From positions 1 to 64,000 of the forward strand of contig JAJFUB010000114.1 in NCBI GenBank assembly GCA_021372615.1: 64,000 nt of DNA. Reading direction: 5' to 3'. The notes below the pieces were generated by a model. It saw only the letters and a program-made list of their open reading frames with translations, was not told the origin of the DNA and did no database searches. This stretch comes from a bacterium (GTDB lineage: Bacteria > Armatimonadota > Zipacnadia > Zipacnadales > UBA11051). Made by a program: the position numbers and the translations under genes. Of the stretch, positions 1 to 64,000 are shown piece after piece (within the stretch, counting starts at the first letter, position 1; each line of letters starts with the position of its first letter).

Positions 1-57
1 CGACGCCGTACCCACGGCCCCGACAACCCGGCCGGAAGACATCATGGGCGCCAATCG

Positions 58-115
58 GTCGTGGGGCCCCGCCCCCAGTCGTGGGGCCCGTCGCACACGA
101 CGCGACACCCACGAC
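58..115. repeat. Structured hairpin repeat with loop ACACGAC (copy A)
   Basis: An outer stem GTCGTGGG (78-85) pairs with CCCACGAC (108-115) and encloses an inner stem GTCGC (90-94)/GCGAC (102-106) with loop ACACGAC. The segment GTCGTGGGGCCC also occurs directly upstream at 58-69. A second copy at 59676-59711 keeps the loop but changes both sides of the stems. I see nothing else in 1-153. Confidence 0.6.
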
Positions 116-153
116 CTATCTCCCGTTAGTGCGCGAACTCACGCAAGTCAGTA

Positions 154-1062
154 CTAGACGCTGGCGGCACGCGACCGCACGAACGCCGCCAGGTGCTCGA
201 TCGCCTCGCGTGCCTCGGGCACCAGCGGCTCGTGCGACTGGAACACGTGCCACATGCCCTCCCAGATCTCCAGTGTGACGTCCACCCCATCAGCCTGCGC
301 CCGGGCTGCCACTCTGACGCTGTCATCCCGAATGATCTCGCGCTCGCCGACCTGGATGAGCAGGGGAGGCAGATCGGTGTAGTCGGCGAACACCGGTGAG
401 ACCAGGGGGTCGTGCGCCTGTGTCTCCGGGACGTAGCAGTTCACGAAGTCCGGAAGACAGCGGGGGTTCATGATGGGGTCGAGGCCATCCTCTGATCGGA
501 TCGAGTCGCCCGACAGCGTGCAGTCGGCAAAGGGCGACAGTGGCAGGGCGCCATCCGGCGGGCGCTGCCCCCGGTCGCGCAACACCAGCAGCACGGACAG
601 CGTCAGGCCGCCGCCCGCCGAGTCGCCCCCGATGAACATGGCGCGGGCTGGCGTCGGCCCGATGGGACCGTGGGCCGCAAGCCACTCATACGCCTGGACG
701 CAGTCCTCCAGGCCCGCCGGGAAGGGATGCTCAGGGGCCAGACGGTAGTCCGGCAGCAGCACGGCACATCGCGCCGCCGCCGAAAGGTGCGCCGCGAGCG
801 GGAGATAGAAGGCTCCCGACCCTGAGACGAAGCCGCCGCCGTGCAGGTACAGCAGCCGCACCTCCGGGTCCGCTCCGGGGGCCAGCACCCATGTGGCGGG
901 CACGCTCCCCGCGGCGGTCGGCACGCACTGGACCGCTGGGTCAACGGGCTCGCGTCGCGTCGCCATGCCCTGCCGCAACCCCTGCAGGTCGAACCCGTTG
1001 GTGCCAAAGGGAGTGCCCTCGCGCAGAAGGCGGTAGCGTTCGCGGCTCTCACTCGATACCAT
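154..1062 (-). CDS. Alpha/beta hydrolase, hormone-sensitive-lipase-like esterase
   Basis: This 302-residue protein is probably a cytoplasmic carboxylesterase; no signal peptide is visible. It has the family oxyanion-hole motif HGGG (residues 74-77) and the nucleophile elbow GDSAGG (146-151, Ser148). The likely acid is Glu242 in EIIRDD and the base His272 in MWHVF. Length is normal for the family. The ATG at 1062 follows GAGGAGAG at good spacing, and that site overlaps the stop of the upstream oxidoreductase gene, so the two are probably one operon. Substrate cannot be told from sequence. Confidence 0.88.
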   Translation of the reverse strand: MVSSESRERYRLLREGTPFGTNGFDLQGLRQGMATRREPVDPAVQCVPTAAGSVPATWVLAPGADPEVRLLYLHGGGFVSGSGAFYLPLAAHLSAAARCAVLLPDYRLAPEHPFPAGLEDCVQAYEWLAAHGPIGPTPARAMFIGGDSAGGGLTLSVLLVLRDRGQRPPDGALPLSPFADCTLSGDSIRSEDGLDPIMNPRCLPDFVNCYVPETQAHDPLVSPVFADYTDLPPLLIQVGEREIIRDDSVRVAARAQADGVDVTLEIWEGMWHVFQSHEPLVPEAREAIEHLAAFVRSRAASV

Positions 1063-1078
1063 GGGTGTTGCTCTCTCC

Positions 1079-2119
1079 TCAGTCGCGACTGAAGTGCGGC
1101 ACCGTTAGCACCTGCCCCGTCTCCACCGCCTCGGTCGCCACGATCATCGCCGCCGCGCTGTTGGCGCCCTCGAAGGCGTCCACCAGCGTCGGCTTGTCGT
1201 GGATGATGCAGTCCAGGAAGTGCTCGATCTCCGGCTCGTACGGATGGCCGGCGATCTGCTTGTCGGCAATGTCAAACTCCTCGTCCACGTCGTGCCCGTG
1301 GCCCAGCATCACCTTCGCCCCGCGCACCGTGCCCTGCGTGCCGTAGACCTCCAGGTTGTTGAAGGCCGGTCGTGGGCCCACGATGCCGTACGCCCCCGTG
1401 AGCTTGCACACCGCGCCGCTGGCGAGTTTCACCACCGCGCACATGCAGTCCGGGTGCTTCATCGCCGGGAAGGCGATGCTGTTGCCATAGCCCATGGCCT
1501 CGATCGCATAGGAGTTGGCGAACCAGCGGAGTAGGTCGAACTGGTGGCTGCACCCGCCGACGAGTACCTTCTCGTGTTCGAGGTACCAGTTGATGTTGCC
1601 GATGAAGGGATTGAGGCGCGCGGGGTCGGCCTGGCCCTGCAGGGCGTGGATGTAGTCGGACTCCAGATAGAAGATCTCCCCGAGCTTCCCCGAGGCGCAC
1701 AGGTCGTGGACGGCGTTGTAGTAGGGATTGAAGCGCAGGATCTGCCCGACCATCGTCTTGCGGTCGGACTGGCGCGCGGCCTCCGTCATCGCGTACAGGT
1801 CGTCCAGCGTGTTGCCCATGGGCTTCTCGACGATGACATGGCACCCGGCCTCCAGGCCCTGCACGAACGGCCCGGCGTGCAGATGATCGGAGGTGTTGAC
1901 CGACAGGGCATCCAGGTTCGCCTGGTCGAGCATCTCCTCCAGGCTGGTGTACATCCCGACGCTGTCGTCGAGGCCGAGGGAGTCCTTGGCCCACTGCAAC
2001 CGCTGGGGGTTCAAGTCGCAGATACCGACCAACTCCGCGTTCGGGCTATGCCAGTAGCTCTGGGTATGCCCCGAGCCGTTGCCCCCAAGCCCAACGACAC
2101 CGACGCGCACCTTGCTCAT
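1079..2119 (-). CDS. Gfo/Idh/MocA family oxidoreductase
   Basis: This 346-residue NAD(P)-dependent dehydrogenase probably acts on a sugar or cyclitol. The N-terminal Rossmann motif GVVGLGGNG is at residues 7-15, and the family motif EKPMGNT follows near residue 100. The C-terminal half is the alpha/beta substrate domain. The open frame extends upstream to 2380, but the ATG at 2119 has a strong GGAGGG site and puts the Rossmann motif at the usual place; the extension is repeat sequence. It lies 16 nt upstream of the esterase gene. Confidence 0.9.
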   Translation of the reverse strand: MSKVRVGVVGLGGNGSGHTQSYWHSPNAELVGICDLNPQRLQWAKDSLGLDDSVGMYTSLEEMLDQANLDALSVNTSDHLHAGPFVQGLEAGCHVIVEKPMGNTLDDLYAMTEAARQSDRKTMVGQILRFNPYYNAVHDLCASGKLGEIFYLESDYIHALQGQADPARLNPFIGNINWYLEHEKVLVGGCSHQFDLLRWFANSYAIEAMGYGNSIAFPAMKHPDCMCAVVKLASGAVCKLTGAYGIVGPRPAFNNLEVYGTQGTVRGAKVMLGHGHDVDEEFDIADKQIAGHPYEPEIEHFLDCIIHDKPTLVDAFEGANSAAAMIVATEAVETGQVLTVPHFSRD

Positions 2120-2130
2120 CTCGCCCTCCG

Positions 2131-2338
2131 TAGGAGCGCCAGCTTCCAGCTGGCAGCCGTTGTCGTTCCTGGGACCGCGGGCTTCCAGCCCGCGCCTTGG
2201 CCGTTCCGTCATTCGTGACAGGGCGCACCCGCGCCAGCGTGCCCAGGGCCAGCAGCCCCTCGCGGAGGCTCCGGCGGCCCCTGCGGGGCGCGCGATGAGA
2301 AGAGGGCTGTGCCTCCCCCCGGCGGGCTCCCGCCCGCC
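2131..2338. repeat. Intergenic hairpin repeats (GTAGGAGCGCCAGC type and relatives)
   Basis: Three hairpins lie between the oxidoreductase and URO-D-like genes. Arms GCCAGCT/AGCTGGC span 2138-2154 and arms CGCGGGCT/AGCCCGCG span 2176-2194, both with loop TCC. Arms GGCGGGC/GCCCGCC span 2321-2338. The first, preceded by TAGGAGC, recurs in tandem at 33739-33836. The second recurs at 52179-52195. Confidence 0.65.
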
Positions 2339-2377
2339 GCTACACACGTCGGCGCCTTCGGCGCGCACGGCCCCCAT

Positions 2378-2404
2378 CACCTGTCACCTGTCACCTGTCA
2401 CCTG
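2378..2404. repeat. Short CACCTGT heptamer array (about 4 units)
   Basis: Three perfect CACCTGT units and a fourth nearly complete one (2399-2404) abut the stop codon of the URO-D-like gene at 2408. The same heptamer is amplified upstream of hisG at 7160-7243. Confidence 0.8.
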
Positions 2405-2407
2405 CCG

Positions 2408-3601
2408 CTACAGCCACCCATACTCGTCCGAGAACTCGAAGTACCACTTCACGCTCTCGGCCGGGACGTTCCAGGGGATGTGGTTGCCGATGCACATGAA
2501 GTAGCCGGGGCACTCGCGGCCCAGTTGGCACATCCGCTGGGTCATCTGGCGGATGGCTTCGCGGTCGTGGGTCTGCAGGATGCGGTTGTCGCCCTCGCCG
2601 GCGAGAATCTTGTCCGGGTGGCGGCGGTTGATGTCGTGGTAGTCGGCGAAGGGCTCGGAGATCAGGCCATCGGCGCCGCAGGCGAAGATGTCGTCCACGA
2701 TGGTCTCGGGGTTGCCGTCGGTCATGAAGATGACCTTGATCCCGCTGGCCTTCATCAAGCTCCAGAACTCTTCGTAGTACGGGTAGACGAACTCGTGCAT
2801 CCACGCTGGCGAGCAGACCGGCCCGCGCGCCATGCAGACGTCGTCATGGCAGACGCAGTAGTTGACATCGGTGAGCGTCACCGCGGTGAAGTACTTGCGG
2901 GACAACTCGGAGAAGTCACGCATCAGGCGCCTGAGTTCGGCCTTGTGGCCGCCGGCCAGCTCCAGGAAGACCTCCCACCCGAAGGTCAGCAGCGGCCACA
3001 TGAAGATGGTGTTGTAGAAGCCGGCGCCCTTGAGGTGGTCGGCCCGTGGCGGCGGCGCGTAGGCGGGTGCCGGGCCAGCGGGGGTCGCGTGGGCGGGCGT
3101 GTCCTCACGCCCGCTGCCGGCGTGGGGACACGCCGGCCCACGCGGCACTTCCCCCCGCGGCAACTCCCCACCCTGGATCTCCTGCGCCCAGTCCTCCACC
3201 GACTTGCGGAAGTCGAAGTTGCACACCACCTGCGCCTCGCGCAGGTCCAGGTGCTCCAGGGGCTGATAGGCGATCGCCTGCTCGACGCTGGTGAAGGCCT
3301 TGCCCCATTCCCAGTGGCTGGTCATGCCCCCGCCCCAGCGGACGCACTTGCGCCCATCGGCGTTGACGAACGACGACTCGCCCTCCGGCAGGCGCTCGAT
3401 CGGGTCGTCGGTGGCGGGGATGCCCACGCCCATGTCGAGGGGGTACAGTTCGGCGACCTTCTGCGCCGCCAGGCGCGGGTGCTGCCAGGCGTCAATGCCA
3501 GACAGCAGCGTGAAGGCGTCGGGGTTGGAGAAGTGCTCCCAGTGGGGGATGCGATCCACGGGCTGCAGGCGGATGCGCTTCAGGGCGCGGTTGGGGTCCA
3601 T
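2408..3601 (-). CDS. URO-D superfamily protein with in-frame repeat insertion
   Basis: This 397-residue protein resembles the uroporphyrinogen decarboxylase/cobamide methyltransferase superfamily in its barrel motifs, for example DHLKGAGFYNTIFMWPLLTFG. No haem or corrinoid genes are nearby, so it is unlikely to be HemE. The segment that in MtaA-like enzymes holds the HxC zinc ligands reads MTDGN here, so the metal site looks altered. Residues 144-187 are a Pro/Gly/Ala-rich block encoded by a palindromic repeat, inserted between AQEIQ and DHLKG. The ATG at 3601 has no clear Shine-Dalgarno site. Confidence 0.75.
   Translation of the reverse strand: MDPNRALKRIRLQPVDRIPHWEHFSNPDAFTLLSGIDAWQHPRLAAQKVAELYPLDMGVGIPATDDPIERLPEGESSFVNADGRKCVRWGGGMTSHWEWGKAFTSVEQAIAYQPLEHLDLREAQVVCNFDFRKSVEDWAQEIQGGELPRGEVPRGPACPHAGSGREDTPAHATPAGPAPAYAPPPRADHLKGAGFYNTIFMWPLLTFGWEVFLELAGGHKAELRRLMRDFSELSRKYFTAVTLTDVNYCVCHDDVCMARGPVCSPAWMHEFVYPYYEEFWSLMKASGIKVIFMTDGNPETIVDDIFACGADGLISEPFADYHDINRRHPDKILAGEGDNRILQTHDREAIRQMTQRMCQLGRECPGYFMCIGNHIPWNVPAESVKWYFEFSDEYGWL
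3041..3172. repeat. Palindromic repeat inserted in frame in a coding gene (44 codons)
   Basis: An outer stem CGCGTGGGC (3086-3094)/GCCCACGCG (3136-3144) encloses two hairpins. Arms CGGGCGTG/CACGCCCG have loop TCCT; arms CCGGCGTG/CACGCCGG have loop GGGA. The inner hairpins are nearly inverted copies of each other. The whole block is exactly 132 nt, keeps the reading frame, and interrupts an otherwise continuous URO-D-like fold. Related hairpins with loop GGGA occur at 38913-38936 and 52138-52159. Confidence 0.65.
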
Positions 3602-3628
3602 GGCGCGGCTATTCGCCGCATGGAGAAA

Positions 3629-3656
3629 GGGCTCCTCTTCGCGCGAAGAGGAGCCC
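3629..3656 (-). terminator. Intrinsic terminator of the pseudopilin gene at 3681-4277
   Basis: A perfect 28-nt palindrome (half GGGCTCCTCTTCGC) lies 24 nt beyond the stop on the minus strand and is followed by TTTCTCC. It also lies just upstream of the URO-D-like start. Confidence 0.6.
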
Positions 3657-3680
3657 CCGGGAGAGCCCGCGACGACGCGG

Positions 3681-4277
3681 CTAGTCCGACTGGTACGTGT
3701 AGAGGTTTGCCTTCAGGAGGCTCTGGCGGTTGAGCCACTTGGCGTGGCCGTCGGTGAAGGCGACGTTCGAGCCGCCGTTGTGGCAGGCGAAGCGCCCGAA
3801 GTCATCGGTCGGATAGCCGGCTGCGTCATCGCACTGCGATTCCTCGAACAGCGCCGTGCCGGACACATCATCCAGCACGGCCAACGTCACCGCTGAGACC
3901 AGCTGGTTCATCTCGTAGCTGCAGCCCGGGTAGGCCTCGCTCTTGCGCGACGGACACACGAACAGCTGCGCGTTCCTAACGTAGGGGTACAGCGATCCGC
4001 CACTGGGCTCCCAGACCCCAACGGTCTGCGTCGTCATCCACGCTCCGTAGCCGAGAGGGGCCAGTCCCGCGTTACCGGGGTCGGCCCTGGGCAGCATCTC
4101 GTCATAGTCCTGGCCGTACGCGAGGGCGGCCAGGCCGAGTTGCTTGAGGTTGGACATGCAACTGGTCTGGCGGGCCTTCTCTCGGGCCCTGGCAAACACA
4201 GGGAAGAGGATGGCAGCGAGTATCGCGATGATCGCGATCACCACCAACAACTCAATGAGTGTGAAGCCTCTACGCAT
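3681..4277 (-). CDS. Type II pseudopilin-like protein, DUF1559 style
   Basis: This 198-residue protein starts with a class III (prepilin peptidase) leader MRRG followed by [16 protein letters not shown], with the conserved Glu five residues after the cleavage site. The helix continues into [13 protein letters not shown]. The C-terminal part carries the H-x9-DG-type end [13 protein letters not shown]. It is expected to be processed and assembled at the cell envelope; many such proteins occur per genome in Armatimonadota and Planctomycetes. The ATG at 4277 has a GGGGAGG site; the 17-codon upstream extension would destroy the leader. It is a paralogue of the gene at 4535-5125. Confidence 0.9.
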
Positions 4278-4303
4278 GGTCGAGCCTCCCCTGCTCGCAT
4301 GGT

Positions 4304-4319
4304 CTCGGCGAAAGCCGAG
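4304..4319 (-). promoter_or_regulatory. Leader hairpin upstream of a pseudopilin gene
   Basis: Arms CTCGGC/GCCGAG with a four-base loop lie 27 nt before the start codon at 4277. The paralogous gene has a similar leader hairpin at 5149-5166. Confidence 0.4.
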
Positions 4320-4428
4320 GACGCCCATATGCTATATACATTCCTCGTGCCCTCGCCGGAATCCCCCTCTCATGTTCCAGAATCGTCACCAGCCTCGATC
4401 TCGCCACTGCGTCGGGTGTACACCGGGC

Positions 4429-4465
4429 CAAAAGAAAGGCTCCCTTCCGCATGGAAGGGAGCCTT
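4429..4465 (-). terminator. Intrinsic terminator after the pseudopilin gene at 4535-5125
   Basis: A perfect 13-bp stem, AAGGCTCCCTTCC (4436-4448) with GGAAGGGAGCCTT (4453-4465), has loop GCAT. On the minus strand it is followed by a T-rich run (TTTCTTTT counting the stem end). It separates the two pseudopilin genes into independent units. Confidence 0.8.
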
Positions 4466-4534
4466 CACGACTGCCCGAGGTCATGACTCGGAGGCATGCC
4501 CCGGCCAAACCCCTGGGCCGCTGAACCGCCGATC

Positions 4535-5125
4535 CTAGTCGCTGGCCGGCGTGAACAGGCTCGGCAGCATGTTGGTGCTCTTGAGCCACTTGGCGTGGCC
4601 GTCAACGAAGCAGACATTCGAGCCGTCGTTGTGGGTCGAGTAGCCACCGCCACCGTCGGTCGAGGTGCACGAGCCGTCATCGTTGACGGCCTCGGTGACC
4701 AGGGCCGTGCCGGAGACATCGTCTATGGCGCCCAGCGAGGCCCACGACACGCTGCCATTCATCTCATAGGTGCAGTTCGGCCGCGGGTCCGCCCGACGCG
4801 ACGGGCAGATGTAGAGCTGGGCGTTCTTGATGTACGAGTAGATGGCGCCATTGGCGACATCCCATGAGTTCGCGCCGTTGGTCTTGACGATCCAGTAGCC
4901 CCACGGATACGGGTCAGCGAACGTCGCGCCCGAACCAGGGAACCTCTCGTCATAGTCCTGCGCGTACGCCTGGAACGCGATGCCGAGCTGCCGCATGTTG
5001 GAGTTGCAGCTCGACTGACGCGCCTTCTCGCGGGCCTTGGCGAACACCGGGAAGAGAATGGCGGCGAGGATCGCGATGATCGCGATGACGACCAACAACT
5101 CGATGAGCGTGAAACCCCTGCGCAT
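4535..5125 (-). CDS. Type II pseudopilin-like protein, DUF1559 style
   Basis: This 196-residue protein has leader MRRG, then [16 protein letters not shown] and [15 protein letters not shown]. It ends with the [13 protein letters not shown] signature. Layout and length match the neighbour at 3681-4277, indicating a recent tandem duplication followed by divergence of the central part. The start ATG at 5125 follows AGGAGGT at ideal spacing. A -10 hexamer TATAAT lies 54 nt upstream, a leader hairpin lies between, and a strong terminator follows, so it is likely a single-gene transcript. Confidence 0.9.
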
Positions 5126-5148
5126 AGACGTACCTCCTGATCTGTGTG

Positions 5149-5166
5149 CCCCGGCCCAAGCCGGGG
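5149..5166 (-). promoter_or_regulatory. Leader hairpin upstream of a pseudopilin gene
   Basis: Arms CCCCGGC/GCCGGGG with a four-base loop lie 24 nt upstream of the start at 5125, in the same position as the hairpin at 4304-4319 relative to its gene. Confidence 0.4.
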
Positions 5167-5178
5167 TGGCGAACCACC

Positions 5179-5184
5179 ATTATA
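5179..5184 (-). promoter_or_regulatory. Candidate -10 element (TATAAT) for the pseudopilin gene
   Basis: The minus strand reads TATAAT. At 17 nt upstream there is only a weak -35 (TTCCCC). The perfect -10 in an otherwise GC-rich region supports it. Confidence 0.5.
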
Positions 5185-5286
5185 CGGACTGCTACCAATC
5201 AGGGGAAGCACTTCTGCACAGCATCGGAGGTGATTCCGTACCCGCCACCGAAGTGACGCCCCACACTCTCTGCCGGCAGGTGCCCC

Positions 5287-6360
5287 ATGCGCTTTCTGAC
5301 GATTCTGTGCTGCTTTCTATTCCTTACTGCCGCCTCTGCGGCTGGCCTGTATGCCGCCAGCTTCACTGGCCCGGTCCTGCTGCAGTTGCCCGGCTGCGGT
5401 GAGGCGAAGCCGCAGGTGTTCATCCGCGCCGGCGCGGGCAAGTGGCAGCCGGCTGACGTGGAGAGCCAGGATGGTCGCCTGCTCTTCCGCCTCGATCCCG
5501 CGAAGCTGGGATCATCCGAGGTGATGTTGCTGGTCAACCCGCCGGCCGGGCTGGTGATGGACGACTTCGCGGGCCCGCGCCTGATGGGGCTGAAGGTGGA
5601 CGGTAGGGCCCGCAAGGTGGCGCCGGTGATGGACCTGGGAGCGATGGGGACGCCGCCGCGGCGCATCATGGCCGGCTTTGGCGACAGCCAGAACGCGCTG
5701 CAGCCGCAGGGCTGGCAGGCCCGCCTGGACGGCGTCGCGTGGCCGTCCCCGATGGCCGCCAGCACCTCCAACCCCCGACAGGTCACGCTGACGCTGAACC
5801 TACCGCCGCTGGAGTATGGCGCCCACGAGATCGCGCTGTCCGCGGCCGATGCCTCGCCGCAGCGCAACGTCGGCCGCTACCTGGTGCGGCTCAACTACGT
5901 CGAGAAGGGCAACGTCGCCCTGGCGGCGCTGGGGGCGACGGTGAAGGTGGACAGCAGCTTCCCCGGCTACGAGTCGCTGGTGTGCGTCAATGACGGCATC
6001 GCCGCTCTGTCCGGCACCAGTTGCGGCAATGATGTCACCTGGGCCTCGCTGGAGGTCCCGGCCGACCACTGGGCTGAGGTGACCCTCCCCAAGCCCGCGC
6101 CGATCAAGGAGGTCACCGTCTACTGGGCGGCCTACACCGACGTGGCGCACACCGCGACGCAGTTCCAGGTGCAGATCCCCGACGGGGAGGGCTGGAAGGC
6201 GGTCTACAGCTCCCCGGCCGAGGGGGAGAAGCCCGGGCGGGTGACGACCGCCCGCTTCGCGCCAGTCACCGTCAGCAAGTTCCGGGTCTTCACGCCCGCC
6301 GGCAAGGGCTCCGCGACGCGCCCGAACCTGCTGTGGGTGGCGGAGATCAAGGCGCGCTGA
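5287..6360 (+). CDS. Secreted protein with C-terminal F5/8-type (discoidin-like) domain
   Basis: This 357-residue protein begins with a signal peptide (residues 1-23, hydrophobic FLTILCCFLFLTAASAA). The middle is beta-rich and unrecognised. Residues from about 215 on resemble a galactose-binding jelly roll: VKVDSSFPGYE, then WASLEVPADHWAEVTL and the end FRVFTPAGKGSATRPNLLWVAEI. Such domains usually bind sugars or surfaces outside the cell. It is monocistronic, divergent from the pseudopilin gene. Enzymatic activity cannot be inferred. Confidence 0.75.
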   Translation: MRFLTILCCFLFLTAASAAGLYAASFTGPVLLQLPGCGEAKPQVFIRAGAGKWQPADVESQDGRLLFRLDPAKLGSSEVMLLVNPPAGLVMDDFAGPRLMGLKVDGRARKVAPVMDLGAMGTPPRRIMAGFGDSQNALQPQGWQARLDGVAWPSPMAASTSNPRQVTLTLNLPPLEYGAHEIALSAADASPQRNVGRYLVRLNYVEKGNVALAALGATVKVDSSFPGYESLVCVNDGIAALSGTSCGNDVTWASLEVPADHWAEVTLPKPAPIKEVTVYWAAYTDVAHTATQFQVQIPDGEGWKAVYSSPAEGEKPGRVTTARFAPVTVSKFRVFTPAGKGSATRPNLLWVAEIKAR

Positions 6361-6370
6361 CCGCGCCCGA

Positions 6371-6399
6371 TTTACCTTCCGTGCACTTTGTGCTACACT
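6371..6399 (+). promoter_or_regulatory. Candidate sigma-70-like promoter of the LysE-type gene
   Basis: TTTACC (6371-6376) and TACACT (6394-6399) are separated by 17 nt. Each matches the consensus at four of six positions. They lie upstream of a palindrome and a heptamer array that would form the leader of the gene starting at 6496. Confidence 0.4.
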
Positions 6400-6414
6400 C
6401 CTCATGCCGTCACT

Positions 6415-6441
6415 ACGGGACAGGCCGCCGGCCTGTCCCGT
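6415..6441. repeat. 27-nt palindrome in the LysE-gene leader
   Basis: Arms ACGGGACAGGCCG and CGGCCTGTCCCGT are perfectly complementary around one central base. It resembles the other GC-rich intergenic hairpins of the window, but no second copy of this exact sequence was seen. Confidence 0.6.
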
Positions 6442-6455
6442 GCTGTTGCCGTTCA

Positions 6456-6490
6456 CTATCAGCTATCAACTCTCAACTTCTGGCTCTCAA
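6456..6490. repeat. Heptamer array, unit CTATCAA/CTCTCAA (5 units)
   Basis: Units CTATCAG, CTATCAA, CTCTCAA, CTTCTGG and CTCTCAA follow each other with an exact 7-base period. The array ends 5 nt before the presumed GTG start at 6496, where a Shine-Dalgarno site would normally lie. Confidence 0.6.
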
Positions 6491-6495
6491 CCGCC

Positions 6496-7161
6496 GTGAC
6501 ACGCATCTTCGGCCTCGCCTTCCTGACCGGCTTCTCCGGCGCCATGATGCCGGGACCGCTGCTGGCCTTGACCATCGGTCAGGTCGCGGCGACCGGCTTC
6601 ATGGCGGCGATCTGGCTCATCACCGGCCATGCCCTGCTGGAGCTGCTCCTGATGCTCCTGCTGGTGCTGGGGCTGCGGATGGTCCTGGCACGACCCAGAG
6701 TACGCGGCGGCATCGGTTTGATCGGCGGGGCGGCCCTGCTCTATATGGGCATAGACATGGTCCGCAACGCCGCCGCCGTCCGGCTGGGCGTGACGCAGGA
6801 CGAGGCCATGTCGGTGCCGGTGCTGCTGCTGGCCGGGGCGGCGGTCAGCCTCGCCAACCCGTACTTCACCGGCTGGTGGGCCACCATTGGCGTGGGGCAG
6901 TTGGCGCAGACCGGCCCGCAGACCCGGCGCGAGTACCTGGCCTTCTATCTGGGCCACGAGTTGTCCGACTACACCTGGTATGCCTTCGTCGCGGTGCTGA
7001 TCGTCGCGGCGCGTAGCTGGCTGGCGGGGGCCTGGTACAACTGGCTGGTCGGCAGCTGCGGCGTGGCCGTGGCTGTACTGGCCCTGTGGTTCCTGTATAA
7101 TGGGGTCAGATTGCTGCGGCCCGCACGCGGCGCCGCGCCGCCCACAAGCAGCAGTGCGTAA
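6496..7161 (+). CDS. LysE family amino-acid exporter
   Basis: This integral membrane protein of about 221 residues has around six hydrophobic segments. The N-terminal family motif GAMMPGPLLALTIG and the Pro-containing SLANPYFTGWWATIG segment mark the LysE/RhtB fold, whose members export amino acids or analogues with proton exchange. The open frame reaches back to 6388, but that part crosses a palindrome and a heptamer array, so the GTG at 6496 (VTRIFGLAFLTGF) is chosen; no clear ribosome site is visible. The 3' end runs directly into the CACCTGT array before hisG. Confidence 0.8.
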   Translation: MTRIFGLAFLTGFSGAMMPGPLLALTIGQVAATGFMAAIWLITGHALLELLLMLLLVLGLRMVLARPRVRGGIGLIGGAALLYMGIDMVRNAAAVRLGVTQDEAMSVPVLLLAGAAVSLANPYFTGWWATIGVGQLAQTGPQTRREYLAFYLGHELSDYTWYAFVAVLIVAARSWLAGAWYNWLVGSCGVAVAVLALWFLYNGVRLLRPARGAAPPTSSSA

Positions 7162-7243
7162 CCTGTCACCTGTCACCTGTCACCTGTCACCTGTCACCTG
7201 TCACCTGTCACCTGTCACCTGTCACCTGTCACCTGTGACCTGT
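7160..7243. repeat. CACCTGT heptamer array, 12 units, upstream of hisG
   Basis: Ten perfect CACCTGT units (7167-7236) are flanked by one AACCTGT and one GACCTGT unit, 84 bases in all. The array begins at the stop of the LysE-type gene and ends 26 nt before the hisG start. A change in unit number would alter spacing by 7 bases. Confidence 0.95.
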
Positions 7244-7269
7244 AACCCGATCCGTAGGAGTGACATATC

Positions 7270-8148
7270 GTGCCCGAACTCAGAATCGGCCTGCCCAAGG
7301 GCAGCCTGCAAGAAGCCACCATCGCCATGTTCGAGAAGGCGGGTTTCCGCATCTCGGTGGACGAGCGCCAGTACAAACCCCACATTGACGACGAGGACCT
7401 CTGGAGTGTGCTGCTGCGCGCCCAGGAGATGCCCACCTACGTGGCCGACGGGGTGCTGGATTGCGGCCTGACCGGCCTGGACTGGATCAAGGAGCGCGGC
7501 GTCGAGGACCGCATCGTCGAGGTCGCCGACCTGATCTACGCCAAGCGCGGGATGCGGCCGTACAAGTGGGTGTTGTGTGTCGCCGAGGACTCTCCCTACC
7601 AGACCGTGCAGGACCTGCAGGGCAAGCGCATCGCCACGGAGCTGACCCATGCGGCCGAGACGTACCTGAGCAGCCACGGCGTGACAGCCCAGATCGAGTA
7701 CTCGTGGGGCGCCACCGAGGCCAAGTGCCCCTCGCTGGTGGATGCCATCATTGAGGGCACGGAGACCGGCAGCACCATCCGCGCCAACAACCTGCGCATC
7801 ATTGACGTGCTCTTCGAGTCCACGACCAAGTTCATCGCCAACCCGGACGCCTGGGCGGACCCGTGGAAGCGGCAGAAGATTGACAACATCGCGCTACTGC
7901 TGCGCGGGGCTCTGGCCGCGGAAGAGAAGGTCGGCCTGAAGATGAACGTGCAGCAGAGCGATCTGGACACGGTCATCGGGCAGCTCCCGGCGCTCAAGAA
8001 CCCGACCATCTCGCCCCTGGCGGGCGGGGATTGGGTCGCGGTGGAGACCATCGTGGACAAGAGGATCGTGCGCGACCTGATCCTGCGCCTCAAGGGCGCC
8101 GGCGCGCAGGGCATCATCGAGTACCCGCTGAACAAGATCATCCTCTAG
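7270..8148 (+). CDS. hisG: ATP phosphoribosyltransferase, long form (HisG)
   Basis: This cytoplasmic enzyme condenses ATP with PRPP in the first step of histidine synthesis. It begins LRIGLPKGSLQE and has the PRPP-contacting region EGTETGSTIRANNLRIID. At 292 residues it is the long form, with the C-terminal regulatory ACT-like domain (about residues 215-292, ending GAQGIIEYPLNKII), so no HisZ partner is expected and feedback inhibition by histidine is likely. The start is GTG with TAGGAG 9 nt upstream. No other his gene is in the window. Confidence 0.95.
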   Translation: MPELRIGLPKGSLQEATIAMFEKAGFRISVDERQYKPHIDDEDLWSVLLRAQEMPTYVADGVLDCGLTGLDWIKERGVEDRIVEVADLIYAKRGMRPYKWVLCVAEDSPYQTVQDLQGKRIATELTHAAETYLSSHGVTAQIEYSWGATEAKCPSLVDAIIEGTETGSTIRANNLRIIDVLFESTTKFIANPDAWADPWKRQKIDNIALLLRGALAAEEKVGLKMNVQQSDLDTVIGQLPALKNPTISPLAGGDWVAVETIVDKRIVRDLILRLKGAGAQGIIEYPLNKIIL

Positions 8149-8158
8149 GAGGCCAGGC

Positions 8159-9532
8159 ATGCCCGGGTCAGGCATGAATGTCCTCCTGGTCATGATGGAT
8201 TCTGTGCGCACCGACCGTCTGGGCTGCTACGGCGGGCCCGGTGCACGCACCCCGAGCCTGGATGCTCTGGCCGCACGCGGCGTGCGGTTCGCCAGCGCCA
8301 TCAGCGAGTCCACCTGGACTCTGCCGATGGCGCTTACGCTTTGTACGGGGCTAACTCCGCGCGAGCACCGCGCCGAGAGCCACCGCCACCTGCCCGATCA
8401 TCTCCCTACCCTTGCCTCACTCATGCAGGAGGCCGGCTACGCTACCTTCGGGGGCAGCGGCAACCCCTTCGTGGGCGCCGGCACCGGACTGGCGAGTGGG
8501 TTCGAGGTCTTCACCACGCCGCGCCAGGGCGAGTCGCCTGCCGGCCGCCTGAGGCACAGTCTTCGCGAGGCGCTGGGGCGGGGCGACCCCGGGGGCGCGG
8601 TCCTGGTTGAGTGCTTTGCGGAGTGGGTGCGCGGCGTCAGCCGCCCCTGGTTCGCCACGTTGTGGCTCAACGACACCCACCACCCGTACCGGGTGCCCGG
8701 CTGGCTAGGGGTCCAGCCCGAGACGGCGCCTCTGTCGCGGTGGCAGCGCCTGCGTCTGACCGACGACCTCCGCCACCCGCGCCGGCTCGCGCTCGAGGCG
8801 CCCCGGCTGGGCGGCTACTTCGCCCGGCTCCATGCCAACGCCACGACCTATGTGGACGCGCTGGTGGGACGGTTGGCCGAGGCGCTGTCGCAGGGGAACC
8901 TGTGGGACAGTACGCTCGCCATACTGGCCGCAGACCATGGCGACATGCTCGGCGAGCGCGGGCTGATGGGCCACGGCCCGGCGGCCGGCATGTACCAGCC
9001 GTTGATCCACGTGCCTCTGTTGCTGTGCGCCCCCGGGCTCGACGAGACGGTGTCGCCGGCGCTGGTGCAGGTGGCCGACCTCACCTACACCGCCGCCGCC
9101 GCGGCAGGGATGGCCGACCGCCTGCCGCCAACTGCCGCCGAGCGCGTAGACCTGCGCGACGCGGCCTGTGGCCTGGGGCGCGCGGCGGCGCTCTGTGAGC
9201 GCGACCAACTCAGCGGCGCGCGTCTGGAGCGCGAACGGAAGAAGACGCCACACTTCGACTTTGCACCGCACCTGTGCGAGATGACTGCTGTCGTGGCCGA
9301 TGGCTGGAAGCTCATCACCCGGCGCCCCGGTCCCAATGAGTTGTACCGCCTGGCGGACGACCCTGGCGAGACGCGGAACCTGCTGGCCGAACGGCCTGAC
9401 CGCGCCGATTTCCTCGCCAGTCTTGTCGCCGACTACCACACTCGCGCTACGCCGCACGCAGCTACCGTCGGCCTTGAGCGCGACGACGCCGCGATCGTGG
9501 ACCGGCGTCTGCAAGACCTGGGTTACCTGTAG
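8159..9532 (+). CDS. Sulfatase/alkaline-phosphatase superfamily hydrolase, Thr at nucleophile site
   Basis: This 457-residue cytoplasmic-looking protein has the superfamily metal motifs: the N-terminal Asp in VLLVMMDSVR (Asp14) and DHGDMLGE. At the position of the modified Cys/Ser of sulfatases (C/S-x-P-x-R) it reads TLPMA, with Thr54 as the probable nucleophile and no Arg. It may therefore be a phosphohydrolase or transferase rather than a formylglycine sulfatase. The C-terminus RRLQDLGYL is typical of the family. AGGAGG overlaps the hisG stop. The next gene is a paralogue, so hisG and the pair are likely cotranscribed. Confidence 0.85.
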   Translation: MPGSGMNVLLVMMDSVRTDRLGCYGGPGARTPSLDALAARGVRFASAISESTWTLPMALTLCTGLTPREHRAESHRHLPDHLPTLASLMQEAGYATFGGSGNPFVGAGTGLASGFEVFTTPRQGESPAGRLRHSLREALGRGDPGGAVLVECFAEWVRGVSRPWFATLWLNDTHHPYRVPGWLGVQPETAPLSRWQRLRLTDDLRHPRRLALEAPRLGGYFARLHANATTYVDALVGRLAEALSQGNLWDSTLAILAADHGDMLGERGLMGHGPAAGMYQPLIHVPLLLCAPGLDETVSPALVQVADLTYTAAAAAGMADRLPPTAAERVDLRDAACGLGRAAALCERDQLSGARLERERKKTPHFDFAPHLCEMTAVVADGWKLITRRPGPNELYRLADDPGETRNLLAERPDRADFLASLVADYHTRATPHAATVGLERDDAAIVDRRLQDLGYL

Positions 9533-9572
9533 GAGGGAATCGGGCGGCCGTTCGCCCGGCGGAAGACACCTG

Positions 9573-10952
9573 ATGTCGTCATCGTCCCCCAACATCCTGT
9601 TGGTCGTGCTGGACTCCGTGCGTGCCGACCGCGCCTCCTGTACCGGGGCAGGGCCGGACGTGACGCCTCATCTGGCTGCCCTGGCGTCCGAGGGCGTGCG
9701 CTTCAGTCGTGCCACCGCCGAGTCCACCTGGACGCTGCCGACGGCGCTTTCGCTGCTCACAGGCCTGACCCCGCGCGAGCACCAGGGCGAGATCGCCCGT
9801 CGGTTGTCCCCGGACGTGCCTACCCTCGCGGAGTTGCTGCGTGAGGCGGGCTACCAGACCTTCAGCGCCACGAACAACCTGTGGGTGACGGCCCGCAGCG
9901 GCCTGGACCGGGGCTTCGACAGCCACCGCTTCCCGCCGCAGGACCGGCGCGTAGCCTCCTCGGTGGTGGTCAACGTGCTGCAGCCGCTGGGGCTGATGCG
10001 GTCGGCGGGGGGGAAGCTGGTGGGGAGCTTCCGGCGCTGGCTGCGGCACACGGACGGGCCCTGGTTCGCACTGCTGTGGCTCAACGACGCCCACCACCCG
10101 TACCCATGCCCGCCCGAGTTCCTGCAGCGCTTCCAGCGCCGGCCCCTGCCGCGCTCGCGGTTGCTGTCGCTGGCCCAGCGGATGCGCCGCCCCCGCAACT
10201 TTGCCGTCACGGCCACCGTCGAGGACCTCCAGGACGTGCAGGCCCTGTGCACCGGCGCGACCGCATACGTGGACAGCCTCGTCGGGGAGATCGTCGCGGC
10301 GCTGGCGCCTCGGCACGTCGCGGAGAAGACGCTACTCGTCGTGGTGTCAGACCACGGGGACATGCTGGGCGAGCATGGTCTCGTCGGGCACGGCGCTCCG
10401 TCGGGCATCTACCAACCGCTCATCCACGTGCCGCTGGTCGTGCGCGGCCCGGGCTTCACCGGGGGCAGCGTTTGCCCGGCGCTGGTGCAGCACACGGATG
10501 TGACGCAGACGCTGGCGGAAGCGGCCGGCATCGCCGACCGCTTGCCGGCGACAGCGGGCCAGCGTCTGAGCCTGCTCAAGGCGCTGGGAGGACAAGGGCG
10601 CGAGACGGCCATCTGCGAGCGGGAGAAGCTGGGGGCCAGGAGCCTGGCGCGCAACCGCGAGGATGCGCCGGGGTTCGACTTCGACCGCTTCGACTGCCAC
10701 ATGGCTGCGGTCATCGCGGACGACTGGAAGCTCATCACGTGCGACAACGGCCACTCCGAGCTGTACCACCTGCGCGAAGACCCGGACGAGGCACATGACG
10801 TGCTGAGCGCCCACCCCGAGCAGGCTGCGGCGCTGCGGATGCGCCTGGACGCCTTCCGCACCCGTTGCCACCCCCACGCGGCCGCCGACGATCTGAGCGA
10901 CGCCGAGGAAGAGATCCTGGATCGCCGCCTGCAGGACCTCGGGTATCTGTGA
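9573..10952 (+). CDS. Sulfatase/alkaline-phosphatase superfamily hydrolase, paralogue
   Basis: This 459-residue protein is colinear with the preceding one: ILLVVLDSVR, STWTLPTALSLLTGL, DHGDMLGEHGLVGHG and the end RRLQDLGYL. Again Thr replaces the Cys/Ser nucleophile. The open frame extends upstream into the previous gene; the ATG at 9573 is chosen because it matches the start of the paralogue. A hairpin (CGGGCG/CGCCCG, 9541-9558) lies in the 40-nt gap. The protein ends 4 nt before a large inverted repeat. Confidence 0.85.
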   Translation: MSSSSPNILLVVLDSVRADRASCTGAGPDVTPHLAALASEGVRFSRATAESTWTLPTALSLLTGLTPREHQGEIARRLSPDVPTLAELLREAGYQTFSATNNLWVTARSGLDRGFDSHRFPPQDRRVASSVVVNVLQPLGLMRSAGGKLVGSFRRWLRHTDGPWFALLWLNDAHHPYPCPPEFLQRFQRRPLPRSRLLSLAQRMRRPRNFAVTATVEDLQDVQALCTGATAYVDSLVGEIVAALAPRHVAEKTLLVVVSDHGDMLGEHGLVGHGAPSGIYQPLIHVPLVVRGPGFTGGSVCPALVQHTDVTQTLAEAAGIADRLPATAGQRLSLLKALGGQGRETAICEREKLGARSLARNREDAPGFDFDRFDCHMAAVIADDWKLITCDNGHSELYHLREDPDEAHDVLSAHPEQAAALRMRLDAFRTRCHPHAAADDLSDAEEEILDRRLQDLGYL

Positions 10953-10956
10953 GGCA

Positions 10957-11041
10957 GATCGCGTAGGCGGGTTCGTCCTCGAACCCGCGGACACGAATGA
11001 GCCAACGGTGCGGGTTCGAGGACGGACCCGCCTACGCGATC
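10957..11041. repeat. Inverted repeat between convergent genes (32-nt arms)
   Basis: The arms 10957-10988 and 11010-11041 are complementary over 32 nt with one mismatch, around a 21-nt centre. Each arm also folds on itself through GCGGGTTCG/CGAACCCGC. The element fills almost the whole gap between stop codons at 10952 and 11047. A related copy lies at 25805-25891, also between convergent genes, so bidirectional transcription termination is a plausible role. Confidence 0.85.
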
Positions 11042-11046
11042 CGCAG

Positions 11047-12681
11047 CTACCGCACGATCATCGAGGCGTTCGCCCGCGCCACCATCCGCCCCACCGCCTC
11101 GGCGTCCCCCGTCACAAACCATAGCTGCGCTGCATCCCGCAACTGCCGGGACGGCATCCCCGCCGACTGGGCGATGGCCGCCAGCGTGTGCGACAGGTTC
11201 GTCAGGATCCCCGCCTGTTCGAGCTGCCCGGCGAACCGCATCGTCACCCCGGTCAACTCCTGGAAGCCCATGCCGTTCACCTTGTACGGCAGCGGGGTCC
11301 AGAACGGCGGCGGGAACAGCAGCTTGATGCGGTAGTCCATGAAGGCCGTCAGGTAGGCCTCGACGTCCTCGATCTCGATGTTGTACTTGTCCGGCTCCTG
11401 CGCCCACCGCGTGCCGGGCATCAGGCCGGGGAACTGCAGCGGCACCGCATCGGGCTTCACCTCGGTCACGAAGGTGAGGCTCTCGGCCAGAGTCTCCGGC
11501 GTGTCGAAGGGTAGCGGCACGATCATCGAGGCGGCGGTGAAGATACCCGCGGCCTTGCAGGCCGCGATGTTCTCGCGGACCCGCTCCAGCCTGATCCCCT
11601 TGTGCACCGCCCTGTTCAGGATCTCCTGCGACCCGGACTCGAGGCCGAAGAAGAGCGAGTACAGGCCCGACTGCGCCAGCGTGGCGAAGTCCTCGGGCCG
11701 GGCGTTGCGGAAATGGCCGAAGGAGTTGTACTGCACCTTCAGGCCACGCTGGAGGATCTCGCGGGCGATGTCACGCAGCAGCTCGCCCGGCGTGGACGCC
11801 CCGCACAGACGGAAGACGCCCATGCCATAGCGCTCCTGCAGTTCCGCCATCGTGTCCACGACGCGCGCGGCCGGCGCGAGGCGCTGGTGGTCACCGTCCT
11901 CGTAGGGGTGCAGGCAGAAGGCGCAGCGATTGGCGCAGCCCCGACTCTCGGTGATGATCCCCATCTTGATCTTCTCATCACCGGCCATCGCGGGGTAGAC
12001 GTCCGCCGCGTAGACCGGCACGGGGAGATCGCCCAGGGCGTAGTCGGCCCGCTCGGCCTCGATGGCGGAGGCGCCGTCCTGGTACGAGATGCCCGTGACC
12101 TCGGGCAGGGACATCTTCCCGGCGGCCACCTCGGCCAGATCGTAGACCGCATCCTCGGGGTCGCCGTGGATGATCGCGGTGAACTGCGGGGCAGCCCGGA
12201 GAACGCGGCCGCGGAACCAGGCGGCCTTGCGTCCGCTGGCGGCGATGATGAGGTCGGGGAACCGCTCGCGCAGCGCCGCGGCCATCTGCAGCGTGCCGGT
12301 GAAGCCGTCGCCGTCCCCCAGCTCCAGGACGACGACCTGCGGGGCGAAGCCCTCAACGGCGGCCACGACCTCGGCCACCAGCTCCTGCTCCACCTGCGCC
12401 TGGTGGGCTTCCAGTCGCGCCGACAGGTCGGTCAGCACCGCCAGGGCCTTCTCGTCCAGGCCGGCGGCGACGTTCATGCCGCCGACTATGCCCTTAAGCT
12501 GCGCCGTGAGCGCCTCGGGGAAGAGCCGGCGCATCATCGAGACCGTGCCGAAGTCCAGGGCGAGGGGCTCGTGCCCGGCCTCCAGGAGCGCCCCGGCCAG
12601 ATGCGCGAGCCAGGGATTGGCGACCAGTTGGGCAGGTGTGGAAGGGTACCCCGGGTAGCTGAGAAGCAGAACGCGCGACAT
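11047..12681 (-). CDS. B12-binding-domain radical SAM protein
   Basis: This 544-residue protein has an N-terminal cobalamin-binding-like Rossmann region (about 1-200, with VVVLELGDGDGF) followed by a radical SAM barrel. The [4Fe-4S] motif is RGCANRCAFC (Cys249, Cys253, Cys256). The arrangement matches the broad family that includes methyltransferases and ring-forming enzymes, so the reaction is unknown. A promoter-like TTCACG-N17-TAGAAT is directly upstream. The CDS starts at ATG 12681 and is a single gene. Confidence 0.88.
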   Translation of the reverse strand: MSRVLLLSYPGYPSTPAQLVANPWLAHLAGALLEAGHEPLALDFGTVSMMRRLFPEALTAQLKGIVGGMNVAAGLDEKALAVLTDLSARLEAHQAQVEQELVAEVVAAVEGFAPQVVVLELGDGDGFTGTLQMAAALRERFPDLIIAASGRKAAWFRGRVLRAAPQFTAIIHGDPEDAVYDLAEVAAGKMSLPEVTGISYQDGASAIEAERADYALGDLPVPVYAADVYPAMAGDEKIKMGIITESRGCANRCAFCLHPYEDGDHQRLAPAARVVDTMAELQERYGMGVFRLCGASTPGELLRDIAREILQRGLKVQYNSFGHFRNARPEDFATLAQSGLYSLFFGLESGSQEILNRAVHKGIRLERVRENIAACKAAGIFTAASMIVPLPFDTPETLAESLTFVTEVKPDAVPLQFPGLMPGTRWAQEPDKYNIEIEDVEAYLTAFMDYRIKLLFPPPFWTPLPYKVNGMGFQELTGVTMRFAGQLEQAGILTNLSHTLAAIAQSAGMPSRQLRDAAQLWFVTGDAEAVGRMVARANASMIVR

Positions 12682-12722
12682 GACGAGCCCTCAAATTCGG
12701 AATGTCTGTGGCAATAAGGACC

Positions 12723-12751
12723 ATTCTATCACTGATACGTCCTATCGTGAA
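12723..12751 (-). promoter_or_regulatory. Candidate promoter of the radical SAM gene
   Basis: On the minus strand TTCACG (12746-12751) and TAGAAT (12723-12728) are 17 nt apart. The same -35 hexamer occurs upstream of the gene at 14069. Confidence 0.5.
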
Positions 12752-12767
12752 GCGCCCCTTGTCAGGA

Positions 12768-13835
12768 CTACTCCAGCAACTCCACCTTCACGTCATCATA
12801 CCACAGCGTGCCCTCGCCCCGCTGGTACAGGATGATGTCCACGCGCATGACACCGGCCTGCCGGGCTTCGTCGGGCACCGCGATCTCCTGGCTGAACTGC
12901 TGCCACCCCGGCAACAGTGGCGGCGTTCCGGTGATCTCGCCATAGCCGATGCCGCCGCCGGGCTTCTGCACCCCGGCCGGAGTTAGCAGATGCATCACGA
13001 GCGCTGCCTGGCCCGTGCCCTTGTACCAGAAGGACAGCCGCACCTTGGCTGGCGGGGCGAAGACCGGCGTGGCCTGCACGTAGCACGAGCGGTCCCCATG
13101 CTCCTTCGCACCGGTCAGACGCGCCGAGGCTCTACCCGTGTGGGCCACGGTGTCGTCCCGCTTCAGCTCAAAGCCTCCGCCATAGGCAGCCGGTCCCCAG
13201 CCCTCCGGGTGGCCGTCCTTCGTCGGGCCCTGCTCAAAGCCGGGGTTGCTGACCAGGGGCGCCGGGAAGGCCCCGGTCCGCCAGCGGGCCTCGTCCACCC
13301 AGGCCGTGCCCGCCGGGGTCTGGCCGTTGCCCACGACGATGGCCACGAGCGCCAGGTCGGCGGTAGCGGGCTTGGTGCCCGTGGCGGCGAGGTCCGTCCA
13401 GTCGGCGGCATCGCCCAGGGTCGCCGAGGGCGCCTCCGAGGCGACGAGGCGGATGCGCCGGGGCCATTCCACCGTCTGGAACCACTCGATCTGCAGTTGG
13501 GCCACAGTCGTGGCCGGCGACGGCATCCGCACCCGGCAACTGAAGGTGTACGTGCCCGGCTGCGCCACGGAGAAGAGCTGGCTGACCGCACAACGCGTCT
13601 TCTCGCCGACCTGCACCCGCAGCGCCGCCTGCCCCTCGCTCTTGACCTGCCGGTCCAGGGCGAGGTCGGCATGGCCGAACGAGGAGACGTACCGGCTCCA
13701 GACGTCTGGAACGCCATTCCTATCCGCGTCCGCCTCAAAGCCGGCGTTGGACAGCGCCGCCGGGGGCGCGGCCAGAAGCGGGGCCAGGGCGGCGAGCAGC
13801 AGGGCCGGGCTCAATGCTGCGAGTAGCTTCATCAT
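12768..13835 (-). CDS. Secreted protein with two carbohydrate-binding-like domains
   Basis: This 355-residue protein has a signal peptide (MMKLLAALSPALLLAALAP, cleavage probably after LLAAPPA). Two beta-sandwich repeats follow. The first starts LSNAGFEADADRNGVPDVW and the second VSNPGFEQGPTKDGHPEGW; both look like CBM4/9-type or related galactose-binding folds. No catalytic domain is present, so it is a glycan-binding or surface protein. The start is placed at 13835 after GGAGAGG; the longer open frame covers a hairpin repeat. Confidence 0.75.
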   Translation of the reverse strand: MMKLLAALSPALLLAALAPLLAAPPAALSNAGFEADADRNGVPDVWSRYVSSFGHADLALDRQVKSEGQAALRVQVGEKTRCAVSQLFSVAQPGTYTFSCRVRMPSPATTVAQLQIEWFQTVEWPRRIRLVASEAPSATLGDAADWTDLAATGTKPATADLALVAIVVGNGQTPAGTAWVDEARWRTGAFPAPLVSNPGFEQGPTKDGHPEGWGPAAYGGGFELKRDDTVAHTGRASARLTGAKEHGDRSCYVQATPVFAPPAKVRLSFWYKGTGQAALVMHLLTPAGVQKPGGGIGYGEITGTPPLLPGWQQFSQEIAVPDEARQAGVMRVDIILYQRGEGTLWYDDVKVELLE

Positions 13836-13932
13836 AGGTGAACCTCTCCATGCGCAGGGCAATGAAGCGCATTTCCCTCCCACCGGACGCTCTCCTGCCT
13901 GCACGCCGTTCCGGCGGGGCCCTGCGCCGGTA

Positions 13933-13954
13933 CGCCCGACACTCTTGTCGGGCG
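13933..13954. repeat. Hairpin repeat CGCCCGACA (copy 1)
   Basis: Arms CGCCCGACA/TGTCGGGCG with loop CTCT. A copy in the opposite orientation with one loop difference is at 28906-28927. Confidence 0.75.
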
Positions 13955-13997
13955 ATGTACCCGTGCGCCGGACACTCCTGCCCTCGTGACAGAACTC

Positions 13998-14027
13998 TTC
14001 ACGACACCCTATCAAACATGATATGAT
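13998..14027 (+). promoter_or_regulatory. Candidate promoter of the second Gfo/Idh/MocA gene
   Basis: TTCACG (13998-14003) and TATGAT (14022-14027) are 18 nt apart, 41 nt before the start at 14069. The region is AT-rich compared with its surroundings. Confidence 0.5.
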
Positions 14028-14068
14028 AATTGCCCTTGCCTTCCCGGCAGGGCATCAGCAGGAGAGTG

Positions 14069-15121
14069 ATGGGCATGACTGGGCGCAAGTATGGCTTCGG
14101 AGTAGTCGGTTGTGGAGTGATCTCGGATACGCACCTGAGCGCGATCCAGTCGCTACCCAACGCCGAGGTCATCGCCGTCTGCGACACACGCGAGCCGGCC
14201 GCGCAGGCCAAGGCCGAGCAGTTCGGCTGCGCCTGGTACACCGACCTGGCGGAGATGCTCAAGCGTGATGACATCCATGTGTGCAATGTCGTGGTGCCTT
14301 CGGGGCTGCACGCCAAGCTGGGCATCCAGTGCGCCGAGGCCGGCAAGCATGTGATCTGCACCAAGCCGATTGACATTACGCTAGAGCGCATTGATGCCCT
14401 CATCGCCGCGGCCGCGGCCAACCACGTACTCGTCGGCGCCACCCACCAGTCCCGCAGCTATGCCGTCTACAAGCGGCTCAAGCACGCCATCCTCGACGGG
14501 CGGCTGGGCAAGCTGCTGTACGGCAACGCCATCGTGCCGTGGTACCGCTCCGAGGAGTACTACAGCGACGGCTGGCATGGCACCAAGAAGCTGGACGGGG
14601 GCGGGGCGCTCATCAACCAGAGCATCCACACCATTGACCTACTCCTGTGGATGATGGGCAAGCCCGTGCAGGTCTTCGGCCTGGCGGACAACCTGGGCCA
14701 CCGCAGCATCGAGGTCGAGGACTGCGCCAGCGCCGTCATCCAGTTCGAGAACGGCGCTCAGGGCGTGATTCAGGGCACCACCTGCACCTACAAGGGCCAT
14801 CCCCAGCGCCTGGAAGTCCACGGCACGCAGGGAAATGTCATCATCGCCGGGGACGAGCTGCAGCTCTGGGAAGTCGAGGGCGACGAGACGGAGTATCATC
14901 CGGGTGAGGGACGCACCGGCGGCTCGGCGGACCCCAAGCAGGGCATGGGCGCGGAGGCGGTACAGGCCCATGCCGAGCAGATTGGCGACCTGCTGGCCGC
15001 AGCCGAGGAGGGACGCCAGCCGGTGCTCAACGGCCAGGAAGCCCGACGCGCCGTCGAACTGATCCTCGCGATCTACCGCGCCTCGGAGACACGCCAGGCG
15101 GTAACGCTGCCGCTCCGGTAG
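14069..15121 (+). CDS. Gfo/Idh/MocA family oxidoreductase
   Basis: This 350-residue NAD(P)-dependent dehydrogenase has the Rossmann motif GVVGCGVISDTH near the start and CTKPIDIT at the place of the usual EKP motif, keeping the catalytic Lys. The C-terminal domain carries GGGALINQSIHTIDLL, typical of the family. The substrate is probably a sugar or inositol derivative. The start ATG at 14069 follows AGGAGAG; a second ATG two codons later is possible. A candidate promoter lies upstream and a hairpin terminator follows, so it is likely a single-gene unit. Confidence 0.9.
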   Translation: MGMTGRKYGFGVVGCGVISDTHLSAIQSLPNAEVIAVCDTREPAAQAKAEQFGCAWYTDLAEMLKRDDIHVCNVVVPSGLHAKLGIQCAEAGKHVICTKPIDITLERIDALIAAAAANHVLVGATHQSRSYAVYKRLKHAILDGRLGKLLYGNAIVPWYRSEEYYSDGWHGTKKLDGGGALINQSIHTIDLLLWMMGKPVQVFGLADNLGHRSIEVEDCASAVIQFENGAQGVIQGTTCTYKGHPQRLEVHGTQGNVIIAGDELQLWEVEGDETEYHPGEGRTGGSADPKQGMGAEAVQAHAEQIGDLLAAAEEGRQPVLNGQEARRAVELILAIYRASETRQAVTLPLR

Positions 15122-15148
15122 GGCCGTGTCTCCCTGAGCAACGATCAG

Positions 15149-15180
15149 GCCGCGCTCGTGGTCGAGCGCGGCTTTCCCTT
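15149..15180 (+). terminator. Intrinsic terminator after the Gfo/Idh/MocA gene
   Basis: Arms GCCGCGCTCG (15149-15158) and CGAGCGCGGC (15163-15172) have loop TGGT, followed by TTTCCCTT. Confidence 0.75.
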
Positions 15181-15184
15181 GGCG

Positions 15185-15268
15185 TTGTCCACACTCTCCA
15201 CCACCTCGCCGGCAAGTTGTCCACATCCCCGACGGCCTGTCAGACGGTTATCCACACGCTTTTCCACA
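15185..15268 (+). promoter_or_regulatory. Cluster of four DnaA-box-like nonamers
   Basis: TTGTCCACA (15185-15193), TTGTCCACA (15217-15225), TTATCCACA (15248-15256) and TTTTCCACA (15260-15268) all lie on the plus strand, in a 200-nt non-coding gap. The third is the perfect DnaA-box consensus. The first three are spaced 32 and 31 nt, close to three helical turns. No AT-rich unwinding element, dnaA or other origin gene is visible nearby. Confidence 0.65.
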
Positions 15269-15326
15269 GGGGGTCCAGGGAGTGTCCCACACTGGCCGGT
15301 AGGGCGGGACGCTCTGGCTACTCAGG

Positions 15327-16526
15327 TCAGGGCAACTCCACGACCCCTCGCCGCACGGCCCGCCAGTACGCCGCCAGCGGGTAGAAGAGCCCGTAGCCCA
15401 CGGACGCACAGTAATCCACCTGGCACAGCGTCCGGGCCAGCAACGCCAGCCACTCGTCCGACGGCTGCCAGGTTGGGCACATGAGCTGCGCGAGTTGGGC
15501 CTCGCCCGGCTGGCGCACCGTCGCGTCCTCCTGCCGTAGGGCCTCTGGCCAGCGCGGCACGCTATAGCCGCTCTGACACGCGAACTCCCAGTGCCGCCAG
15601 TCCGTGTCCAGCGCCGCCACATCCACGGGGACATACTGCTGGCATTGCCGGGGGAACGCCTCCATCCAGCCTGCGACGAACTCCAGCGCCTCCCCCCAGG
15701 CCGTCCGCAGCGGCGACTCAGCAGCAGCCAACTCGTACAGCGCCTCGAGTGAGACCTGCTGCTGCAGGAAGGCGTACGCCAGCCTCGTGGCTGGAGGGAG
15801 CACCGACTCGCGTGCGGCCTGGTCGGCATACTCCCGGCACTTGCCCGCCCAGTGCGCCTCGCCGGTAAGGTCCGCGCCGATGGCATAGAGCATGGGCAGG
15901 CGCGCGATCTCGTGGGGGTCAACCAGCCACATCTTGTCCACCAGTCCGGGCTTCCCGTCCTCGCGGCAGATGTGGTAGTCGGTCTCACCCGGCCGGACAG
16001 TGCGCTCCAGGCGCTCGCAGACGGCCGTGATGATCTCGCGGATCGTCGCGCGTTGCGTCTCGTCGGCCAGCTCCGAGCGGCTGAAGCGCCATAGGCCGTA
16101 GGCGTGCCAGGTGTACTGGTCCCGCGAACTCTCCATGAAGTGCGACGTGCGGTCTGCCGGGCTGACGCTGCGCGCGACGAATCCCGCCGAGGGGCTCACG
16201 GTCGCGCACAGGACCATGCCCTGGTAGACGCGCGTGGCCGCCTCGCGCAGGTGCTCCTCTCCCGTGACGGCAAAGCGATCGCAGACCATCCCCATCCACA
16301 CGCCGGCGTTGATGGAGCTATCCTCCATCCCCGCGCCCCAGCCGTTGGGGTTGGGGCACTGGCGCGCAATCTCTTCGGGGGTGGGCAGATAGCGGAAGCG
16401 CTCGGCCGGGTCCGTGCTGCACAGGTAGTCGTAGAACAGGCCGGTGGCGGGGTGGAAGTACCACTCCCACGACCGAACCCAGGCCGCTTCGGCCGCGTCG
16501 TAGAGTTGCTGGGTGCTGAAGTCCAT
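15327..16526 (-). CDS. Uncharacterised protein, possibly alpha/alpha-toroid fold
   Basis: This 399-residue protein has no signal peptide. It is rich in Trp and aromatic residues with helical spacing, including NPNGWGAGMEDSSINAGVW and YTWHAYGLWRFSRSELA. This pattern is seen in six-hairpin glycosidases and sugar epimerases, and the acidic GMEDSSIN segment could be an active site. I cannot assign a family. It starts at ATG 16526 with GGGAG upstream and lies just after the DnaA-box cluster in the opposite direction. Confidence 0.6.
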   Translation of the reverse strand: MDFSTQQLYDAAEAAWVRSWEWYFHPATGLFYDYLCSTDPAERFRYLPTPEEIARQCPNPNGWGAGMEDSSINAGVWMGMVCDRFAVTGEEHLREAATRVYQGMVLCATVSPSAGFVARSVSPADRTSHFMESSRDQYTWHAYGLWRFSRSELADETQRATIREIITAVCERLERTVRPGETDYHICREDGKPGLVDKMWLVDPHEIARLPMLYAIGADLTGEAHWAGKCREYADQAARESVLPPATRLAYAFLQQQVSLEALYELAAAESPLRTAWGEALEFVAGWMEAFPRQCQQYVPVDVAALDTDWRHWEFACQSGYSVPRWPEALRQEDATVRQPGEAQLAQLMCPTWQPSDEWLALLARTLCQVDYCASVGYGLFYPLAAYWRAVRRGVVELP

Positions 16527-16568
16527 GGCTTGGCTCCCGTCCGCCTTCCTGTCCTGTCTGTCGTTCCT

Positions 16569-16668
16569 CAGTAGCGCGGGCGGCCTCGCCCGCGCGGCTC
16601 GGGGACGGGCAGGCGAGGCCGCCTGCCCTACTGGAGTACCGACGCCGCCTGCCCTACTGGGGTACCGA
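16569..16668. repeat. Intergenic palindrome plus 24-nt direct repeat
   Basis: Arm 16569-16595 (CAGTAGCGCGGGCGGCCTCG...) is largely complementary to 16607-16633, and each arm folds on itself. The right part continues as two direct copies of CCGCCTGCCCTACTGG plus GAGTACCGA or GGGTACCGA (16619-16642 and 16645-16668). Confidence 0.65.
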
Positions 16669-16688
16669 GGCCTTCAACCAGGCGCGGT

Positions 16689-17465
16689 CTAGCTGCGCCT
16701 GTGGCACAGCAACAGCAGTTCCCGCTCCCAGCCCTCGAAGTCGTGGCCGTCATAGGCGCCGTACTGGGCCACGACCTCGAACCCCGCCTCCTCCAGCATC
16801 GCGGTCAGCTCCTCCAGCCCGTAGAGGCGAATGGAGGCGTGATGAACCCGGCGGGTCTGATCCTGCGCGTCGTACCAGTGGGAGTCGAGCCGGCGGCCCT
16901 GCCGGTCGTACGTGCAGCGCATGACGTACTCGTGGCGGCGGCCGACGCGAACGACCTCGCGGTAGGGGGCATACAGGATCTGGTGGGTGCTGTTGCGGGT
17001 GTCGAGGAAGAAGCGCCCGCCGGGCTTCAGGCAGCGGGCCGCCTCGCTGAGCACCTGCTGGTTCTCGCCGTCGGTCGGCAGATAGCCGAAGCTGTTGAAC
17101 AGGTTCAGGACCACGTCGAAGGACCGGTCGGCGAAGGGCAGGGCCTGGGCGGCGCCCTGGACGAGCCGGAGCGCGGGCTTTGTCTCGCGGGCTGGGAAGC
17201 CCGCGGTCCAGCCCTCCTGCGCCAGGCGCAGCATCATCGGCGAGAAGTCCAGGCCCACCAGTTGGTAGCCCTCGGCCAGGAGCGGCAGCAGGTGCCGCCC
17301 CATGCCGCAGCAGATGTCGGCGATGGCGTCCTCGTGGCGCAGGGGCACGAGCCGCTGCAGTGCCGCGACCTGTTCGCGCGTCTCCTCGGGATCAGGAAAG
17401 CGGGACAGAACGAGGGAATCGGCGTGGTCGAAGAAGACCTGCCACCAGGGCTGATCCACAGGCAT
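16689..17465 (-). CDS. Class I SAM-dependent methyltransferase
   Basis: This 258-residue cytoplasmic enzyme has motif I DICCGMGRHLLPLL (residues 50 on), then LVGLDFSPMML and the later motif LVQGAAQALPFADRSFDVVLN, all standard for the fold. The substrate is unknown. The ATG at 17465 shares its A with the TGA stop of the response-regulator gene (TGATG), which implies translational coupling; a GTG one codon earlier is possible. Linkage with a receiver protein suggests a shared signalling or modification role, but this is inference. Confidence 0.85.
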   Translation of the reverse strand: MPVDQPWWQVFFDHADSLVLSRFPDPEETREQVAALQRLVPLRHEDAIADICCGMGRHLLPLLAEGYQLVGLDFSPMMLRLAQEGWTAGFPARETKPALRLVQGAAQALPFADRSFDVVLNLFNSFGYLPTDGENQQVLSEAARCLKPGGRFFLDTRNSTHQILYAPYREVVRVGRRHEYVMRCTYDRQGRRLDSHWYDAQDQTRRVHHASIRLYGLEELTAMLEEAGFEVVAQYGAYDGHDFEGWERELLLLCHRRS

Positions 17466-18460
17466 CACGAACCCCGGCCCAGGAGATCTTGCAGGTCTAC
17501 GAACTCGTCGTTGGCCGCCATGGCGGAGCGGGGAGCGGCGCTGACGGCCGGGATGATCTCCGCGGCATGGGCCGCCATGACCTTCACCAGGCTGGCCTGG
17601 CGCTCCGTGAACTCCTTCTCGCCGTCCAGCAACACCAGGGCGCCGGTCGTCTCGGCCAGGCCGGGCAGCGGCACGACCAGCGCAGCGGCGAAGCCGGCCA
17701 GGGCCAGCGGACCGGTGGCTGTCGCCGGGTCGCCGAGGAGATGCGACTGAATGACCGGCTTCTCAGTCGCGAGAGCCTCCTGGACTATGCGCTCTTCAGA
17801 CAGCTCCAGGGGTTTGAGTTCACCCGCCCGCTCGCCCACGGCACTGAGGCACGTCACGCGCCCGTCGTGGCCGCGCTGGAAGAGCCCGCAGTGGGCCGCG
17901 CTGGTGAGCTGGGCCGCAGCCCGCAGGACGCGCTCGAGCATGTGCAGCGGCGCGCCGGCCTCCTCGAACTCCCGCCCCAGCCGGACGAAGGCCGTCAGCT
18001 CATCGGTGGCCAGGCTCACCCGCTCCATCAGGTCACGGTTGATGGCGTTGAGTTCGTCGAGCAGGCGGCGGTTGGTGAGGGCGAGTCGGCGCTGCTCCAG
18101 GCCGCGCTGCACGATCCGCACCAGGTCGGCGTTGGCGAAGGGCTTGCGCAGGTAGTCGTAGGCGCCGCAGCGCAGGGCCTCGATCGCCGTATCGAGGCTG
18201 GCATAGCCGGTGACGAGCAGCACGACGACATCGGGGTCGGTGGCCTTGATGGCCTTGAGGACGGTGAGACCGTCAGTGTCGGGGAGGACGATGTCGAGGA
18301 TGGCGGCCGCGAAGGGTTGCTGCTCCAGCAGGCGCAGGCCCTCCTGGCCGCTGCCGGCGGTCACGATCTCATGGCCCTGGCGGTGCAGCACCTCCGCGCT
18401 CACGCGGAGCAGGATGGGGTCATCGTCAATCAGGAGAATGCGGTCGGCCGACTGCGACAT
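17465..18460 (-). CDS. Response regulator with receiver and GAF-like domain
   Basis: This 331-residue protein has an N-terminal receiver domain with acidic pocket DDD (12-14), phospho-acceptor Asp56 in ILDIVLPDTDG and the conserved Lys in YLRKPF. A helical linker follows, then a GAF-like region (about 165-310) that contains VVPLPGLAETTGALVLLDG. No DNA-binding or catalytic output is visible, so it may signal by protein contact or ligand sensing. No histidine kinase is adjacent. The start at 18460 is set by the receiver fold and AGAGGGG; the 31-codon upstream frame overlaps the acylphosphatase gene. Confidence 0.85.
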   Translation of the reverse strand: MSQSADRILLIDDDPILLRVSAEVLHRQGHEIVTAGSGQEGLRLLEQQPFAAAILDIVLPDTDGLTVLKAIKATDPDVVVLLVTGYASLDTAIEALRCGAYDYLRKPFANADLVRIVQRGLEQRRLALTNRRLLDELNAINRDLMERVSLATDELTAFVRLGREFEEAGAPLHMLERVLRAAAQLTSAAHCGLFQRGHDGRVTCLSAVGERAGELKPLELSEERIVQEALATEKPVIQSHLLGDPATATGPLALAGFAAALVVPLPGLAETTGALVLLDGEKEFTERQASLVKVMAAHAAEIIPAVSAAPRSAMAANDEFVDLQDLLGRGS

Positions 18461-18479
18461 GCCGTGACCCCTCTTCGGG

Positions 18480-18761
18480 CTAGGCCCAGGCTGACGGCTG
18501 GACGGAGAAGCTCGTGAAGCTCCCGGTCGGCTCACCCCACGACACCTGCACATGGGTCACTCGCGCCGCCGGCGGCCCCTGACGCAACGCTGCGGCCAGG
18601 CGCTCGAGTTGGGCGCGCTCACCCTCGGCCACGGCCTCCACCTGGTCGCCACGCAGGTTGCGCACCAGGCCCCTGACGCCAAGCCTCCGGGCCTCGCTCA
18701 ACACGAAGGTGCGGAAGCCAACCCCTTGTACCCTCCCGGATACAATGGCATGGAGGCGCAT
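18480..18761 (-). CDS. Acylphosphatase
   Basis: This small 93-residue protein cleaves acyl phosphates. The family signature GRVQGVGFR is at residues 9-17 with catalytic Arg17, and Asn35 lies in VRNLRGD. Length is exactly that of the family. A GTG at 18779 would add six residues, but it overlaps the AGGAGG sequence, whereas the ATG at 18761 gives the usual N-terminus although its spacing is long (16 nt). The order membrane protein, acylphosphatase, receiver protein, methyltransferase suggests one transcript. Confidence 0.9.
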   Translation of the reverse strand: MRLHAIVSGRVQGVGFRTFVLSEARRLGVRGLVRNLRGDQVEAVAEGERAQLERLAAALRQGPPAARVTHVQVSWGEPTGSFTSFSVQPSAWA

Positions 18762-18782
18762 CTGGCTCGCGGGGGCCACCTC

Positions 18783-19169
18783 CTAGGCGGCCGGTGGCGT
18801 CGCGGCTCGCGGCGGGCCGGTCGCCAGGCCGATGCCCTTGCTGGCAATCAGCCCGCCAATCCACCCCATCACCAACAGGACCAGCAGTTTGGCCACCAGC
18901 ACGAGCGCCAGCGGGGAGAGCGCCATGCGCGCTTCGGGCTTGGCGGTAAGGGTGCCCGACGGTAAGGGCGCGGTGGGAGTCAGGCCCGACACAGCCGGCC
19001 GGACCTGCCCTGCCTGCACCCCCAGCAGGTTCGCATCGAGACCATCGTACAGGCGGTATGCCCACCAGAACACCAGGGCCAACAGGGCCACGCCAGCCAG
19101 GAAGACCAGCAGGCCCACGGCCTGATTGAGCACGTGCGAAGGCTGGTTGACGGCAGCGTCCTGCCCCAT
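18783..19169 (-). CDS. Small membrane protein, unknown function
   Basis: This 128-residue protein has two hydrophobic helices (about residues 17-37 and 85-107) separated by a Pro/Thr/Ala-rich stretch, and a short Pro/Ala tail. I recognise no family. The start at 19169 has AGAGGAG. It is the first gene of a minus-strand run with the acylphosphatase, whose ribosome site overlaps its stop codon. Confidence 0.7.
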   Translation of the reverse strand: MGQDAAVNQPSHVLNQAVGLLVFLAGVALLALVFWWAYRLYDGLDANLLGVQAGQVRPAVSGLTPTAPLPSGTLTAKPEARMALSPLALVLVAKLLVLLVMGWIGGLIASKGIGLATGPPRAATPPAA

Positions 19170-19281
19170 CGCGTCACTCCTCTGTTGGGCGGATTATACC
19201 ATGCGCCGGGAGGAGCGGCAACGGCGAGACGTCGGGGGGCTGACATGGGGTCTGCCTCGGCCGCCGACGGCTCCGCGGTCG

Positions 19282-19300
19282 GCGCTACGCTCCGTAGCGC
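19282..19300. repeat. Hairpin in the gap before the 19422 gene
   Basis: Arms GCGCTACG/CGTAGCGC with loop CTC. A second weaker palindrome (GCCGAC/GTCGGC) precedes it. I see no gene in 19170-19421. Confidence 0.5.
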
Positions 19301-19421
19301 TGACCATGAGTGAACCCTGAGATTGCCCTGAACGCCTCGACGGGTATGTTCACAATGTGGCTCCCCCTTCACGGGCGGGGCCGCACACATCCAGCACCTG
19401 GCGTCGCGGGAGGGCCTGACC

Positions 19422-20243
19422 ATGGGCGACGCCGTTGGTCAAGGCGTCGAGGTGATCACTGTGAGACAGACTCTCCCGCTTGCGCTGCTTATCATCATCG
19501 CCCTGAGCTTGCTGCCCGCTCCCGGCACCGCGGCCGTCAACCTCGCCGTGGGCATGAGCGCCTCTGATGTCAGTCTGGGCGAGGCGCTGCTGGTGGCCGG
19601 CATCGCCTCCTTCCTGGGCTTCGACACCACGGTTGTTGTGCACTACCACAGCGACGTCAGACTGCCGCTGTCGGGTGTTCTGACCACGCTCCTGTTCTCC
19701 CGGATGCTCGACGCCGACCACCATCGGCTCGCGGCCTGGCGGTCGCAGGGACGCGGCTGGGGCCAGATCGCCCACGACCTGGGCGTCCATCCCGGTGCCT
19801 TCAACAAGCTGCGCAAGGGCCTGGACATCGGCTCCATGCGCGATGACGACTTCGAGCGCCTGGTGGTGGTGTGGACCCTCTCGCGGTACTACGGTGTCGG
19901 GGAGGACCGCGTGCGGGGCTGGCAGCAAGCCGGCACCCCCCTCCTCGGTGTGCTGATTGCGCTGGACCTCGGCGCCAAGTCACACCGTTCCGTGAGCGAT
20001 CTGCTCAAGGCGCGTCGGTCGCTGCATTCCTGGAATGCGGTGGCCGACAAGGTCGGGGTCGGCAAGAGCGCGCGCAAGCGCCCGCAGAAGCCCAAGGGCG
20101 GCCAGGAGTTCCGGGGCCATGCCTCCGGGGCCACGGCCGGTGGCGGCCAGGGCAACGCCGCGGGCCAGGGCCATGGTCAGGGTCAGAGCCACGGGCAGGG
20201 CCAGGGCCACGGACAGGGCAAGGGCAAGGCCAAGGGCCACTGA
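19422..20243 (+). CDS. Exported protein with Gly/Gln/His-rich C-terminal tail
   Basis: This 273-residue protein has an N-terminal hydrophobic export signal (LPLALLIIIALSLLPAPGTA). The body has helical segments around GWGQIAHDLGVHPGAFNKLRKG and ends in about 35 residues of Gly-Gln-His-Gly repeats with Lys, low in complexity and able to bind metal or nucleic acid. I do not recognise the family. The start at 19422 has GGGAGGG. The neighbour downstream is a lipoprotein gene 62 nt away in the same direction. Confidence 0.7.
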   Translation: MGDAVGQGVEVITVRQTLPLALLIIIALSLLPAPGTAAVNLAVGMSASDVSLGEALLVAGIASFLGFDTTVVVHYHSDVRLPLSGVLTTLLFSRMLDADHHRLAAWRSQGRGWGQIAHDLGVHPGAFNKLRKGLDIGSMRDDDFERLVVVWTLSRYYGVGEDRVRGWQQAGTPLLGVLIALDLGAKSHRSVSDLLKARRSLHSWNAVADKVGVGKSARKRPQKPKGGQEFRGHASGATAGGGQGNAAGQGHGQGQSHGQGQGHGQGKGKAKGH

Positions 20244-20305
20244 CGACGGGGCACTCACGCACGCAACATCAGACGCGCCTATCCTAGCTCAAGAGGAGAC
20301 AAGCC

Positions 20306-21259
20306 ATGACACGAGTACACCGCCTTAGCGTCCGGGACGCCACTTGCGGAGGCAGTAGAGGGGGAGGAACCCGGGGGTGGCGAGGCGGGCTATGGGCCGC
20401 AGTGCTGCTGGGCGGCGGCCTGCTGACGCTGGCCCTGAGTGGCTGCGGGGGCGGCGGTGGTGACGAGGACAGGGGGACCCTGAGCGTGGCCCTCACCGAC
20501 GCCAGCGGCCCCTACGCCAATGTCGTCGTGAGCATCACGGCTGTGTACGCAGTGCCTGCGGGGGACGCGGGCGAGGAGACAGGCCCCGGTCTGCCCCTGG
20601 TGGTCGCCTTCGATACCCCGCAGGTCGTGGATGTGCTGACGCTGGGGTTCATCCAGCAAGTGCTGGGGACGGCCTCGGTGCCGGCCGGTGACTACGAGCA
20701 GATACGGCTGGTCCTGGCGCCCAATCCAGCGACCGGGGAGCCGGTGAACTACGTAACACTCGCCGCCGACCCGACGGCCAAGTTGCCACTGGACACCCCG
20801 AGCGGGCAGCAGTCGGGCCTGAAGATTGCCGGGAAGTTCACGGTCCAGCCCGGTGAGCTGACGGCGGTGGCCCTGGACTTCGATCCCTCGCGGGCAATCG
20901 TCAGCGCCGGCGCCAGCGGCAAGTACCTGCTGAAGCCCACCGGCATCCGCATCGTGACGATGGCCGACCGGCTGAGCACCTACGGCTCGCTGAGCGGGAC
21001 GGTGGGGCCCGCCGAGGCGTGGCCGACCGCCCTTGTGTCCATCATGCCGGAGGGGAGTTCAATCGCGGTAGCCTCTGGTACGGTCAACCCGGAGGACGGG
21101 TCGTTCCGCGCCTTCCTCCCGGCGGGCTCGTACGCAGTGCGCGTGGACGCGACCGGCTACACGAGCTACGACTCGGCCACAGTCCCGTTGTTCTACACCG
21201 TGACCATAGGGGCCGACACGGTGGTGGGCGCCATCACGCTCTTGGCCCCCACGCCATAG
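20306..21259 (+). CDS. DUF4382-type lipoprotein
   Basis: This 317-residue lipoprotein has a lipobox LALSGC after a hydrophobic stretch (about residues 28-45). A DUF4382-like domain follows (GTLSVALTDASGPYANVVVS to LKPTGIRIV). The C-terminal region (about 225-317, with SGTVNPEDGSFRAFLPAGSY) looks like a carboxypeptidase-regulatory-like beta-sandwich. It is probably anchored to the outer surface; the role is unknown. The N-terminal extension before the hydrophobic segment is unusually long and Arg/Gly-rich, but the ATG at 20306 has a strong GAGGAG site. Confidence 0.8.
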   Translation: MTRVHRLSVRDATCGGSRGGGTRGWRGGLWAAVLLGGGLLTLALSGCGGGGGDEDRGTLSVALTDASGPYANVVVSITAVYAVPAGDAGEETGPGLPLVVAFDTPQVVDVLTLGFIQQVLGTASVPAGDYEQIRLVLAPNPATGEPVNYVTLAADPTAKLPLDTPSGQQSGLKIAGKFTVQPGELTAVALDFDPSRAIVSAGASGKYLLKPTGIRIVTMADRLSTYGSLSGTVGPAEAWPTALVSIMPEGSSIAVASGTVNPEDGSFRAFLPAGSYAVRVDATGYTSYDSATVPLFYTVTIGADTVVGAITLLAPTP

Positions 21260-21279
21260 CACCGCGCGTTCGTCTGAGA

Positions 21280-21307
21280 GGGTAGGGGCGGTCGTCCGCC
21301 CCTACCC
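21280..21307 (+). terminator. Hairpin terminator after the DUF4382 lipoprotein gene
   Basis: Perfect 12-bp arms GGGTAGGGGCGG/CCGCCCCTACCC with loop TCGT lie 20 nt after the stop. No T-run follows, so it may instead be a dispersed hairpin repeat. Confidence 0.5.
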
Positions 21308-21483
21308 TCCGTCCGCCGTCTGCGGTGCAGCGCCAGGAACACCCGCAGGAAGCCGGCGGGGCCCCGAAGGAAAAGGCACACCCGCAGAAAGTGCGCAAAC
21401 CGTACTGCTTCCGCTCTCCCTTCTCTCGTGGCACTCGGGTACAATTCCCTCATAGCATCCATGCGTGTAGAGGAGCGAGTGCC

Positions 21484-22203
21484 ATGCGGTCCATCTCACG
21501 AGGGTTCACGCTGATTGAGTTGCTGGTCGTCATCGCCATCATCGCCATCCTCGCGGCCATCCTGTTTCCCGTCTTCGCCCGCGCCCGGGAGTCGGCGCGC
21601 AAGTCCAGTTGCTCCTCGAACGTGCGGCAGTTGACGCTCGCATGTCTGTCGTACGCGCAGGACTACGACGAGTTGCTGCCCTGCGACTACTTCCCCGTCA
21701 ACCCACATACGCGGCTCATCGGGGAGATCCTGCCCTACATCAAGAACACTCAGATCCTGTACTGCCCTTCGGCCTCGAAGATGGTCAACACGCCCGACGT
21801 GGCCGCCACCGCCACCAACTTCGGCTACGGCAACATCAGCTACTACTACTACAGCTATGACAACAACCTCGTCACCGGCGCGCCGTGGGGCACGGTGCCA
21901 ACGACCATCCCGGGCGGCAGCACCGACGGGACCTCGACCTGGCTCGCCAAGGCCAGCGGCGGCTTCCTGACCGGCGGGGCCTTCGCCGGCGAGACGTACT
22001 ACAAGAACGGTCCGCGCATACTGTCAGTGGCCTCGGAGGGAACCAGCATTGCGGCTGCTGACATCTGGGTCTGGTCCGACCCCTTCTACGGCTCAGGCAA
22101 CTCCGTCAAGATCCACTCCGCCGCCTTCGGCTCCGTCAACGTCGGCTACCTGGACGGCCACGTGAAGTTCCAGCCGGGCCAGTCCAAGAATGTGTTCCAC
22201 TAG
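21484..22203 (+). CDS. Type II pseudopilin-like protein, DUF1559 style
   Basis: This 239-residue protein has leader MRSISRG, then [16 protein letters not shown] and [15 protein letters not shown]. It ends with the variant signature [16 protein letters not shown]. The central part, rich in Tyr and Gly, differs from the two paralogues at 3681 and 4535. It is expected to be cleaved by a prepilin peptidase not present in this window. The start at 21484 is fixed by the leader and AGGAG. A -10-like TACAAT (21440-21445) precedes it and a hairpin follows. Confidence 0.9.
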
Positions 22204-22227
22204 GCGCAGTCGTCCCGGAGGCAAGAG

Positions 22228-22254
22228 GGAGCGCGGCGCCGGCAGCCGCGCTCC
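22228..22254 (+). terminator. Hairpin after the third pseudopilin gene
   Basis: Arms GGAGCGCGGC/GCCGCGCTCC with a 7-base loop lie 25 nt after the stop. The arm sequence resembles the GGAGCGCGG repeats at 30932 and 61119. Confidence 0.5.
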
Positions 22255-22294
22255 TGTCCTCTGGCGCGCATCCCGTCGGCACAGGACACTTGCC

Positions 22295-24034
22295 ATGCAC
22301 CCTCGTTCCCTGTTCCCCCTGGGCCTCGCCCTCAGCCTGGTCGTCGCCGCCGGCATGGGTCACGCCGCCTCGCTGAGCGACGCGGCCCGCCGCGGCGACA
22401 CGCGCCTCGTCGCGCGGTTGCTCGCGAGTGGCCGGCCCGTGGACTCGCGCGACGCCGACGGCATGACGCCCCTGCTCGTGGCGGCACGAGGCGAGCAGCC
22501 TGCTGTCGTGGCGCAGCTTCTCGCGGCGGGGGCCGACGTGGCGGCGACGGACCCGGCCGGCATGACCCCGCTCAACTGGGCCGTACGCGAGAACTGCCGC
22601 GCGGCCGCTGCCCTGCTCCTGGAGCACGGCGCCAAGTCGAGCGCCGTGCTGGCCGCGGGCCTGGGCGACCTCGCGGCGCTGCAGGGCTACCTCGCCGCCA
22701 GCCAGGCGGTGGACAGTCGCGACCCCCACGGGTGGACTCCGCTCATCATGGCCTCCCGCAACGGGCACACCGAAGTCGCGCGATGGCTCCTGGCGCACGG
22801 TGCCGCTGTGGACGCGCAGGACGACGCCGGGGAGACGGCACTCGCCAAGGCGGCCCGGCAGGCCCACCCGGCCGTCGGCCGGCTTCTACTCGCCCATGGC
22901 GCGGCCTACACCATTCACGCCGCGGCAGCCTTTGGGGACCTGGCGCGGGTCAAGCAGCTAGTCGCCAGGGGTACGCCCGTGGACGAGCAGGACGGGCGCA
23001 CCTGGACCGCCCTGATGATGGCCTGCCGCAACAACCGCCCGGAGGTGGCCGCATATCTCCTGTCGCGCGGCGCGGAGGCCAACATCCACTGTTACCACGG
23101 CGACAGCCCCCTGCATCAGGCGGCCGGGCAGGGCGCCGTGCCGACCGTGCGCCTGCTACTGGACCACTGGGCGCAGGTCAACACCCGCGATGAGGTCGGG
23201 CTGACGCCGCTGCACTGGGCGGCGCGGACCGGCCGCGGGGACGTCGTGGCGTTCCTGCTGCAGCATGGCGCCGACCCTCTCGCCCGCGGCCTCGGCGGGC
23301 TCTCGCCGGCCCGCGCGGCCCAGGACAACGGCCACCGCGAGGTCGCCCACCTGCTGCGCCAGGCGGCCGCCTCCCCGCGACAGCCCGCCGCGGCCGAGGA
23401 CTACAAGGCCCAACTGATCGGGCAGTACTCCTTCTACAAGACAGCGGTCGGCAGGTTCGCCCCGGTCTACCCGGCCCTGGCGCGCCAGATCGTGATGGAC
23501 TATGGCGTCAAGGACGGCATCTGCGTAGACCTGGGCGGGGGCTGCGGCTCGCTCTCGACGGCCCTGGTGAAGATCACGAACCTCAAGTCCTATGTGCTCG
23601 ACATTGACCCGGCGGCCGTGCGCCTGTGCGGACTGTTGGCCGTCGAGAACGGTCTGTCCGACCGCGTCATCCCCATCGAGGGCGATGCGATGGCCCTGCC
23701 CTTCGTGGACAACTTCGCCGATATCGTCATCAGTCGCGGCTCCATCTTCTTCTGGCCCAGCCAGGTGCAGGGGGTCAAGGAAGCCTACCGCATCCTCAAG
23801 CCCGGCGGGGTGGCCTACATCGGCGGGGGCTTCTCGCGGCTGATTGACAAGCAGATCCTCGACGGGCTCAAGGCTGACATCGTGGCCAACCGGGGCAAGG
23901 GCAGCGGCGGGTGGGTGCCACTGGAGCAAGACATGGTGGAGCAGTGCCGCAAGCTCGGCATCCAGCAGGTCCGCCTGCTGCACGAGCCGGACAACCTGCC
24001 TGAGCGCGGCTGGTGGGTCGAGGTGCGCAAGTAG
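22295..24034 (+). CDS. Exported ankyrin-repeat / SAM-methyltransferase fusion protein
   Basis: This 579-residue protein has three parts. Residues 1-24 are a signal peptide (LFPLGLALSLVVAAGMGHA). About eleven ankyrin repeats follow (25-360), with clear cores such as GWTPLIMASRNGHTEVARWL and GLTPLHWAARTGRGDVVAFL. A class I methyltransferase domain (about 365-579) has motif I VDLGGGCGSL at 411-420, acidic VLDIDP, and ILKPGGVAYIGGG. Methyltransferases are normally cytoplasmic because SAM is, so an export signal is odd. The start at 22295 has AGGACA. Two further exported proteins follow in the same direction. Confidence 0.85.
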   Translation: MHPRSLFPLGLALSLVVAAGMGHAASLSDAARRGDTRLVARLLASGRPVDSRDADGMTPLLVAARGEQPAVVAQLLAAGADVAATDPAGMTPLNWAVRENCRAAAALLLEHGAKSSAVLAAGLGDLAALQGYLAASQAVDSRDPHGWTPLIMASRNGHTEVARWLLAHGAAVDAQDDAGETALAKAARQAHPAVGRLLLAHGAAYTIHAAAAFGDLARVKQLVARGTPVDEQDGRTWTALMMACRNNRPEVAAYLLSRGAEANIHCYHGDSPLHQAAGQGAVPTVRLLLDHWAQVNTRDEVGLTPLHWAARTGRGDVVAFLLQHGADPLARGLGGLSPARAAQDNGHREVAHLLRQAAASPRQPAAAEDYKAQLIGQYSFYKTAVGRFAPVYPALARQIVMDYGVKDGICVDLGGGCGSLSTALVKITNLKSYVLDIDPAAVRLCGLLAVENGLSDRVIPIEGDAMALPFVDNFADIVISRGSIFFWPSQVQGVKEAYRILKPGGVAYIGGGFSRLIDKQILDGLKADIVANRGKGSGGWVPLEQDMVEQCRKLGIQQVRLLHEPDNLPERGWWVEVRK

Positions 24035-24123
24035 CCGCTCCGCGGGCGTCGTGGGAACGAAAGTGGGAAGGCCGTCGTTCTTGCCTGTAAGTGCCACATC
24101 AGGCCCACGCGAGGTGGACTCCC

Positions 24124-24999
24124 ATGCGTCTGGCAGCCCTCTGTAGTCTCAGCCTCCTGATCGTTGTCTTCCTCATTCTGGCGTTGACCTCAGGCGCCCT
24201 GGCCCAGCCGGCCGAGGGCAGCTACGGTCCGTGCTGCCCGCTGGTCAAGGGGCAGAAGGCCCCGACCGCGCAGACCTCGGCGACGGGCACGACACTGACC
24301 GGCCCCCGCTATGTCTGTGTGACCAAGCCCGTGCTGCTCACCGTCAACGGTGCCACCTACGGGGTCCAGGCCCTGGAAGTCACCGGGTCGCTGCTTACGC
24401 CTGTACGCCTGCTGACGATGGCCGGCGCCAACCTGGAGTGGGGCGGCGACCGGCATGTCGTGCTGACCCGCGGCGCACGTCGGGTGGAGCTGATGCTCGG
24501 CAGCCACGCGGTTACCATCTACGACGGCACGGACTCGCAGATGGTCTCCTGGCCGCTGTGCCCGCGGCTCATTCGCGGCATCAGCTATGCGCCGTTGCGG
24601 CCGCTGGCCGAGGCCCTCGGGCTGGTCGTGGCGTATGACAACGGGGCGGTGGCCATCACCGCGTCCGAGACGGGGGGTGGCCCCGCCGTTCCGACCGGAT
24701 CGTGCCCCGCTGACCGTGTGGACGCGGCGTTGGCAGTGACGGTGGTGCGCTCTCCCGCCGATAGCGCCTTCGGCGTCGGCGCCGGCATCGTTGAGGTCAA
24801 GCCCGGTGGCCTGGCCGAGAGCTTCGGCGTCCAGGCGAAGGATGTCATCATCGGTTGTGACGGCAAGCCGGTCAAGTGCCCCAAGGACCTGGATGATGCC
24901 CTGGCGCGACTGAAGCCCACGGGCGGGACCATCCAGACGCTGACTGTGGCCCGAGGCCAGGAGAAGGTGACGCTGCAGGCGAAGGCGGCGGGGCAGTAG
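24124..24999 (+). CDS. Exported Cu-amine-oxidase-N-like / PDZ protein
   Basis: This 291-residue protein has a long hydrophobic N-terminal signal or anchor (SLLIVVFLILALTSGALA). The middle (about 60-185) resembles the copper amine oxidase N-terminal stalk fold used in cell-surface proteins: VLLTVNGATYGVQALEV to ISYAPLRPLAEALGLVVAYD. The C-terminal part is a PDZ domain (FGVGAGIVEVKPGGLAESFG, then DVIIGCDGKPV). A Cys pair GPCCPL follows the signal. No protease domain is present. The ATG at 24124 is preferred over 24091 because it starts the signal sequence. Confidence 0.75.
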   Translation: MRLAALCSLSLLIVVFLILALTSGALAQPAEGSYGPCCPLVKGQKAPTAQTSATGTTLTGPRYVCVTKPVLLTVNGATYGVQALEVTGSLLTPVRLLTMAGANLEWGGDRHVVLTRGARRVELMLGSHAVTIYDGTDSQMVSWPLCPRLIRGISYAPLRPLAEALGLVVAYDNGAVAITASETGGGPAVPTGSCPADRVDAALAVTVVRSPADSAFGVGAGIVEVKPGGLAESFGVQAKDVIIGCDGKPVKCPKDLDDALARLKPTGGTIQTLTVARGQEKVTLQAKAAGQ

Positions 25000-25025
25000 G
25001 CGCCACACAGACGCGAGGAGTCGCC

Positions 25026-25808
25026 ATGGCAAGCAGAGCATGGGTCAGCGCGCTGGCGCTGCTACCGGCGCTGGCGTGGGCCGCGCCACAGCAGCAGGTC
25101 GCCATCCGCGCCTACATCAACGTCAGCAGCGGTTGTCAGGCCGAGACCGTGGACTTCCTCAACGCGCTGAAGGCCAAGCACAGACCTCATGTGTCACTGG
25201 AGATGGTTGACTTCGGGGACCGGGGCAAGGGCCTCAAGCGCTGGCAGCAGTCCGGCCATCGCTGCCTGACCATCGAGCTGAACGGCTCGGCGCTGGTGAA
25301 GTTCCCGTACGCGAGCAAGACACACGCGGTGGCCTTCCAGATGCCGGTGGGGTTCAACTGGACGCACGCCGATCTGGAGCATGCCGTGCAGGCAGGGCTG
25401 CAGGGGCAGTTGCGGCCGGCCACGGCCGCGGAAGTCGAGGCCGCCGCGCCGCCGCGCCAGATCCGGGCCACCGTCACCACGGGTGCGACGACCGTCAACG
25501 GGCGGCGTTGCGGCGTCGTCGCGATCAACGGCAACATTGCCATGTACATCCCCGGCGCACCGACCGCGGCCGCCAAACGGGCGCAGGCCGCCGCCGCCGC
25601 GCTGAAGAGCTGGCTGGCCAAGCCGGTCAAGATGTCGCAACTCACGACGCAGCCGGTCACGGGGGGATGGAAGTTCCTGGCCGGGGGCAAGGGCGTCATC
25701 ACGGCCACGGCCGCCGACGGCAAGGCCTTCGGTCAGTCGGCCCAGGCCGTGGCCGCCAAGTGGGCCTCGGGTGTGAAGTACGCCCTGGCGCGCGCGAACA
25801 TGCAGTAG
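25026..25808 (+). CDS. Exported thioredoxin-like protein, unknown function
   Basis: This 260-residue protein has a signal peptide (WVSALALLPALAWAA). The N-terminal part has a thioredoxin-like pattern: AIRAYINVSSGCQAETVDFL with Cys37 in a CxxE context, then GHRCLTIELNG. No CxxC is present. The C-terminal part is a repetitive alpha/beta region. The gene lies 26 nt after the PDZ gene with GAGGAG, so it is likely one operon. Its stop codon TAG is formed by the first bases of a dispersed inverted repeat. Confidence 0.65.
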   Translation: MASRAWVSALALLPALAWAAPQQQVAIRAYINVSSGCQAETVDFLNALKAKHRPHVSLEMVDFGDRGKGLKRWQQSGHRCLTIELNGSALVKFPYASKTHAVAFQMPVGFNWTHADLEHAVQAGLQGQLRPATAAEVEAAAPPRQIRATVTTGATTVNGRRCGVVAINGNIAMYIPGAPTAAAKRAQAAAAALKSWLAKPVKMSQLTTQPVTGGWKFLAGGKGVITATAADGKAFGQSAQAVAAKWASGVKYALARANMQ

Positions 25809-25891
25809 GCGGGTTCGTCCCCGAACCCGCAGGTCGTGTGCCTGGAGGACGAACCGGCACGTCGTGTGGGTCCGAGGACGAACCCACCTAC
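25805..25891. repeat. Inverted repeat between convergent genes (copy 2)
   Basis: The left arm begins GTAGGCGGGTTCGTCC (25805-25820) and the right arm ends GGACGAACCCACCTAC (25876-25891), with one mismatch. The right half holds a direct duplication of about 28 nt starting GTCGTGTG. It is related to 10957-11041 and supplies the stop codon of the upstream gene. Confidence 0.8.
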
Positions 25892-25906
25892 GCGGCAGCC
25901 CCGCCG

Positions 25907-28690
25907 CTACTCCGCCAGCTCGATGATCCCCGCGCGGCTCACGTCGTACGAGTGGGCGCGCGTCCCCTCCCACATCAGCCACAGGTCGTCGAGGGCCTTG
26001 CGGACGCTCAGACTGAAGGCGAAGCGCGCGCCGGGCGTGGGCTCGGCTTCCAGCATCTTCCAGGGGATGCTGAACTCCGCCACCCACGTCCCCCGCTGGG
26101 GCGACTTCGCCGCGTAGACGATGCTCGCCGACTCCATCGTCAGCGGCTCCTCGTCACCGTTGGGGGCCCGACCGAACTGCAGGTGCCCGTTCGGGTAGCC
26201 CCGCAGCACGTAGATCGGCTTCCCCTTGGCGGCCTGCAGCGCCACCTCCACCGCATCATTGGTCCCCCACTGGTTGCCCTCGAGCTTCGTGTCCGGGTTG
26301 ATGTCGCTCGTGATGGCGACAACGAGCGCATCGGCGCTGTAGGCCAGCCAGGCGCGGCTGCGGCGGGAGGCCGGACTGCCGTTCACATCCTGGGCCAGGA
26401 GCATCGCTGCCTCAGGCTTCGCGCCGCCCCACTCGGCCGGCTCGATCACCCCGTCCACAGTGACGGGAGCCGTCGCTCGAGACACGACGAACACCGGCGG
26501 CGGGGTCGTCTTGGCCGGCGTGGCCGCAGCCCGCGTCGCGGCCAGCGGCGGGAGCTGCTGGGGCGGCGGGTAGGTCCACTGCTCGACCGGCAGCACCGGG
26601 CGCAGTTCGCTCTTGACCAGGCCCATCTGCGCGAACGGGATGGGCTGGAAGCCGGGAAGGTGCTTGAAGACCGGGGCGTCGGCGCGCAAACGGAAGTCGC
26701 CCCGCGCCGCGTTCACGAAGCCCGGGTCCTGGTCGGTGATCCAGTTGTCGGTCTCGGGCACCTGCCAGCTGCCGCTGCTGACCGCCGCGCACATGGCGCG
26801 CACATTGCGCGTGGCCTTGCTCACGCGCGGTCGGGTCTCGGGCATGTCCAGGAAGCCCACCAGCTCCGGGTAGCGCTTCGTGTAGGTCTCGCTGGTGATG
26901 TCCACGTCCTGCACGAGCAGCTTCCGGTAGCCGGGGTCCTTCAGGAAGTCCATGTAGCGCTTGTACGGCCAGGGGGCCGACCCCAGGGGGCGCTTGCACT
27001 CCAGGAAGATGTTGTTGTCGGCCAGCAGGTCGAAGCCGCCGTGGGAGAAGACCGAGCCGAAGGAGCCCCTCCCCGGGTCGCCGCAGCGGAAGAAGATGTT
27101 GCCGATGACGAAGTCGCCGCCATCGCCGTCGTCGAAGTACACCGCGGCATTGCCGTGGCCCATCGGGCTGCCGATGTTGTGCCAGAAGTTGTACCGCACG
27201 ATGTTGCCCCGGCACGACGGGTTGCGGCCCTTGTAGTAGGCCCCACAGTCGTCTGTCTCGGTGCAGATGTGGTGGACGATGTTGTACTCGAAGATGTGGT
27301 CGTTGCCGTGCACCCCGATGGCCTGGTGGGGCGCGTCGTGGATCAGGTTGTGGGCCATGCGGTGGCCCACGCCCTGGCACAGGAAGGCGTTCGCGTAGGT
27401 GAGCTGGTGGATCGAGTAGCGCCAGATGTGGTTGTTGACGGCCTCGTGGCCACCGGGGGTGAGGGTCTTGCGGTCGCCGCCGGCGAGGATGACTCCGCCG
27501 GTGCCGGTATCGTGGATGTCGCAGGCCTCGACGCGGTGCCGCGTGCCGCTCCCGATGTTGACGCCAACCTGCCGCACGTTGCGCACCTCGCAGGCCAGCA
27601 GAGCGTTCTGCGTGCCGCCGGAGATGGCCACGCCGTCGCCCAGGCCGGCCTCGATCGTGAAGCCCCGGAAGGTCACGTAGCTGGCGTCCTTGAGTTCGAC
27701 GATCGGCGCGTTCAGCGTCGAGAGCACGAGCCGCGCGCCGGCCAGCTTCGCCGGCGGACAGAACAGCAGCCTGCCTGCCGCACGGTCAATGAAGTACTCG
27801 CCAGGTGAGTCGAGTTCCTCCAGTACGTTCAGGGCCCGGTAGCGTCGCGGCGATGGGTTCCCCTGCTTCACGCCGTAGACAGTGGGCTGGGCCAGCTCGA
27901 TCCGTTTGGTCTGCGGGTCGAGGGACTTGATGCGGATCGTCTCGTCGAACCAGTCGAAGCACCAGTATCCCTGCAGCCAGACGCCGTCGGCGATGCGCCA
28001 GCGGCCGGGCGCCTCGCCGCTGTACTCGAAGATGCCGCCCTGCGAGCCCGTCCCACCGGTGCGAGGGATCGTGCCGGTCTCGATGATCTTGGCGATGGTC
28101 GTCCAGCCCGTGTTGGGCCAGCGGGCCAGTGTCATGCGCTCGTCGTTGCAGAACAGCTCCGGTACGGCGGGGGCGCCCCGGTAGCGGTCCGGGAACTGGC
28201 CGAGGTCCGTGAGGCCCAGCGTCCTGAGGTCGGCGACGAGCACATGGGAGCGCGCCTCCGACGTCAGCCGCTGCAGCACCGCCTCGTCCTGTAGGGGCGT
28301 CAGGGCGTCGGTGGGGATGGGGCAGCCGCCGGTCAGGCGTGGGCGGGTCTTCGCGGTGGCACGGTAGGCAATGGGGCTATCGGCGGTGCCGGCGTCCTCG
28401 GCGGTGAGCTGGAGCGACTGTGTCTGCCGATAGACGCCATCAGCGACCCAGACTGTGACGCCGCCTTTGGGCAGGCTGCCCTTGCCCTTCAGGTCGCGAA
28501 TGGCGTCTCGGGCCCGGGCCAGCGTGGCGAAGGGGCCGTCGGTCTGCGCGTGGTTGGGCTTCTCGAGCTTCCCCGACCAGTTGTCTCGTCCCTGCGGGGA
28601 GACATGGAAGGCAGCGCCGGCGGCGCCGGCCTCGGCCATCGCCAACACGAGCAGCAACGCAGGCAGGATGAGGCGCATGGGTGCGTCCAT
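25907..28690 (-). CDS. Secreted right-handed parallel beta-helix protein with C-terminal CBM9-like domain
   Basis: This 927-residue protein has a signal peptide (MRLILPALLLVLAMAEAGAA). The N-terminal segment FHVSPQGRDNWSGKLEKPN to FATLARARDAIRDLK is typical of secreted beta-helix carbohydrate-active proteins. Residues about 320-560 contain the helix coils (for example VTFRGFTIEAGLGDGVAISG and NHIWRYSIHQLTYANAF). The last 190 residues resemble a DOMON/CBM9 sandwich (VTVDGVIEPAEWGGA to VAEFSIPWKML). It is a likely polysaccharide lyase or glycosidase; catalytic residues were not identified. The start at 28690 has GGAGG. Confidence 0.82.
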   Translation of the reverse strand: MDAPMRLILPALLLVLAMAEAGAAGAAFHVSPQGRDNWSGKLEKPNHAQTDGPFATLARARDAIRDLKGKGSLPKGGVTVWVADGVYRQTQSLQLTAEDAGTADSPIAYRATAKTRPRLTGGCPIPTDALTPLQDEAVLQRLTSEARSHVLVADLRTLGLTDLGQFPDRYRGAPAVPELFCNDERMTLARWPNTGWTTIAKIIETGTIPRTGGTGSQGGIFEYSGEAPGRWRIADGVWLQGYWCFDWFDETIRIKSLDPQTKRIELAQPTVYGVKQGNPSPRRYRALNVLEELDSPGEYFIDRAAGRLLFCPPAKLAGARLVLSTLNAPIVELKDASYVTFRGFTIEAGLGDGVAISGGTQNALLACEVRNVRQVGVNIGSGTRHRVEACDIHDTGTGGVILAGGDRKTLTPGGHEAVNNHIWRYSIHQLTYANAFLCQGVGHRMAHNLIHDAPHQAIGVHGNDHIFEYNIVHHICTETDDCGAYYKGRNPSCRGNIVRYNFWHNIGSPMGHGNAAVYFDDGDGGDFVIGNIFFRCGDPGRGSFGSVFSHGGFDLLADNNIFLECKRPLGSAPWPYKRYMDFLKDPGYRKLLVQDVDITSETYTKRYPELVGFLDMPETRPRVSKATRNVRAMCAAVSSGSWQVPETDNWITDQDPGFVNAARGDFRLRADAPVFKHLPGFQPIPFAQMGLVKSELRPVLPVEQWTYPPPQQLPPLAATRAAATPAKTTPPPVFVVSRATAPVTVDGVIEPAEWGGAKPEAAMLLAQDVNGSPASRRSRAWLAYSADALVVAITSDINPDTKLEGNQWGTNDAVEVALQAAKGKPIYVLRGYPNGHLQFGRAPNGDEEPLTMESASIVYAAKSPQRGTWVAEFSIPWKMLEAEPTPGARFAFSLSVRKALDDLWLMWEGTRAHSYDVSRAGIIELAE

Positions 28691-28736
28691 GGGTGGAGCC
28701 TCCGTGAGTGGCGACCGACGGGGTGTGGGTGGCGCC

Positions 28737-28754
28737 GAGACCGCAAGCGGTCTC
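28737..28754. repeat. Palindrome GAGACCGC/GCGGTCTC (copy 1)
   Basis: Arms GAGACCGC and GCGGTCTC around AA. A near copy is inserted inside the next repeat at 28875-28892. Confidence 0.65.
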
Positions 28755-28802
28755 ACGTGTGCGCCGGGCCCCACGGCCGGCGGCGGGGTCGAAGCCGTGC
28801 CG

Positions 28803-28927
28803 CTGTAGGGCGGGGGCTTGTACCCCGCCACGAATGGCACTAACCGACCGGATTGGGCGGGGTACAAGCCCCCTGAGACCGCAAGCGATCTCTACGCCCT
28901 ACAGGCGCCCGACAGGAGTGTCGGGCG
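28803..28927. repeat. Composite intergenic repeat with nested insertion
   Basis: The left arm 28803-28829 (CTGTAGGGCGGGGGCTTG...) pairs with 28856-28873 and then, after a 21-nt interruption, with CGCCCTACAG at 28895-28904. The interruption (28874-28894) is a copy of the GAGACCGC palindrome. A CGCCCGACA hairpin follows at 28906-28927. The uninterrupted form of the main repeat is at 60113-60191. Confidence 0.8.
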
Positions 28928-28941
28928 TACCTGACGTGGCG

Positions 28942-30864
28942 CTACTTCGTCACCTGCCAGCTATACATGTGTGAGCCGCTGCCGAAGTAGATGCGGCCGT
29001 CGAGCCAGTCGCCGCCGGGGCCGATGGACACCGGGGACTGGGCCAGCATCGTGATCGCGAACGTCTCCGGGTTCAGTAGCGCGATGCCCTTGTTGAGCAG
29101 CAGGTAGATCTTGCCGTCCGGGGCCGGGATGAAGATGCGCACCTGCTGGCTGCCGCTCGTGCGGCCCAGCTCCGCCTCGATGTTCTTCTCCATGACGATC
29201 TTGCGGGTCTTGGGGTCGAAGACGAAGAACCGGTTGCCGTCCACGAAGCCGAACACCAGGCCGTTCGGCCCCATGTACATGTCAGAGTAGCTAGAGGCCT
29301 TCTCCAGGAGCGGCTCGTGCCACTCGACCTGGTTGCTGTCCAGGTCCAGGATCGCCAACTCGGCAACCTTGGCCTTGACCTGGCCGCCCGTGCCCGCGGC
29401 GATGGTCGTGCCGATCAGCAGCTTGCGATCCGGCAGCGCCACGAGGCTCATCGGCGCGTGGTCGGGGATGAGCTGCGTGTGCTTCAGGACCACCGGGCTG
29501 CGCGCCTCGCGGTCCCAGATCAGCAGCCCGCCGCCGGTGAGGCCATAGCCCGGCGTGCCGGCCAGGATGACGGTCTTGCCGTCCGGGTGGGACAACAGAT
29601 CGTGCGGGCGGTTGATTTCCGGGTTGGCGATGCCGACGATGTTCGGGTTGCACTCCTTGCCCTCGACGGTGTTCACCCAGGCCTTGGTCGGGTCCCACTG
29701 CTGCAGCACCCCATGGCCATAGCCACCGGCATAGAAGAAGTCGCCCTGGCGGACAACGGTGTTCCACTGGTTGTAGGCCGGGTGCCGCACCCACTCATCG
29801 GTCTTGGGGTTGTACGAGAAGAAGCGCATGGGGAAGGCCGTGCCGCCGCACATGGTACCGTCCGGCGCGGCGCACATGGCCATGATGTGGGCGCCCTCGC
29901 TCTTGTAGGTGAACTTGAACTCCTGGCTCTGCTTGGTCTTGGGGTCCTCGACGACCATCACTTGCTCGATGGTGTCGAGCTGCTTGAGCAGCCTGCCGTC
30001 GGGGAACCGCTGGTGGAAGAGGCTCTGGCTGGCGGCGATGTACGGCTTGGGCTTGAGGGCGGGCTTGTCGGCCAGGTCGGTCCGCTGGCCCTTGTACAGC
30101 TCCATCCACCGGCCGCCCTCGCCGCCGCTGAAGCCGTACACCTTGCCGTTCTGGTCGCGCACGACGGTGCCGCTGCCGTGCTTGCGGTCGGCCTCGGCGA
30201 CCAGCGGCGTGGCCTGGCCGGTGGCGGGGTCGAGGACCACGATCTGGCTGGCGGTGCTGCCGATGCCCAGGTAGACCCAGCCCGCGTCATCGCAGGCGAC
30301 GTAGCGCGGGTACTGCGCCCACGTCTGCTTGTAGATGTAGCCGTAGTCCTTGAACTCCCCCGTCTTGGGGTTGTAGGACACGACGCCGCTCTGGGGGTAG
30401 GTCGCCGACCAGATGACCCCGTTGTCATCCTCGGTCATGGCCATGGCCATGTTCGGGGTGGTCTGGCGGGTGAAGGTGAACTTGCGCTGAGCCGGGTCGA
30501 ACTCCATGAACTGCGTGCCGAAGTGGGTATAGAACTTGTTCGCCGAAGACAGGATCGAGGCGAAGGGCGAGTCGCCGGCGGTGGGGACGGGAATGGGGTA
30601 CTCCTCCGCCTTCCCGGTCTCGGCCTCCACCAGCAGCAGTTCGTAGCACCCGCGGCAGTCCATCAGCCAGGCCAGTGCGACGTTCTTGCCACTGCCGTCC
30701 TTCGTGGCCACGATACCGCGGTGGTTGGACAGGGGGGTGCAGACCCCGTGATCGGAAAAGCCGTTGCCAAGGTCCTTGGAGGCGGCCGGGGAGGGGCTGT
30801 TGGACATGAGCGCAAACACCACCATCAGAAGTAGAGTGAGCACGGCTGGTCGGGCAGTGTGCAT
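28942..30864 (-). CDS. Secreted beta-propeller-like protein
   Basis: This 640-residue protein has a signal peptide (AVLTLLLMVVFALMSNSP, cleavage near PSPAA). The rest shows recurrent four-strand blades with motifs such as GVVSYNPKTGEFKDYGY, IVVLDPATGQATPLV, FFSYNPKTDEWVRHP and LAILDLDSNQVEWHE, consistent with one or two beta-propellers. No catalytic motif is recognised; such proteins may bind glycans or act as lyases. A Cys pair is in DCRGCYE near the N-terminus. The start at 30864 has GGAGG; the long upstream frame runs through a hairpin repeat. Confidence 0.72.
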   Translation of the reverse strand: MHTARPAVLTLLLMVVFALMSNSPSPAASKDLGNGFSDHGVCTPLSNHRGIVATKDGSGKNVALAWLMDCRGCYELLLVEAETGKAEEYPIPVPTAGDSPFASILSSANKFYTHFGTQFMEFDPAQRKFTFTRQTTPNMAMAMTEDDNGVIWSATYPQSGVVSYNPKTGEFKDYGYIYKQTWAQYPRYVACDDAGWVYLGIGSTASQIVVLDPATGQATPLVAEADRKHGSGTVVRDQNGKVYGFSGGEGGRWMELYKGQRTDLADKPALKPKPYIAASQSLFHQRFPDGRLLKQLDTIEQVMVVEDPKTKQSQEFKFTYKSEGAHIMAMCAAPDGTMCGGTAFPMRFFSYNPKTDEWVRHPAYNQWNTVVRQGDFFYAGGYGHGVLQQWDPTKAWVNTVEGKECNPNIVGIANPEINRPHDLLSHPDGKTVILAGTPGYGLTGGGLLIWDREARSPVVLKHTQLIPDHAPMSLVALPDRKLLIGTTIAAGTGGQVKAKVAELAILDLDSNQVEWHEPLLEKASSYSDMYMGPNGLVFGFVDGNRFFVFDPKTRKIVMEKNIEAELGRTSGSQQVRIFIPAPDGKIYLLLNKGIALLNPETFAITMLAQSPVSIGPGGDWLDGRIYFGSGSHMYSWQVTK

Positions 30865-30931
30865 GGTGCGGCCTCCGGTCGTGTGTAGGGTGGGTCTGTT
30901 CGTGGCCGGCGGGGCACTCCCCTCCCCCGTC

Positions 30932-30995
30932 GGAGCGCGGCTCTCCAGAGCCGCATGGCCACCCGGCGGAATGCGGCTCTGGAAAGCCGCGCTCC
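30932..30995. repeat. Inverted repeat GGAGCGCGG (24-nt arms)
   Basis: Arms 30932-30955 and 30972-30995 are complementary with one mismatch, and each arm has its own GCGGCT/AGCCGC hairpin. It lies between the genes ending at 31007 and starting at 30864. Confidence 0.8.
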
Positions 30996-31006
30996 AACGC
31001 CGCCCC

Positions 31007-32155
31007 CTAACCCGCACCCCCGGGGCCCTGCGACCAGCCCAGCAGGCGCTTGATGTTACCCACCCGTCGGGTCGGCGACTGCCCCACAGCGCCGATCCAC
31101 AGGCTCTCATTCCTCTGCTTGTCCTGCACCCACAGGGCCAGGCGGGACCCGTCGGGCTCGAAGAAGCTGCTGATGGCCGCCGCGGCGATGGTCCCCTGCC
31201 ACAGCGGACGCGCCGTGGCCCGAGGGGTGGGCAGGAGCTTCAGGTAGGTGGGGTGCTTGCTGCGCTCGCCGGGGCTGTTGATGACCAGCAGTCGCCCGGA
31301 GGGCAGCATGTCGAAGGTGACGTTCTTGCCGCTGATGATCGCCTCCGGGCGTCCGAGGGACCCGCACCGGTACACGCCCAGCGTCTCCACCTCGTTCTCC
31401 ATGGCCGTATACACGACGGCCGAGCCGTCGCGCAGCCACTTGGCCGGACCGAAAGCCGCGCCGATGTTGGCGCGATAGCCCGTGCCATCGGCGTTGACGA
31501 AGCACAGCGCCCCACCCTCCCAGGCATGCATGAAGGCCAGACGGCGGCCGTCCGGCGACCAGGAGATGTCGGCGACGCCATAGATGTCGTGGGTCCCCCT
31601 GACCAGTTGCTTCGGCTGGCCTCCGGCGGCCGGAATGACGAACAGCCCGAGGTCCTGATCGTTCTCGTCGCGCCGCCCGTACGCAATCCGCTTGCCGTCG
31701 GGCGACCACGACATGTCGCTTACGCGCTTGTCAGCCACCAGCACGCGGGCCGTCCCGCCCACCGGCAGAACGCTGAGCACCCCGCCCTGTACGTAGGCCA
31801 GCGCGTTGCCGTCGGGCGACCAGGCCAGTGGCCCGGGATCCCTGTCGGCGGCCCACACCGGCGTCCGGACGCCGGTCGCCAACTCGATGATCTCGCAGGT
31901 CCAGCCGCCGCTGATGATGGCGAGACGCTGCCCGTTGGGGGAGATGGCGAAGTCGTCCACCGAGTTGTCCGCGCCCTCGAGCCTCAGCACCTGCACCGGC
32001 ACCGCCCCGGGCGTGGCGCTCAGCCAGTAGACGCCACCTTCACCTTCATACAGGCAGCCCCAGTGGGCGGCGGGGGCCGCCCAGGGGACGCCGCCCAACG
32101 CAGAGAGAGCCAGAACCACCAATGACGGCAGCCACAGACGAGACAGGCGGCACAT
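31007..32155 (-). CDS. Secreted TolB-like (PD40) beta-propeller protein
   Basis: This 382-residue protein has a signal peptide (LWLPSLVVLALSALGGVPWA). At least four PD40-type blades are visible, each with WSPDG or SPNG motifs (FAISPNGQRLAII, LAWSPDGNALAYV, MSWSPDGKRIAYG, ISWSPDGRRLAFM). It is probably a periplasmic protein of unknown binding role; the genuine TolB N-terminal domain is lacking. The ATG at 32155 with AGAGGGA begins 2 nt after the stop of the glycosidase-like gene, so the two are cotranscribed. Confidence 0.82.
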   Translation of the reverse strand: MCRLSRLWLPSLVVLALSALGGVPWAAPAAHWGCLYEGEGGVYWLSATPGAVPVQVLRLEGADNSVDDFAISPNGQRLAIISGGWTCEIIELATGVRTPVWAADRDPGPLAWSPDGNALAYVQGGVLSVLPVGGTARVLVADKRVSDMSWSPDGKRIAYGRRDENDQDLGLFVIPAAGGQPKQLVRGTHDIYGVADISWSPDGRRLAFMHAWEGGALCFVNADGTGYRANIGAAFGPAKWLRDGSAVVYTAMENEVETLGVYRCGSLGRPEAIISGKNVTFDMLPSGRLLVINSPGERSKHPTYLKLLPTPRATARPLWQGTIAAAAISSFFEPDGSRLALWVQDKQRNESLWIGAVGQSPTRRVGNIKRLLGWSQGPGGAG

Positions 32156-32157
32156 GG

Positions 32158-33732
32158 TCAATCCCTCTTTCCGTAGGTGAGATGAACCTCCAGCCTCTCC
32201 AGCACGATCTCCTGGCAGCAGTAGGGGAGCCGGTTGACGATGCTCAGTTCGGCCTCGTTGGGGCCGACGCGACAGGCCTCCGGCGGGACGGCGAAGTCCA
32301 GGCACAGCAAGCGCCGGTCGGGGTCCGCTGCGTAGCGGCCGCTGCCACCCGAGGGCGGCTGGGGGCGGGGCGAGAAGACCTGCGGGTCCTTCCAGGCGAA
32401 GTCCACAGTGGGCTGCGGCAGGGGCACGCCGTTGAGCGAGGCGGCCAACGTGTCGCCCTCGCGCGCGCCGAACAGCACCGCGCGCAGCCGCACCTGCACC
32501 GCCTGGCGAGACAGGTCGTCGGACACGCGGATCGGCAAGCACGCCGGCGTGCCGTCGTGGCGCAGGGCCAGGGGCAGCGGCGCGTCGTCATTGCGGTTGA
32601 AGGCCCCCTCGGCCCACGGGTACCCGCCGCGGCGCTCGACCGCGAAGACCTTGTCCCGCCCCGCCATGGCCCGCGCGTCGCCCACCTCCAGGTAGGCCTC
32701 CGCGTGCGTGGAGGGCGCCTCATTGAAGGTGCCCCGGCCCCAGCGCGCCAGCGCCGCCTCGGCCACCTCGGCCGGGGCATTGCCCCAGTTGAAGGTCACG
32801 ACGCTGTCCGCGCCCTGCTGCCACCAGTTGGCGAACACGCCGCGCAGGAACTCGAGCGGCTGGAAGCGGTAGCCGTCGGTCGCGTGGTGGTCGTCGCAGC
32901 AGGGCTGCAGCTTCACTGTGTCGCCGACGACGGCGCGGAAGCCCTCGATGTCCACACTCATGGAGCGCGTACCGAGCGTGAGCATGTCCACCAGCCCCTC
33001 CCGTGCCCATGCCCACACATCGAAGCCGTCCGCGCGACAACTCGCGAGCGTGTTAGGGATGCGTGCCCCCAGCAGCAACGGCCTGCCGCGTCGCGCCGCG
33101 GTCTCCTGCAGCATGGCGCGGACCAGGCGCAGGAACTCGGTCACGCCCTCGCGCAGTTCCCACTGCCGCCCCACCGGCAGGCACGGGATGTGGCGGGCCA
33201 GATCCAGCTGGAAGCCGTCGAGGTCGTACCGGTCGGCCAGCTCGCGCACAATGGCGAGGTGGTGCTCCCGCACCTCGGGCACGGCGTAGTTCCACAGGCC
33301 CTGCCACCACCAGGTCTTGAGGACCCAATCCGGGTGCGCGGCCTTGACCGGGTTCATGTGGTCCATCATCAGCTCGGTCTCGCGGTCGAGGCCCGCGAGG
33401 GGGTTGATGTCCACCTCGCTGACGCGGTGGTTCCAGAAGCACTCGAGCCCGCGCTTGTGGGTGGCCCGCACCAGCTCGCCCACCCACTCGGTGCCCCGGT
33501 CCCACCAGAGCTTGAGGCCGGGATGCTCGAAACGCGGCAGGACCTCGCTAGGGTACGCGGCCCAGCTCCCCCAGCCGATGTCCCAGATGATCGCGTCTAT
33601 CATGCTGCCGGGCGTGTCCATGCAGTGGAAGCGGAAGGCGAGCCACTCGTCGAAGGGGGCGCCAAGCTGGCCGTGGGCGTCGTACTGAACGACGAGGCGG
33701 CGGGGGCGGTTGAGGGCGTCGAGGTGGGTCAT
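32158..33732 (-). CDS. Glycosidase-like TIM-barrel protein
   Basis: This 524-residue protein without signal peptide begins with barrel strands typical of uncharacterised glycosyl hydrolase-like families: DAIIWDIGWGSW, then RGLECFWNHRVSEVD and DGFQLDLARHIPCLP, where the Asp in QLDLARH is a candidate nucleophile. The last 150 residues form a beta-sandwich (VQVRLRAVLFGAREGD to VLERLEVHL). The substrate is unknown. Its Shine-Dalgarno site TAGGAG (33739-33744) is the edge of a dispersed repeat. It is followed after 2 nt by the PD40 propeller gene. Confidence 0.7.
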   Translation of the reverse strand: MTHLDALNRPRRLVVQYDAHGQLGAPFDEWLAFRFHCMDTPGSMIDAIIWDIGWGSWAAYPSEVLPRFEHPGLKLWWDRGTEWVGELVRATHKRGLECFWNHRVSEVDINPLAGLDRETELMMDHMNPVKAAHPDWVLKTWWWQGLWNYAVPEVREHHLAIVRELADRYDLDGFQLDLARHIPCLPVGRQWELREGVTEFLRLVRAMLQETAARRGRPLLLGARIPNTLASCRADGFDVWAWAREGLVDMLTLGTRSMSVDIEGFRAVVGDTVKLQPCCDDHHATDGYRFQPLEFLRGVFANWWQQGADSVVTFNWGNAPAEVAEAALARWGRGTFNEAPSTHAEAYLEVGDARAMAGRDKVFAVERRGGYPWAEGAFNRNDDAPLPLALRHDGTPACLPIRVSDDLSRQAVQVRLRAVLFGAREGDTLAASLNGVPLPQPTVDFAWKDPQVFSPRPQPPSGGSGRYAADPDRRLLCLDFAVPPEACRVGPNEAELSIVNRLPYCCQEIVLERLEVHLTYGKRD

Positions 33733-33738
33733 GGGTGG

Positions 33739-33836
33739 CTCCTACGGCGAACGGCTTGCCGGCTGGAAGCTGGCGCTCCTACGGCGACGGCTTGCCAGCA
33801 GGATGCTGGCGCTCCTACGGCCACGGCCTCCTACGG
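33739..33836. repeat. Tandem hairpin repeat GTAGGAGCGCCAGC, supplies a ribosome binding site
   Basis: On the minus strand two copies of about 37 nt occur, each containing CCGTAGGAGCGCCAGC and a GCCAGC/GCTGGC-type hairpin. A further CCGTAGGAG edge lies at each end. One edge is the Shine-Dalgarno site of the gene starting at 33732; the other touches the TAG stop at 33837-33839. It is related to 2131-2154. Confidence 0.75.
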
Positions 33837-34514
33837 CTAGACGAGAGCCAGCGCCCGCCGCGCGATCTCCTGGCGCCGCACCGCGTACACGTCGTCGGGC
33901 GGGACGATCCGCTTCAGGGCGCGCTCCAGGCGCGGGGCGGCGTACTGCAGTTCGTCCCGGACCAGGGCCGGCTCCATCTCCGTCAGCGCCCAGACGGTGT
34001 ACCAGGAGGGAAAGAAGCGCCACGCGCCCTTGCCCAGGCGCGCGCGTTGCAGGTTCTGCAGGCCGTTGGCCAGACGCCGTTCCTGATGGTCGAGGCCGCC
34101 CACGAGCAAGTGCCGCCAGAAGGCGACCGTGCACGAGCCGCAGCAGTAGTACCCGCCGCGCGGACCGTCGGCCGGGTCGAGGCGCGCGGTCATGTGCTCC
34201 TCGGCGCGCTGGAGAGCGGCGGCGATGGGGCGCGTGGTCACGCCGAGCACAAGGAGCGCCCGACAGCCCTCGTGGCCGAGCTTGCAGGCCGTGCCGCCGC
34301 TGGTGGTCAGGGGCTCGCCGGTAAAGAGCCGGGCGGAGCCGGAGAAGTCCTGTGCGGTGGGCGCGGGCATGAACTCATACGAGCGCGGCTCGCCGCAGCG
34401 CCCGGCCAGCCACTTCGCGACGGCGGCGCGGTCGCGCTGGCTGATCTTGCGGCCGAGGAAGAGGGCCTCATTGACGGCATCGAGGGTGGACGCAAGGCTG
34501 GTCTCGTCGAGCAT
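33837..34514 (-). CDS. Uncharacterised protein with a CCGSC motif, helical-repeat-like
   Basis: This 225-residue protein has no signal peptide. It contains a short Cys cluster GGYYCCGSCTVAFWRHL and helical stretches ending in FFPSWYTVWALTEMEPALVRDELQYAAPRLERALKR (shown in part by FPSWYTVWALTEM), reminiscent of alpha/alpha-toroid enzymes such as terpenoid-cyclase-like folds. I recognise no family. The start at 34514 has GGAGG. It follows the propeller gene by 38 nt on the same strand and is probably cotranscribed. Confidence 0.6.
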   Translation of the reverse strand: MLDETSLASTLDAVNEALFLGRKISQRDRAAVAKWLAGRCGEPRSYEFMPAPTAQDFSGSARLFTGEPLTTSGGTACKLGHEGCRALLVLGVTTRPIAAALQRAEEHMTARLDPADGPRGGYYCCGSCTVAFWRHLLVGGLDHQERRLANGLQNLQRARLGKGAWRFFPSWYTVWALTEMEPALVRDELQYAAPRLERALKRIVPPDDVYAVRRQEIARRALALV

Positions 34515-34552
34515 GGTACCGACCTCCGGGGCAGATGTCCCCTGGCAGAGGC

Positions 34553-36562
34553 TCAGGCGCCGGAAGCGGCGTCCTGTAAGACCAGAATGTCGGTATTGCC
34601 GAGCAGGAAGACCGTGTCACCATCCATGAGCAGGCGTCGTCCGGCGGCGCGGGTAGAGAGCGTCGCGACCGGGTGGGCCGCCCGGGACGCCCGGCCCCAC
34701 GTGAAGCGCCACAACTCCACGCGCTTGCCGATCTGGATCACGAACCGGCCGGCGGTCGTCGTGGGGCAGATGGCGCCCCAGCCGGCGGGGACGGGCCAGG
34801 CCTCCGAGAGCGGCGCCAACGTCAGCGGCTCGCCGCCGATCTCCAGCAGGATGTCCGCGGCCGTGGCCGCGCCGAGGTTGAAGCTGCCCTGCAGGCGGCA
34901 TAGCCACCGGCCGCGCCGCACCGGCCCGATGATCTGCACGGCCCGCGTGCCCGGCGGTGCCTCGAACTGGTCCAACACTCGCAGATCATCGGCCGCCAGC
35001 GCCGCCAGGAAGCACTTGTCACTCGTGGCCGGGCAGGACTGGCAGTCGGCGTCGAAGTGTGTCGCGGCCAGTAGGCGCTTCCCCGTCTTGTCATATGCGA
35101 GGCTGACGATGCGCTGGTCGGGAATGGGATTGACGGCGGTGACGTTCTCGCCGGTGACGGTGTCGTAGCGCGTCACGGCCGAGCCCAGGTGGCCGTAGTG
35201 GGCGCTGCAGGCGTAGTACAGGCAACGGCCGTCATCGGCCGCGGCGAGGGGCCGCATCGAGCCGGGCGGGTTGGCAACGGTGCGCGGGTTCTCGGGGAAA
35301 TGCGGGTGGACCTGCGGGTCATACTCCACGAGGCGGCCGCCGCCATACTCGGCCATGTAGACCTTGCCGCCCAGGCGCCAGGTCTGCAGGATCTCGCCGC
35401 CGCCGGGGGCGGCACGGCCGCAATCATAGCCCCGCCCGGTCTTCAGGTTGATCTCATAGAACCGCTGGGTGATGAAGGGCGTGCCCAGCAGGCGGTCGCG
35501 GTCAATGAGCCGCAGGCAGTCAGTGTGCTGGACGGCCTCGGCCGGCAGCAGGCGGCTGACCTCCAGGCGGCCGGTCTGCAGGTCGTGGCGCGTGAACTCG
35601 CCATACATGCTGACGCTGACGAGCTTGCCGCCGGCGGTGAGGTTCACGTTCTGCAGGCCGCAGTTGGCGCACCGCGCCGTCTCCCGCACGTGGCCGGTCG
35701 CGAGGTCCCACAGCCCGACGACCGCATCGCCCTCCGCATAGGCCACGCCGGCGAAGGCCTGGCCATGGCGGGCGAACCAGGTCATCTCGCGGTCCGGTCG
35801 GGGACCGCCCCGGGCGAAGCGCCGCCGCAGCGGGTCATACCAGCCCCGGCTGGGGAAGTACACGCGGCCCGCGTCGTCGCGCACCAGGGAGTAGTAGGAC
35901 GCTGCAGACATCTCGGCATGCAGGTCCACGGTGTCGCGCAGGCGCTCGGGGGCAATCGTGTCGGCCTGCGGGTCCCAATGCAGCAGCGAGGTGCCCGGGC
36001 ATTCGGCCAGGACGGTGTAGGTGCCGTCGCCATTGGCGAAGTGGCCGTGCAGGCACCAGTCCGGCGCGACGTGCTCGTAGACGCGCGCCGTCTCCCGCCG
36101 CCGCGTGTCGAAGGAGACCGCTGTCGGCCCCGCACCCGCGTAGGTGTTGGCCACGGCAAGCAGCTTGCCGGTGGCGGGGTCGTAGGCCATACCGTGGAAG
36201 ACGAGGCCGTAGGGAGCGCCGGTGGGGAAGCTCTCGTAGCGGCCGGTCTGCAGCTCCAGGCGCGTCACCTCGGTGAGACTGCCCCACAGCCAGAGCGTGT
36301 CGAGGTCCTCGGCAGCCACACTGTAGAAGCCCGGCTTGAGCGGGTCGGCGAACTGGTAGAGGCGGAAGGCGCCGGTCTCATCCACCAGCGCGCCGGTGCA
36401 GCCCGCCACGGAGTTCCAGGTGGTGATCCAGAAGCGCTCCGGCGCGCCGGGCTCCTGGCCCACAGGGAAGAGCAGGTTGTTGATGAACGGGTCGCGGCAT
36501 GGCGGGATGGCGACCCGCCGCACACGGCGAGCGCCCGGGCGCGTGGGCATGGCAGCGATCAT
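34553..36562 (-). CDS. Cytoplasmic beta-propeller-like protein
   Basis: This 669-residue protein has no signal peptide. Repeated blade motifs run through its length, for example LTEVTRLELQTGRYESFP, VVGLWDLATGHVRETAR, KVYMAEYGGGRLVEYDP and AVTRYDTVTGENVTAV. Cys pairs occur at ARCANCGLQN and DADCQSCPATSDKC, which might bind metal. The reaction, if any, is unknown. The start could be 36562 or the ATG four codons later. It sits 21 nt after the SDR gene, so a shared transcript is likely. Confidence 0.68.
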   Translation of the reverse strand: MIAAMPTRPGARRVRRVAIPPCRDPFINNLLFPVGQEPGAPERFWITTWNSVAGCTGALVDETGAFRLYQFADPLKPGFYSVAAEDLDTLWLWGSLTEVTRLELQTGRYESFPTGAPYGLVFHGMAYDPATGKLLAVANTYAGAGPTAVSFDTRRRETARVYEHVAPDWCLHGHFANGDGTYTVLAECPGTSLLHWDPQADTIAPERLRDTVDLHAEMSAASYYSLVRDDAGRVYFPSRGWYDPLRRRFARGGPRPDREMTWFARHGQAFAGVAYAEGDAVVGLWDLATGHVRETARCANCGLQNVNLTAGGKLVSVSMYGEFTRHDLQTGRLEVSRLLPAEAVQHTDCLRLIDRDRLLGTPFITQRFYEINLKTGRGYDCGRAAPGGGEILQTWRLGGKVYMAEYGGGRLVEYDPQVHPHFPENPRTVANPPGSMRPLAAADDGRCLYYACSAHYGHLGSAVTRYDTVTGENVTAVNPIPDQRIVSLAYDKTGKRLLAATHFDADCQSCPATSDKCFLAALAADDLRVLDQFEAPPGTRAVQIIGPVRRGRWLCRLQGSFNLGAATAADILLEIGGEPLTLAPLSEAWPVPAGWGAICPTTTAGRFVIQIGKRVELWRFTWGRASRAAHPVATLSTRAAGRRLLMDGDTVFLLGNTDILVLQDAASGA

Positions 36563-36583
36563 CTCCGGAAGCGGGCGGCCCGC

Positions 36584-37357
36584 CTACCAGGGCGGCAGGG
36601 GCAGCGTCCCGCCGTCGAGCACGAGAATCGTGCCGTCAATGTAGCTGGCCTCGTCGCTCATCAGGAAGGCGGCGGCGTTGGCGATGTCCAGCGGCTGGCC
36701 GAGGCGGCGCACCGGGATCTTCTGGGCGACTTCGGCGTAGATCTCTTCCTTGGACTGCTCCCACCCCGCGCATGTGGCCGCCAGCATCGGCGTGTCAATC
36801 GTCCCGGGCGAAACACCCACGACACGCACCTTCCCCGCGTGGTCGTTGCACATGCAGCGGATCATGGCTTCCAGCGCGGCCTTCGAGGCGCAGTACATGG
36901 CGTGCTGGGGGAAGCCGATCTGCGAGGCGACCGAGGTGGTAATGACGATGACGCCAGGCTTGTCCTGCTGCTCCATGGCGGCCACGACGTGCTTGGCCAG
37001 CAGGAAGTTGCCCTTGACGTTCACGCCGAAGACGAAGTCGTAGTCCGCCTCGGTGAAGTCGGTCACTTTGCCCTGCCGCCAGACGCCAGCGTTGGAGTGG
37101 CAGCAGTCAATCCGCCCGTGCAGGTCGAGCGCCTTCTGCACCAGCGCCTTGACGCTGTCTTCGCAGGTGACGTCGCAGTACACGAAGTCGGCGACATAGC
37201 CCTGGCCCTTCAGTTCGGCCTCGAGCGCCTGGCCCTCGGCCTCCTGGACGGAGGCGAAGACGACCCTGGCGCCCAGCTCGGCATAGCGACGGCTGCAGCC
37301 CTCGCCAATGCCGGAGGTGCCGCCAGTCAGCAGGATGACCTTGTCCTTGATGTTCAT
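36584..37357 (-). CDS. Short-chain dehydrogenase/reductase
   Basis: This 257-residue classical SDR has the NAD(P)-binding motif TGGTSGIG (residues 11-18), NAG in CHSNAGVW, the catalytic Ser in VITTSVASQIG and the YxxxK motif YCASK. It ends with the typical segment ASYIDGTILVLDGG. It is a cytoplasmic oxidoreductase whose substrate, probably a sugar or alcohol, is not determinable. The ATG at 37357 is chosen by family length; the open frame upstream overlaps the antitoxin gene. It lies 37 nt downstream of that gene on the same strand. Confidence 0.9.
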   Translation of the reverse strand: MNIKDKVILLTGGTSGIGEGCSRRYAELGARVVFASVQEAEGQALEAELKGQGYVADFVYCDVTCEDSVKALVQKALDLHGRIDCCHSNAGVWRQGKVTDFTEADYDFVFGVNVKGNFLLAKHVVAAMEQQDKPGVIVITTSVASQIGFPQHAMYCASKAALEAMIRCMCNDHAGKVRVVGVSPGTIDTPMLAATCAGWEQSKEEIYAEVAQKIPVRRLGQPLDIANAAAFLMSDEASYIDGTILVLDGGTLPLPPW

Positions 37358-37394
37358 CGGGTTCACCAACTCTCTTGCAGTGCTGTACGAGCGG

Positions 37395-38528
37395 TCACCG
37401 ACCGCGATAGCCGGCGTCCCCGGACGCCTCCGGGGGCCCCCAAGTGAACTTGGGGCGCAACGCGTTGTGGTGCGACGGAGGCAAGTCGCCATCGTGCTGC
37501 AGGCGTCCCACAACGATGCCGGGCCCCACCCCGGCCTCCGTGGCGAAGTGGAGCACGCTCTGGCGGCTGAGGCGGTAGGGACGCTGGCGGAACTGCCGGA
37601 GGGCGTCGGACCGAATGAGCGTCTCTTGCGCGAAGAGATCGGCCTCCTGTTCCTCGGGAGCCTCGGCGGGGTCGTCGAAGCTGATGTAGACCTTCTTCTT
37701 GCTGTGTCGCAGTAGCAGGTGGCCGATCTCGTGGAAGAGCGTGAACCAGAGCACATCCAGATACGCCCCGCGGAGGCTCAGCTCGATCACCGCCTTGTCG
37801 GGCCGGATCCACTGCGTCGCCCCGTGTGCGTAGGTGTGCGACAGGTGCGGCACGAGACACAGGGCCACCCCACAGCCGGCCAGGAGGTCGCGCAGCGTAT
37901 GCTGGAAGGAGGCGTCGGCGCTGCACGTCAGTTGCCGCAGCAGCGGCAGGGCGGCCTTGAGCGCCTGCTCGTCGTAGGCGGCGGTGGACACCTCGGCCGC
38001 CGTCAACTCGCCCATGCGCAGCCAGGCGGCGAGGGCATACGGCGAGGGCTGCCTGTGAGCCGCGACGCGCAGGTTCGCGGTCAACGGGTACTGCCGCAGC
38101 AACGACTCAAAGGAGGCCACGCCCATGAAGCTGAGCAACTGCTCGGCTCGCCGACCTACCTGGGTGGCGGCCGCGACATAGCCGTATCTGACCAGCTCGG
38201 CATACGGGAACTGCCGCACGATCTCGGCGGCCTGCGACAGCTCATCCGCCTCGGCGGCTCGCTGCCGGAGTTCCTGGTAGGTGCTCTCCATGCCCACCCA
38301 GAACGAGGCGCTGAGCTGCAGCACCCGCTCCAGAGCCAGGGCCGTGTCGAAAGTCACCGACGACACGCCGCGGATGATCCGGCTGATGTGGTCCTTAGAG
38401 AGCCCGGTGCGGCGCGCCAGCTCCGCCTGCGTCATTCCGCGCTCCTCCAGCAGTTCGGCCAGCACCTCGCCGGGGGGCACCGGCGTCTGTGGCGTGTACC
38501 GCAGGCCTGCCTCAACCATGGTAGTCAA
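37395..38528 (-). CDS. HigA-type antitoxin fused to ImmA/IrrE-like metallopeptidase domain
   Basis: This 377-residue protein has an N-terminal Xre/HigA helix-turn-helix (about 18-80, with MTQAELARRTGLSKDHISRI). After a helical middle comes a COG2856-type domain with the zinc-protease motif HEIGH at 266-270 (FTLFHEIGHLLLRH). Such fusions are known as antitoxins and stress regulators that may be switched by proteolysis. It overlaps the upstream toxin gene by 17 nt. A palindromic operator overlaps the promoter upstream of the toxin. A later ATG at 38519 is also possible. Confidence 0.85.
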   Translation of the reverse strand: MTTMVEAGLRYTPQTPVPPGEVLAELLEERGMTQAELARRTGLSKDHISRIIRGVSSVTFDTALALERVLQLSASFWVGMESTYQELRQRAAEADELSQAAEIVRQFPYAELVRYGYVAAATQVGRRAEQLLSFMGVASFESLLRQYPLTANLRVAAHRQPSPYALAAWLRMGELTAAEVSTAAYDEQALKAALPLLRQLTCSADASFQHTLRDLLAGCGVALCLVPHLSHTYAHGATQWIRPDKAVIELSLRGAYLDVLWFTLFHEIGHLLLRHSKKKVYISFDDPAEAPEEQEADLFAQETLIRSDALRQFRQRPYRLSRQSVLHFATEAGVGPGIVVGRLQHDGDLPPSHHNALRPKFTWGPPEASGDAGYRGR

Positions 38529-38847
38529 TCACCTCCAGCACCACGACAACAGTCACCCGATCCGTGTCCACGGCGCCGTCGCCGCGGACAGGTAGCGGAT
38601 CGTTGGCCGGGGCGAATACCAAGCGGAGCCCCCCTCTGAGGTCCAGAGCGTACTGGCCTTGTCGGTCGGCCTTGAGGGGATGACAGCGCCCCGGGGCATG
38701 GAACACCTGCGCCAGGTTCTCAGCGTGCGCCAGCGTCTGCAGTCTCACCTCAACCTTGCGCGCCGCGTCCGCTCCGTACCTGCGCCCGCACTCCCGTGGG
38801 TCGCTGAGCAGCCGCTGGAGGCGCTTGTCACGAAAGTAGACCTCCAT
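38512..38847 (-). CDS. RelE/HigB-type toxin
   Basis: This 111-residue protein starts VYFRDKRLQRLLSDPRECGRRYG and has the typical HigB core: LAHAENLAQVFHAPGRCHPL, then GQYALDLRGGLRLVFAPAN. It is probably a ribosome-dependent mRNA interferase inhibited by the downstream product. The gene order toxin before antitoxin is the HigBA arrangement. The start at 38847 has AGGTGGGG. The first codons hold an extra GTAGAC half-site (38836-38841) like those of the operator. Confidence 0.85.
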   Translation of the reverse strand: MEVYFRDKRLQRLLSDPRECGRRYGADAARKVEVRLQTLAHAENLAQVFHAPGRCHPLKADRQGQYALDLRGGLRLVFAPANDPLPVRGDGAVDTDRVTVVVVLEVIDYHG

Positions 38848-38867
38848 GCCCCACCTGGATACATCAT

Positions 38868-38892
38868 ATTATAGTAGACCAAATACGTCTAC
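38868..38892 (-). promoter_or_regulatory. Promoter and palindromic operator of the HigBA pair
   Basis: The minus strand has a perfect -10 TATAAT (38868-38873). Directly upstream, in the spacer, the palindrome GTAGAC-N7-GTCTAC spans 38874-38892, where a repressor would block RNA polymerase. The -35 (TTCTGT) is weak. The placement fits autoregulation by the Xre-type antitoxin. Confidence 0.65.
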
Positions 38893-38912
38893 AGAAAGTT
38901 CCACATCGTCCC

Positions 38913-38951
38913 GGCGTGGGCGGGGACGCCCGCGCCACCCGGGGCCCGGGT
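38913..38951. repeat. Two adjacent hairpins (GGCGTGGGCG, loop GGGA; ACCCGGG)
   Basis: Arms GGCGTGGGCG/CGCCCGCGCC (38913-38936) have loop GGGA, and arms ACCCGGG/CCCGGGT span 38937-38951. They lie directly downstream of the VOC gene. The GGGA loop is shared with hairpins inside two coding genes. Confidence 0.6.
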
Positions 38952-38955
38952 GCGC

Positions 38956-39291
38956 CTACACGCCCCAGTCCATGCCCGGTGCGAACTCCATGAACTCCAT
39001 GACCGCCCCGTCCTTGTTCACGAACACGACCCGCAGGCCCGGCATGGCCTCGAACGGCCCCAGCAGGACCTCACAGCCGGCGATCTCGTCGTCCATGCAG
39101 TCGCACGCGAAGGCGATATGCGGCATCGTCCGCACGGCGTTCGCGACCGGCGTATCGGGCTCATAGCGCAGGAACTCGATCCGCTGCGGGTGCTTCATGG
39201 GGTCGGTGACGGACACCTTGGTGGCCGGAACGTAGGTCTCGCCGGGCTGCTTCTCCTCGGTCGGCAGACCGAAATGGTGGAACTTGCGCAT
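38956..39291 (-). CDS. VOC (glyoxalase-fold) family protein
   Basis: This 111-residue protein has the two beta-alpha-beta modules of the vicinal oxygen chelate fold: HHFGLPTEEKQPGE at the start, HIAFACDCMDDEIAG in the middle and RVVFVNKDGAVMEFMEF at the end. The final Glu and the middle His are candidate metal ligands. The substrate is unknown. The ATG at 39291 follows GAGGAG; the longer frame upstream has no family similarity. Confidence 0.75.
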   Translation of the reverse strand: MRKFHHFGLPTEEKQPGETYVPATKVSVTDPMKHPQRIEFLRYEPDTPVANAVRTMPHIAFACDCMDDEIAGCEVLLGPFEAMPGLRVVFVNKDGAVMEFMEFAPGMDWGV

Positions 39292-39497
39292 GACGTTCTC
39301 CTCGGTGTGACGTGCAGGTGTGAATGGCGGCAGTGACTTCTCGCCGGCAGCGGCGGGCACCTGCCGGCCGGGGTTGAGCCGGGGGGGCGGCAGGAGGTTG
39401 CGGAACACTTGAGCGTAATCCGGAATGCGGCGAGCCCGGGGCGGGTAAACCAGCGGTGTGGGCATCGTCCGGGCAATCCGCCCACGGAGATGACGAC

Positions 39498-39671
39498 GTG
39501 ACGCTCCTTGCCGGTATCGCGTTGGGAATTGCCATCATACTCGCCGTGTGCAGTCTCGCCGCCCTGTGCGCGGCCGGCCGTGCTGACAGGGCCCTGGAGC
39601 GCTCCCGGGCCGCCAGGTCGGCGGTCCACCGGCTCGGTCAGTATGCCGCGACTTCCAGGAAGGCCTCGTAG
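39498..39671 (+). CDS. Possible small single-span membrane protein
   Basis: This frame of 57 residues starts at GTG after an ACGGAGA site. It has one strongly hydrophobic helix (LLAGIALGIAIILAVCSLAA) followed by a basic tail rich in Arg and Ala. Its 3' end overlaps the end of the convergent URO-D-like gene by 34 nt. The hydrophobic pattern and ribosome site favour a real gene, but it is short and unmatched. Confidence 0.4.
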   Translation: MTLLAGIALGIAIILAVCSLAALCAAGRADRALERSRAARSAVHRLGQYAATSRKAS

Positions 39672-40630
39672 GCCCACTGCTGCTCGTCCTCGGTGATGCC
39701 CAGGGCGCGCCAGTCGCCGTAGTCCTTGCACACAAAGCCCCCGCCCTGGCCCCCCAGTGCGTATCGCATCCGCCTGGCGTAGTCCTGGATGGTCTGCTTG
39801 TCGCGGGTCTGGAGGACCTTCTGGATGTCCACCGGGCACCAGAAGGTGACTCTGCCGGCGAAGTGGTCGGCCAGGCGCTGGAGGGGGTAGTTCTCCTGCT
39901 GGTCGAACTGCAGCACGTCCACGCCCACGGCGATCAGGTCGGGGATGATCTCCCACAGGTAGCCGCAGGAGTGCATCCAGACGGTCAGGCCGCGCTCATG
40001 GGCCCGACCCACGACGCGCTCGAAGCTCGGCAGGAACAGCTCGCGCCACATCGCCGGCGACACCAGCAGCCGCTCCTGGGTGCCCCAGTCCTCGCAGGTG
40101 AAGAGGCCATCGGCGCCGGCGTCCGCGTAGATGTCAATGATGCGCTCGACCAGGCCCACAACCATGTCGTTGAGGCGCCGCACCTGGTCGGGCTCGGCAG
40201 CGCAGTCCAGCAGGAACTGCTCGAAGCCCCGCATGTAGCGCGTGACGTTGAAGGCGAAGCCGGGGAAGGTGCCCAGGTGATACCGATCGGGGTCGGCGGC
40301 CCAGTTGGCCTTGACCGTTTCGTAGCGCGCCGGGTCGGCCAGCGTCGGGGGCGTGTAGCTGTCCAGGTCATCCCACGACTGGATGACGCCACGGATGACC
40401 TCGCCGCTGTGCCGCTCATCCACCTTGGCCCAGACATTGCCCCACTCGTCGCGGGAGCACTGGTAGCGGCCCTCGGCCCACTGCTCCTTGACGAAGTTGG
40501 GGTCTGCGGCGGCGCCGCCGCCGTGGAAGTCGTTCAGGCGCGCCTGGCCCTGGTAGCCGGAGAAGGCGAAGCCAATGCGTTCGGGGCTGTCGAAGGCGAC
40601 CACGCGGCGGATGATCTCGCGGCTGTTCAT
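39638..40630 (-). CDS. URO-D superfamily protein, probable methyltransferase type
   Basis: This 330-residue protein has the barrel of the uroporphyrinogen decarboxylase/cobamide-methyltransferase superfamily. It keeps the HxC pair of the zinc-type branch (WMHSCGYLWEIIP, His220 and Cys222) and a later Cys in GGFVCKDYGDW, which suggests a thiol or methyl-corrinoid substrate rather than porphyrin. No corrinoid protein is in the window. It is the third gene of the run GNAT, HAD, URO-D with gaps of 5 and 27 nt. The start at 40630 has GGGAGGG. Confidence 0.82.
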   Translation of the reverse strand: MNSREIIRRVVAFDSPERIGFAFSGYQGQARLNDFHGGGAAADPNFVKEQWAEGRYQCSRDEWGNVWAKVDERHSGEVIRGVIQSWDDLDSYTPPTLADPARYETVKANWAADPDRYHLGTFPGFAFNVTRYMRGFEQFLLDCAAEPDQVRRLNDMVVGLVERIIDIYADAGADGLFTCEDWGTQERLLVSPAMWRELFLPSFERVVGRAHERGLTVWMHSCGYLWEIIPDLIAVGVDVLQFDQQENYPLQRLADHFAGRVTFWCPVDIQKVLQTRDKQTIQDYARRMRYALGGQGGGFVCKDYGDWRALGITEDEQQWAYEAFLEVAAY

Positions 40631-40657
40631 GGAGCCCTCCCGGCTCGGCCTGTGACG

Positions 40658-41344
40658 TTACAGGCGGTATTCCCTCTCGATGAGGTCCGGTATGTCGGCG
40701 ACGCTGGGCAGCAGGTGGGTATGGCGCACGCGGCCCAGCGTCTCGGCGGTGCCGGTGCCGGTGAGTACGCCGACCACCGCGCCGCAGCCGGCGTTCGTGC
40801 CGGCCTGCAGGTCGCGCGGGGTGTCGCCCACAGCCATGGCCGCCGCCGCCGTGGGGACGCCGGTCGCTTGCATCGCGGCGTAGATCATCCATGGGGCCGG
40901 CCGGGCCTCGGGCACGTCGTCGCTGCAGATGGCCGCATCCACCAGGTCACGCGTCCAGCCGAGCAGCTCGCGCACCAGCAGCAGCGTCGGACGACTGAAG
41001 CCGGTGGTCAGGGCGACTTTGAGGCCCTGCGCGCGCAGCCAGGCGAAGGTGTCGGCCGTGCCCGGCACGGCCTGGGCCGTGCGGCGCAACTGTGCTCCCA
41101 GCTCATCCTCGAACTCGGCCATCAACCGGTCCGTCGCCGGCAAGCCCGGCGCGCCGTGGCGGGCGACCATGGTGTCGAAGATCAGGCGCTTGGACGAGCC
41201 GCGGAAGGGCACCAGCTCCGCCTCCGGCACCGGCATCCGGTGGGCCTCGAAGACGGCCATGAAGACGCGGTCCACCAGGTTGTCGTCCACCAGCGTGGTG
41301 CCGGCGATGTCGAAGGTGGCCAGTTGTAGTGTGTAGCGGCTCAA
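40658..41344 (-). CDS. HAD-superfamily phosphatase, phosphonatase-like
   Basis: This 228-residue hydrolase has the nucleophile motif FDIAGTT (Asp12), the DxAGT form of phosphonoacetaldehyde-hydrolase-like enzymes. Thr in VALTTGFS is motif II and GDTPRDLQAG is the metal-binding motif IV. No Schiff-base Lys region could be identified with certainty, so it may be an ordinary phosphatase. The start is TTG at 41344, 5 nt after the stop of the acetyltransferase gene, with GGGAG upstream inside that gene. Confidence 0.82.
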   Translation of the reverse strand: MSRYTLQLATFDIAGTTLVDDNLVDRVFMAVFEAHRMPVPEAELVPFRGSSKRLIFDTMVARHGAPGLPATDRLMAEFEDELGAQLRRTAQAVPGTADTFAWLRAQGLKVALTTGFSRPTLLLVRELLGWTRDLVDAAICSDDVPEARPAPWMIYAAMQATGVPTAAAAMAVGDTPRDLQAGTNAGCGAVVGVLTGTGTAETLGRVRHTHLLPSVADIPDLIEREYRL

Positions 41345-41349
41345 GAGGG

Positions 41350-42315
41350 TTACACTCCCACGACGGATTCGACCATGACGTACCAGGGCGTGGGCGGCCG
41401 AGACAACAGGTCCCGTGCCCGGTCGGTGAAGGGCAGGACCATCGCCACTTCGCCCACGGCGCTGGTGAAACCGGCCTGCTGCAGGGCCTCGTGCTCCGGG
41501 GCGCGCACATCGTGCAGGGCCATCAGGCGCTCCTGTGAGGCGGCGGCCAGGAGATCACGCAGGCAGGCTGCGCCATCGTAGACGGCGTCCGAGATGACGG
41601 TCACCTGCGTCTGGCGGCCGTCCAGCAGCACTGAGACCCCCGCCAGCGCCGCCGTGCCCACGGTCCGGCCGGCACGCTCGGCCACGATTACCTGCACGGG
41701 CAGGGCGGCCGGCCGGTCCACCCGGTGCCAGCGCCACAGGTCGCCATCCAGGCGGGCGAAGCCCTCGTAGGCGGCATACTTGTCGTTGACGAGGGTGCGG
41801 ACGGTGGCTGCCTCGTCGGCAGCCATCGGTCGGACGTCGCAGTCTCCTGCCGGTGCCGGGCGTGAGCCGGTCAGCATGGCGGCCTGGGCCCGAGTGATGT
41901 AGCCCAGCCGCGTGTAGAAGTGGTAGGGATGGTTGGCGGGGTTGGTGTACAGGACGCCGGCCTCGACGCTCTGCCGGCGCATCAGGTCATGCGCCATGTC
42001 CATGAGCTGATGGGCCAGACCGTGCCGCCGGTGGTCGGGATGGGTCGCGACCGTGTCCACGATGCCGCAGGGGATGAACTCGCCGCCCAGGCTCAACTCC
42101 TGCACGGCCACCAGGACGTTGGCGACCATCTCATCCCCGTCCAACGCCGCCACGCACAATCCCGGGGTACTGCCCGGCCGCCGGGCGTACCAGCGCGTGA
42201 ACTCGGCATCCACGGCCGGCGCGCCCTCGTATTCGGCGAAGGCGAGGTTCGACAGCGCCGTCAGCTGCTCGGCCAGACGAGGCGTCTGCTCGTGGGTAAC
42301 CAGGCGGTAGGGCAT
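41350..42315 (-). CDS. GNAT family acetyltransferase, two-domain
   Basis: This 321-residue protein has an N-terminal GNAT fold with the acetyl-CoA motif VDTVATHPDHRRHGLAHQLM (about residues 86-105), followed by YTRLGY. A second degenerate module (from about 155) continues to the end, as in Eis-like or other double-GNAT enzymes. The acceptor is unknown. The start at 42315 has GGAGG. It heads the operon with the HAD and URO-D-like genes. Confidence 0.85.
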   Translation of the reverse strand: MPYRLVTHEQTPRLAEQLTALSNLAFAEYEGAPAVDAEFTRWYARRPGSTPGLCVAALDGDEMVANVLVAVQELSLGGEFIPCGIVDTVATHPDHRRHGLAHQLMDMAHDLMRRQSVEAGVLYTNPANHPYHFYTRLGYITRAQAAMLTGSRPAPAGDCDVRPMAADEAATVRTLVNDKYAAYEGFARLDGDLWRWHRVDRPAALPVQVIVAERAGRTVGTAALAGVSVLLDGRQTQVTVISDAVYDGAACLRDLLAAASQERLMALHDVRAPEHEALQQAGFTSAVGEVAMVLPFTDRARDLLSRPPTPWYVMVESVVGV

Positions 42316-42470
42316 GGCGACCTCCGGGCGGGGGAATTCGCCCGGACAGCCACCATCTCCTGCCGCGGCCGGCAGGATGGTCGGCCTGGCGCGGCGAACC
42401 TCTCATCGTGCTGATAGCGCCAACTGCAGGGACGGCGCGATAGCCTGTCTCTGGCGAGGAGGTATGTCTG

Positions 42471-42953
42471 TTGCGACGCGATAGATGTGTTTGGGTGGCA
42501 ATGGCCGTCTTGGTGCTATGGTTGGTTGTGGGCGCTTCCGTCGCGATGGCGCAGACCGCGGCGGACCCCAACGATGGCGACACGCCGGCGCGCATCCTGG
42601 GCACGCCCCCGGAAGCCACGCCGATGGTGCTGGTCTCGCGCACCCACGCGCTGGGGGCCGGGCAGGCCAACGTCACCGTGACTGAGCGGCTCGGCGGGGT
42701 CAGACTGATGGTGAAGATCACCGACGCGGCGCGCCAGCCCGACCCGCTAGCGTCGGTGGGGGTCTACGGCACCGGGTTCTTCGGCAGCCGCTGCCTGCGA
42801 TTGGCGCCGGTCAGCCCCGGCGTCTATGCCTGCATGGCGAACCTGGCGGACGTGGACGAGTTGGCCGTGCGCGTGACGCGCCCGGGCCTCTCTCGCGTGT
42901 ACTATGTGGGTCTCCCCGGCACGCGCCTCGGCTGGCGCTGCGAAGAGCGCTGA
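42471..42953 (+). CDS. Small exported protein, relative of the metallothionein-like protein
   Basis: This 160-residue protein has a signal peptide (VWVAMAVLVLWLVVGASVA). The beta-rich body (about residues 55-150) matches the central domain of the next gene: GAGQANVTVTERLGGVRLMV and the end DELAVRVTRPGLSRVYYVGLP. It lacks the Cys- and Met-rich parts. The start is TTG at 42471 with AGGAGG 8 nt upstream; an ATG at 42464 is out of frame. The shared domain is unrecognised and probably defines a small local family. Confidence 0.7.
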   Translation: MRRDRCVWVAMAVLVLWLVVGASVAMAQTAADPNDGDTPARILGTPPEATPMVLVSRTHALGAGQANVTVTERLGGVRLMVKITDAARQPDPLASVGVYGTGFFGSRCLRLAPVSPGVYACMANLADVDELAVRVTRPGLSRVYYVGLPGTRLGWRCEER

Positions 42954-43061
42954 CGGGCACGGCCAGCCCGCTCACACACCGGGAACCTTCCGCGCCCCGC
43001 CTGCCGTTTAGGGCAATTATATAACGTGGTTGCCCAACGACGGTAAGGCAAGGAGACTCGG

Positions 43062-43784
43062 ATGAACATGCGTAGGTTGGTCATTCCGCTGGCGCTGGTC
43101 ATCGTGCTGGCGCTGGTCGTCACGACGGTCGTCGCACTCGCCCAATCGACTCCGGGGAAGCCCGGCTGCGGCATGAGAGCAGGCGCGGGTTGTGGCATGG
43201 GCGCGGGTGGCGGCTGTGGCATGAAGCCCGGCGGCGGCATGGGGATGGGACGAGGCTGCGGGATGCGGATGGGGGGCGGCTGCGGCATGATGGCCATGGG
43301 CCGGGGCCGGGTGGCCGCGACGACGCGGGCACTGGCGTCCGGGCAGGTCACCCTCGCCGCGACGCCACGCGGGCTGCTGCTGCTCGTGGCGGACAAGTCC
43401 CATCAGGGCGATGCCAATGCCTCGGTCAGCGCCACAGGCTCGGGCACGGGCAAGGATGTGGGCCTGAAGGCTGAGCGGATAGGCGCCGGGCGCTTTGCGC
43501 TGCAGGGCGATGTGTCAGGGGTCAACGAGATCGCCGTGCGTGTCACCAAGGGCGCGATCTCCGAGTTGGTCTACTTCGGCGTCCCGACTCTCGCGGCCCG
43601 TGGCGGGGGCTGCCCCGGCGGCCGCGCCGGCTGCAAGTGCGGCGATGCCTGCAAGTGCGCCAGCGGCGACAGGAGCGCCTGCAAGTGTGGCGCGGCGTGC
43701 AAGTGCGCGGCCTGCGGCAAGCAGGGCGCGGCGGCGAAGTGCGGCGCCGGCTGCAGGTGCGCGCGTTGTGGTGGCCAGAAGTAG
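43062..43784 (+). CDS. Exported protein with CGM repeats and metallothionein-like Cys tail
   Basis: This 240-residue protein has four parts. A signal peptide ends near residue 28 (ALAQ). Residues 34-83 hold five CGM motifs in Gly-rich sequence with several extra Met. Residues 84-178 are the beta domain shared with the preceding gene. Residues 184-236 hold 14 Cys, mostly as CKC or CxC pairs (CKCGDACKC, ACKCGAACKCAACG). Both Cys/Met regions suggest binding of soft metals such as copper(I), silver or cadmium outside the cytoplasm. An AT-rich -10-like TATATAAC precedes it, and a strong hairpin follows. Confidence 0.75.
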   Translation: MNMRRLVIPLALVIVLALVVTTVVALAQSTPGKPGCGMRAGAGCGMGAGGGCGMKPGGGMGMGRGCGMRMGGGCGMMAMGRGRVAATTRALASGQVTLAATPRGLLLLVADKSHQGDANASVSATGSGTGKDVGLKAERIGAGRFALQGDVSGVNEIAVRVTKGAISELVYFGVPTLAARGGGCPGGRAGCKCGDACKCASGDRSACKCGAACKCAACGKQGAAAKCGAGCRCARCGGQK

Positions 43785-43809
43785 CCTGATCGGCCACTGC
43801 TGATGTGCC

Positions 43810-43839
43810 GACGGCCCACCCGATCGCGGGTGGGCCGTC
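43810..43839. terminator. Bidirectional-type terminator hairpin between convergent genes
   Basis: Perfect 13-bp arms GACGGCCCACCCG/CGGGTGGGCCGTC with loop ATCG lie between stop codons at 43784 and 43860. The following T content is low on the plus strand. Confidence 0.65.
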
Positions 43840-43859
43840 ATGATTCTGGAAGGGCTTCG

Positions 43860-44669
43860 TCAGGCGTAGACCATCTGGCCCTCGACGCGCCCCACGGGGA
43901 CCTGCAGGCGCTGCCCCCCGAGCTCCACCAGGGTCTCCGGGTCGCGCCGCACGGCCTGCACCGCGTGTTCGAACATGTCGCCGGCGTTCAGGTAGCGCAC
44001 GAGGGAGTCGCCGATGAACGCCTCGCGCTGCAGCCCGGCCTCCCACAGGCTCGTGTTCATGCGGTTGAAGTCATAGCGCCGGGTAGGGGCGTGCAGCAGC
44101 GTGGGGAGGGGGTGCGCCTGGCCCTCCTCGTCAATGATCGTGACGCGGGGGTGCTGCCGCAGGGGGAAGTACGGCAGTTGCTCCTGCTCCTCGACGGCGT
44201 GGAAGGTCGTGTTGCTGTTGTGGCCCACGCCGAGCAGCAGGAGACCGCCGCCCCACGCGGCCAGCTTGCGGAAGGGGCTCGTGGCTCCGCAGGGGGCCGG
44301 GCCGTGGTCGGCGGTGAGGGCCGCGGCCTGCGGGCCCGCCGCGCAAACCGAATGGGTGGCATGGTGGCTGCGGTGGGTCGCGACCTCGGTGCGGAACAGC
44401 TCGTAGGTCCGGCCGGTCCAGCAGGGACTGTGGCGCACGTCGAAGACCGGGGTCGCCTCCTCGCGCAGGCCGAAGGTGAAGCCGGGCATGGCGAGGGTCC
44501 CGCTCGGCCCGATCGCCGCGAGCAGGGCCTCGATGACCGTGCGAGCCCCGCCCTCGACATGCCCAAAGCGGCTCAGCGAGGCGTGGACGAAGATGAGGTC
44601 GCCCGCGCGCACGCCCAGCCCGCGCAGGCCCGTGATGAGGTCACCCTGAGTCACCCGTGCTTGTGCCAT
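43860..44669 (-). CDS. AAC(3)-family N-acetyltransferase
   Basis: This 269-residue enzyme belongs to the aminoglycoside 3-N-acetyltransferase family. It has the N-terminal DLIFVHASLSRFGHVEGG, the family core SHHATHSVCA and the end segment ETLVELGGQRL. Most environmental members have unknown acceptors, so drug resistance should not be assumed. It is a single minus-strand gene between the metal-binding protein and the glycosidase-like cluster. The start is the ATG at 44669. Confidence 0.85.
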   Translation of the reverse strand: MAQARVTQGDLITGLRGLGVRAGDLIFVHASLSRFGHVEGGARTVIEALLAAIGPSGTLAMPGFTFGLREEATPVFDVRHSPCWTGRTYELFRTEVATHRSHHATHSVCAAGPQAAALTADHGPAPCGATSPFRKLAAWGGGLLLLGVGHNSNTTFHAVEEQEQLPYFPLRQHPRVTIIDEEGQAHPLPTLLHAPTRRYDFNRMNTSLWEAGLQREAFIGDSLVRYLNAGDMFEHAVQAVRRDPETLVELGGQRLQVPVGRVEGQMVYA

Positions 44670-44766
44670 AGCCGCCGGACATTCTCCCCCCGGCGGGGAA
44701 GGTCCTCCGCCACCTCAGGCGAACCCTGCATCCTCAGGAACACCGTGGCCGTCGCCGCTGCTGTTG

Positions 44767-44801
44767 CCCTGAACCCTTAGCCCTAGACCCTGAACCCTAT
44801 C
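44767..44801. repeat. Heptamer array, unit CCCTGAA/CCCTAGA (5 units)
   Basis: CCCTGAA, CCCTTAG, CCCTAGA, CCCTGAA and CCCTATC follow with an exact 7-base period, 22 nt before the start codon at 44824. GCTGTTGCC just before it also precedes the array at 6456. Confidence 0.65.
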
Positions 44802-44823
44802 CTTGAGCCGGAGGCTCACCCCC

Positions 44824-46812
44824 ATGCATGACCCCAAGTGGTGCATCTTCTTTGACTTCCACACCATGCCCGCCAACCCCGATGTGGGCAAGGGCTTTGA
44901 CTTCGACGCCATCACCGGCCAGTTGGCCGACGCCGGCGTGGACTACATCGTCTTCCCGGCGCGCTGCAACCTGGGCACCGCCTACTACAACACGCAGATC
45001 GGCATCCGCCACCCGGCGCTGGAGTACGACCTGATCGGAGAGTTGGTCAAAGCCTGCAACAAGCGCAGCATCGCGCTGACGTGCTACATCAACATCGGCC
45101 TGAGCCACGAGGAGGGCCTGCGCCACCGCGACTGGCTGGTGCTCAACAAGGACGGCTACACCTACCAGCCTGACCGCCTCAACAGCTTCTTCCGCCAGAT
45201 GTGCTACAACAGCGCCTATGGGCCACACGCGGTGGCGATGGTCAAGGAACTCGTCGCCATGCACCCCATCGCCGGCCTGTTCTTCGACTGCATGTACACC
45301 CAGCCGTGCTACGGCATCGAGTGCATGGAAGAGATGAAGAAGCTGGGCGTGGACTGGGAGGACCTCGAGGCGGTCCACGACTACAACTACATGAAGATGA
45401 ACCGCATGGCCCAGCAGCTCACCGATGCGGCCAAGTCGGTCAACCCTGAGGTGCTGCTGTACTGCAACGGCATTGACTACGAGGCCCAGGACAAGATGGG
45501 GACATACCTGGACTTCGAGTGCCTGCCCACGGGCGGCTGGGGCTACGAGGCACTGCCGATGGGCGCGCGGTACCTGCGGACTCTGGGGAAGCCTGTGCTG
45601 AACATGAGCGGGCGCTTCCACAAGTCCTGGGGCGACTTCGGCGGCATCCGCACCGACGCGAGCCTGGAGTACGACCTCGTCTACGGCATGGCCAACGCCA
45701 TGCGCCCGAACATTGGCGACCATTTCCACCCGCGCGGCGACATCAACCAGCCCGTCTTCGACATGTACAAGCGCCTGTACACCAAGCTGCGCCGCTACGA
45801 CCCGTGGCTGGAGCAGGCCACGGCCGAAGTGGACACGGCGGTCGTGTGGCAGGCCCCGTATCCGGGCTACAAGTTCATGAGCCCGACCAAGCGCGCCCTG
45901 TGGGACAAGCAGTACAACGCCGTCAAGGGCGCGACGCGGCTGCTGTGCGAGCTGAAGTGGCAGTTCGACATCGTGACGGACTTCGCCGACTGGGACAAGT
46001 ACGAGCTCTTGGTCCTGCCCGACCACATCGTGATGAACGAGGAGTTCACCAAGCGCCTCCGCAAGCACCTGGACAAGGGTGGGGCGGTGCTGTCGAGCGC
46101 CTGGTCGGGCCTGGACCCCGAGGGCAAGCAGTTCGTCTTCGACGAGTGGGGCTGCAAGTTCCTGGGCGAGGATCCGTATGACCCGGCGTTCTTCACCCCG
46201 TATCCCGAGCTGGACTACGCGATGCCCGCGATGCCCATCACGCTCTACCAGCAGGGCACGAGCATCGAGCCCACCAAGGGGCAGCAACTGGCCGAGATCA
46301 TCGCCCCGTACTACAACCGGCACTGGGATGGCGAACACGGGTTTGTGTACCTGCCCCCCGACAAGCCGACCGGACGCGCCGCCGCGGTGCAGAACGGCCG
46401 CGTGGGGCACTTCAGCCATCCCGTCTTCACCAGCTACATCGCCGATGGGCAGGTGCCGATGAAGCAGTTCGTCGCGAACATGCTGGGCCGCATCATGCCG
46501 CGGCCGCTGGTGCAGACCAGCCTGCCGTCGTATGCGCGGGCGGGCGTGACGCGCCAGCAGGACGCCGGCGTCTCCCGGCGGATGGTCCACCTGATCTCCT
46601 ACGTCCCCGAGCGGCGCGGCAACACGATTGACATGATCGAGGAGCCCATCGAGCTGCGCGACGTGCAGGTGGCCCTGCGCCAGGACGGGCAGACGCCCAA
46701 GCGGGTCTATCTCGCGCCCGAGGAACAGCCGCTGGAGTTCCAGATCGTGGACGGCTACATCCACACCGCCGTGCCCGTCGTGCCGGGCTATGCGATGGTG
46801 GTGTTCGAGTAG
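44824..46812 (+). CDS. Glycosidase-like protein (GHL6-type barrel with GH42-like trimerisation domain)
   Basis: This 662-residue protein has no signal peptide. Residues 1-330 form a TIM barrel with DYIVFPARCNLGTAYYN, LTCYINIGLSHEEGL and AGLFFDCMYTQPCYG (candidate catalytic Asp). Residues about 340-560 resemble the beta-galactosidase trimerisation domain (YELLVLPDHIVMNEEFTKRL). The C-terminal part is beta-rich. The substrate is unknown. The ATG at 44824 has GGAGG; a TTG at 44803 is in frame but lies in the end of the heptamer array. It is the first gene of a plus-strand run to 52775. Confidence 0.78.
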   Translation: MHDPKWCIFFDFHTMPANPDVGKGFDFDAITGQLADAGVDYIVFPARCNLGTAYYNTQIGIRHPALEYDLIGELVKACNKRSIALTCYINIGLSHEEGLRHRDWLVLNKDGYTYQPDRLNSFFRQMCYNSAYGPHAVAMVKELVAMHPIAGLFFDCMYTQPCYGIECMEEMKKLGVDWEDLEAVHDYNYMKMNRMAQQLTDAAKSVNPEVLLYCNGIDYEAQDKMGTYLDFECLPTGGWGYEALPMGARYLRTLGKPVLNMSGRFHKSWGDFGGIRTDASLEYDLVYGMANAMRPNIGDHFHPRGDINQPVFDMYKRLYTKLRRYDPWLEQATAEVDTAVVWQAPYPGYKFMSPTKRALWDKQYNAVKGATRLLCELKWQFDIVTDFADWDKYELLVLPDHIVMNEEFTKRLRKHLDKGGAVLSSAWSGLDPEGKQFVFDEWGCKFLGEDPYDPAFFTPYPELDYAMPAMPITLYQQGTSIEPTKGQQLAEIIAPYYNRHWDGEHGFVYLPPDKPTGRAAAVQNGRVGHFSHPVFTSYIADGQVPMKQFVANMLGRIMPRPLVQTSLPSYARAGVTRQQDAGVSRRMVHLISYVPERRGNTIDMIEEPIELRDVQVALRQDGQTPKRVYLAPEEQPLEFQIVDGYIHTAVPVVPGYAMVVFE

Positions 46813-46875
46813 AAACAGTCTCGTCAACGTGTGCGCCAGTGGAGACCACTCTGCGGTTGCCAGGAGGGACATGCC

Positions 46876-47241
46876 ATGGCGATCAACTGGGGCGTGGTGG
46901 GCTGGGCGTGCTTCGGCGGGTTCATTGCTGAGTTTCTCAGGTGGTATGGCCTGAAGGACTCGCCCAATCTGCCCGCCTACAAGGCGAGCGTGTTCTACTG
47001 GATCATGACAATTATCATGATCGCGCTCGGAGGGGTACTGGCGGTGCTGTACAAGGTGGCGCCTGAGAACCCGGTGCTGGCCGTGAACATCGGGGCCTCG
47101 GCGCCGCTCATCATCAAGGCCCTGGCCAGTGTCGCGCCGAAGCTGCCAGAGCCTGGCGGGGCGACCCCCTCGCCGGCGGCGGGGCGGGCGCTGTCCGGGG
47201 CCGGGGGGCCCAGGCTGGTGGACTTCCTGGCCGGTCGCTAG
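46876..47241 (+). CDS. Small membrane protein, unknown function
   Basis: This 121-residue protein has a weakly hydrophobic N-terminal segment (GVVGWACFGGFIAEFLRW), a strong transmembrane helix (FYWIMTIIMIALGGVLAVLY) and a third hydrophobic stretch (VNIGASAPLIIKALASV). The C-terminus is Pro/Gly-rich. The ATG at 46876 follows AGGAGGG at ideal spacing. I recognise no family; the topology recalls small holin-like or effector membrane proteins, but that is only resemblance. It lies between two carbohydrate-related genes on the same strand. Confidence 0.7.
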   Translation: MAINWGVVGWACFGGFIAEFLRWYGLKDSPNLPAYKASVFYWIMTIIMIALGGVLAVLYKVAPENPVLAVNIGASAPLIIKALASVAPKLPEPGGATPSPAAGRALSGAGGPRLVDFLAGR

Positions 47242-47324
47242 CGCTCGTCGGGACGGGGCGTGTCGTCACCGTGGTACAGTCCGTCTCGACCACGGCATAG
47301 CAGTACGCCTCAAGGTAGGTCAGC

Positions 47325-48722
47325 ATGAACAAGGTCTACGTCCTCTTCTGGTTCGATGTCGAGGACTGTTCGGTTCCGCAAAGCGACGATTGCGCCAAGC
47401 GCCTGTGCCAGATCCTGACCCAGCACGGCGTCACCGGCACCATGAAGCTGGTGGGGCAGAAGGCGCGGATGCTCGAGCAGCGCGTGCGGTACGATGTCAT
47501 TGACGCGCTGCAGCGCCATGACATCGGCTTCCACTCCAACTGGCACGGCCTGCGGCCGCAGATCGCCGAGTACCTCGCCCCGCTGGGCATGGTGGAGGGG
47601 GCGGCGGAGTTCGAGCGGCGCGAGGGGCCGGGGCTGGAGGACGTCAAGCGGCTCCTCGACAGGCCCATCGTGACCTATGGCCAGCCCGGCAGCAACTGGG
47701 CCCCGCAGGCGTTCCCCGTGCTGCGGCAGTGGGACATCCCCACTTATGTCAGCGGCTTTGGCTACATTGGCATTGACTGCCAGCCGTTCTATCTCGGCGG
47801 CATCCTGTGCACCTCGCACATGTACGGCCGGCGCCTGAACGGGCAGGAACAACGCCACCTGATGGGCCTGAACTTCGAGTTGGGCGGGCCCGGCGAGTTG
47901 GAGAAGCACCAGGCGCTGTTCTCCCGGTCACTGGAGGAGCTGTCCGACACCGGCGGCCTCATCAGTATCATCAACCACCCGTGCACGCTGGTGCTCGAGG
48001 AGTGGTTCAGCACCTACATGAAGCCCCGCGAGCGCATCGAGGCGGGCTACCGGCACTTCGAGAGCTTCGTGCAGTGGGTGCTGGGCCATCCCAACGTGGA
48101 GGCCATCGGCGCTGCGCGCCTGCCCGAACTGTACCCGGACCAGGCTGTGGGCCAGCAGTTCCCGCGCGAGGCGCTGCTGCACCTCGCCCAGGCGCTCAGC
48201 GAGGAGATCAGCTTCGTGCGCCTGGGCGAGGTGGCTGTGTCGGCGGCGGAGGCCTTCCACCTGCTGACCGAGGCCCTCGCCCCCTACTTGGAGCGCCGCA
48301 GCCTGCCGTCACAGGTGGAGTACATGCCGGTGGACTGCCCCGCCGCAGGCGCACCGGAACTCGCAGGTGAGTTGGCGGTGCCGTGGGACGAGTTCGGGCG
48401 CAACGTGCGGCGCGTCGCGCAGGAACTGCGCCAGACGCGCGCGGTGCCGTCGGCGGTGCCCGTGAGCCAGATGGCTGTGGACCCGGCGTCGTACCTGGCG
48501 GCGGTGGCCCGGTCCGTCGTGCAGGCCCTGCGCGACGGTTCGCCCCCGGAGACAGTCGCCATCCGCCCGGCGCCCCGGCGCTTCGAGGACTACGTGGACC
48601 CGGAAGCCGCCCGAAGCGCTGCCGGCAGCTCGATGGCCCCGCCGGGTGGCATCGCCACCTCCGGCCTGCACGAGCTGGCCAAGCTGCTGGCGTGGACGGC
48701 CAAGCCGGCGGTGCTGAAGTAA
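47325..48722 (+). CDS. NodB-like (polysaccharide deacetylase fold) protein
   Basis: This 465-residue cytoplasmic-looking protein starts VYVLFWFDVEDCSVPQSDD, the position of the metal-binding Asp pair in deacetylases. It has HDIGFHSNWHGLRP, matching the H-x3-5-H pair, and IINHPCTLVLEEW near the end of the domain (about residue 225). The C-terminal 200 residues are helical and unrecognised. It probably deacetylates a sugar; the lack of a signal peptide speaks for an intracellular substrate. The start at 47325 has AAGGTAGG. Confidence 0.75.
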   Translation: MNKVYVLFWFDVEDCSVPQSDDCAKRLCQILTQHGVTGTMKLVGQKARMLEQRVRYDVIDALQRHDIGFHSNWHGLRPQIAEYLAPLGMVEGAAEFERREGPGLEDVKRLLDRPIVTYGQPGSNWAPQAFPVLRQWDIPTYVSGFGYIGIDCQPFYLGGILCTSHMYGRRLNGQEQRHLMGLNFELGGPGELEKHQALFSRSLEELSDTGGLISIINHPCTLVLEEWFSTYMKPRERIEAGYRHFESFVQWVLGHPNVEAIGAARLPELYPDQAVGQQFPREALLHLAQALSEEISFVRLGEVAVSAAEAFHLLTEALAPYLERRSLPSQVEYMPVDCPAAGAPELAGELAVPWDEFGRNVRRVAQELRQTRAVPSAVPVSQMAVDPASYLAAVARSVVQALRDGSPPETVAIRPAPRRFEDYVDPEAARSAAGSSMAPPGGIATSGLHELAKLLAWTAKPAVLK

Positions 48723-48737
48723 CGGCCACGGCGGCCC

Positions 48738-48877
48738 ACCCCTCCCTGCAGGGAGGGGTCGCGCCGCAGGCGCGGGGGTAGGAGGCCGTAGGGAACGGCG
48801 ACGGCGTCCTCACCCCCTGCCCCTCTCCCTCGCTGCGCTCCGGAGAGGGGAACGGCGACGGCGACGGCGACGGCAAC
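48738..48877. repeat. Series of palindromes and a GACGGC hexamer array
   Basis: A perfect palindrome with half ACCCCTCCCTG spans 48738-48759. Arms CGCGCC/GGCGCG span 48760-48774. Arms CCCCTCTCC/GGAGAGGGG (48820-48828 and 48842-48850) enclose a 13-base loop. A GACGGC-type hexamer array follows to about 48877. They fill the gap between two plus-strand genes. Confidence 0.7.
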
Positions 48878-48908
48878 GACACCGGCGGAGCACGACTCGG
48901 AGGGGCGT

Positions 48909-49829
48909 ATGATCTGGATAGATACCCACATTCACGTCTCGGACCTCAACCCCGATGGCAGCAAGCGGGAGCGCATGCTCGACGATCTGCTCGAGCTGCT
49001 CGACCGTTGCGACGCCGACCTCCGGTTCGTCATCAGTTGCGACGGGGCTTACAACAGCCTCGTCAAGCAACAGCCGGATGGCATGATGGCCGCCAACCGG
49101 ATGGTGCACGAGCTATGCCGACAGGCGCCCGACCGGCTGTTCGGGAGCTGCATCGTCAACCCGCACTACCCGGACGAGGCGCAGCGGATGATGGACATCG
49201 CCTTCGCCGAGTGGGGCTTTGTGCAGCTCGGAGAGATGTTGCCCTACATGCTGGACTTCGTCATGGATAGCGACCCGGTTGAGGCGCTGGTGCGCCGGGC
49301 GGTGGACTTCGACGTGCCCGTGCAGGTGCATCTGGGGACATACTGGGGCCACAAGATGGGGGCGTCGGGGCACGGCATGGACCACATGGAGGACCTGCTC
49401 GGCATCGCCGAGCGCGTGCCGGAGGCCAAGTACGTCCTGGCCCATGCGATCGGCTGTCCCGGGGCTTCGGCGGCCGAGGCGCGCTGCATCTCGTGGGCGG
49501 ACTGGTTCCTCGATGTCCTGGCCGGCTTCTTCGATGCGTACCCCGACAACTTCTGGGTCGAGATCCGCGACTTCCAGTGCCGGGCGCTGCCGCGCGCGGT
49601 GGCCGAGGTACCGGCGAACCGCCTGCTGTCGGGCACTGACTGGACCACCCGCATCGGCCCGCCCTTCCAGACCTATGGCACGCAGTTCAACGTGAGCGAG
49701 GCCGACAACCCCTTCCCGCCGAAGGTCGAGTCGTTCGTCGGCTTCCTGACGGCGGCCGGGGCCAGCGCGGAGACGATCGAGCGCATCGCGCACGGGAACG
49801 CCCGCGAACTGTACAAGCTGAACCTGTAG
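48909..49829 (+). CDS. Amidohydrolase family protein (metal-dependent TIM barrel)
   Basis: This 306-residue hydrolase starts MIWIDTHIHVSD with the metal ligands His7 and His9. VHLGTYWGHK holds the third His region, YVLAHAIGCPG the fourth, and LLSGTDWTTRIG the C-terminal Asp, as in the amidohydrolase-2/decarboxylase group. The substrate may be a lactone, amide or carboxylate; it is not determinable. The start at 48909 has GGAGGGG. The GH20-like gene follows after 27 nt, so both are probably translated from one message. Confidence 0.87.
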   Translation: MIWIDTHIHVSDLNPDGSKRERMLDDLLELLDRCDADLRFVISCDGAYNSLVKQQPDGMMAANRMVHELCRQAPDRLFGSCIVNPHYPDEAQRMMDIAFAEWGFVQLGEMLPYMLDFVMDSDPVEALVRRAVDFDVPVQVHLGTYWGHKMGASGHGMDHMEDLLGIAERVPEAKYVLAHAIGCPGASAAEARCISWADWFLDVLAGFFDAYPDNFWVEIRDFQCRALPRAVAEVPANRLLSGTDWTTRIGPPFQTYGTQFNVSEADNPFPPKVESFVGFLTAAGASAETIERIAHGNARELYKLNL

Positions 49830-49856
49830 ATGACACGCTAGCCAAGGAGCCTGCCC

Positions 49857-52775
49857 GTGCCTGCCGACCTGCCGCCCCAGCCTGACGAGAGCACCTGGAA
49901 GTTCGTGGACGAGCTGCGCACCAAGCCCGTGCACGAGCCCGTCAAGTGGACGCGCCGCCAGCCCTCCGATGATGAGGCGTACTTCCCCGACGGACTGCGT
50001 CTTCAGCCCGAGTTTCCGGATTCGCGGGGGCTGCTGGAGACCGCCTACGCGGACTTCGAGTCTTTTCTGCGGAGCGCGGGCCTCCCGGCCCGCGGGGGAA
50101 AGGCGCGGGCTGGAAAGCCCGCGCTCCATATCGTCTCCGCGCCTACTGCCGTCCGCGAGCAGTACACGCTCACCGTCACCCCTGAGGGCGTGACGCTGGC
50201 CGCGGCCGACACCGACGGCATCCGCCGGGGGCTCGTGTTCGTCGAGGACGAGATGCTGCGGCGCGGCGGGCCGTTCCTGCCGCTGGGGATGATCGCCCGC
50301 ACGCCCGTCGTGCGCACGCGCATCTCCCGCTGCTTCTACGGGCCGATCAACCGCCCGCCGAAGCTCCGCGACGAGCTGACCGATAGTGTGGACTACTACC
50401 CGGACGAATACCTCAACCGCCTGGCCCACGAGGGCGCCAATGTCCTGTGGATGACGGTCAACTGGTATGAACTGGTCCCCTCCAAGCTCATCCCCGAGTA
50501 CGGGCAGAACGCCGGGCCGCGCCTGGAGAAGCTGCGCCGGACCGTCGCCAAGTGCGAGCGCTACGGCATTCGCATCTGCCCGTTCTGCATCGAGCCCTGC
50601 GGCTTCTCGCGCAACGCGCCGGAAGTCGCGGCGGCCGCGGCGGCGCACCCGGAGTTGCTCGGCCACGGTCGTGCCTTCTGCACCAGCACGGAGCTGGGGC
50701 AGGCGTATGTTGAGGAAGCGGTGCGAACGCTGTTTGAGCTGGTGCCGGGCCTGGGCGGGATGATCGTCATCCCCGTCGGCGAGCGGCAGACGCACTGCTA
50801 CTCCGGCGGTATCCCTGACGGTGGCTCATGGCCCACGCCCAACACCTGCCCGCGCTGCAGCCAACGGAAGCCGTACGAGGTGCTACGCGACACACTGGCC
50901 GCCATGCGCCGGGGGATGGATGCGGCGGCCCCGGAGGCCGAGCTGGTTGCCTGGCCGTACGGGCAGTTCATCGGCTGGGGGGCCGAGAAGACCATCGAGG
51001 CGGCCGGGCACATCCCGCCGGGCGTCATCTTGCAGCACAACTTCGAGACGGGCGGCGCCAACAAGCAGCTCGGCAAGCTGCGACCCACGTGGGATTACTG
51101 GCTCTCGTACGTTGGGCCGAGCGATCTGTTCGCCCGGGCCGCCGAGGCGGCCCGCGCCAATGGCACCCGCACCGGGGCCAAGCTCCAGGTCGGCTGCTCG
51201 CACGAAGTCGCCACCACGCAGGTCGTGCCCGCGCCGGGGCTGCTGTACCGCAAGTACTGTGAGATGCGCCAGCTCGGCGTCAGCGGCGCGATGCAGTCGT
51301 GGTACTTCGGCACGTACCCCTCGCTGATGACCAAGGCGGCCGGGGAGCTGTCGTTCGACCCCTACCCGAGGTCCGCGCGCCAGTTCCTGCTGTCGCTGGC
51401 CCAGCGCGACTGGGGCCAGCACGCGGCGCAGATGGCCGAGGCCTGGCACTGGTTCGAGCAGGGCTACGGCAACTACCCGACCGCGCACATCTTCGGCTAC
51501 TTCGGGCCCATGCACGATGGTCCGGCCTGGCCGCTGTATCTCATTCCCCGGCGGCTGCCTCTGGCGCCGACCTGGCAGATCGGGTATCCGCCCAGCGGCG
51601 ACCATGTCGCCGACTGCGTGACCAATGGCTTCACCCTCAACGAGATCGTGACCCTCTGCCGGCGGCAAACGGAGTACTGCGACCGCGCGCTGGCGATCTT
51701 CAAGCAGATCCGGCGGAACTTCGCCGACCAGCCGGAGCGCCTGCGCGACCTGGGCCTGGCCACGGCGCTGGGGCTCCAGTTCCGCAGCGGCTACCACATC
51801 CTGCGGTTCTATCAACTGCGCGAACGACTGGCCGAGGCGAAGTCGCCGGCGACCAAGCAGCGGCTGCTGGCGGAGATGAGGAAGCTGGTGCGGGAGGAGA
51901 TCAAGGTCAGCGAGGAGCTGCTGCCGCTGGCCGAGGCCGACTCGCGGCTGGGCTTCCACTCCGAGGCCGAGGGCTACAAGTACTTCCCGGCGCTGCTGCG
52001 TTGGCGGATCGAGCAGTTGCGGGACCTGCTGGCCGAGGAGTTCCCGCGGGTGGAGCGGCAGGCGCAGGAGCGGGGGCTGCTGTGGCCGGAGTATGTGGGG
52101 GAAGGGGAAGAGGGGTTGGTCTATGGGGCGACGCGTTGCGCGCGTGGGGACACGCGCGCCCACGCGGCCCAGGGCAGTGCGGGCTTCCAGCCCGCCCCGG
52201 AGGACTGGGCCGCAGCCGCCGAGGCTGAGTGCACGCACTGGCTCCGGCACGTCTACAACCCCGAGCGCTGGCGCAAGTGCGCCTACGACCCGAGCGACCA
52301 TCTCCCCGTGGACGAGGCGGAGAAGCAGGGGCGCACGACCACCTGGCAGGCGCTATGGGACGACCGGGCCGTGTACCTGCGCGTCGCCTGCCGGGGCGAG
52401 GGCGGCTCGCTGCAGGTGCTGGTCGAGCCCTGCCGCACGCAGCCCCGGCGCATCCTGTTCGTGGGCGCCGACGGCTCGGCGCGCGCCCAGCAGGACGACG
52501 GCTACATCCCGCGGGCGCAGGGGAACTGGGAGGCGGCGGTCGAGGCGGGCGAGGGCGAGTGGACGGCGACGGTGACGCTGCCATGGGAATGGCTGGGGCA
52601 GAAGCTGGGACGCCGCCCGAAGCCCTTCAGGCTGAACATCATCCGCCACCTGCCGATCAGCGCGCCACCAGGCGGGGCCGAGTGCTCATGGACGAAGCGC
52701 GAGCCGGCGAAGGCCCGCCTGGTCTGGGGCGACCTGAACCCGGCGACGGACTTCGGGTGGTTGAAGTTTGAGTAG
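49857..52775 (+). CDS. GH20-like glycosidase with C-terminal CBM9-like domain and in-frame repeat insertions
   Basis: This 972-residue protein has no signal peptide. Residues about 85-170 resemble the zincin-like alpha/beta domain that precedes GH20 barrels (YTLTVTPEGVTLAAADTDG, GLVFVEDEML). The barrel follows with ICPFCIEPCGFSRN, GGMIVIPVGERQTHCYSGG and a Cys-containing CPRCSQRKPYE. The catalytic Asp-Glu pair is not obvious. The last 180 residues resemble a DOMON/CBM9 sandwich. Repeat-derived blocks encode residues about 72-90 and 761-780. A paralogue is at 56763-59027. The start is GTG with AAGGAG. Confidence 0.75.
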   Translation: MPADLPPQPDESTWKFVDELRTKPVHEPVKWTRRQPSDDEAYFPDGLRLQPEFPDSRGLLETAYADFESFLRSAGLPARGGKARAGKPALHIVSAPTAVREQYTLTVTPEGVTLAAADTDGIRRGLVFVEDEMLRRGGPFLPLGMIARTPVVRTRISRCFYGPINRPPKLRDELTDSVDYYPDEYLNRLAHEGANVLWMTVNWYELVPSKLIPEYGQNAGPRLEKLRRTVAKCERYGIRICPFCIEPCGFSRNAPEVAAAAAAHPELLGHGRAFCTSTELGQAYVEEAVRTLFELVPGLGGMIVIPVGERQTHCYSGGIPDGGSWPTPNTCPRCSQRKPYEVLRDTLAAMRRGMDAAAPEAELVAWPYGQFIGWGAEKTIEAAGHIPPGVILQHNFETGGANKQLGKLRPTWDYWLSYVGPSDLFARAAEAARANGTRTGAKLQVGCSHEVATTQVVPAPGLLYRKYCEMRQLGVSGAMQSWYFGTYPSLMTKAAGELSFDPYPRSARQFLLSLAQRDWGQHAAQMAEAWHWFEQGYGNYPTAHIFGYFGPMHDGPAWPLYLIPRRLPLAPTWQIGYPPSGDHVADCVTNGFTLNEIVTLCRRQTEYCDRALAIFKQIRRNFADQPERLRDLGLATALGLQFRSGYHILRFYQLRERLAEAKSPATKQRLLAEMRKLVREEIKVSEELLPLAEADSRLGFHSEAEGYKYFPALLRWRIEQLRDLLAEEFPRVERQAQERGLLWPEYVGEGEEGLVYGATRCARGDTRAHAAQGSAGFQPAPEDWAAAAEAECTHWLRHVYNPERWRKCAYDPSDHLPVDEAEKQGRTTTWQALWDDRAVYLRVACRGEGGSLQVLVEPCRTQPRRILFVGADGSARAQQDDGYIPRAQGNWEAAVEAGEGEWTATVTLPWEWLGQKLGRRPKPFRLNIIRHLPISAPPGGAECSWTKREPAKARLVWGDLNPATDFGWLKFE
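50071..50127. repeat. GGAGCGCGG inverted repeat inside a coding gene (19 codons)
   Basis: Arms 50071-50094 and 50104-50127 are largely complementary, total length exactly 57 nt, in frame. They encode a Gly/Ala/Arg-rich block (SAGLPARGGKARAGKPAL). The sequence is the same family as 30932-30995 and 61119-61146. Confidence 0.75.
52138..52195. repeat. Two hairpin repeats inside the GH20-like gene
   Basis: Arms GCGCGCGTG/CACGCGCGC (52138-52159) with loop GGGA are followed by arms GCGGGCT/AGCCCGC (52179-52195) with loop TCC. They encode an Arg/Ala/Gly-rich linker (GDTRAHAAQGSAGFQPA) between the barrel and the CBM9-like domain. Confidence 0.7.
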
Positions 52776-52790
52776 CCCGGAGCGCCGCCG

Positions 52791-55022
52791 TCAGTACCGC
52801 ACCTTGGCTGCCACATCGCTCGCCACCGTCGGCAGCTTCAGCGCCAGTCCGTCCTTCCCCGCCCGCAGCTTCTCCGTCGCCGTGATCTTCCCCGTCGCTG
52901 TGTCCCACCACTCTACGGTGCAGGGCCCCGGCGGGATGCCCGCCACAGTGAGGACCGCACCGCTGAGCGGCTCGACGGGCTTTGCCTCGGCCAGCGCGAA
53001 CCAGTCGCTCGCCTTGTTCTGCACCCACAGCAGCGCCAGCTTCTTGCCCACCAGCCCCACGGCGAAGACGCCGGGTCGGTCCTCGGTCAGGCAGCCCGTG
53101 ATCGTGACCCGGTCAATCGTGATGCCATCCCGGCCGGCGTTGTACAGCTCCAGAGCGTGTTTGCCGGCGGGCAGGTCGAAGGCGATGTCCCTGTCATAGT
53201 CCGACGCCCAGATCTTCCACTGCTCGCTGAACTCGGCTTTCTTCCAGGGTCCCGTGCCCGGCGGGCCGGCCGGCAGCACCTCACGCAGCACGGGCTGCCC
53301 GTCCAGCTTCGCCTCCAGAATGCCCGCGACCCACACCCGCCCGACGTTGATGATGAGCTTGCCCGCCTGGGGCAGCGTGACCTCGAAGCTGATCGGCTTC
53401 TGCTGGTCGCTCTGCGCGCGGCCGTAGAGGTAGACGCGACCCAGTTCCTCCGGCGGGTTCGCCAGGTCGAAGACATAGGTACCGGTCAGCTGCGGCAGAC
53501 CGCCGCCCCCGCACGGCACGACCAGGTCCTGCGGCGTCGTCGGCGGCGGAGGCGTCAGCCAGCGCGCCGTCGTGCGCGCCGTGCGGAAGCCCTCGCGCGG
53601 CCAGTCTATCCCCCGACAGAACTCCGCCAGTGGCGTGAAGACGGGGTACAGGTTCAGCTTGTGGATGTAGAAGTCCCAGCACCACGTCAGGCCCGAGGCG
53701 CCGCCGCCGCCCAGCATCGTGGACCAGATGCCGTGCCGAACGTTCAGCCCGGTCGGGTCGGTCTGGGGCATGGGCCCCAGCTCAGCCATCTTGGGTCCGA
53801 ACTCGCCGACGACGTGCGGACGGCCGTAGCGCCGGTGCATCTCCTGCGTGACGGCGGCATACGTCGCGCCCACCCGCCGGAAGCCGTACAGGTGCGACTG
53901 GACGAAGTCCAGGTCGGACACCTGCCAGATCGCGTCCTCGCCGTAGGCGGTGCCGAAGCTGGTGGTGATGAGGTGGCGGTTGGGGTCCAGGCGCCGCAGC
54001 TCAGCGGCCATCTCCTTGTGCCAGTCCACGATCTGCGGGATGAGGTTGGTCCAGCCGGGGAAGCAGTTCAGCTCGTTCCACAGTTCCCAGCACATGACAT
54101 TGGTGTCAAAGCCCCAGCGGGCGACGATGTAGCGCAGTCGCCGCCGGATCAGCTCATGCCCGGCCTCGGTGGTGTAGAACTCCTCGGGGGTGTTCAGCGG
54201 CCCGCCGTTGACGGCGTTGTGGGGGCAGTTCTCCCAGGGCTTGCTGGTCAGCTTCCCGAGCCAGTAATGCTCCTTCTGGTAGGGCTCGGGCGAGTCGAGA
54301 CAGAACAGCACGCGCACGCCGCTGTCGCGCGCCACGTCGAGGACGTGATCCATCCGCCAGGCGTTGCCCAGGTCATAGCGTCCCGCGCCGCTCTGCTTCG
54401 TCTCGATGCTGAGGGTGCTGTTCCACTGCAGCCAGATGCGGGCGAAGTTGATGCCGGCCTTGCCTGACTCGGTGAGCCACGGGTCGAAGTCGAAGCTGCC
54501 GCCCCTGCCGGCCCAGGCGATGTTCAGGCCGATGAGTGAGATCGGCGTGCCGTCGCCATACTGGAAGTAGCGCGGGTCGGGACTGCGGCGAATGAAGCCG
54601 TGGGAGGCGGACGGGAGGGCGGTGAACGAGACGGGGCCCGAGGTGGCCGTGCCGGTCTGGTCGGTGACGGTCAGGCGCGCCTGCCAGGAGCCGGGCTTCG
54701 TGGGGCAGAAGCGCACCATCCACACGGGCTGCCCGGCGGGCACAATCTGCTCGCGGCCGTCGGCATCGCGCGCGCGGGTGAAGTCCTGGTACAGGAAGCC
54801 GGGCGTGGTGAGCCTCAGCCCCCCGGGGCCGATGCAGGTGGCGTCGAGCGTCACCTGCGCCGGGTCGAAGGGGTTGTCGTATGTGGCCTGCAGGTCGCAC
54901 CGCATCTCGGCGCGGCCGTAGCATGGGACTCTGTCCGCGGCGAGACGGAGATTGCCGATGCTCGGAGCGGCGAGGGCCGGTGTGACGGCAAGCAGCAAAC
55001 AGAGCGCGACCAGCGCTTGCAT
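52791..55022 (-). CDS. Secreted GH5-like glycoside hydrolase with N-terminal DUF5060-like domain
   Basis: This 743-residue protein has a signal peptide (LVALCLLLAVTPALA). Residues about 25-125 form an immunoglobulin-like DUF5060-type domain. A TIM barrel follows, with the acid/base Glu317 in WELWNELNC and the nucleophile Glu407 in VVGEFGPK, the clan A pattern. The C-terminal 200 residues are beta-rich and include a CBM-like unit. It is likely an extracellular endo-glycosidase on a plant or microbial polysaccharide. The start at 55022 has GGGAGAGG. It is convergent with the GH20-like gene, 15 nt apart. Confidence 0.85.
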   Translation of the reverse strand: MQALVALCLLLAVTPALAAPSIGNLRLAADRVPCYGRAEMRCDLQATYDNPFDPAQVTLDATCIGPGGLRLTTPGFLYQDFTRARDADGREQIVPAGQPVWMVRFCPTKPGSWQARLTVTDQTGTATSGPVSFTALPSASHGFIRRSPDPRYFQYGDGTPISLIGLNIAWAGRGGSFDFDPWLTESGKAGINFARIWLQWNSTLSIETKQSGAGRYDLGNAWRMDHVLDVARDSGVRVLFCLDSPEPYQKEHYWLGKLTSKPWENCPHNAVNGGPLNTPEEFYTTEAGHELIRRRLRYIVARWGFDTNVMCWELWNELNCFPGWTNLIPQIVDWHKEMAAELRRLDPNRHLITTSFGTAYGEDAIWQVSDLDFVQSHLYGFRRVGATYAAVTQEMHRRYGRPHVVGEFGPKMAELGPMPQTDPTGLNVRHGIWSTMLGGGGASGLTWCWDFYIHKLNLYPVFTPLAEFCRGIDWPREGFRTARTTARWLTPPPPTTPQDLVVPCGGGGLPQLTGTYVFDLANPPEELGRVYLYGRAQSDQQKPISFEVTLPQAGKLIINVGRVWVAGILEAKLDGQPVLREVLPAGPPGTGPWKKAEFSEQWKIWASDYDRDIAFDLPAGKHALELYNAGRDGITIDRVTITGCLTEDRPGVFAVGLVGKKLALLWVQNKASDWFALAEAKPVEPLSGAVLTVAGIPPGPCTVEWWDTATGKITATEKLRAGKDGLALKLPTVASDVAAKVRY

Positions 55023-55051
55023 GAGAACCTCTCCCTGTTCCCGCACGGCGA

Positions 55052-55789
55052 TCACTCGAGCCAAACCCGGCTGACAACCACCTTGGATATGCAGCAGGCC
55101 ATGAAGCCGTACGGCTGGTCCGAGGGGTACACCCTGATCTCGTGATAGAGCTGCTCTGGATCCGGTGCGAGCCACAGGATCGTCCACTGGTCGGCCCCGG
55201 TGGGGGCGTTGCCGTAGACGGTCAGGGGGGTGTCCTGTTGCCACACGCGGGGCTTGTACGGCGAGTTCGGCCAGATATCCTGCATGAAGAACGTGATCAT
55301 GTACGCGCCGCGTATGGGCCACTGCGCCTCGAGCCGGAGCAAGGGTGCGCTGCTGGGCGCCCTCAGCCACAACAGCGGTGGGTTCTGTCCGGCGGCAGGC
55401 AGGGGGTTCGACCGGGAAAGGTACCCCGCCTCGGTCCCGAGGCAGACGAAGGAGGTGGCGGTGTTGGCGGCCGACCCCCAGGAGGGGTTGAGCGGCGTGA
55501 TGGTGATGCCCGTCTCCCACGCGGGGTCGAGTGCCGGGGCCTGCGGGGCCTTCAGTGTCAGTCCCCGAAGCTTCTGTCTCATGGCCGGATCTGCCTGGAG
55601 CACTGACAACTGCTGCTGGGGAGTGATTGTGCCCGCCAGACGCTGTCGCGCAGCAGGGGACAGGCCCTGCTGGAGTTGGCGGAGCACTGCCGATGGCAGA
55701 AGCCGGGACTTGTCTGGCCGGGGGGGCCCGTCGGCCCAGACCTGGACGAGACACCCGACAACGACCCCCAGAACCCATAGGGTACGCAT
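55052..55789 (-). CDS. Exported protein of an unrecognised family, tandem paralogue 1
   Basis: This 245-residue protein has a signal peptide (LWVLGVVVGCLVQVWA). It shares with the next gene the helical motif QRLAGTITPQQQLSVLQADP, the core NPPLLWLRAPSSAPLLRLEAQW, the segment AYMITFFMQDIWPNS and a C-terminal cysteine pair followed by SKVVV. It is probably beta-sandwich after a short helical hairpin. I know no family name. The start at 55789 has GGAAGGGAG. It may share a transcript with the GH5-like gene 29 nt downstream. Confidence 0.75.
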   Translation of the reverse strand: MRTLWVLGVVVGCLVQVWADGPPRPDKSRLLPSAVLRQLQQGLSPAARQRLAGTITPQQQLSVLQADPAMRQKLRGLTLKAPQAPALDPAWETGITITPLNPSWGSAANTATSFVCLGTEAGYLSRSNPLPAAGQNPPLLWLRAPSSAPLLRLEAQWPIRGAYMITFFMQDIWPNSPYKPRVWQQDTPLTVYGNAPTGADQWTILWLAPDPEQLYHEIRVYPSDQPYGFMACCISKVVVSRVWLE

Positions 55790-55992
55790 GATCTCGCTCC
55801 CTTCCTGGTGCGGCCGTCGTGCCGCACTCCCCGCCTCCGGAGCTCGCGTCATCTGGGAACAAGCGCCGGCGCGGCCGCCGCAGGTTCTTGATGGTTCGAG
55901 AGGCGCACCGGCATCCCTCTTCCGGGAACGTTGGCGCCCCGGCCAAGACCGGCCGAGGCGCTGGTTCACGGGTGGGCTGCTCGGGCCCGCCG

Positions 55993-56733
55993 CTACAGCT
56001 TGCGGATGACCACCTTCGACAGGCAGCAACAGGTGAAGCCGAAGCCGCTCTCGGCCGGGTACAGGCCGATCTCCTGGTGCTGGCGCTGGGGGTTGCTGGC
56101 GTCCCATAGGAACGTCCACTGGTCGCCGCCGGTCGGCGTGTTGGCGACGGGCGTCTGCATCCCATAGCCGTCGTGGAACACCCGTGGCTTGGCGGTCGAG
56201 TTGGGCCAGAGGTCCTTCAGAAAGAACGTGATGAGATAAGCGCCGGGCGAGGGCCACTTGGCTTCCACCCAGAACAGCGGGTCGCTGTTGGCGGCTACAT
56301 TGAGCCACAGCAGGGGCGGGTTCTGGGCCGCGGAGGGCAGGGGATTGAAGGGGCTGAGCCAGGCGGCGCGCGTCTGCAGGCAGAGCGCGAAGCTGTCGTA
56401 GGTGGCGTTGGCCGGGTACAGGTACGACACGGGGGTCAAGGCGATGCCGGTGCTCCAGGCGTCGCCGCCCATCGGCTGGGTCATGGCCGCCGCACCGAGG
56501 CCGGCGAGGCGCTTGCTCAGGAGCGGGTCCGTGCGCAGGACAGCCAGTTGCTGCTCGCGGGTGATCGTGCCCGCGAGGCCCTGTCGCGCCGTGAGGGACA
56601 GGCCGCCCTGCAGTGTCCGCAGGGCCGTGGCCGACAGCCCCGGGCGCTTCACCGGGGTCGGGCCGCTGCCGCCCGCGGCGCAGGCCGCCGACAGGAATGC
56701 AACCAGGCAACAGATGACCAGTACGCTGCGCAT
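55993..56733 (-). CDS. Exported protein of an unrecognised family, tandem paralogue 2
   Basis: This 246-residue protein has a signal peptide (VLVICCLVAFLSAACA) with a Cys close to the cleavage site that might form a weak lipobox. It is colinear with the neighbour: QGLAGTITREQQLAVLRTDP, NPPLLWLNVAANSDPLFWVEA, AYLITFFLKDLWPNS and the end TCCCLSKVVIRKL. The CCC triplet matches CC in the paralogue. The 203-nt gap to it holds no gene. The start at 56733 has GGAGGAAG. Confidence 0.75.
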   Translation of the reverse strand: MRSVLVICCLVAFLSAACAAGGSGPTPVKRPGLSATALRTLQGGLSLTARQGLAGTITREQQLAVLRTDPLLSKRLAGLGAAAMTQPMGGDAWSTGIALTPVSYLYPANATYDSFALCLQTRAAWLSPFNPLPSAAQNPPLLWLNVAANSDPLFWVEAKWPSPGAYLITFFLKDLWPNSTAKPRVFHDGYGMQTPVANTPTGGDQWTFLWDASNPQRQHQEIGLYPAESGFGFTCCCLSKVVIRKL

Positions 56734-56762
56734 GGGGTCTTCCTCCAACGATGTGGTCACGC

Positions 56763-59027
56763 CTAAAGCCCGGCTCGCTCCTCGGGGAGGCGGCGGTCGA
56801 GGAGGTCCTGCAGTCCCGTCAGCTTCTGCTCCACCAGCTCCGGGCTGATCATGTAGCCGTACGCTTCGCCGTGCCAGCCCAGGCGTGGGTCGGCCTGCAT
56901 GAGCGGCAGGGCGGCCTGCGCGTTGTTGGCCTCGCGGCGGCAGATGGTCTCCAGGCGATCCAGCAGCTCGCGCTTCTCGGCCGCGTCTGCGGTGGCATAG
57001 TAGGCGTTGCGGGCCAGCAGGAAGTCCACGACATTGGCGCCGCTCTGGGTCTGGATGACGTGGAACTTGCACAGGCCGATCTCGCCCTCGAGCCGTCGCC
57101 GGTCCTCGCCCTGGGTGCGGTCCAGAGCCTCCTCCATCACGGCAATGGCCTCCCAGCCCTTGGCGGCTTCGGACTGGTAGCACTCCAACACCTTCTCCGG
57201 CCCGAAGGGCGAGGCCCAGTCGAGCAGATCGCCCTCGATGTCCTTGTCCAGCAGCCAGGAGTGCGGGAACTTCTTGTTGACCTGGTCGAACATGAACAGG
57301 AAGGCCGGGCCGCGACTGACCGGGCCGTAGTACATCACCGGGATGCTGCTGGGGAAATCGTCATGTGCCGCCGACAGCATGTCCCAGGCGCGCACCACGT
57401 CGTCGGCCGCGTCGGGGCCGAAGTGCCGCAGGGCGATCCGGCGCAGGGCGGCGTTCACGTCCGTCGGCTGCGGGTCGAAGGTGAACTCGCCGGCGACCTC
57501 CGTGCCCCGCGAGGGCATGTTGCCGAAGTTCCAGCAGGTCATCATGCCCGTGACGCCGGTCGCCTTGAGCGTCTGGTACTTGCGGGCGATCTTTTGCATG
57601 GTGGGCAGGCACGGGATATCGGGGTTTTCGTGCGTGGTGCCGATCTGCAGCTTGGCGTACACCGGCCGCCCGCGCCCGAGCTGGAAGTCCGCCACGCCCT
57701 TGAAGCGCTGGCTCGGGCCGATGACCTTGATGCTGTACTCGTCATTGGTGTAGGGGAAGCCGAGGGCCTCAGTGGGCTCGCCGCGCTCGTAGTCGCCCAT
57801 GACGATGACATCCTCGGGCAGGGCCTCCAGCACGCCCGTCTGGGGGTCCGGCTCCCACATCGCCCAGCTCCAGTTCCAGGCGATGATCTCGGCCTCGGGC
57901 TTGGCCTCCTTGGCGCCGTCGCGGATCAGTTGCATCAGCTCGCCGACGGTCTCCTGCGGCGTGCGCTCGCGGCAGCGCGGGCATTCGGCCACCTCGCCGG
58001 TGCGCTGGTCGGGGTGCTCGGGGTCCAGGCCGGTGTGCGACCAGCAGTGGCTCGGGTACTCACTGGCGGTGATCATCAGGAAGCCCGCCAGTTCCGGCAC
58101 CTGCGTGAACAGGTAACGCGAGGACTCCCTGAGGTACTCCTGGATCTCCGGGGTGCTGGTGCACAGGTGGACCATGGGCTTGTAGCGCGAGGACGCGCCC
58201 CGGCACTGGGGGTGGCGCTTGAAGAACTCGTCATCCTCGGCAATGCACAGCGGCTCGTTGAGGTACAGGAAGACCTTGAGACCGTAACGCGCCGCGCGCT
58301 GGGCGACGTCACGCAGCCGGGGGACGATCACGTCGGCGTTCGCGCCGAACTCGGGGAAGACATCCACCTTCGCATAGTGCCGGAACGAGCCACGGATCCA
58401 CAGGCCGTCGAACCCGTGTTCCGCCAGCCGCATCAGCATGTTGTCATGATAGAACATATCCGGCCCGGCATCCTCTTCCAGGTACGCCGGGTAAGCCATG
58501 CCGGGCGACAGCCACTCGACGTTGAACGGGTCGCCGTAGTAGCCAGTCAGCTCCTCCTTGTAGAAGGGCGAGAAGCACGAGCGATGGATGCGGTGCTTGA
58601 ACAGCGGCGTCCGCTGCTCCTCGCCCAGCGGCACGAAGGGCCCGCCGCGCTCCTTCATCAGGTTCTCGAGCCGGAAGACGCCCTGCCACACGCCCTGCGG
58701 CCCGGCCCCGATGATCTCGACGCGGTTGTCGGTGACGCGGAGCAGGTGGGTCTCGGGGTTGTCGGAAAGCGCGGGGTCCACATCGAGGACGATCCGCTTT
58801 TCCACGCCGCAGCAGTCCAGCTCCACGCCGAGGGACTGGGCGAAGAACTGCTGCAGATGGTCGCCGGCCAGCGGCACGACGCCCTCGGTGGCGTACAGCG
58901 CGAGCGCCCAGTTGCCGTCAATGGCAATCTCGCCCGGTCCGGCCGTGGCGCCCTCGCGGCGGAAGGACTCGGCGTAGGTAGGGGAGAGGAGCTCGCGCGC
59001 GAACGGCATGGTGTCGAAGATCTTCAT
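56763..59027 (-). CDS. GH20-like glycosidase, paralogue
   Basis: This 754-residue protein has no signal peptide. An N-terminal zincin-like domain (HLLRVTDNRVEIIGAGPQG, GVFRLENLMKERGG) precedes a barrel with GLWIRGSFRHYAK, KVFLYLNEPLC, AGFLMITASEYPSHCWSH and a CPRCRERTPQETVGE motif like that of the gene at 49857. The end (from about 600) is helical. It lacks the C-terminal CBM9-like domain and the repeat-derived inserts of the paralogue, so it gives a clean comparison. The start at 59027 begins MKIFD with weak AGAAAGA. Confidence 0.75.
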   Translation of the reverse strand: MKIFDTMPFARELLSPTYAESFRREGATAGPGEIAIDGNWALALYATEGVVPLAGDHLQQFFAQSLGVELDCCGVEKRIVLDVDPALSDNPETHLLRVTDNRVEIIGAGPQGVWQGVFRLENLMKERGGPFVPLGEEQRTPLFKHRIHRSCFSPFYKEELTGYYGDPFNVEWLSPGMAYPAYLEEDAGPDMFYHDNMLMRLAEHGFDGLWIRGSFRHYAKVDVFPEFGANADVIVPRLRDVAQRAARYGLKVFLYLNEPLCIAEDDEFFKRHPQCRGASSRYKPMVHLCTSTPEIQEYLRESSRYLFTQVPELAGFLMITASEYPSHCWSHTGLDPEHPDQRTGEVAECPRCRERTPQETVGELMQLIRDGAKEAKPEAEIIAWNWSWAMWEPDPQTGVLEALPEDVIVMGDYERGEPTEALGFPYTNDEYSIKVIGPSQRFKGVADFQLGRGRPVYAKLQIGTTHENPDIPCLPTMQKIARKYQTLKATGVTGMMTCWNFGNMPSRGTEVAGEFTFDPQPTDVNAALRRIALRHFGPDAADDVVRAWDMLSAAHDDFPSSIPVMYYGPVSRGPAFLFMFDQVNKKFPHSWLLDKDIEGDLLDWASPFGPEKVLECYQSEAAKGWEAIAVMEEALDRTQGEDRRRLEGEIGLCKFHVIQTQSGANVVDFLLARNAYYATADAAEKRELLDRLETICRREANNAQAALPLMQADPRLGWHGEAYGYMISPELVEQKLTGLQDLLDRRLPEERAGL

Positions 59028-59138
59028 AGTGACATCTTTCTGTTGGCGTGGTGTGCGGTGAGACGGACACGCCGTGGGTGCCGCGCCCGTCTTCACGTAT
59101 CGCGGGATACACACCAGGATCCGGCGTCGGCGGGTACC

Positions 59139-59579
59139 CTATCGGGCCCGGTGCTCGAGCGGCAAGGGGAGCCCCGTCACGATCTCCAGCACCTTGGCTC
59201 CTATCGCCTCCGGCACGAGAGCGACAGCATATTCGGGGTCTCCAGGCACGTTCACCCAGCCGCCAGCTTGATATCGGTGTGTCGGCCTGATCGTTGCCGA
59301 CGCGCCGTCGCCATCCATAGCGACTCCCAGGCACTCCCAGTGCTGCTCGAGCCTGCTCCATGACGGCTCGCCACTCGTCCGTAGCACAGCCTGATGCTGG
59401 CGCGCTCCCTCGTCCACTGACAGACCGTCGCGAGAGGCGTGCAGGGCCGTCAAGATGGCGTCACCAATCCTCGTCGCGTCGGCGTCCAGGGGCAATGACG
59501 CGACGGGCTCGCCCCACGGCGTCATTCCGTCGATCGTGCGGTGTGTGGCGGCGATCAGAATCCCGTGTTCGCAGTACAA
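59139..59579 (-). CDS. Hypothetical protein
   Basis: This 146-residue protein has no signal peptide. It begins CEHGILIAATHRTIDG and has a Trp-rich centre (WSRLEQHWECLGVAMDGDG). I do not recognise it. The start is uncertain: TTG at 59579 lacks a ribosome site, while a strong AGGAGG lies about 26 nt further upstream, next to an in-frame CTG. It is on the same strand as, and 134 nt downstream of, the ASRT-like gene, separated by a hairpin repeat. Confidence 0.5.
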   Translation of the reverse strand: MYCEHGILIAATHRTIDGMTPWGEPVASLPLDADATRIGDAILTALHASRDGLSVDEGARQHQAVLRTSGEPSWSRLEQHWECLGVAMDGDGASATIRPTHRYQAGGWVNVPGDPEYAVALVPEAIGAKVLEIVTGLPLPLEHRAR

Positions 59580-59675
59580 GACGGCGGCTGTGCGCAGGAA
59601 AGGTCACACCTCCTGCCCACGTCTACGTAATAGAGAGGAGAGGGCTCTCATGTCTGCTCCAGTCTCCACGCCTGC

Positions 59676-59711
59676 CGGCGGGGCCCGCCGCACACGACGC
59701 GGCACCCGCCG
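59676..59711. repeat. Structured hairpin repeat with loop ACACGAC (copy B)
   Basis: The outer stem GGCGGG (59677-59682)/CCCGCC (59705-59710) is extended by one base pair. The inner stem GCCGC (59687-59691)/GCGGC (59699-59703) encloses loop ACACGAC. Compared with copy A (78-115) both arms changed together. It lies 2 nt after the ASRT-like gene stop. Confidence 0.65.
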
Positions 59712-59713
59712 CC

Positions 59714-60082
59714 CTATTCCCCGTACCCCATCGTCGTGTAGTACGCCAGGTTGGGCTGGCGGACATCGGCCCGGCCCAGTTGCGCGATGACGGGCACGTT
59801 CGACCGCAGACGCAGAGCGTACTGGCCGAAGGGGATCTTGTATTGCTGGGCGCCGATGCCCTTGTCAATGCGGAAGCAGTTCACGCGGCGGGCGCCGACG
59901 TGCAGTTGGATGCCGCTCTCGGGCTCGCGGTCCATGAAGTACACGTCCACCTCGATGACGGCGTCCGTATCGCCGGTGTTGAGCACGATCAGCGACTCGT
60001 GCCCCTCCAGGGGCAGGCCCTCCTCGCCGGCCGGCGGGAGATCACCATCGGGGAAGATCCACGTCAGCTTGCCATCAGGCAT
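59714..60082 (-). CDS. Sensory-rhodopsin-transducer-like (ASRT fold) protein
   Basis: This 122-residue protein matches the pattern of the Anabaena sensory rhodopsin transducer family: WIFPDGDLP at the start, GHESLIVLNTGDTDAVIEVD, VYFMDREPESG, a basic VGARRVN segment and VPVIAQLGRADVRQPNLAYY. Many bacteria have such proteins without rhodopsin, where they are thought to bind sugars or other ligands. No rhodopsin gene is here; the neighbours are a deacetylase and a hypothetical gene. The start at 60082 has GAGGTGA. Confidence 0.8.
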   Translation of the reverse strand: MPDGKLTWIFPDGDLPPAGEEGLPLEGHESLIVLNTGDTDAVIEVDVYFMDREPESGIQLHVGARRVNCFRIDKGIGAQQYKIPFGQYALRLRSNVPVIAQLGRADVRQPNLAYYTTMGYGE

Positions 60083-60112
60083 TGGATAGTCACCTCAGTT
60101 GCATTGGCGGAA

Positions 60113-60191
60113 CTGTGGGGCGGGGGCTTGTACCCCGCCCCGTGTGGGACTCACGAAACGGAGGGGCGGGGTACCAGCCCCCGCCCTACAG
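60113..60191. repeat. Inverted repeat CTGTGGGGCGGGGGCTTG (27-nt arms)
   Basis: Arms 60113-60139 and 60165-60191 are complementary with two mismatches; each also folds through GGCGGGG/CCCCGCC. It is the uninterrupted relative of 28803-28904 and lies between the deacetylase and ASRT-like genes. Confidence 0.85.
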
Positions 60192-60210
60192 CACGGCACA
60201 GCTACGGTAC

Positions 60211-61095
60211 TCACGCCCACTCCGCCGCCACTTGCTTGGCCGTCTTGAACTCCGCCCCGCGCGCGATCAGCGAGTCCAGCAGGACCGTGAACTGCTCCAG
60301 CGCATAGTCGCCGCAGTTCTCCACCAGGAAGTAGTCCGGCTCTACAGCGCCCTCGCCGTAGTGCATGCGCGTGGGCATGGGCATGAACTCCCACGGGTGG
60401 AAGTAGAAGCACAGCACCACCGGCAGGTTGCGCTCGCGCACGTAGCCGATGAAGTTGTCAATGTGGCCCATCAGGGCCTCGCCGCTCTGGTTGCGGAACA
60501 GCGGCCACTGGTCGCGGTCGCGGTGGTACTCGTCGGTGCTGTCCACGGTCATGTCGCAGAAGTTCGGGATCTCGACGAGCTTCAGGTCGCCCGTCTCCGC
60601 CCAGTTGTCGCGGCTGGGGTGGTATGGCACGAGCTGCTTCTCATAGAAGTACAGCGGGTACGAGGCATCGGCCACATAGCCGAGATCGTTGAGGGCATTG
60701 CACACGGCGGTGCTGCCCCACAGGCGCGGGCAGCGCCACGAGACCGGCTGCTCGCCGAGGGCCTCGGCGACCCACTCGGTCGCCACGCGCAGGCGGAACG
60801 GCACCTCCTCGGGCAGCAGCGGCTTGACGCCCGGGATCTCGAAGATCGGGTCGCCGACCGTCTCATGGTACAGCGCGTGCGCCCCGACCTCATGCCCGGC
60901 GGCCTTGACGGCCTGGACCACGCCCGGGTGCAGGCGCGCGGTCTCGCCGGTGAAGAAGAAGGTGCCGGTGGCGCCCTTGTCCTCATAGAGCTTCAGGATC
61001 TTCGGGGTGCCATCGGTGACCCCGGTGTAGTCAATCCCCCAACTGCCACAATCGGTTTCCATGTCGAAACCGAGGACGACGGTGATGTCGGACAT
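60211..61095 (-). CDS. Polysaccharide deacetylase (NodB domain)
   Basis: This 294-residue enzyme has motif 1 VVLGFDMETDCG with the catalytic and metal Asp residues, motif 2 GHEVGAHALYHE (H-x4-H ligands), motif 3 WRCPRLWGS and a C-terminal FYFHPWEF with the conserved His. It should deacetylate an N- or O-acetylated sugar. There is no signal peptide, so the substrate is probably cytoplasmic or short. The start at 61095 has AGGAGA. It is flanked on both sides by hairpin repeats. Confidence 0.87.
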   Translation of the reverse strand: MSDITVVLGFDMETDCGSWGIDYTGVTDGTPKILKLYEDKGATGTFFFTGETARLHPGVVQAVKAAGHEVGAHALYHETVGDPIFEIPGVKPLLPEEVPFRLRVATEWVAEALGEQPVSWRCPRLWGSTAVCNALNDLGYVADASYPLYFYEKQLVPYHPSRDNWAETGDLKLVEIPNFCDMTVDSTDEYHRDRDQWPLFRNQSGEALMGHIDNFIGYVRERNLPVVLCFYFHPWEFMPMPTRMHYGEGAVEPDYFLVENCGDYALEQFTVLLDSLIARGAEFKTAKQVAAEWA

Positions 61096-61118
61096 TGGTA
61101 TCTCCTTTGGCGGCGAAA

Positions 61119-61146
61119 GGAGCGCGGGCTTTCCAGCCCGCGCTCC
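61119..61146. repeat. Single GGAGCGCGGGCT hairpin
   Basis: A 28-nt near-perfect palindrome with arms GGAGCGCGGGCT/AGCCCGCGCTCC lies in the 56-nt gap between the M24 and deacetylase genes. It is a single-arm version of the repeats at 30932 and 50071. Confidence 0.75.
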
Positions 61147-61151
61147 ACCTA

Positions 61152-62315
61152 CTACAGCTCAATAACCTCATTCCGGATGCTGCTCAGCCACTCCACGCCC
61201 TGCTTGGTCACGCGGACGCCGTTCTCCCAGCGCAGGCCAAACTTGCCGGTGATGTACAGGAACGTGTCCACCTGGAAGGTCATGTTCTCGACCAGCGGGT
61301 ACTTGCTCGAGGACTCCATCCAGGGGCGCTCGACCTCCATCAGGCCGATGGCGTGGCACGGGCCGTACAGCAGGTAGTCGCCGTAGCCGGCGGCCTTGAC
61401 GAACTCCTCGAACTTGATGACGACCTCAGCCGCAGGCTCCCCGGCCTTCATCATCTCGGCGGTCTTGTAGTGGGCCTCCAGGCCGAAGCTCACCAGGTCG
61501 CGCATCTTGGCGGGCATCTTGCCGAAGCACACCGGGCGGCCGACGCTGGACGAGTAGCCGCTGACCAGGGCGCCGATGTTGAGCTGGATCAGCTCGCCCT
61601 TCTTGATGACCTTGGGGCTGGGCCGGCCGATGGCGTGGGTGCTGTTCACGCCCGACAGCACGTATGTCGGGTGGCCCTCATACTCCGCGCCGTGCTCGTA
61701 CATGGCCGCCTGCGCCAGGCCCACGATCTGCTGCTCGGTCATGCCCGGCTTCATCTTGTTGAGCACGTACTCAGTGGCGATTTCGCTGATGCGGAAGGCC
61801 TCGCGCATGCACTTGATCTCGTTGGCGCTCTTGACCGTGCGCATCTCGACGATCAGGTCATCGGCGCGCACGAGCTTTGCCTTGCCGGCGGCCTTCTTCA
61901 GCGCGTTGTAGACCGTCACGGGCATGACCGGCAGGCCCGCCACGCCGATGCGCTTGACGTTCTTGCCTCCAGCGGCGGCGATGACATCGGCGAAGGTGTC
62001 AAGCTTCACGCCCGGGTACTCCGGCTCAGCCGACTCGCGGTACTCCAGCAGCTGCATGATGCGGTCGCACTTGCCGCGGTCCTGGGCGAAGGTGAGGGTC
62101 TCAGGGCCGATGCACAGGATCGGGTCGCCCTTGCGGCCCAGCGCCACGCCGCCGGTCTCAAACAGCGGCCAGTAGTCGGACAGGTAGCGGACCATCGAGG
62201 GATCGGCTTCGTCGCCGTGGGCGATGAGGACATCGAGGTCCTGCTCCGCCATCTTCTTCTGCAACGTCGCCCAGCGCTGCTGGAACTCGGACTTGGGGAT
62301 GCTCGGGGTTGCCAT
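61152..62315 (-). CDS. M24 (creatinase/aminopeptidase P fold) protein with altered metal site
   Basis: This 387-residue protein has the two-domain pita-bread fold. At the places of the five metal ligands of aminopeptidase P (Asp, Asp, His, Glu, Glu) it reads Asn in LIQLNIGAL, Ser in SGYSSSVGR, His in GPCHAIGL, Asp in FQVDTFLYI and Glu in LRWENGVRV. Three of five are changed, as in metal-independent creatinases, so it is unlikely to be a standard peptidase. The ATG at 62315 has better spacing to GGAGG than the one two codons upstream. Confidence 0.85.
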   Translation of the reverse strand: MATPSIPKSEFQQRWATLQKKMAEQDLDVLIAHGDEADPSMVRYLSDYWPLFETGGVALGRKGDPILCIGPETLTFAQDRGKCDRIMQLLEYRESAEPEYPGVKLDTFADVIAAAGGKNVKRIGVAGLPVMPVTVYNALKKAAGKAKLVRADDLIVEMRTVKSANEIKCMREAFRISEIATEYVLNKMKPGMTEQQIVGLAQAAMYEHGAEYEGHPTYVLSGVNSTHAIGRPSPKVIKKGELIQLNIGALVSGYSSSVGRPVCFGKMPAKMRDLVSFGLEAHYKTAEMMKAGEPAAEVVIKFEEFVKAAGYGDYLLYGPCHAIGLMEVERPWMESSSKYPLVENMTFQVDTFLYITGKFGLRWENGVRVTKQGVEWLSSIRNEVIEL

Positions 62316-62484
62316 TGCCATGCCTCCATAAGTGGCGCGGCCTCGTCGCGCGCCGTTGGGTCGGTCTCATGCCCTTGCGGGGGTCTGTTGCTTCGACGGG
62401 GACGGACGGCTTCCCTTCTTCGGGGAGTGGCGGGGGCTCCGCCAATCGGCTGCGCTCGGGACACCCCGCCGTGTGCCGGGCGCC

Positions 62485-64000
62485 TCACGGCTCGCGGATG
62501 AAGCGCACCGTGCCAGCCGGGACCGGCGTGCCCATCCGGACACACTCACCCTCAGTGTACAACCACCCGGGGTCGGAGCAGTACACCTGGCGACTGGTCG
62601 TCGAGAGAATCCTGCCGCCCGCGGTCTCGATGGTAGCCTGGAGGTTGCGGAGCTTGAAGCAGTTCTTGACGCTGTTGCCAACCGTCACCTTCAGCTCGAG
62701 GTCGCCGTTGTCGCGCAGGCCGGCCTGCAGCATCGCTCGCGCGGCCGTCGCGTCCACGCGCATGGTGAGCCCCTTGTGCCACTTCAGTGTCGAGCCGGTG
62801 AGGGGCAGCGGGCCGGCCGCCACGCCGTTGACCTGCACCGGCTTGTCAGCCCATTGGCCGCCCAGCGAGTTGAAGGTGTCCAGGCTCAGCGTCAGTCCCG
62901 TGGCCTGCTCGACGCGGAAGTCGCGGGGCAGCGTCGCCTGCAGCACATCCACAGGCAAGGCCTGCGCTACGCGCCCGTAGCGGGACTGCGCGACGATGGT
63001 GACCTCATGCAGCCCCGGCGCCAGAGCGGGCGACGCGGTGTAGCGGACGGCGTCGCCGGGCGGCAGTTCCACCCGCCTCGTCTCGGTCTGCCCACCCTCC
63101 CAGGTGAGTTGCACCGAAACGGGCAGAGCGGTCGTCGTGCGGTTGCTCAGGGCGTACTCCACCTCGCCGCCCTTGAGCACCGACACGGTGCTGCCGCTGA
63201 CCTGCACGGCCAGCGGCGCCACGACCGGTATCTGCACAGTCGTCTCGCCGGGTGAGGACCCCGGCGGGCACGTCACATGGATCGTCAGCGGCGTGCCGGC
63301 CTCGCCCACGGGCAGCGTACCGAGCGCCACCTGCGTGCGGTCGTGGGCGCGGAGCTTCAGGCGCTTGCGGAGGGTCTGCTCGCCGACGCGGAACTCCCAG
63401 GCCCCCTCCCACGGCGCGTCCGTGAGGTTGGCGAGGTCCACGGATATGGACTGCGGTTGCCCGGCCAGCAGGAACGGCGTACCCGAGGCCACATAGCGGC
63501 CGCTGCGCGCCAGCAGGATCGCCCCGCCATGTTCGAGCCGCCGGACGCTCAGCTCCCGCGCGCCCGGCACGTTGCGGCTGGCGGCAACCGCCTGCAGCCC
63601 CTGCACGTCCGGGTCGTAGGCGTAGACGCCCCAGGTACCCTTCAGGTCGGCGAGTCGCACCCGCGCGAGGGCGCTCCGGTCACGCTCGACCAGCGACGGC
63701 GACCGCGCCGCGTCGGGCGCGAGTGTGATGAGGTAGTTCCCCTCGGCCGTGCGGAAGATGTTGCCGCGGAAGCCATCGGGCAGATCGAGGGCGCGCGGGG
63801 AGAAGACCCACGACTTGCGGCGCAGGTGGCGGAAGATCGGCTGGTAGCCCACGTACATCGCACGGCAGGCATCATTGCCGAGCGTGACCGCCGGCTGGGC
63901 GCCGGTCTCCAGGGCCAGCAGGAGCTTCTCACGCGCGGCGCGGGGGCTGCTGTCATATGACAGCAGCGTCAGGTGCTTGCTCATGCACAGGTACTGCAGG
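62485..64000 (-). CDS. Large beta-rich protein, 5' part outside the window
   Basis: Only the C-terminal part is present; the frame stays open to the window end (LQYLC precedes the first Met at 63984). At least 500 residues are visible. They begin with a region ending an enzyme-like fold (TLLSYDSSPRAAREKLLLAL) and continue with two immunoglobulin-like beta-sandwiches (SISVDLANLTDAPWEGAWEF, VQVSGSTVSVLKGGEVEYAL) and a final carbohydrate-binding-like unit. It is probably a large glycosidase or surface protein. No signal can be assessed. Confidence 0.65.
   Translation of the reverse strand, partial: LQYLCMSKHLTLLSYDSSPRAAREKLLLALETGAQPAVTLGNDACRAMYVGYQPIFRHLRRKSWVFSPRALDLPDGFRGNIFRTAEGNYLITLAPDAARSPSLVERDRSALARVRLADLKGTWGVYAYDPDVQGLQAVAASRNVPGARELSVRRLEHGGAILLARSGRYVASGTPFLLAGQPQSISVDLANLTDAPWEGAWEFRVGEQTLRKRLKLRAHDRTQVALGTLPVGEAGTPLTIHVTCPPGSSPGETTVQIPVVAPLAVQVSGSTVSVLKGGEVEYALSNRTTTALPVSVQLTWEGGQTETRRVELPPGDAVRYTASPALAPGLHEVTIVAQSRYGRVAQALPVDVLQATLPRDFRVEQATGLTLSLDTFNSLGGQWADKPVQVNGVAAGPLPLTGSTLKWHKGLTMRVDATAARAMLQAGLRDNGDLELKVTVGNSVKNCFKLRNLQATIETAGGRILSTTSRQVYCSDPGWLYTEGECVRMGTPVPAGTVRFIREP

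Follow-up and report, generated by a model that had tools for sequence, protein, structure and literature searches.

A predicted exported ankyrin–methyltransferase fusion points to a family of SAM-pocket proteins at the cell envelope of Candidatus Zipacnadia

An exported methyltransferase family, and not the three-gene cluster in which one member was noticed, is the finding worth following at this locus. In the window, that is, the whole 64,000-nucleotide stretch of DNA analyzed, a gene of an uncultured, metagenome-assembled Candidatus Zipacnadia bacterium (the class described in PMC10290634) encodes a 579-residue protein that joins a predicted Sec signal peptide, ankyrin repeats, and a class I S-adenosylmethionine (SAM) methyltransferase (MTase) domain. 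This fusion is best read as belonging to a branch of the class I SAM methyltransferases that has received little study, the relatives of MMP1179 (PDB 3dlc). Across a dataset of mostly metagenome-assembled genomes (46 in the class and 291 in the phylum), exported domains with a SAM-type pocket emerge as a conserved, lineage-wide family that gene order links to a single type of permease and, in several places, also to an exported methylase of unrelated fold; SAM use outside the bacterial cytoplasm therefore becomes a directly testable question.

The fusion gene (positions 22295–24034, + strand, as are the other genes of the locus) is preceded, across a gap of 92 bp, by a gene for a type IV prepilin-like protein (21484–22203), identified from the ORF list, the gene model, and its prepilin-type leader. 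It is followed after 90 bp by a gene for an exported Cu_amine_oxidN1 and PDZ protein (291 residues, 24124–24999, with an alternative GTG start at 24091; signal peptide 24124–24204) and, after a further 27 bp, by one for an exported thioredoxin-fold protein (260 residues, 25026–25808; signal peptide 25026–25082), beyond which the next gene lies on the opposite strand. Since the prepilin gene is directly upstream on the same strand, the four genes likely form one transcription unit. Elsewhere in the window, an exported 240-residue protein with abundant Gly-Cys-Gly-Met repeats is possibly metal binding (43062–43784), and a 273-residue protein ends in a His/Gln/Gly-rich repeat tail (19422–20243).

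Within the fusion, the predicted signal peptide (MHPRSLFPLGLALSLVVAAGMGHA; 22295–22366), with its cleavage site placed by eye, lacks a lipobox and has a heuristic score resembling those of exported homologues. About 11 ankyrin repeats follow, some degenerate and counted by eye (22367–23380; PF12796, PF00023, and PF13637; Ank_2 E 4e-59), and the MTase domain occupies the C-terminal part (23402–24031; PF08241, Methyltransf_11 E 1.5e-14). The architecture given in the initial annotation, a signal peptide, about eleven ankyrin repeats, and a complete SAM motif, was thus borne out by Pfam, by motif I, and by the signal-peptide heuristic. Legionella effector models that matched the ankyrin region were set aside, as they reflect shared ankyrin repeats alone and fall far below cut-offs. 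Judged from open-frame lengths and from loci that were read, the ankyrin–MTase combination was found in no other genome among the 291 of the phylum.

The nearest solved structure to the MTase domain by sequence is 3dlc (phmmer E 4e-32), and an AlphaFold model of the domain (pLDDT 95.9) superimposes on it with a VIA Z of 26.2 over 198 residues at 2.6 Å. Matches to the S-adenosylhomocysteine (SAH) complexes of UbiG and TleD reached Z 18–19, and the structural matches listed for the model are methyltransferase-fold proteins. The modeled domain has the class I Rossmann-like methyltransferase fold, with motif I DLGGGCG (DxGxGxG; 23528–23548) and the ribose and adenine acids D67 and D95 (domain numbering) in place. 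Structure prediction, proposed for the SAM pocket when the locus was first described, returned a confident class I fold, and in the sequence every SAM-contact motif is intact. By predicted fold and by motifs, the window domain is an intact class I MTase, for which SAM binding and methyl transfer are predicted.

Export is a trait of the family within the class. Homologues at E ≤ 1e-12 occur in 23 of the 46 genomes, and nearly all full-length relatives carry a predicted signal peptide with the domain directly after it, several of these peptides with a lipobox. For the fusion and its homologues, signal peptides were called with a hydrophobicity and cleavage heuristic (for the other two proteins of the cluster, by eye); the KD 11-mer value was 1.8–3.2 in full-length class homologues, as compared to at most 1.5 in cytoplasmic relatives. 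The same genome holds a second, free-standing copy on another contig (G000:C113), 48% identical and with its own signal peptide. In the domain tree, which is compatible with one or several export events, a clade of 25 exported members (support 100/99) contains the window domain, as does a subclade of 13 rows (98/91). Some relatives, in Bacillota, Chloroflexota, and Spirochaetota (L148, L149, L153, and L156), have no signal peptide, and their operons also encode metal-type or oligopeptide-type ABC transporters, DUF364/DUF4213, or signal-less SBP_bac_6 proteins; L153 and L156 are located in siderophore-type ABC operons. A cytoplasmic location is usual, if not strictly defining, for class I MTases, and the predicted signal peptides of the fusion and its close relatives argue for export. 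The initial annotation had seen a puzzle in an exported SAM-type domain and had suggested that export might not be as predicted; homologues without the signal peptide would have counted against its reading. The homologues carry one, and that way out is now unlikely, while the puzzle itself has proved real and wider than one protein.

The residues expected to contact SAM have been kept in exported members. The acid of motif I is present in 39 of 41 exported domains and its first glycine in all 41, the ribose acid in 40 of 41, and the adenine acid in 41 of 42. Because these two acids and the first glycine are nearly invariant, the SAM pocket is, on the evidence of the alignment, retained after export. 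Motif I has drifted in some exported members, with the second glycine intact in 29 of 41 and the third in 35 of 41 (e.g., SSCS); the SSCS and GSCS variants represent degeneration in one subclade, and further pocket residues are degenerate in fusions to PQQ propellers. Outside the pocket, the SRGS, GGG, and W-x-E-x-RK motifs are about as conserved in exported members as in cytoplasmic relatives.

An APC permease, an identity supported by Pfam, lies within two genes of an exported MTase at nine loci, as compared to 0 of 375 background genes. The genome under study encodes six APC permeases of this type, one of them adjoining the exported MTase on C113; the window locus itself has neither an APC permease nor a solute-binding protein (SBP) adjoining. 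With loci treated as unrelated, seven loci have an SBP_bac_11 gene within two genes of the MTase (P 2e-3), and 11 have a prepilin (P 7e-3). The signal is stronger for a same-strand prepilin immediately upstream, present at 6 of 19 MTase loci against a background of 4.5% (P 3e-6, again with loci treated as unrelated). A tetrapyrrole methylase (TP_methylase) with a signal peptide is found near the permease and MTase at four loci (G000:C113, G004, G249 [= L140], and G254), two of which also encode a multihaem cytochrome. On C113 this protein (74217–75248, − strand; L103 14218–15249) is a SAM methylase of class III, most similar to CbiF/CobM, and its neighbors are a prepilin, an APC permease, and the exported MTase of class I. 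Enrichment of TP_methylase within two genes of exported MTases was not significant, because in most loci it is three genes away. ArsP_1 permeases lie near an exported MTase in two genomes (G001 and G052). At L122 and L124 (G026 and G028), the exported MTase is flanked by two conserved membrane-type proteins, of which one has no Pfam match, and a CoA-dehydratase-activator-like gene was noted nearby by eye. No riboswitch that would indicate the ligand reached the gathering score in 19 sources. Neither of the two PNP/MTAN-type genes (PF01048) of the genome has a visible signal peptide, and so no exported SAH-removal enzyme of this type was found.

Exported MTase domains are also fused to other envelope proteins. 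In family f32 of the phylum, which includes Candidatus Hebobacteria (L150/L248), SBP_bac_11 is fused to the exported MTase domain, once or twice in tandem, near genes for a TonB receptor, an APC permease, ExbB, ExbD, and TonB. L248 308–7236 has the complete series, in the sequence receptor, fusion, permease, ExbB, ExbD, and TonB, and parts of the same operon are present at L245 5213–11555, L246, and L247 (ExbB, ExbD, and TonB named by eye). In Latescibacterota, an 894-residue protein combines a signal peptide, a class I MTase domain, and a TonB-dependent receptor (L155 2269–4953), with an Nramp gene adjoining. Large exported PQQ-propeller proteins contain a degenerate MTase domain (L130 3641–8290, L250 3095–7111, and L003 of the genome under study, the last read by eye), with malectin in L130 and L250 and CBM96 in L130. 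A tandem MTase–MTase protein with a signal peptide has a very divergent second domain (L115 8720–10033). Separately, two genes from a family MTase, SBP_bac_11 is fused to an outer membrane barrel of the alginate-export type (L244 10725–12995).

From the predicted fold, the conserved pocket, the export signals, and the neighbors, each directly supported, we infer a mechanism with five parts. The MTase domain would bind SAM (or SAH) outside the cytoplasm, and SAM would arrive via an APC-type permease such as those encoded beside the C113 paralogue and beside exported homologues elsewhere. A small molecule handled at the cell envelope would be methylated, with a metal chelate or a tetrapyrrole-like compound as the likeliest substrate; this choice is suggested by the fusion or linkage of relatives to SBP_bac_11, TonB receptors and ExbBD, Nramp, ArsP, and exported TP_methylase, and by the presence of cytoplasmic relatives in siderophore-type ABC operons. 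The ankyrin arm may dock a partner or the substrate, and the PDZ and thioredoxin-fold proteins may be envelope helpers recruited locally and not part of the core. Taken whole, this account of a Sec-exported periplasmic SAM MTase with an ankyrin arm, APC supply, a chelate or tetrapyrrole substrate, and local PDZ and thioredoxin helpers is tentative, with a little less than an even chance of being right in all its parts. The broader proposal that in Armatimonadota exported class I and class III MTases jointly methylate an envelope substrate, with a dedicated APC permease carrying SAM (and SAH), is possible but on balance unlikely.

The main alternative is that the exported domain is a non-catalytic receptor that would capture SAM, SAH, or a related adenosyl-containing molecule and pass it to the APC permease for scavenging. 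A conserved pocket, the frequent company of SBP_bac_11, TonB receptors, and the APC permease, and the lack of an exported SAH-clearing enzyme of PF01048 type would all suit such a receptor. However, conservation of SRGS, GGG, and W-x-E-x-RK beyond the pocket, at about the level of cytoplasmic relatives, counts against it, and a receptor would have no use for the exported TP_methylase of another fold at four loci. We consider a receptor unlikely, with perhaps one chance in a handful or slightly better.

Less probable again is the other way out named in the initial annotation, a different ligand: exported domains would hold, for example, a metal chelate or an oxyanion, with the SAM motifs as leftovers. 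Degeneration of motif I in the SSCS/GSCS subclade, and of more pocket residues in the PQQ fusions, speaks for this, but the ribose and adenine acids are kept in almost all exported domains and every motif is present in the window domain. Moreover, the permeases that travel with the exported genes belong to a superfamily that includes known SAM transporters (PMC5177730).

The two genes downstream of the fusion bear on whether the cluster is a system in itself. Their products match the description first given of them, an exported Cu-amine-oxidase-N/PDZ protein and an exported thioredoxin-like protein with single Cys residues. In the former, Pfam identifies Cu_amine_oxidN1 (E 5e-10) and PDZ_6 (E 1.5e-6) and a signal peptide was recognized by eye; it is neither a copper amine oxidase, as the N1 and PDZ domains were found by Pfam and the catalytic domain is absent, nor an HtrA/Do protease, as the PDZ part alone matches and the trypsin-like protease domain is absent. 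Its relatives are rare. The latter has no family in a Pfam search; its model has a thioredoxin fold at residues 22–128 (Z 10.4 to 1v98) and a C-terminal alpha/beta domain. In place of a CxxC active site, the alignment has SSGC, giving C37, together with an invariant C80. Since C37 is at the CxxC loop position and C80 is invariant, the two cysteines would more probably form a disulfide or bind a metal than carry out the usual thioredoxin chemistry. Members of this thioredoxin family are often lipoproteins whose genes follow those of a MacB-like ABC permease and an ATPase (L114, L117, L121, L131, and L133–L137; Pfam run on L114).

That the three genes constitute one dedicated exported system, as the initial annotation had proposed, is improbable. 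They share a strand with short gaps, PDZ and thioredoxin homologues are adjacent in G006, and in G041 and G001 a single contig carries MTase and thioredoxin homologues within 10 kb of each other, above a rough hand estimate of about 0.1 such pairs expected by chance over the class. Pairs alone recur in the class, however; the full trio was found in no other genome among the 46, so that the lack of co-occurrence elsewhere, named in the initial annotation as counting against its reading, largely holds, and for this reason a three-gene system is not supported. The frequent placement of the thioredoxin family behind a MacB-like transporter instead, and the rarity of PDZ relatives, also argue against it. 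That the fusion simply stays in the cytoplasm, its signal peptide misread, is very improbable indeed: the signal-peptide call rests on a heuristic and SAM is cytoplasmic, but signal peptides occur in dozens of homologues, several with a lipobox, and the domain is fused to exported TonB receptor, SBP, and PQQ domains.

SAM-dependent methylation of small molecules is regarded as cytoplasmic chemistry, since SAM is made and kept in the cytoplasm. A search of the literature for SAM methyltransferases that are periplasmic, exported, or secreted found no paper on a bacterial envelope family of this kind; work on “secreted methyltransferases” mostly concerns pathogens and their hosts. The company of a permease and a second methylase kept by the exported relatives suggests that methyl-transfer chemistry may run outside the cytoplasm too.

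Among known systems, the fungal SAM permeases Sam3 and Candida Gap4, the latter an amino-acid permease that transports SAM, share the amino-acid permease superfamily with the bacterial neighbors and offer a precedent for SAM carriage (PMC5177730). They are eukaryotic and distant, whereas the bacterial permeases best match the NCBIfam L-type amino acid transporter, below its cut-off. The exported TP_methylase has as its closest NCBIfam and PDB match the cobalt-precorrin-4 methyltransferase CbiF/CobM (1cbf, E 2e-10), from which it differs in having a signal peptide and in scoring below the NCBIfam cut-off. The arsenite methyltransferases ArsM, which are cytoplasmic enzymes, share the class I fold, and NCBIfam ArsM models match the window MTase weakly (E 4e-9); identity with ArsM was rejected, since the score of 35.9 bits falls far short of the curated 510-bit cut-off. 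AnkB of Pseudomonas, a periplasmic ankyrin protein that works with catalase, resembles the fusion in its exported ankyrin repeats and is without the MTase domain. MMP1179 (3dlc), which is a putative SAM methyltransferase from Methanococcus maripaludis, belongs to the same domain family, with the SRGS, YRxLKPGG, and GGG motifs common to both; relatives of this protein at L153 and L156 are without a signal peptide, whereas the window protein is predicted to be exported and is fused to ankyrin repeats.
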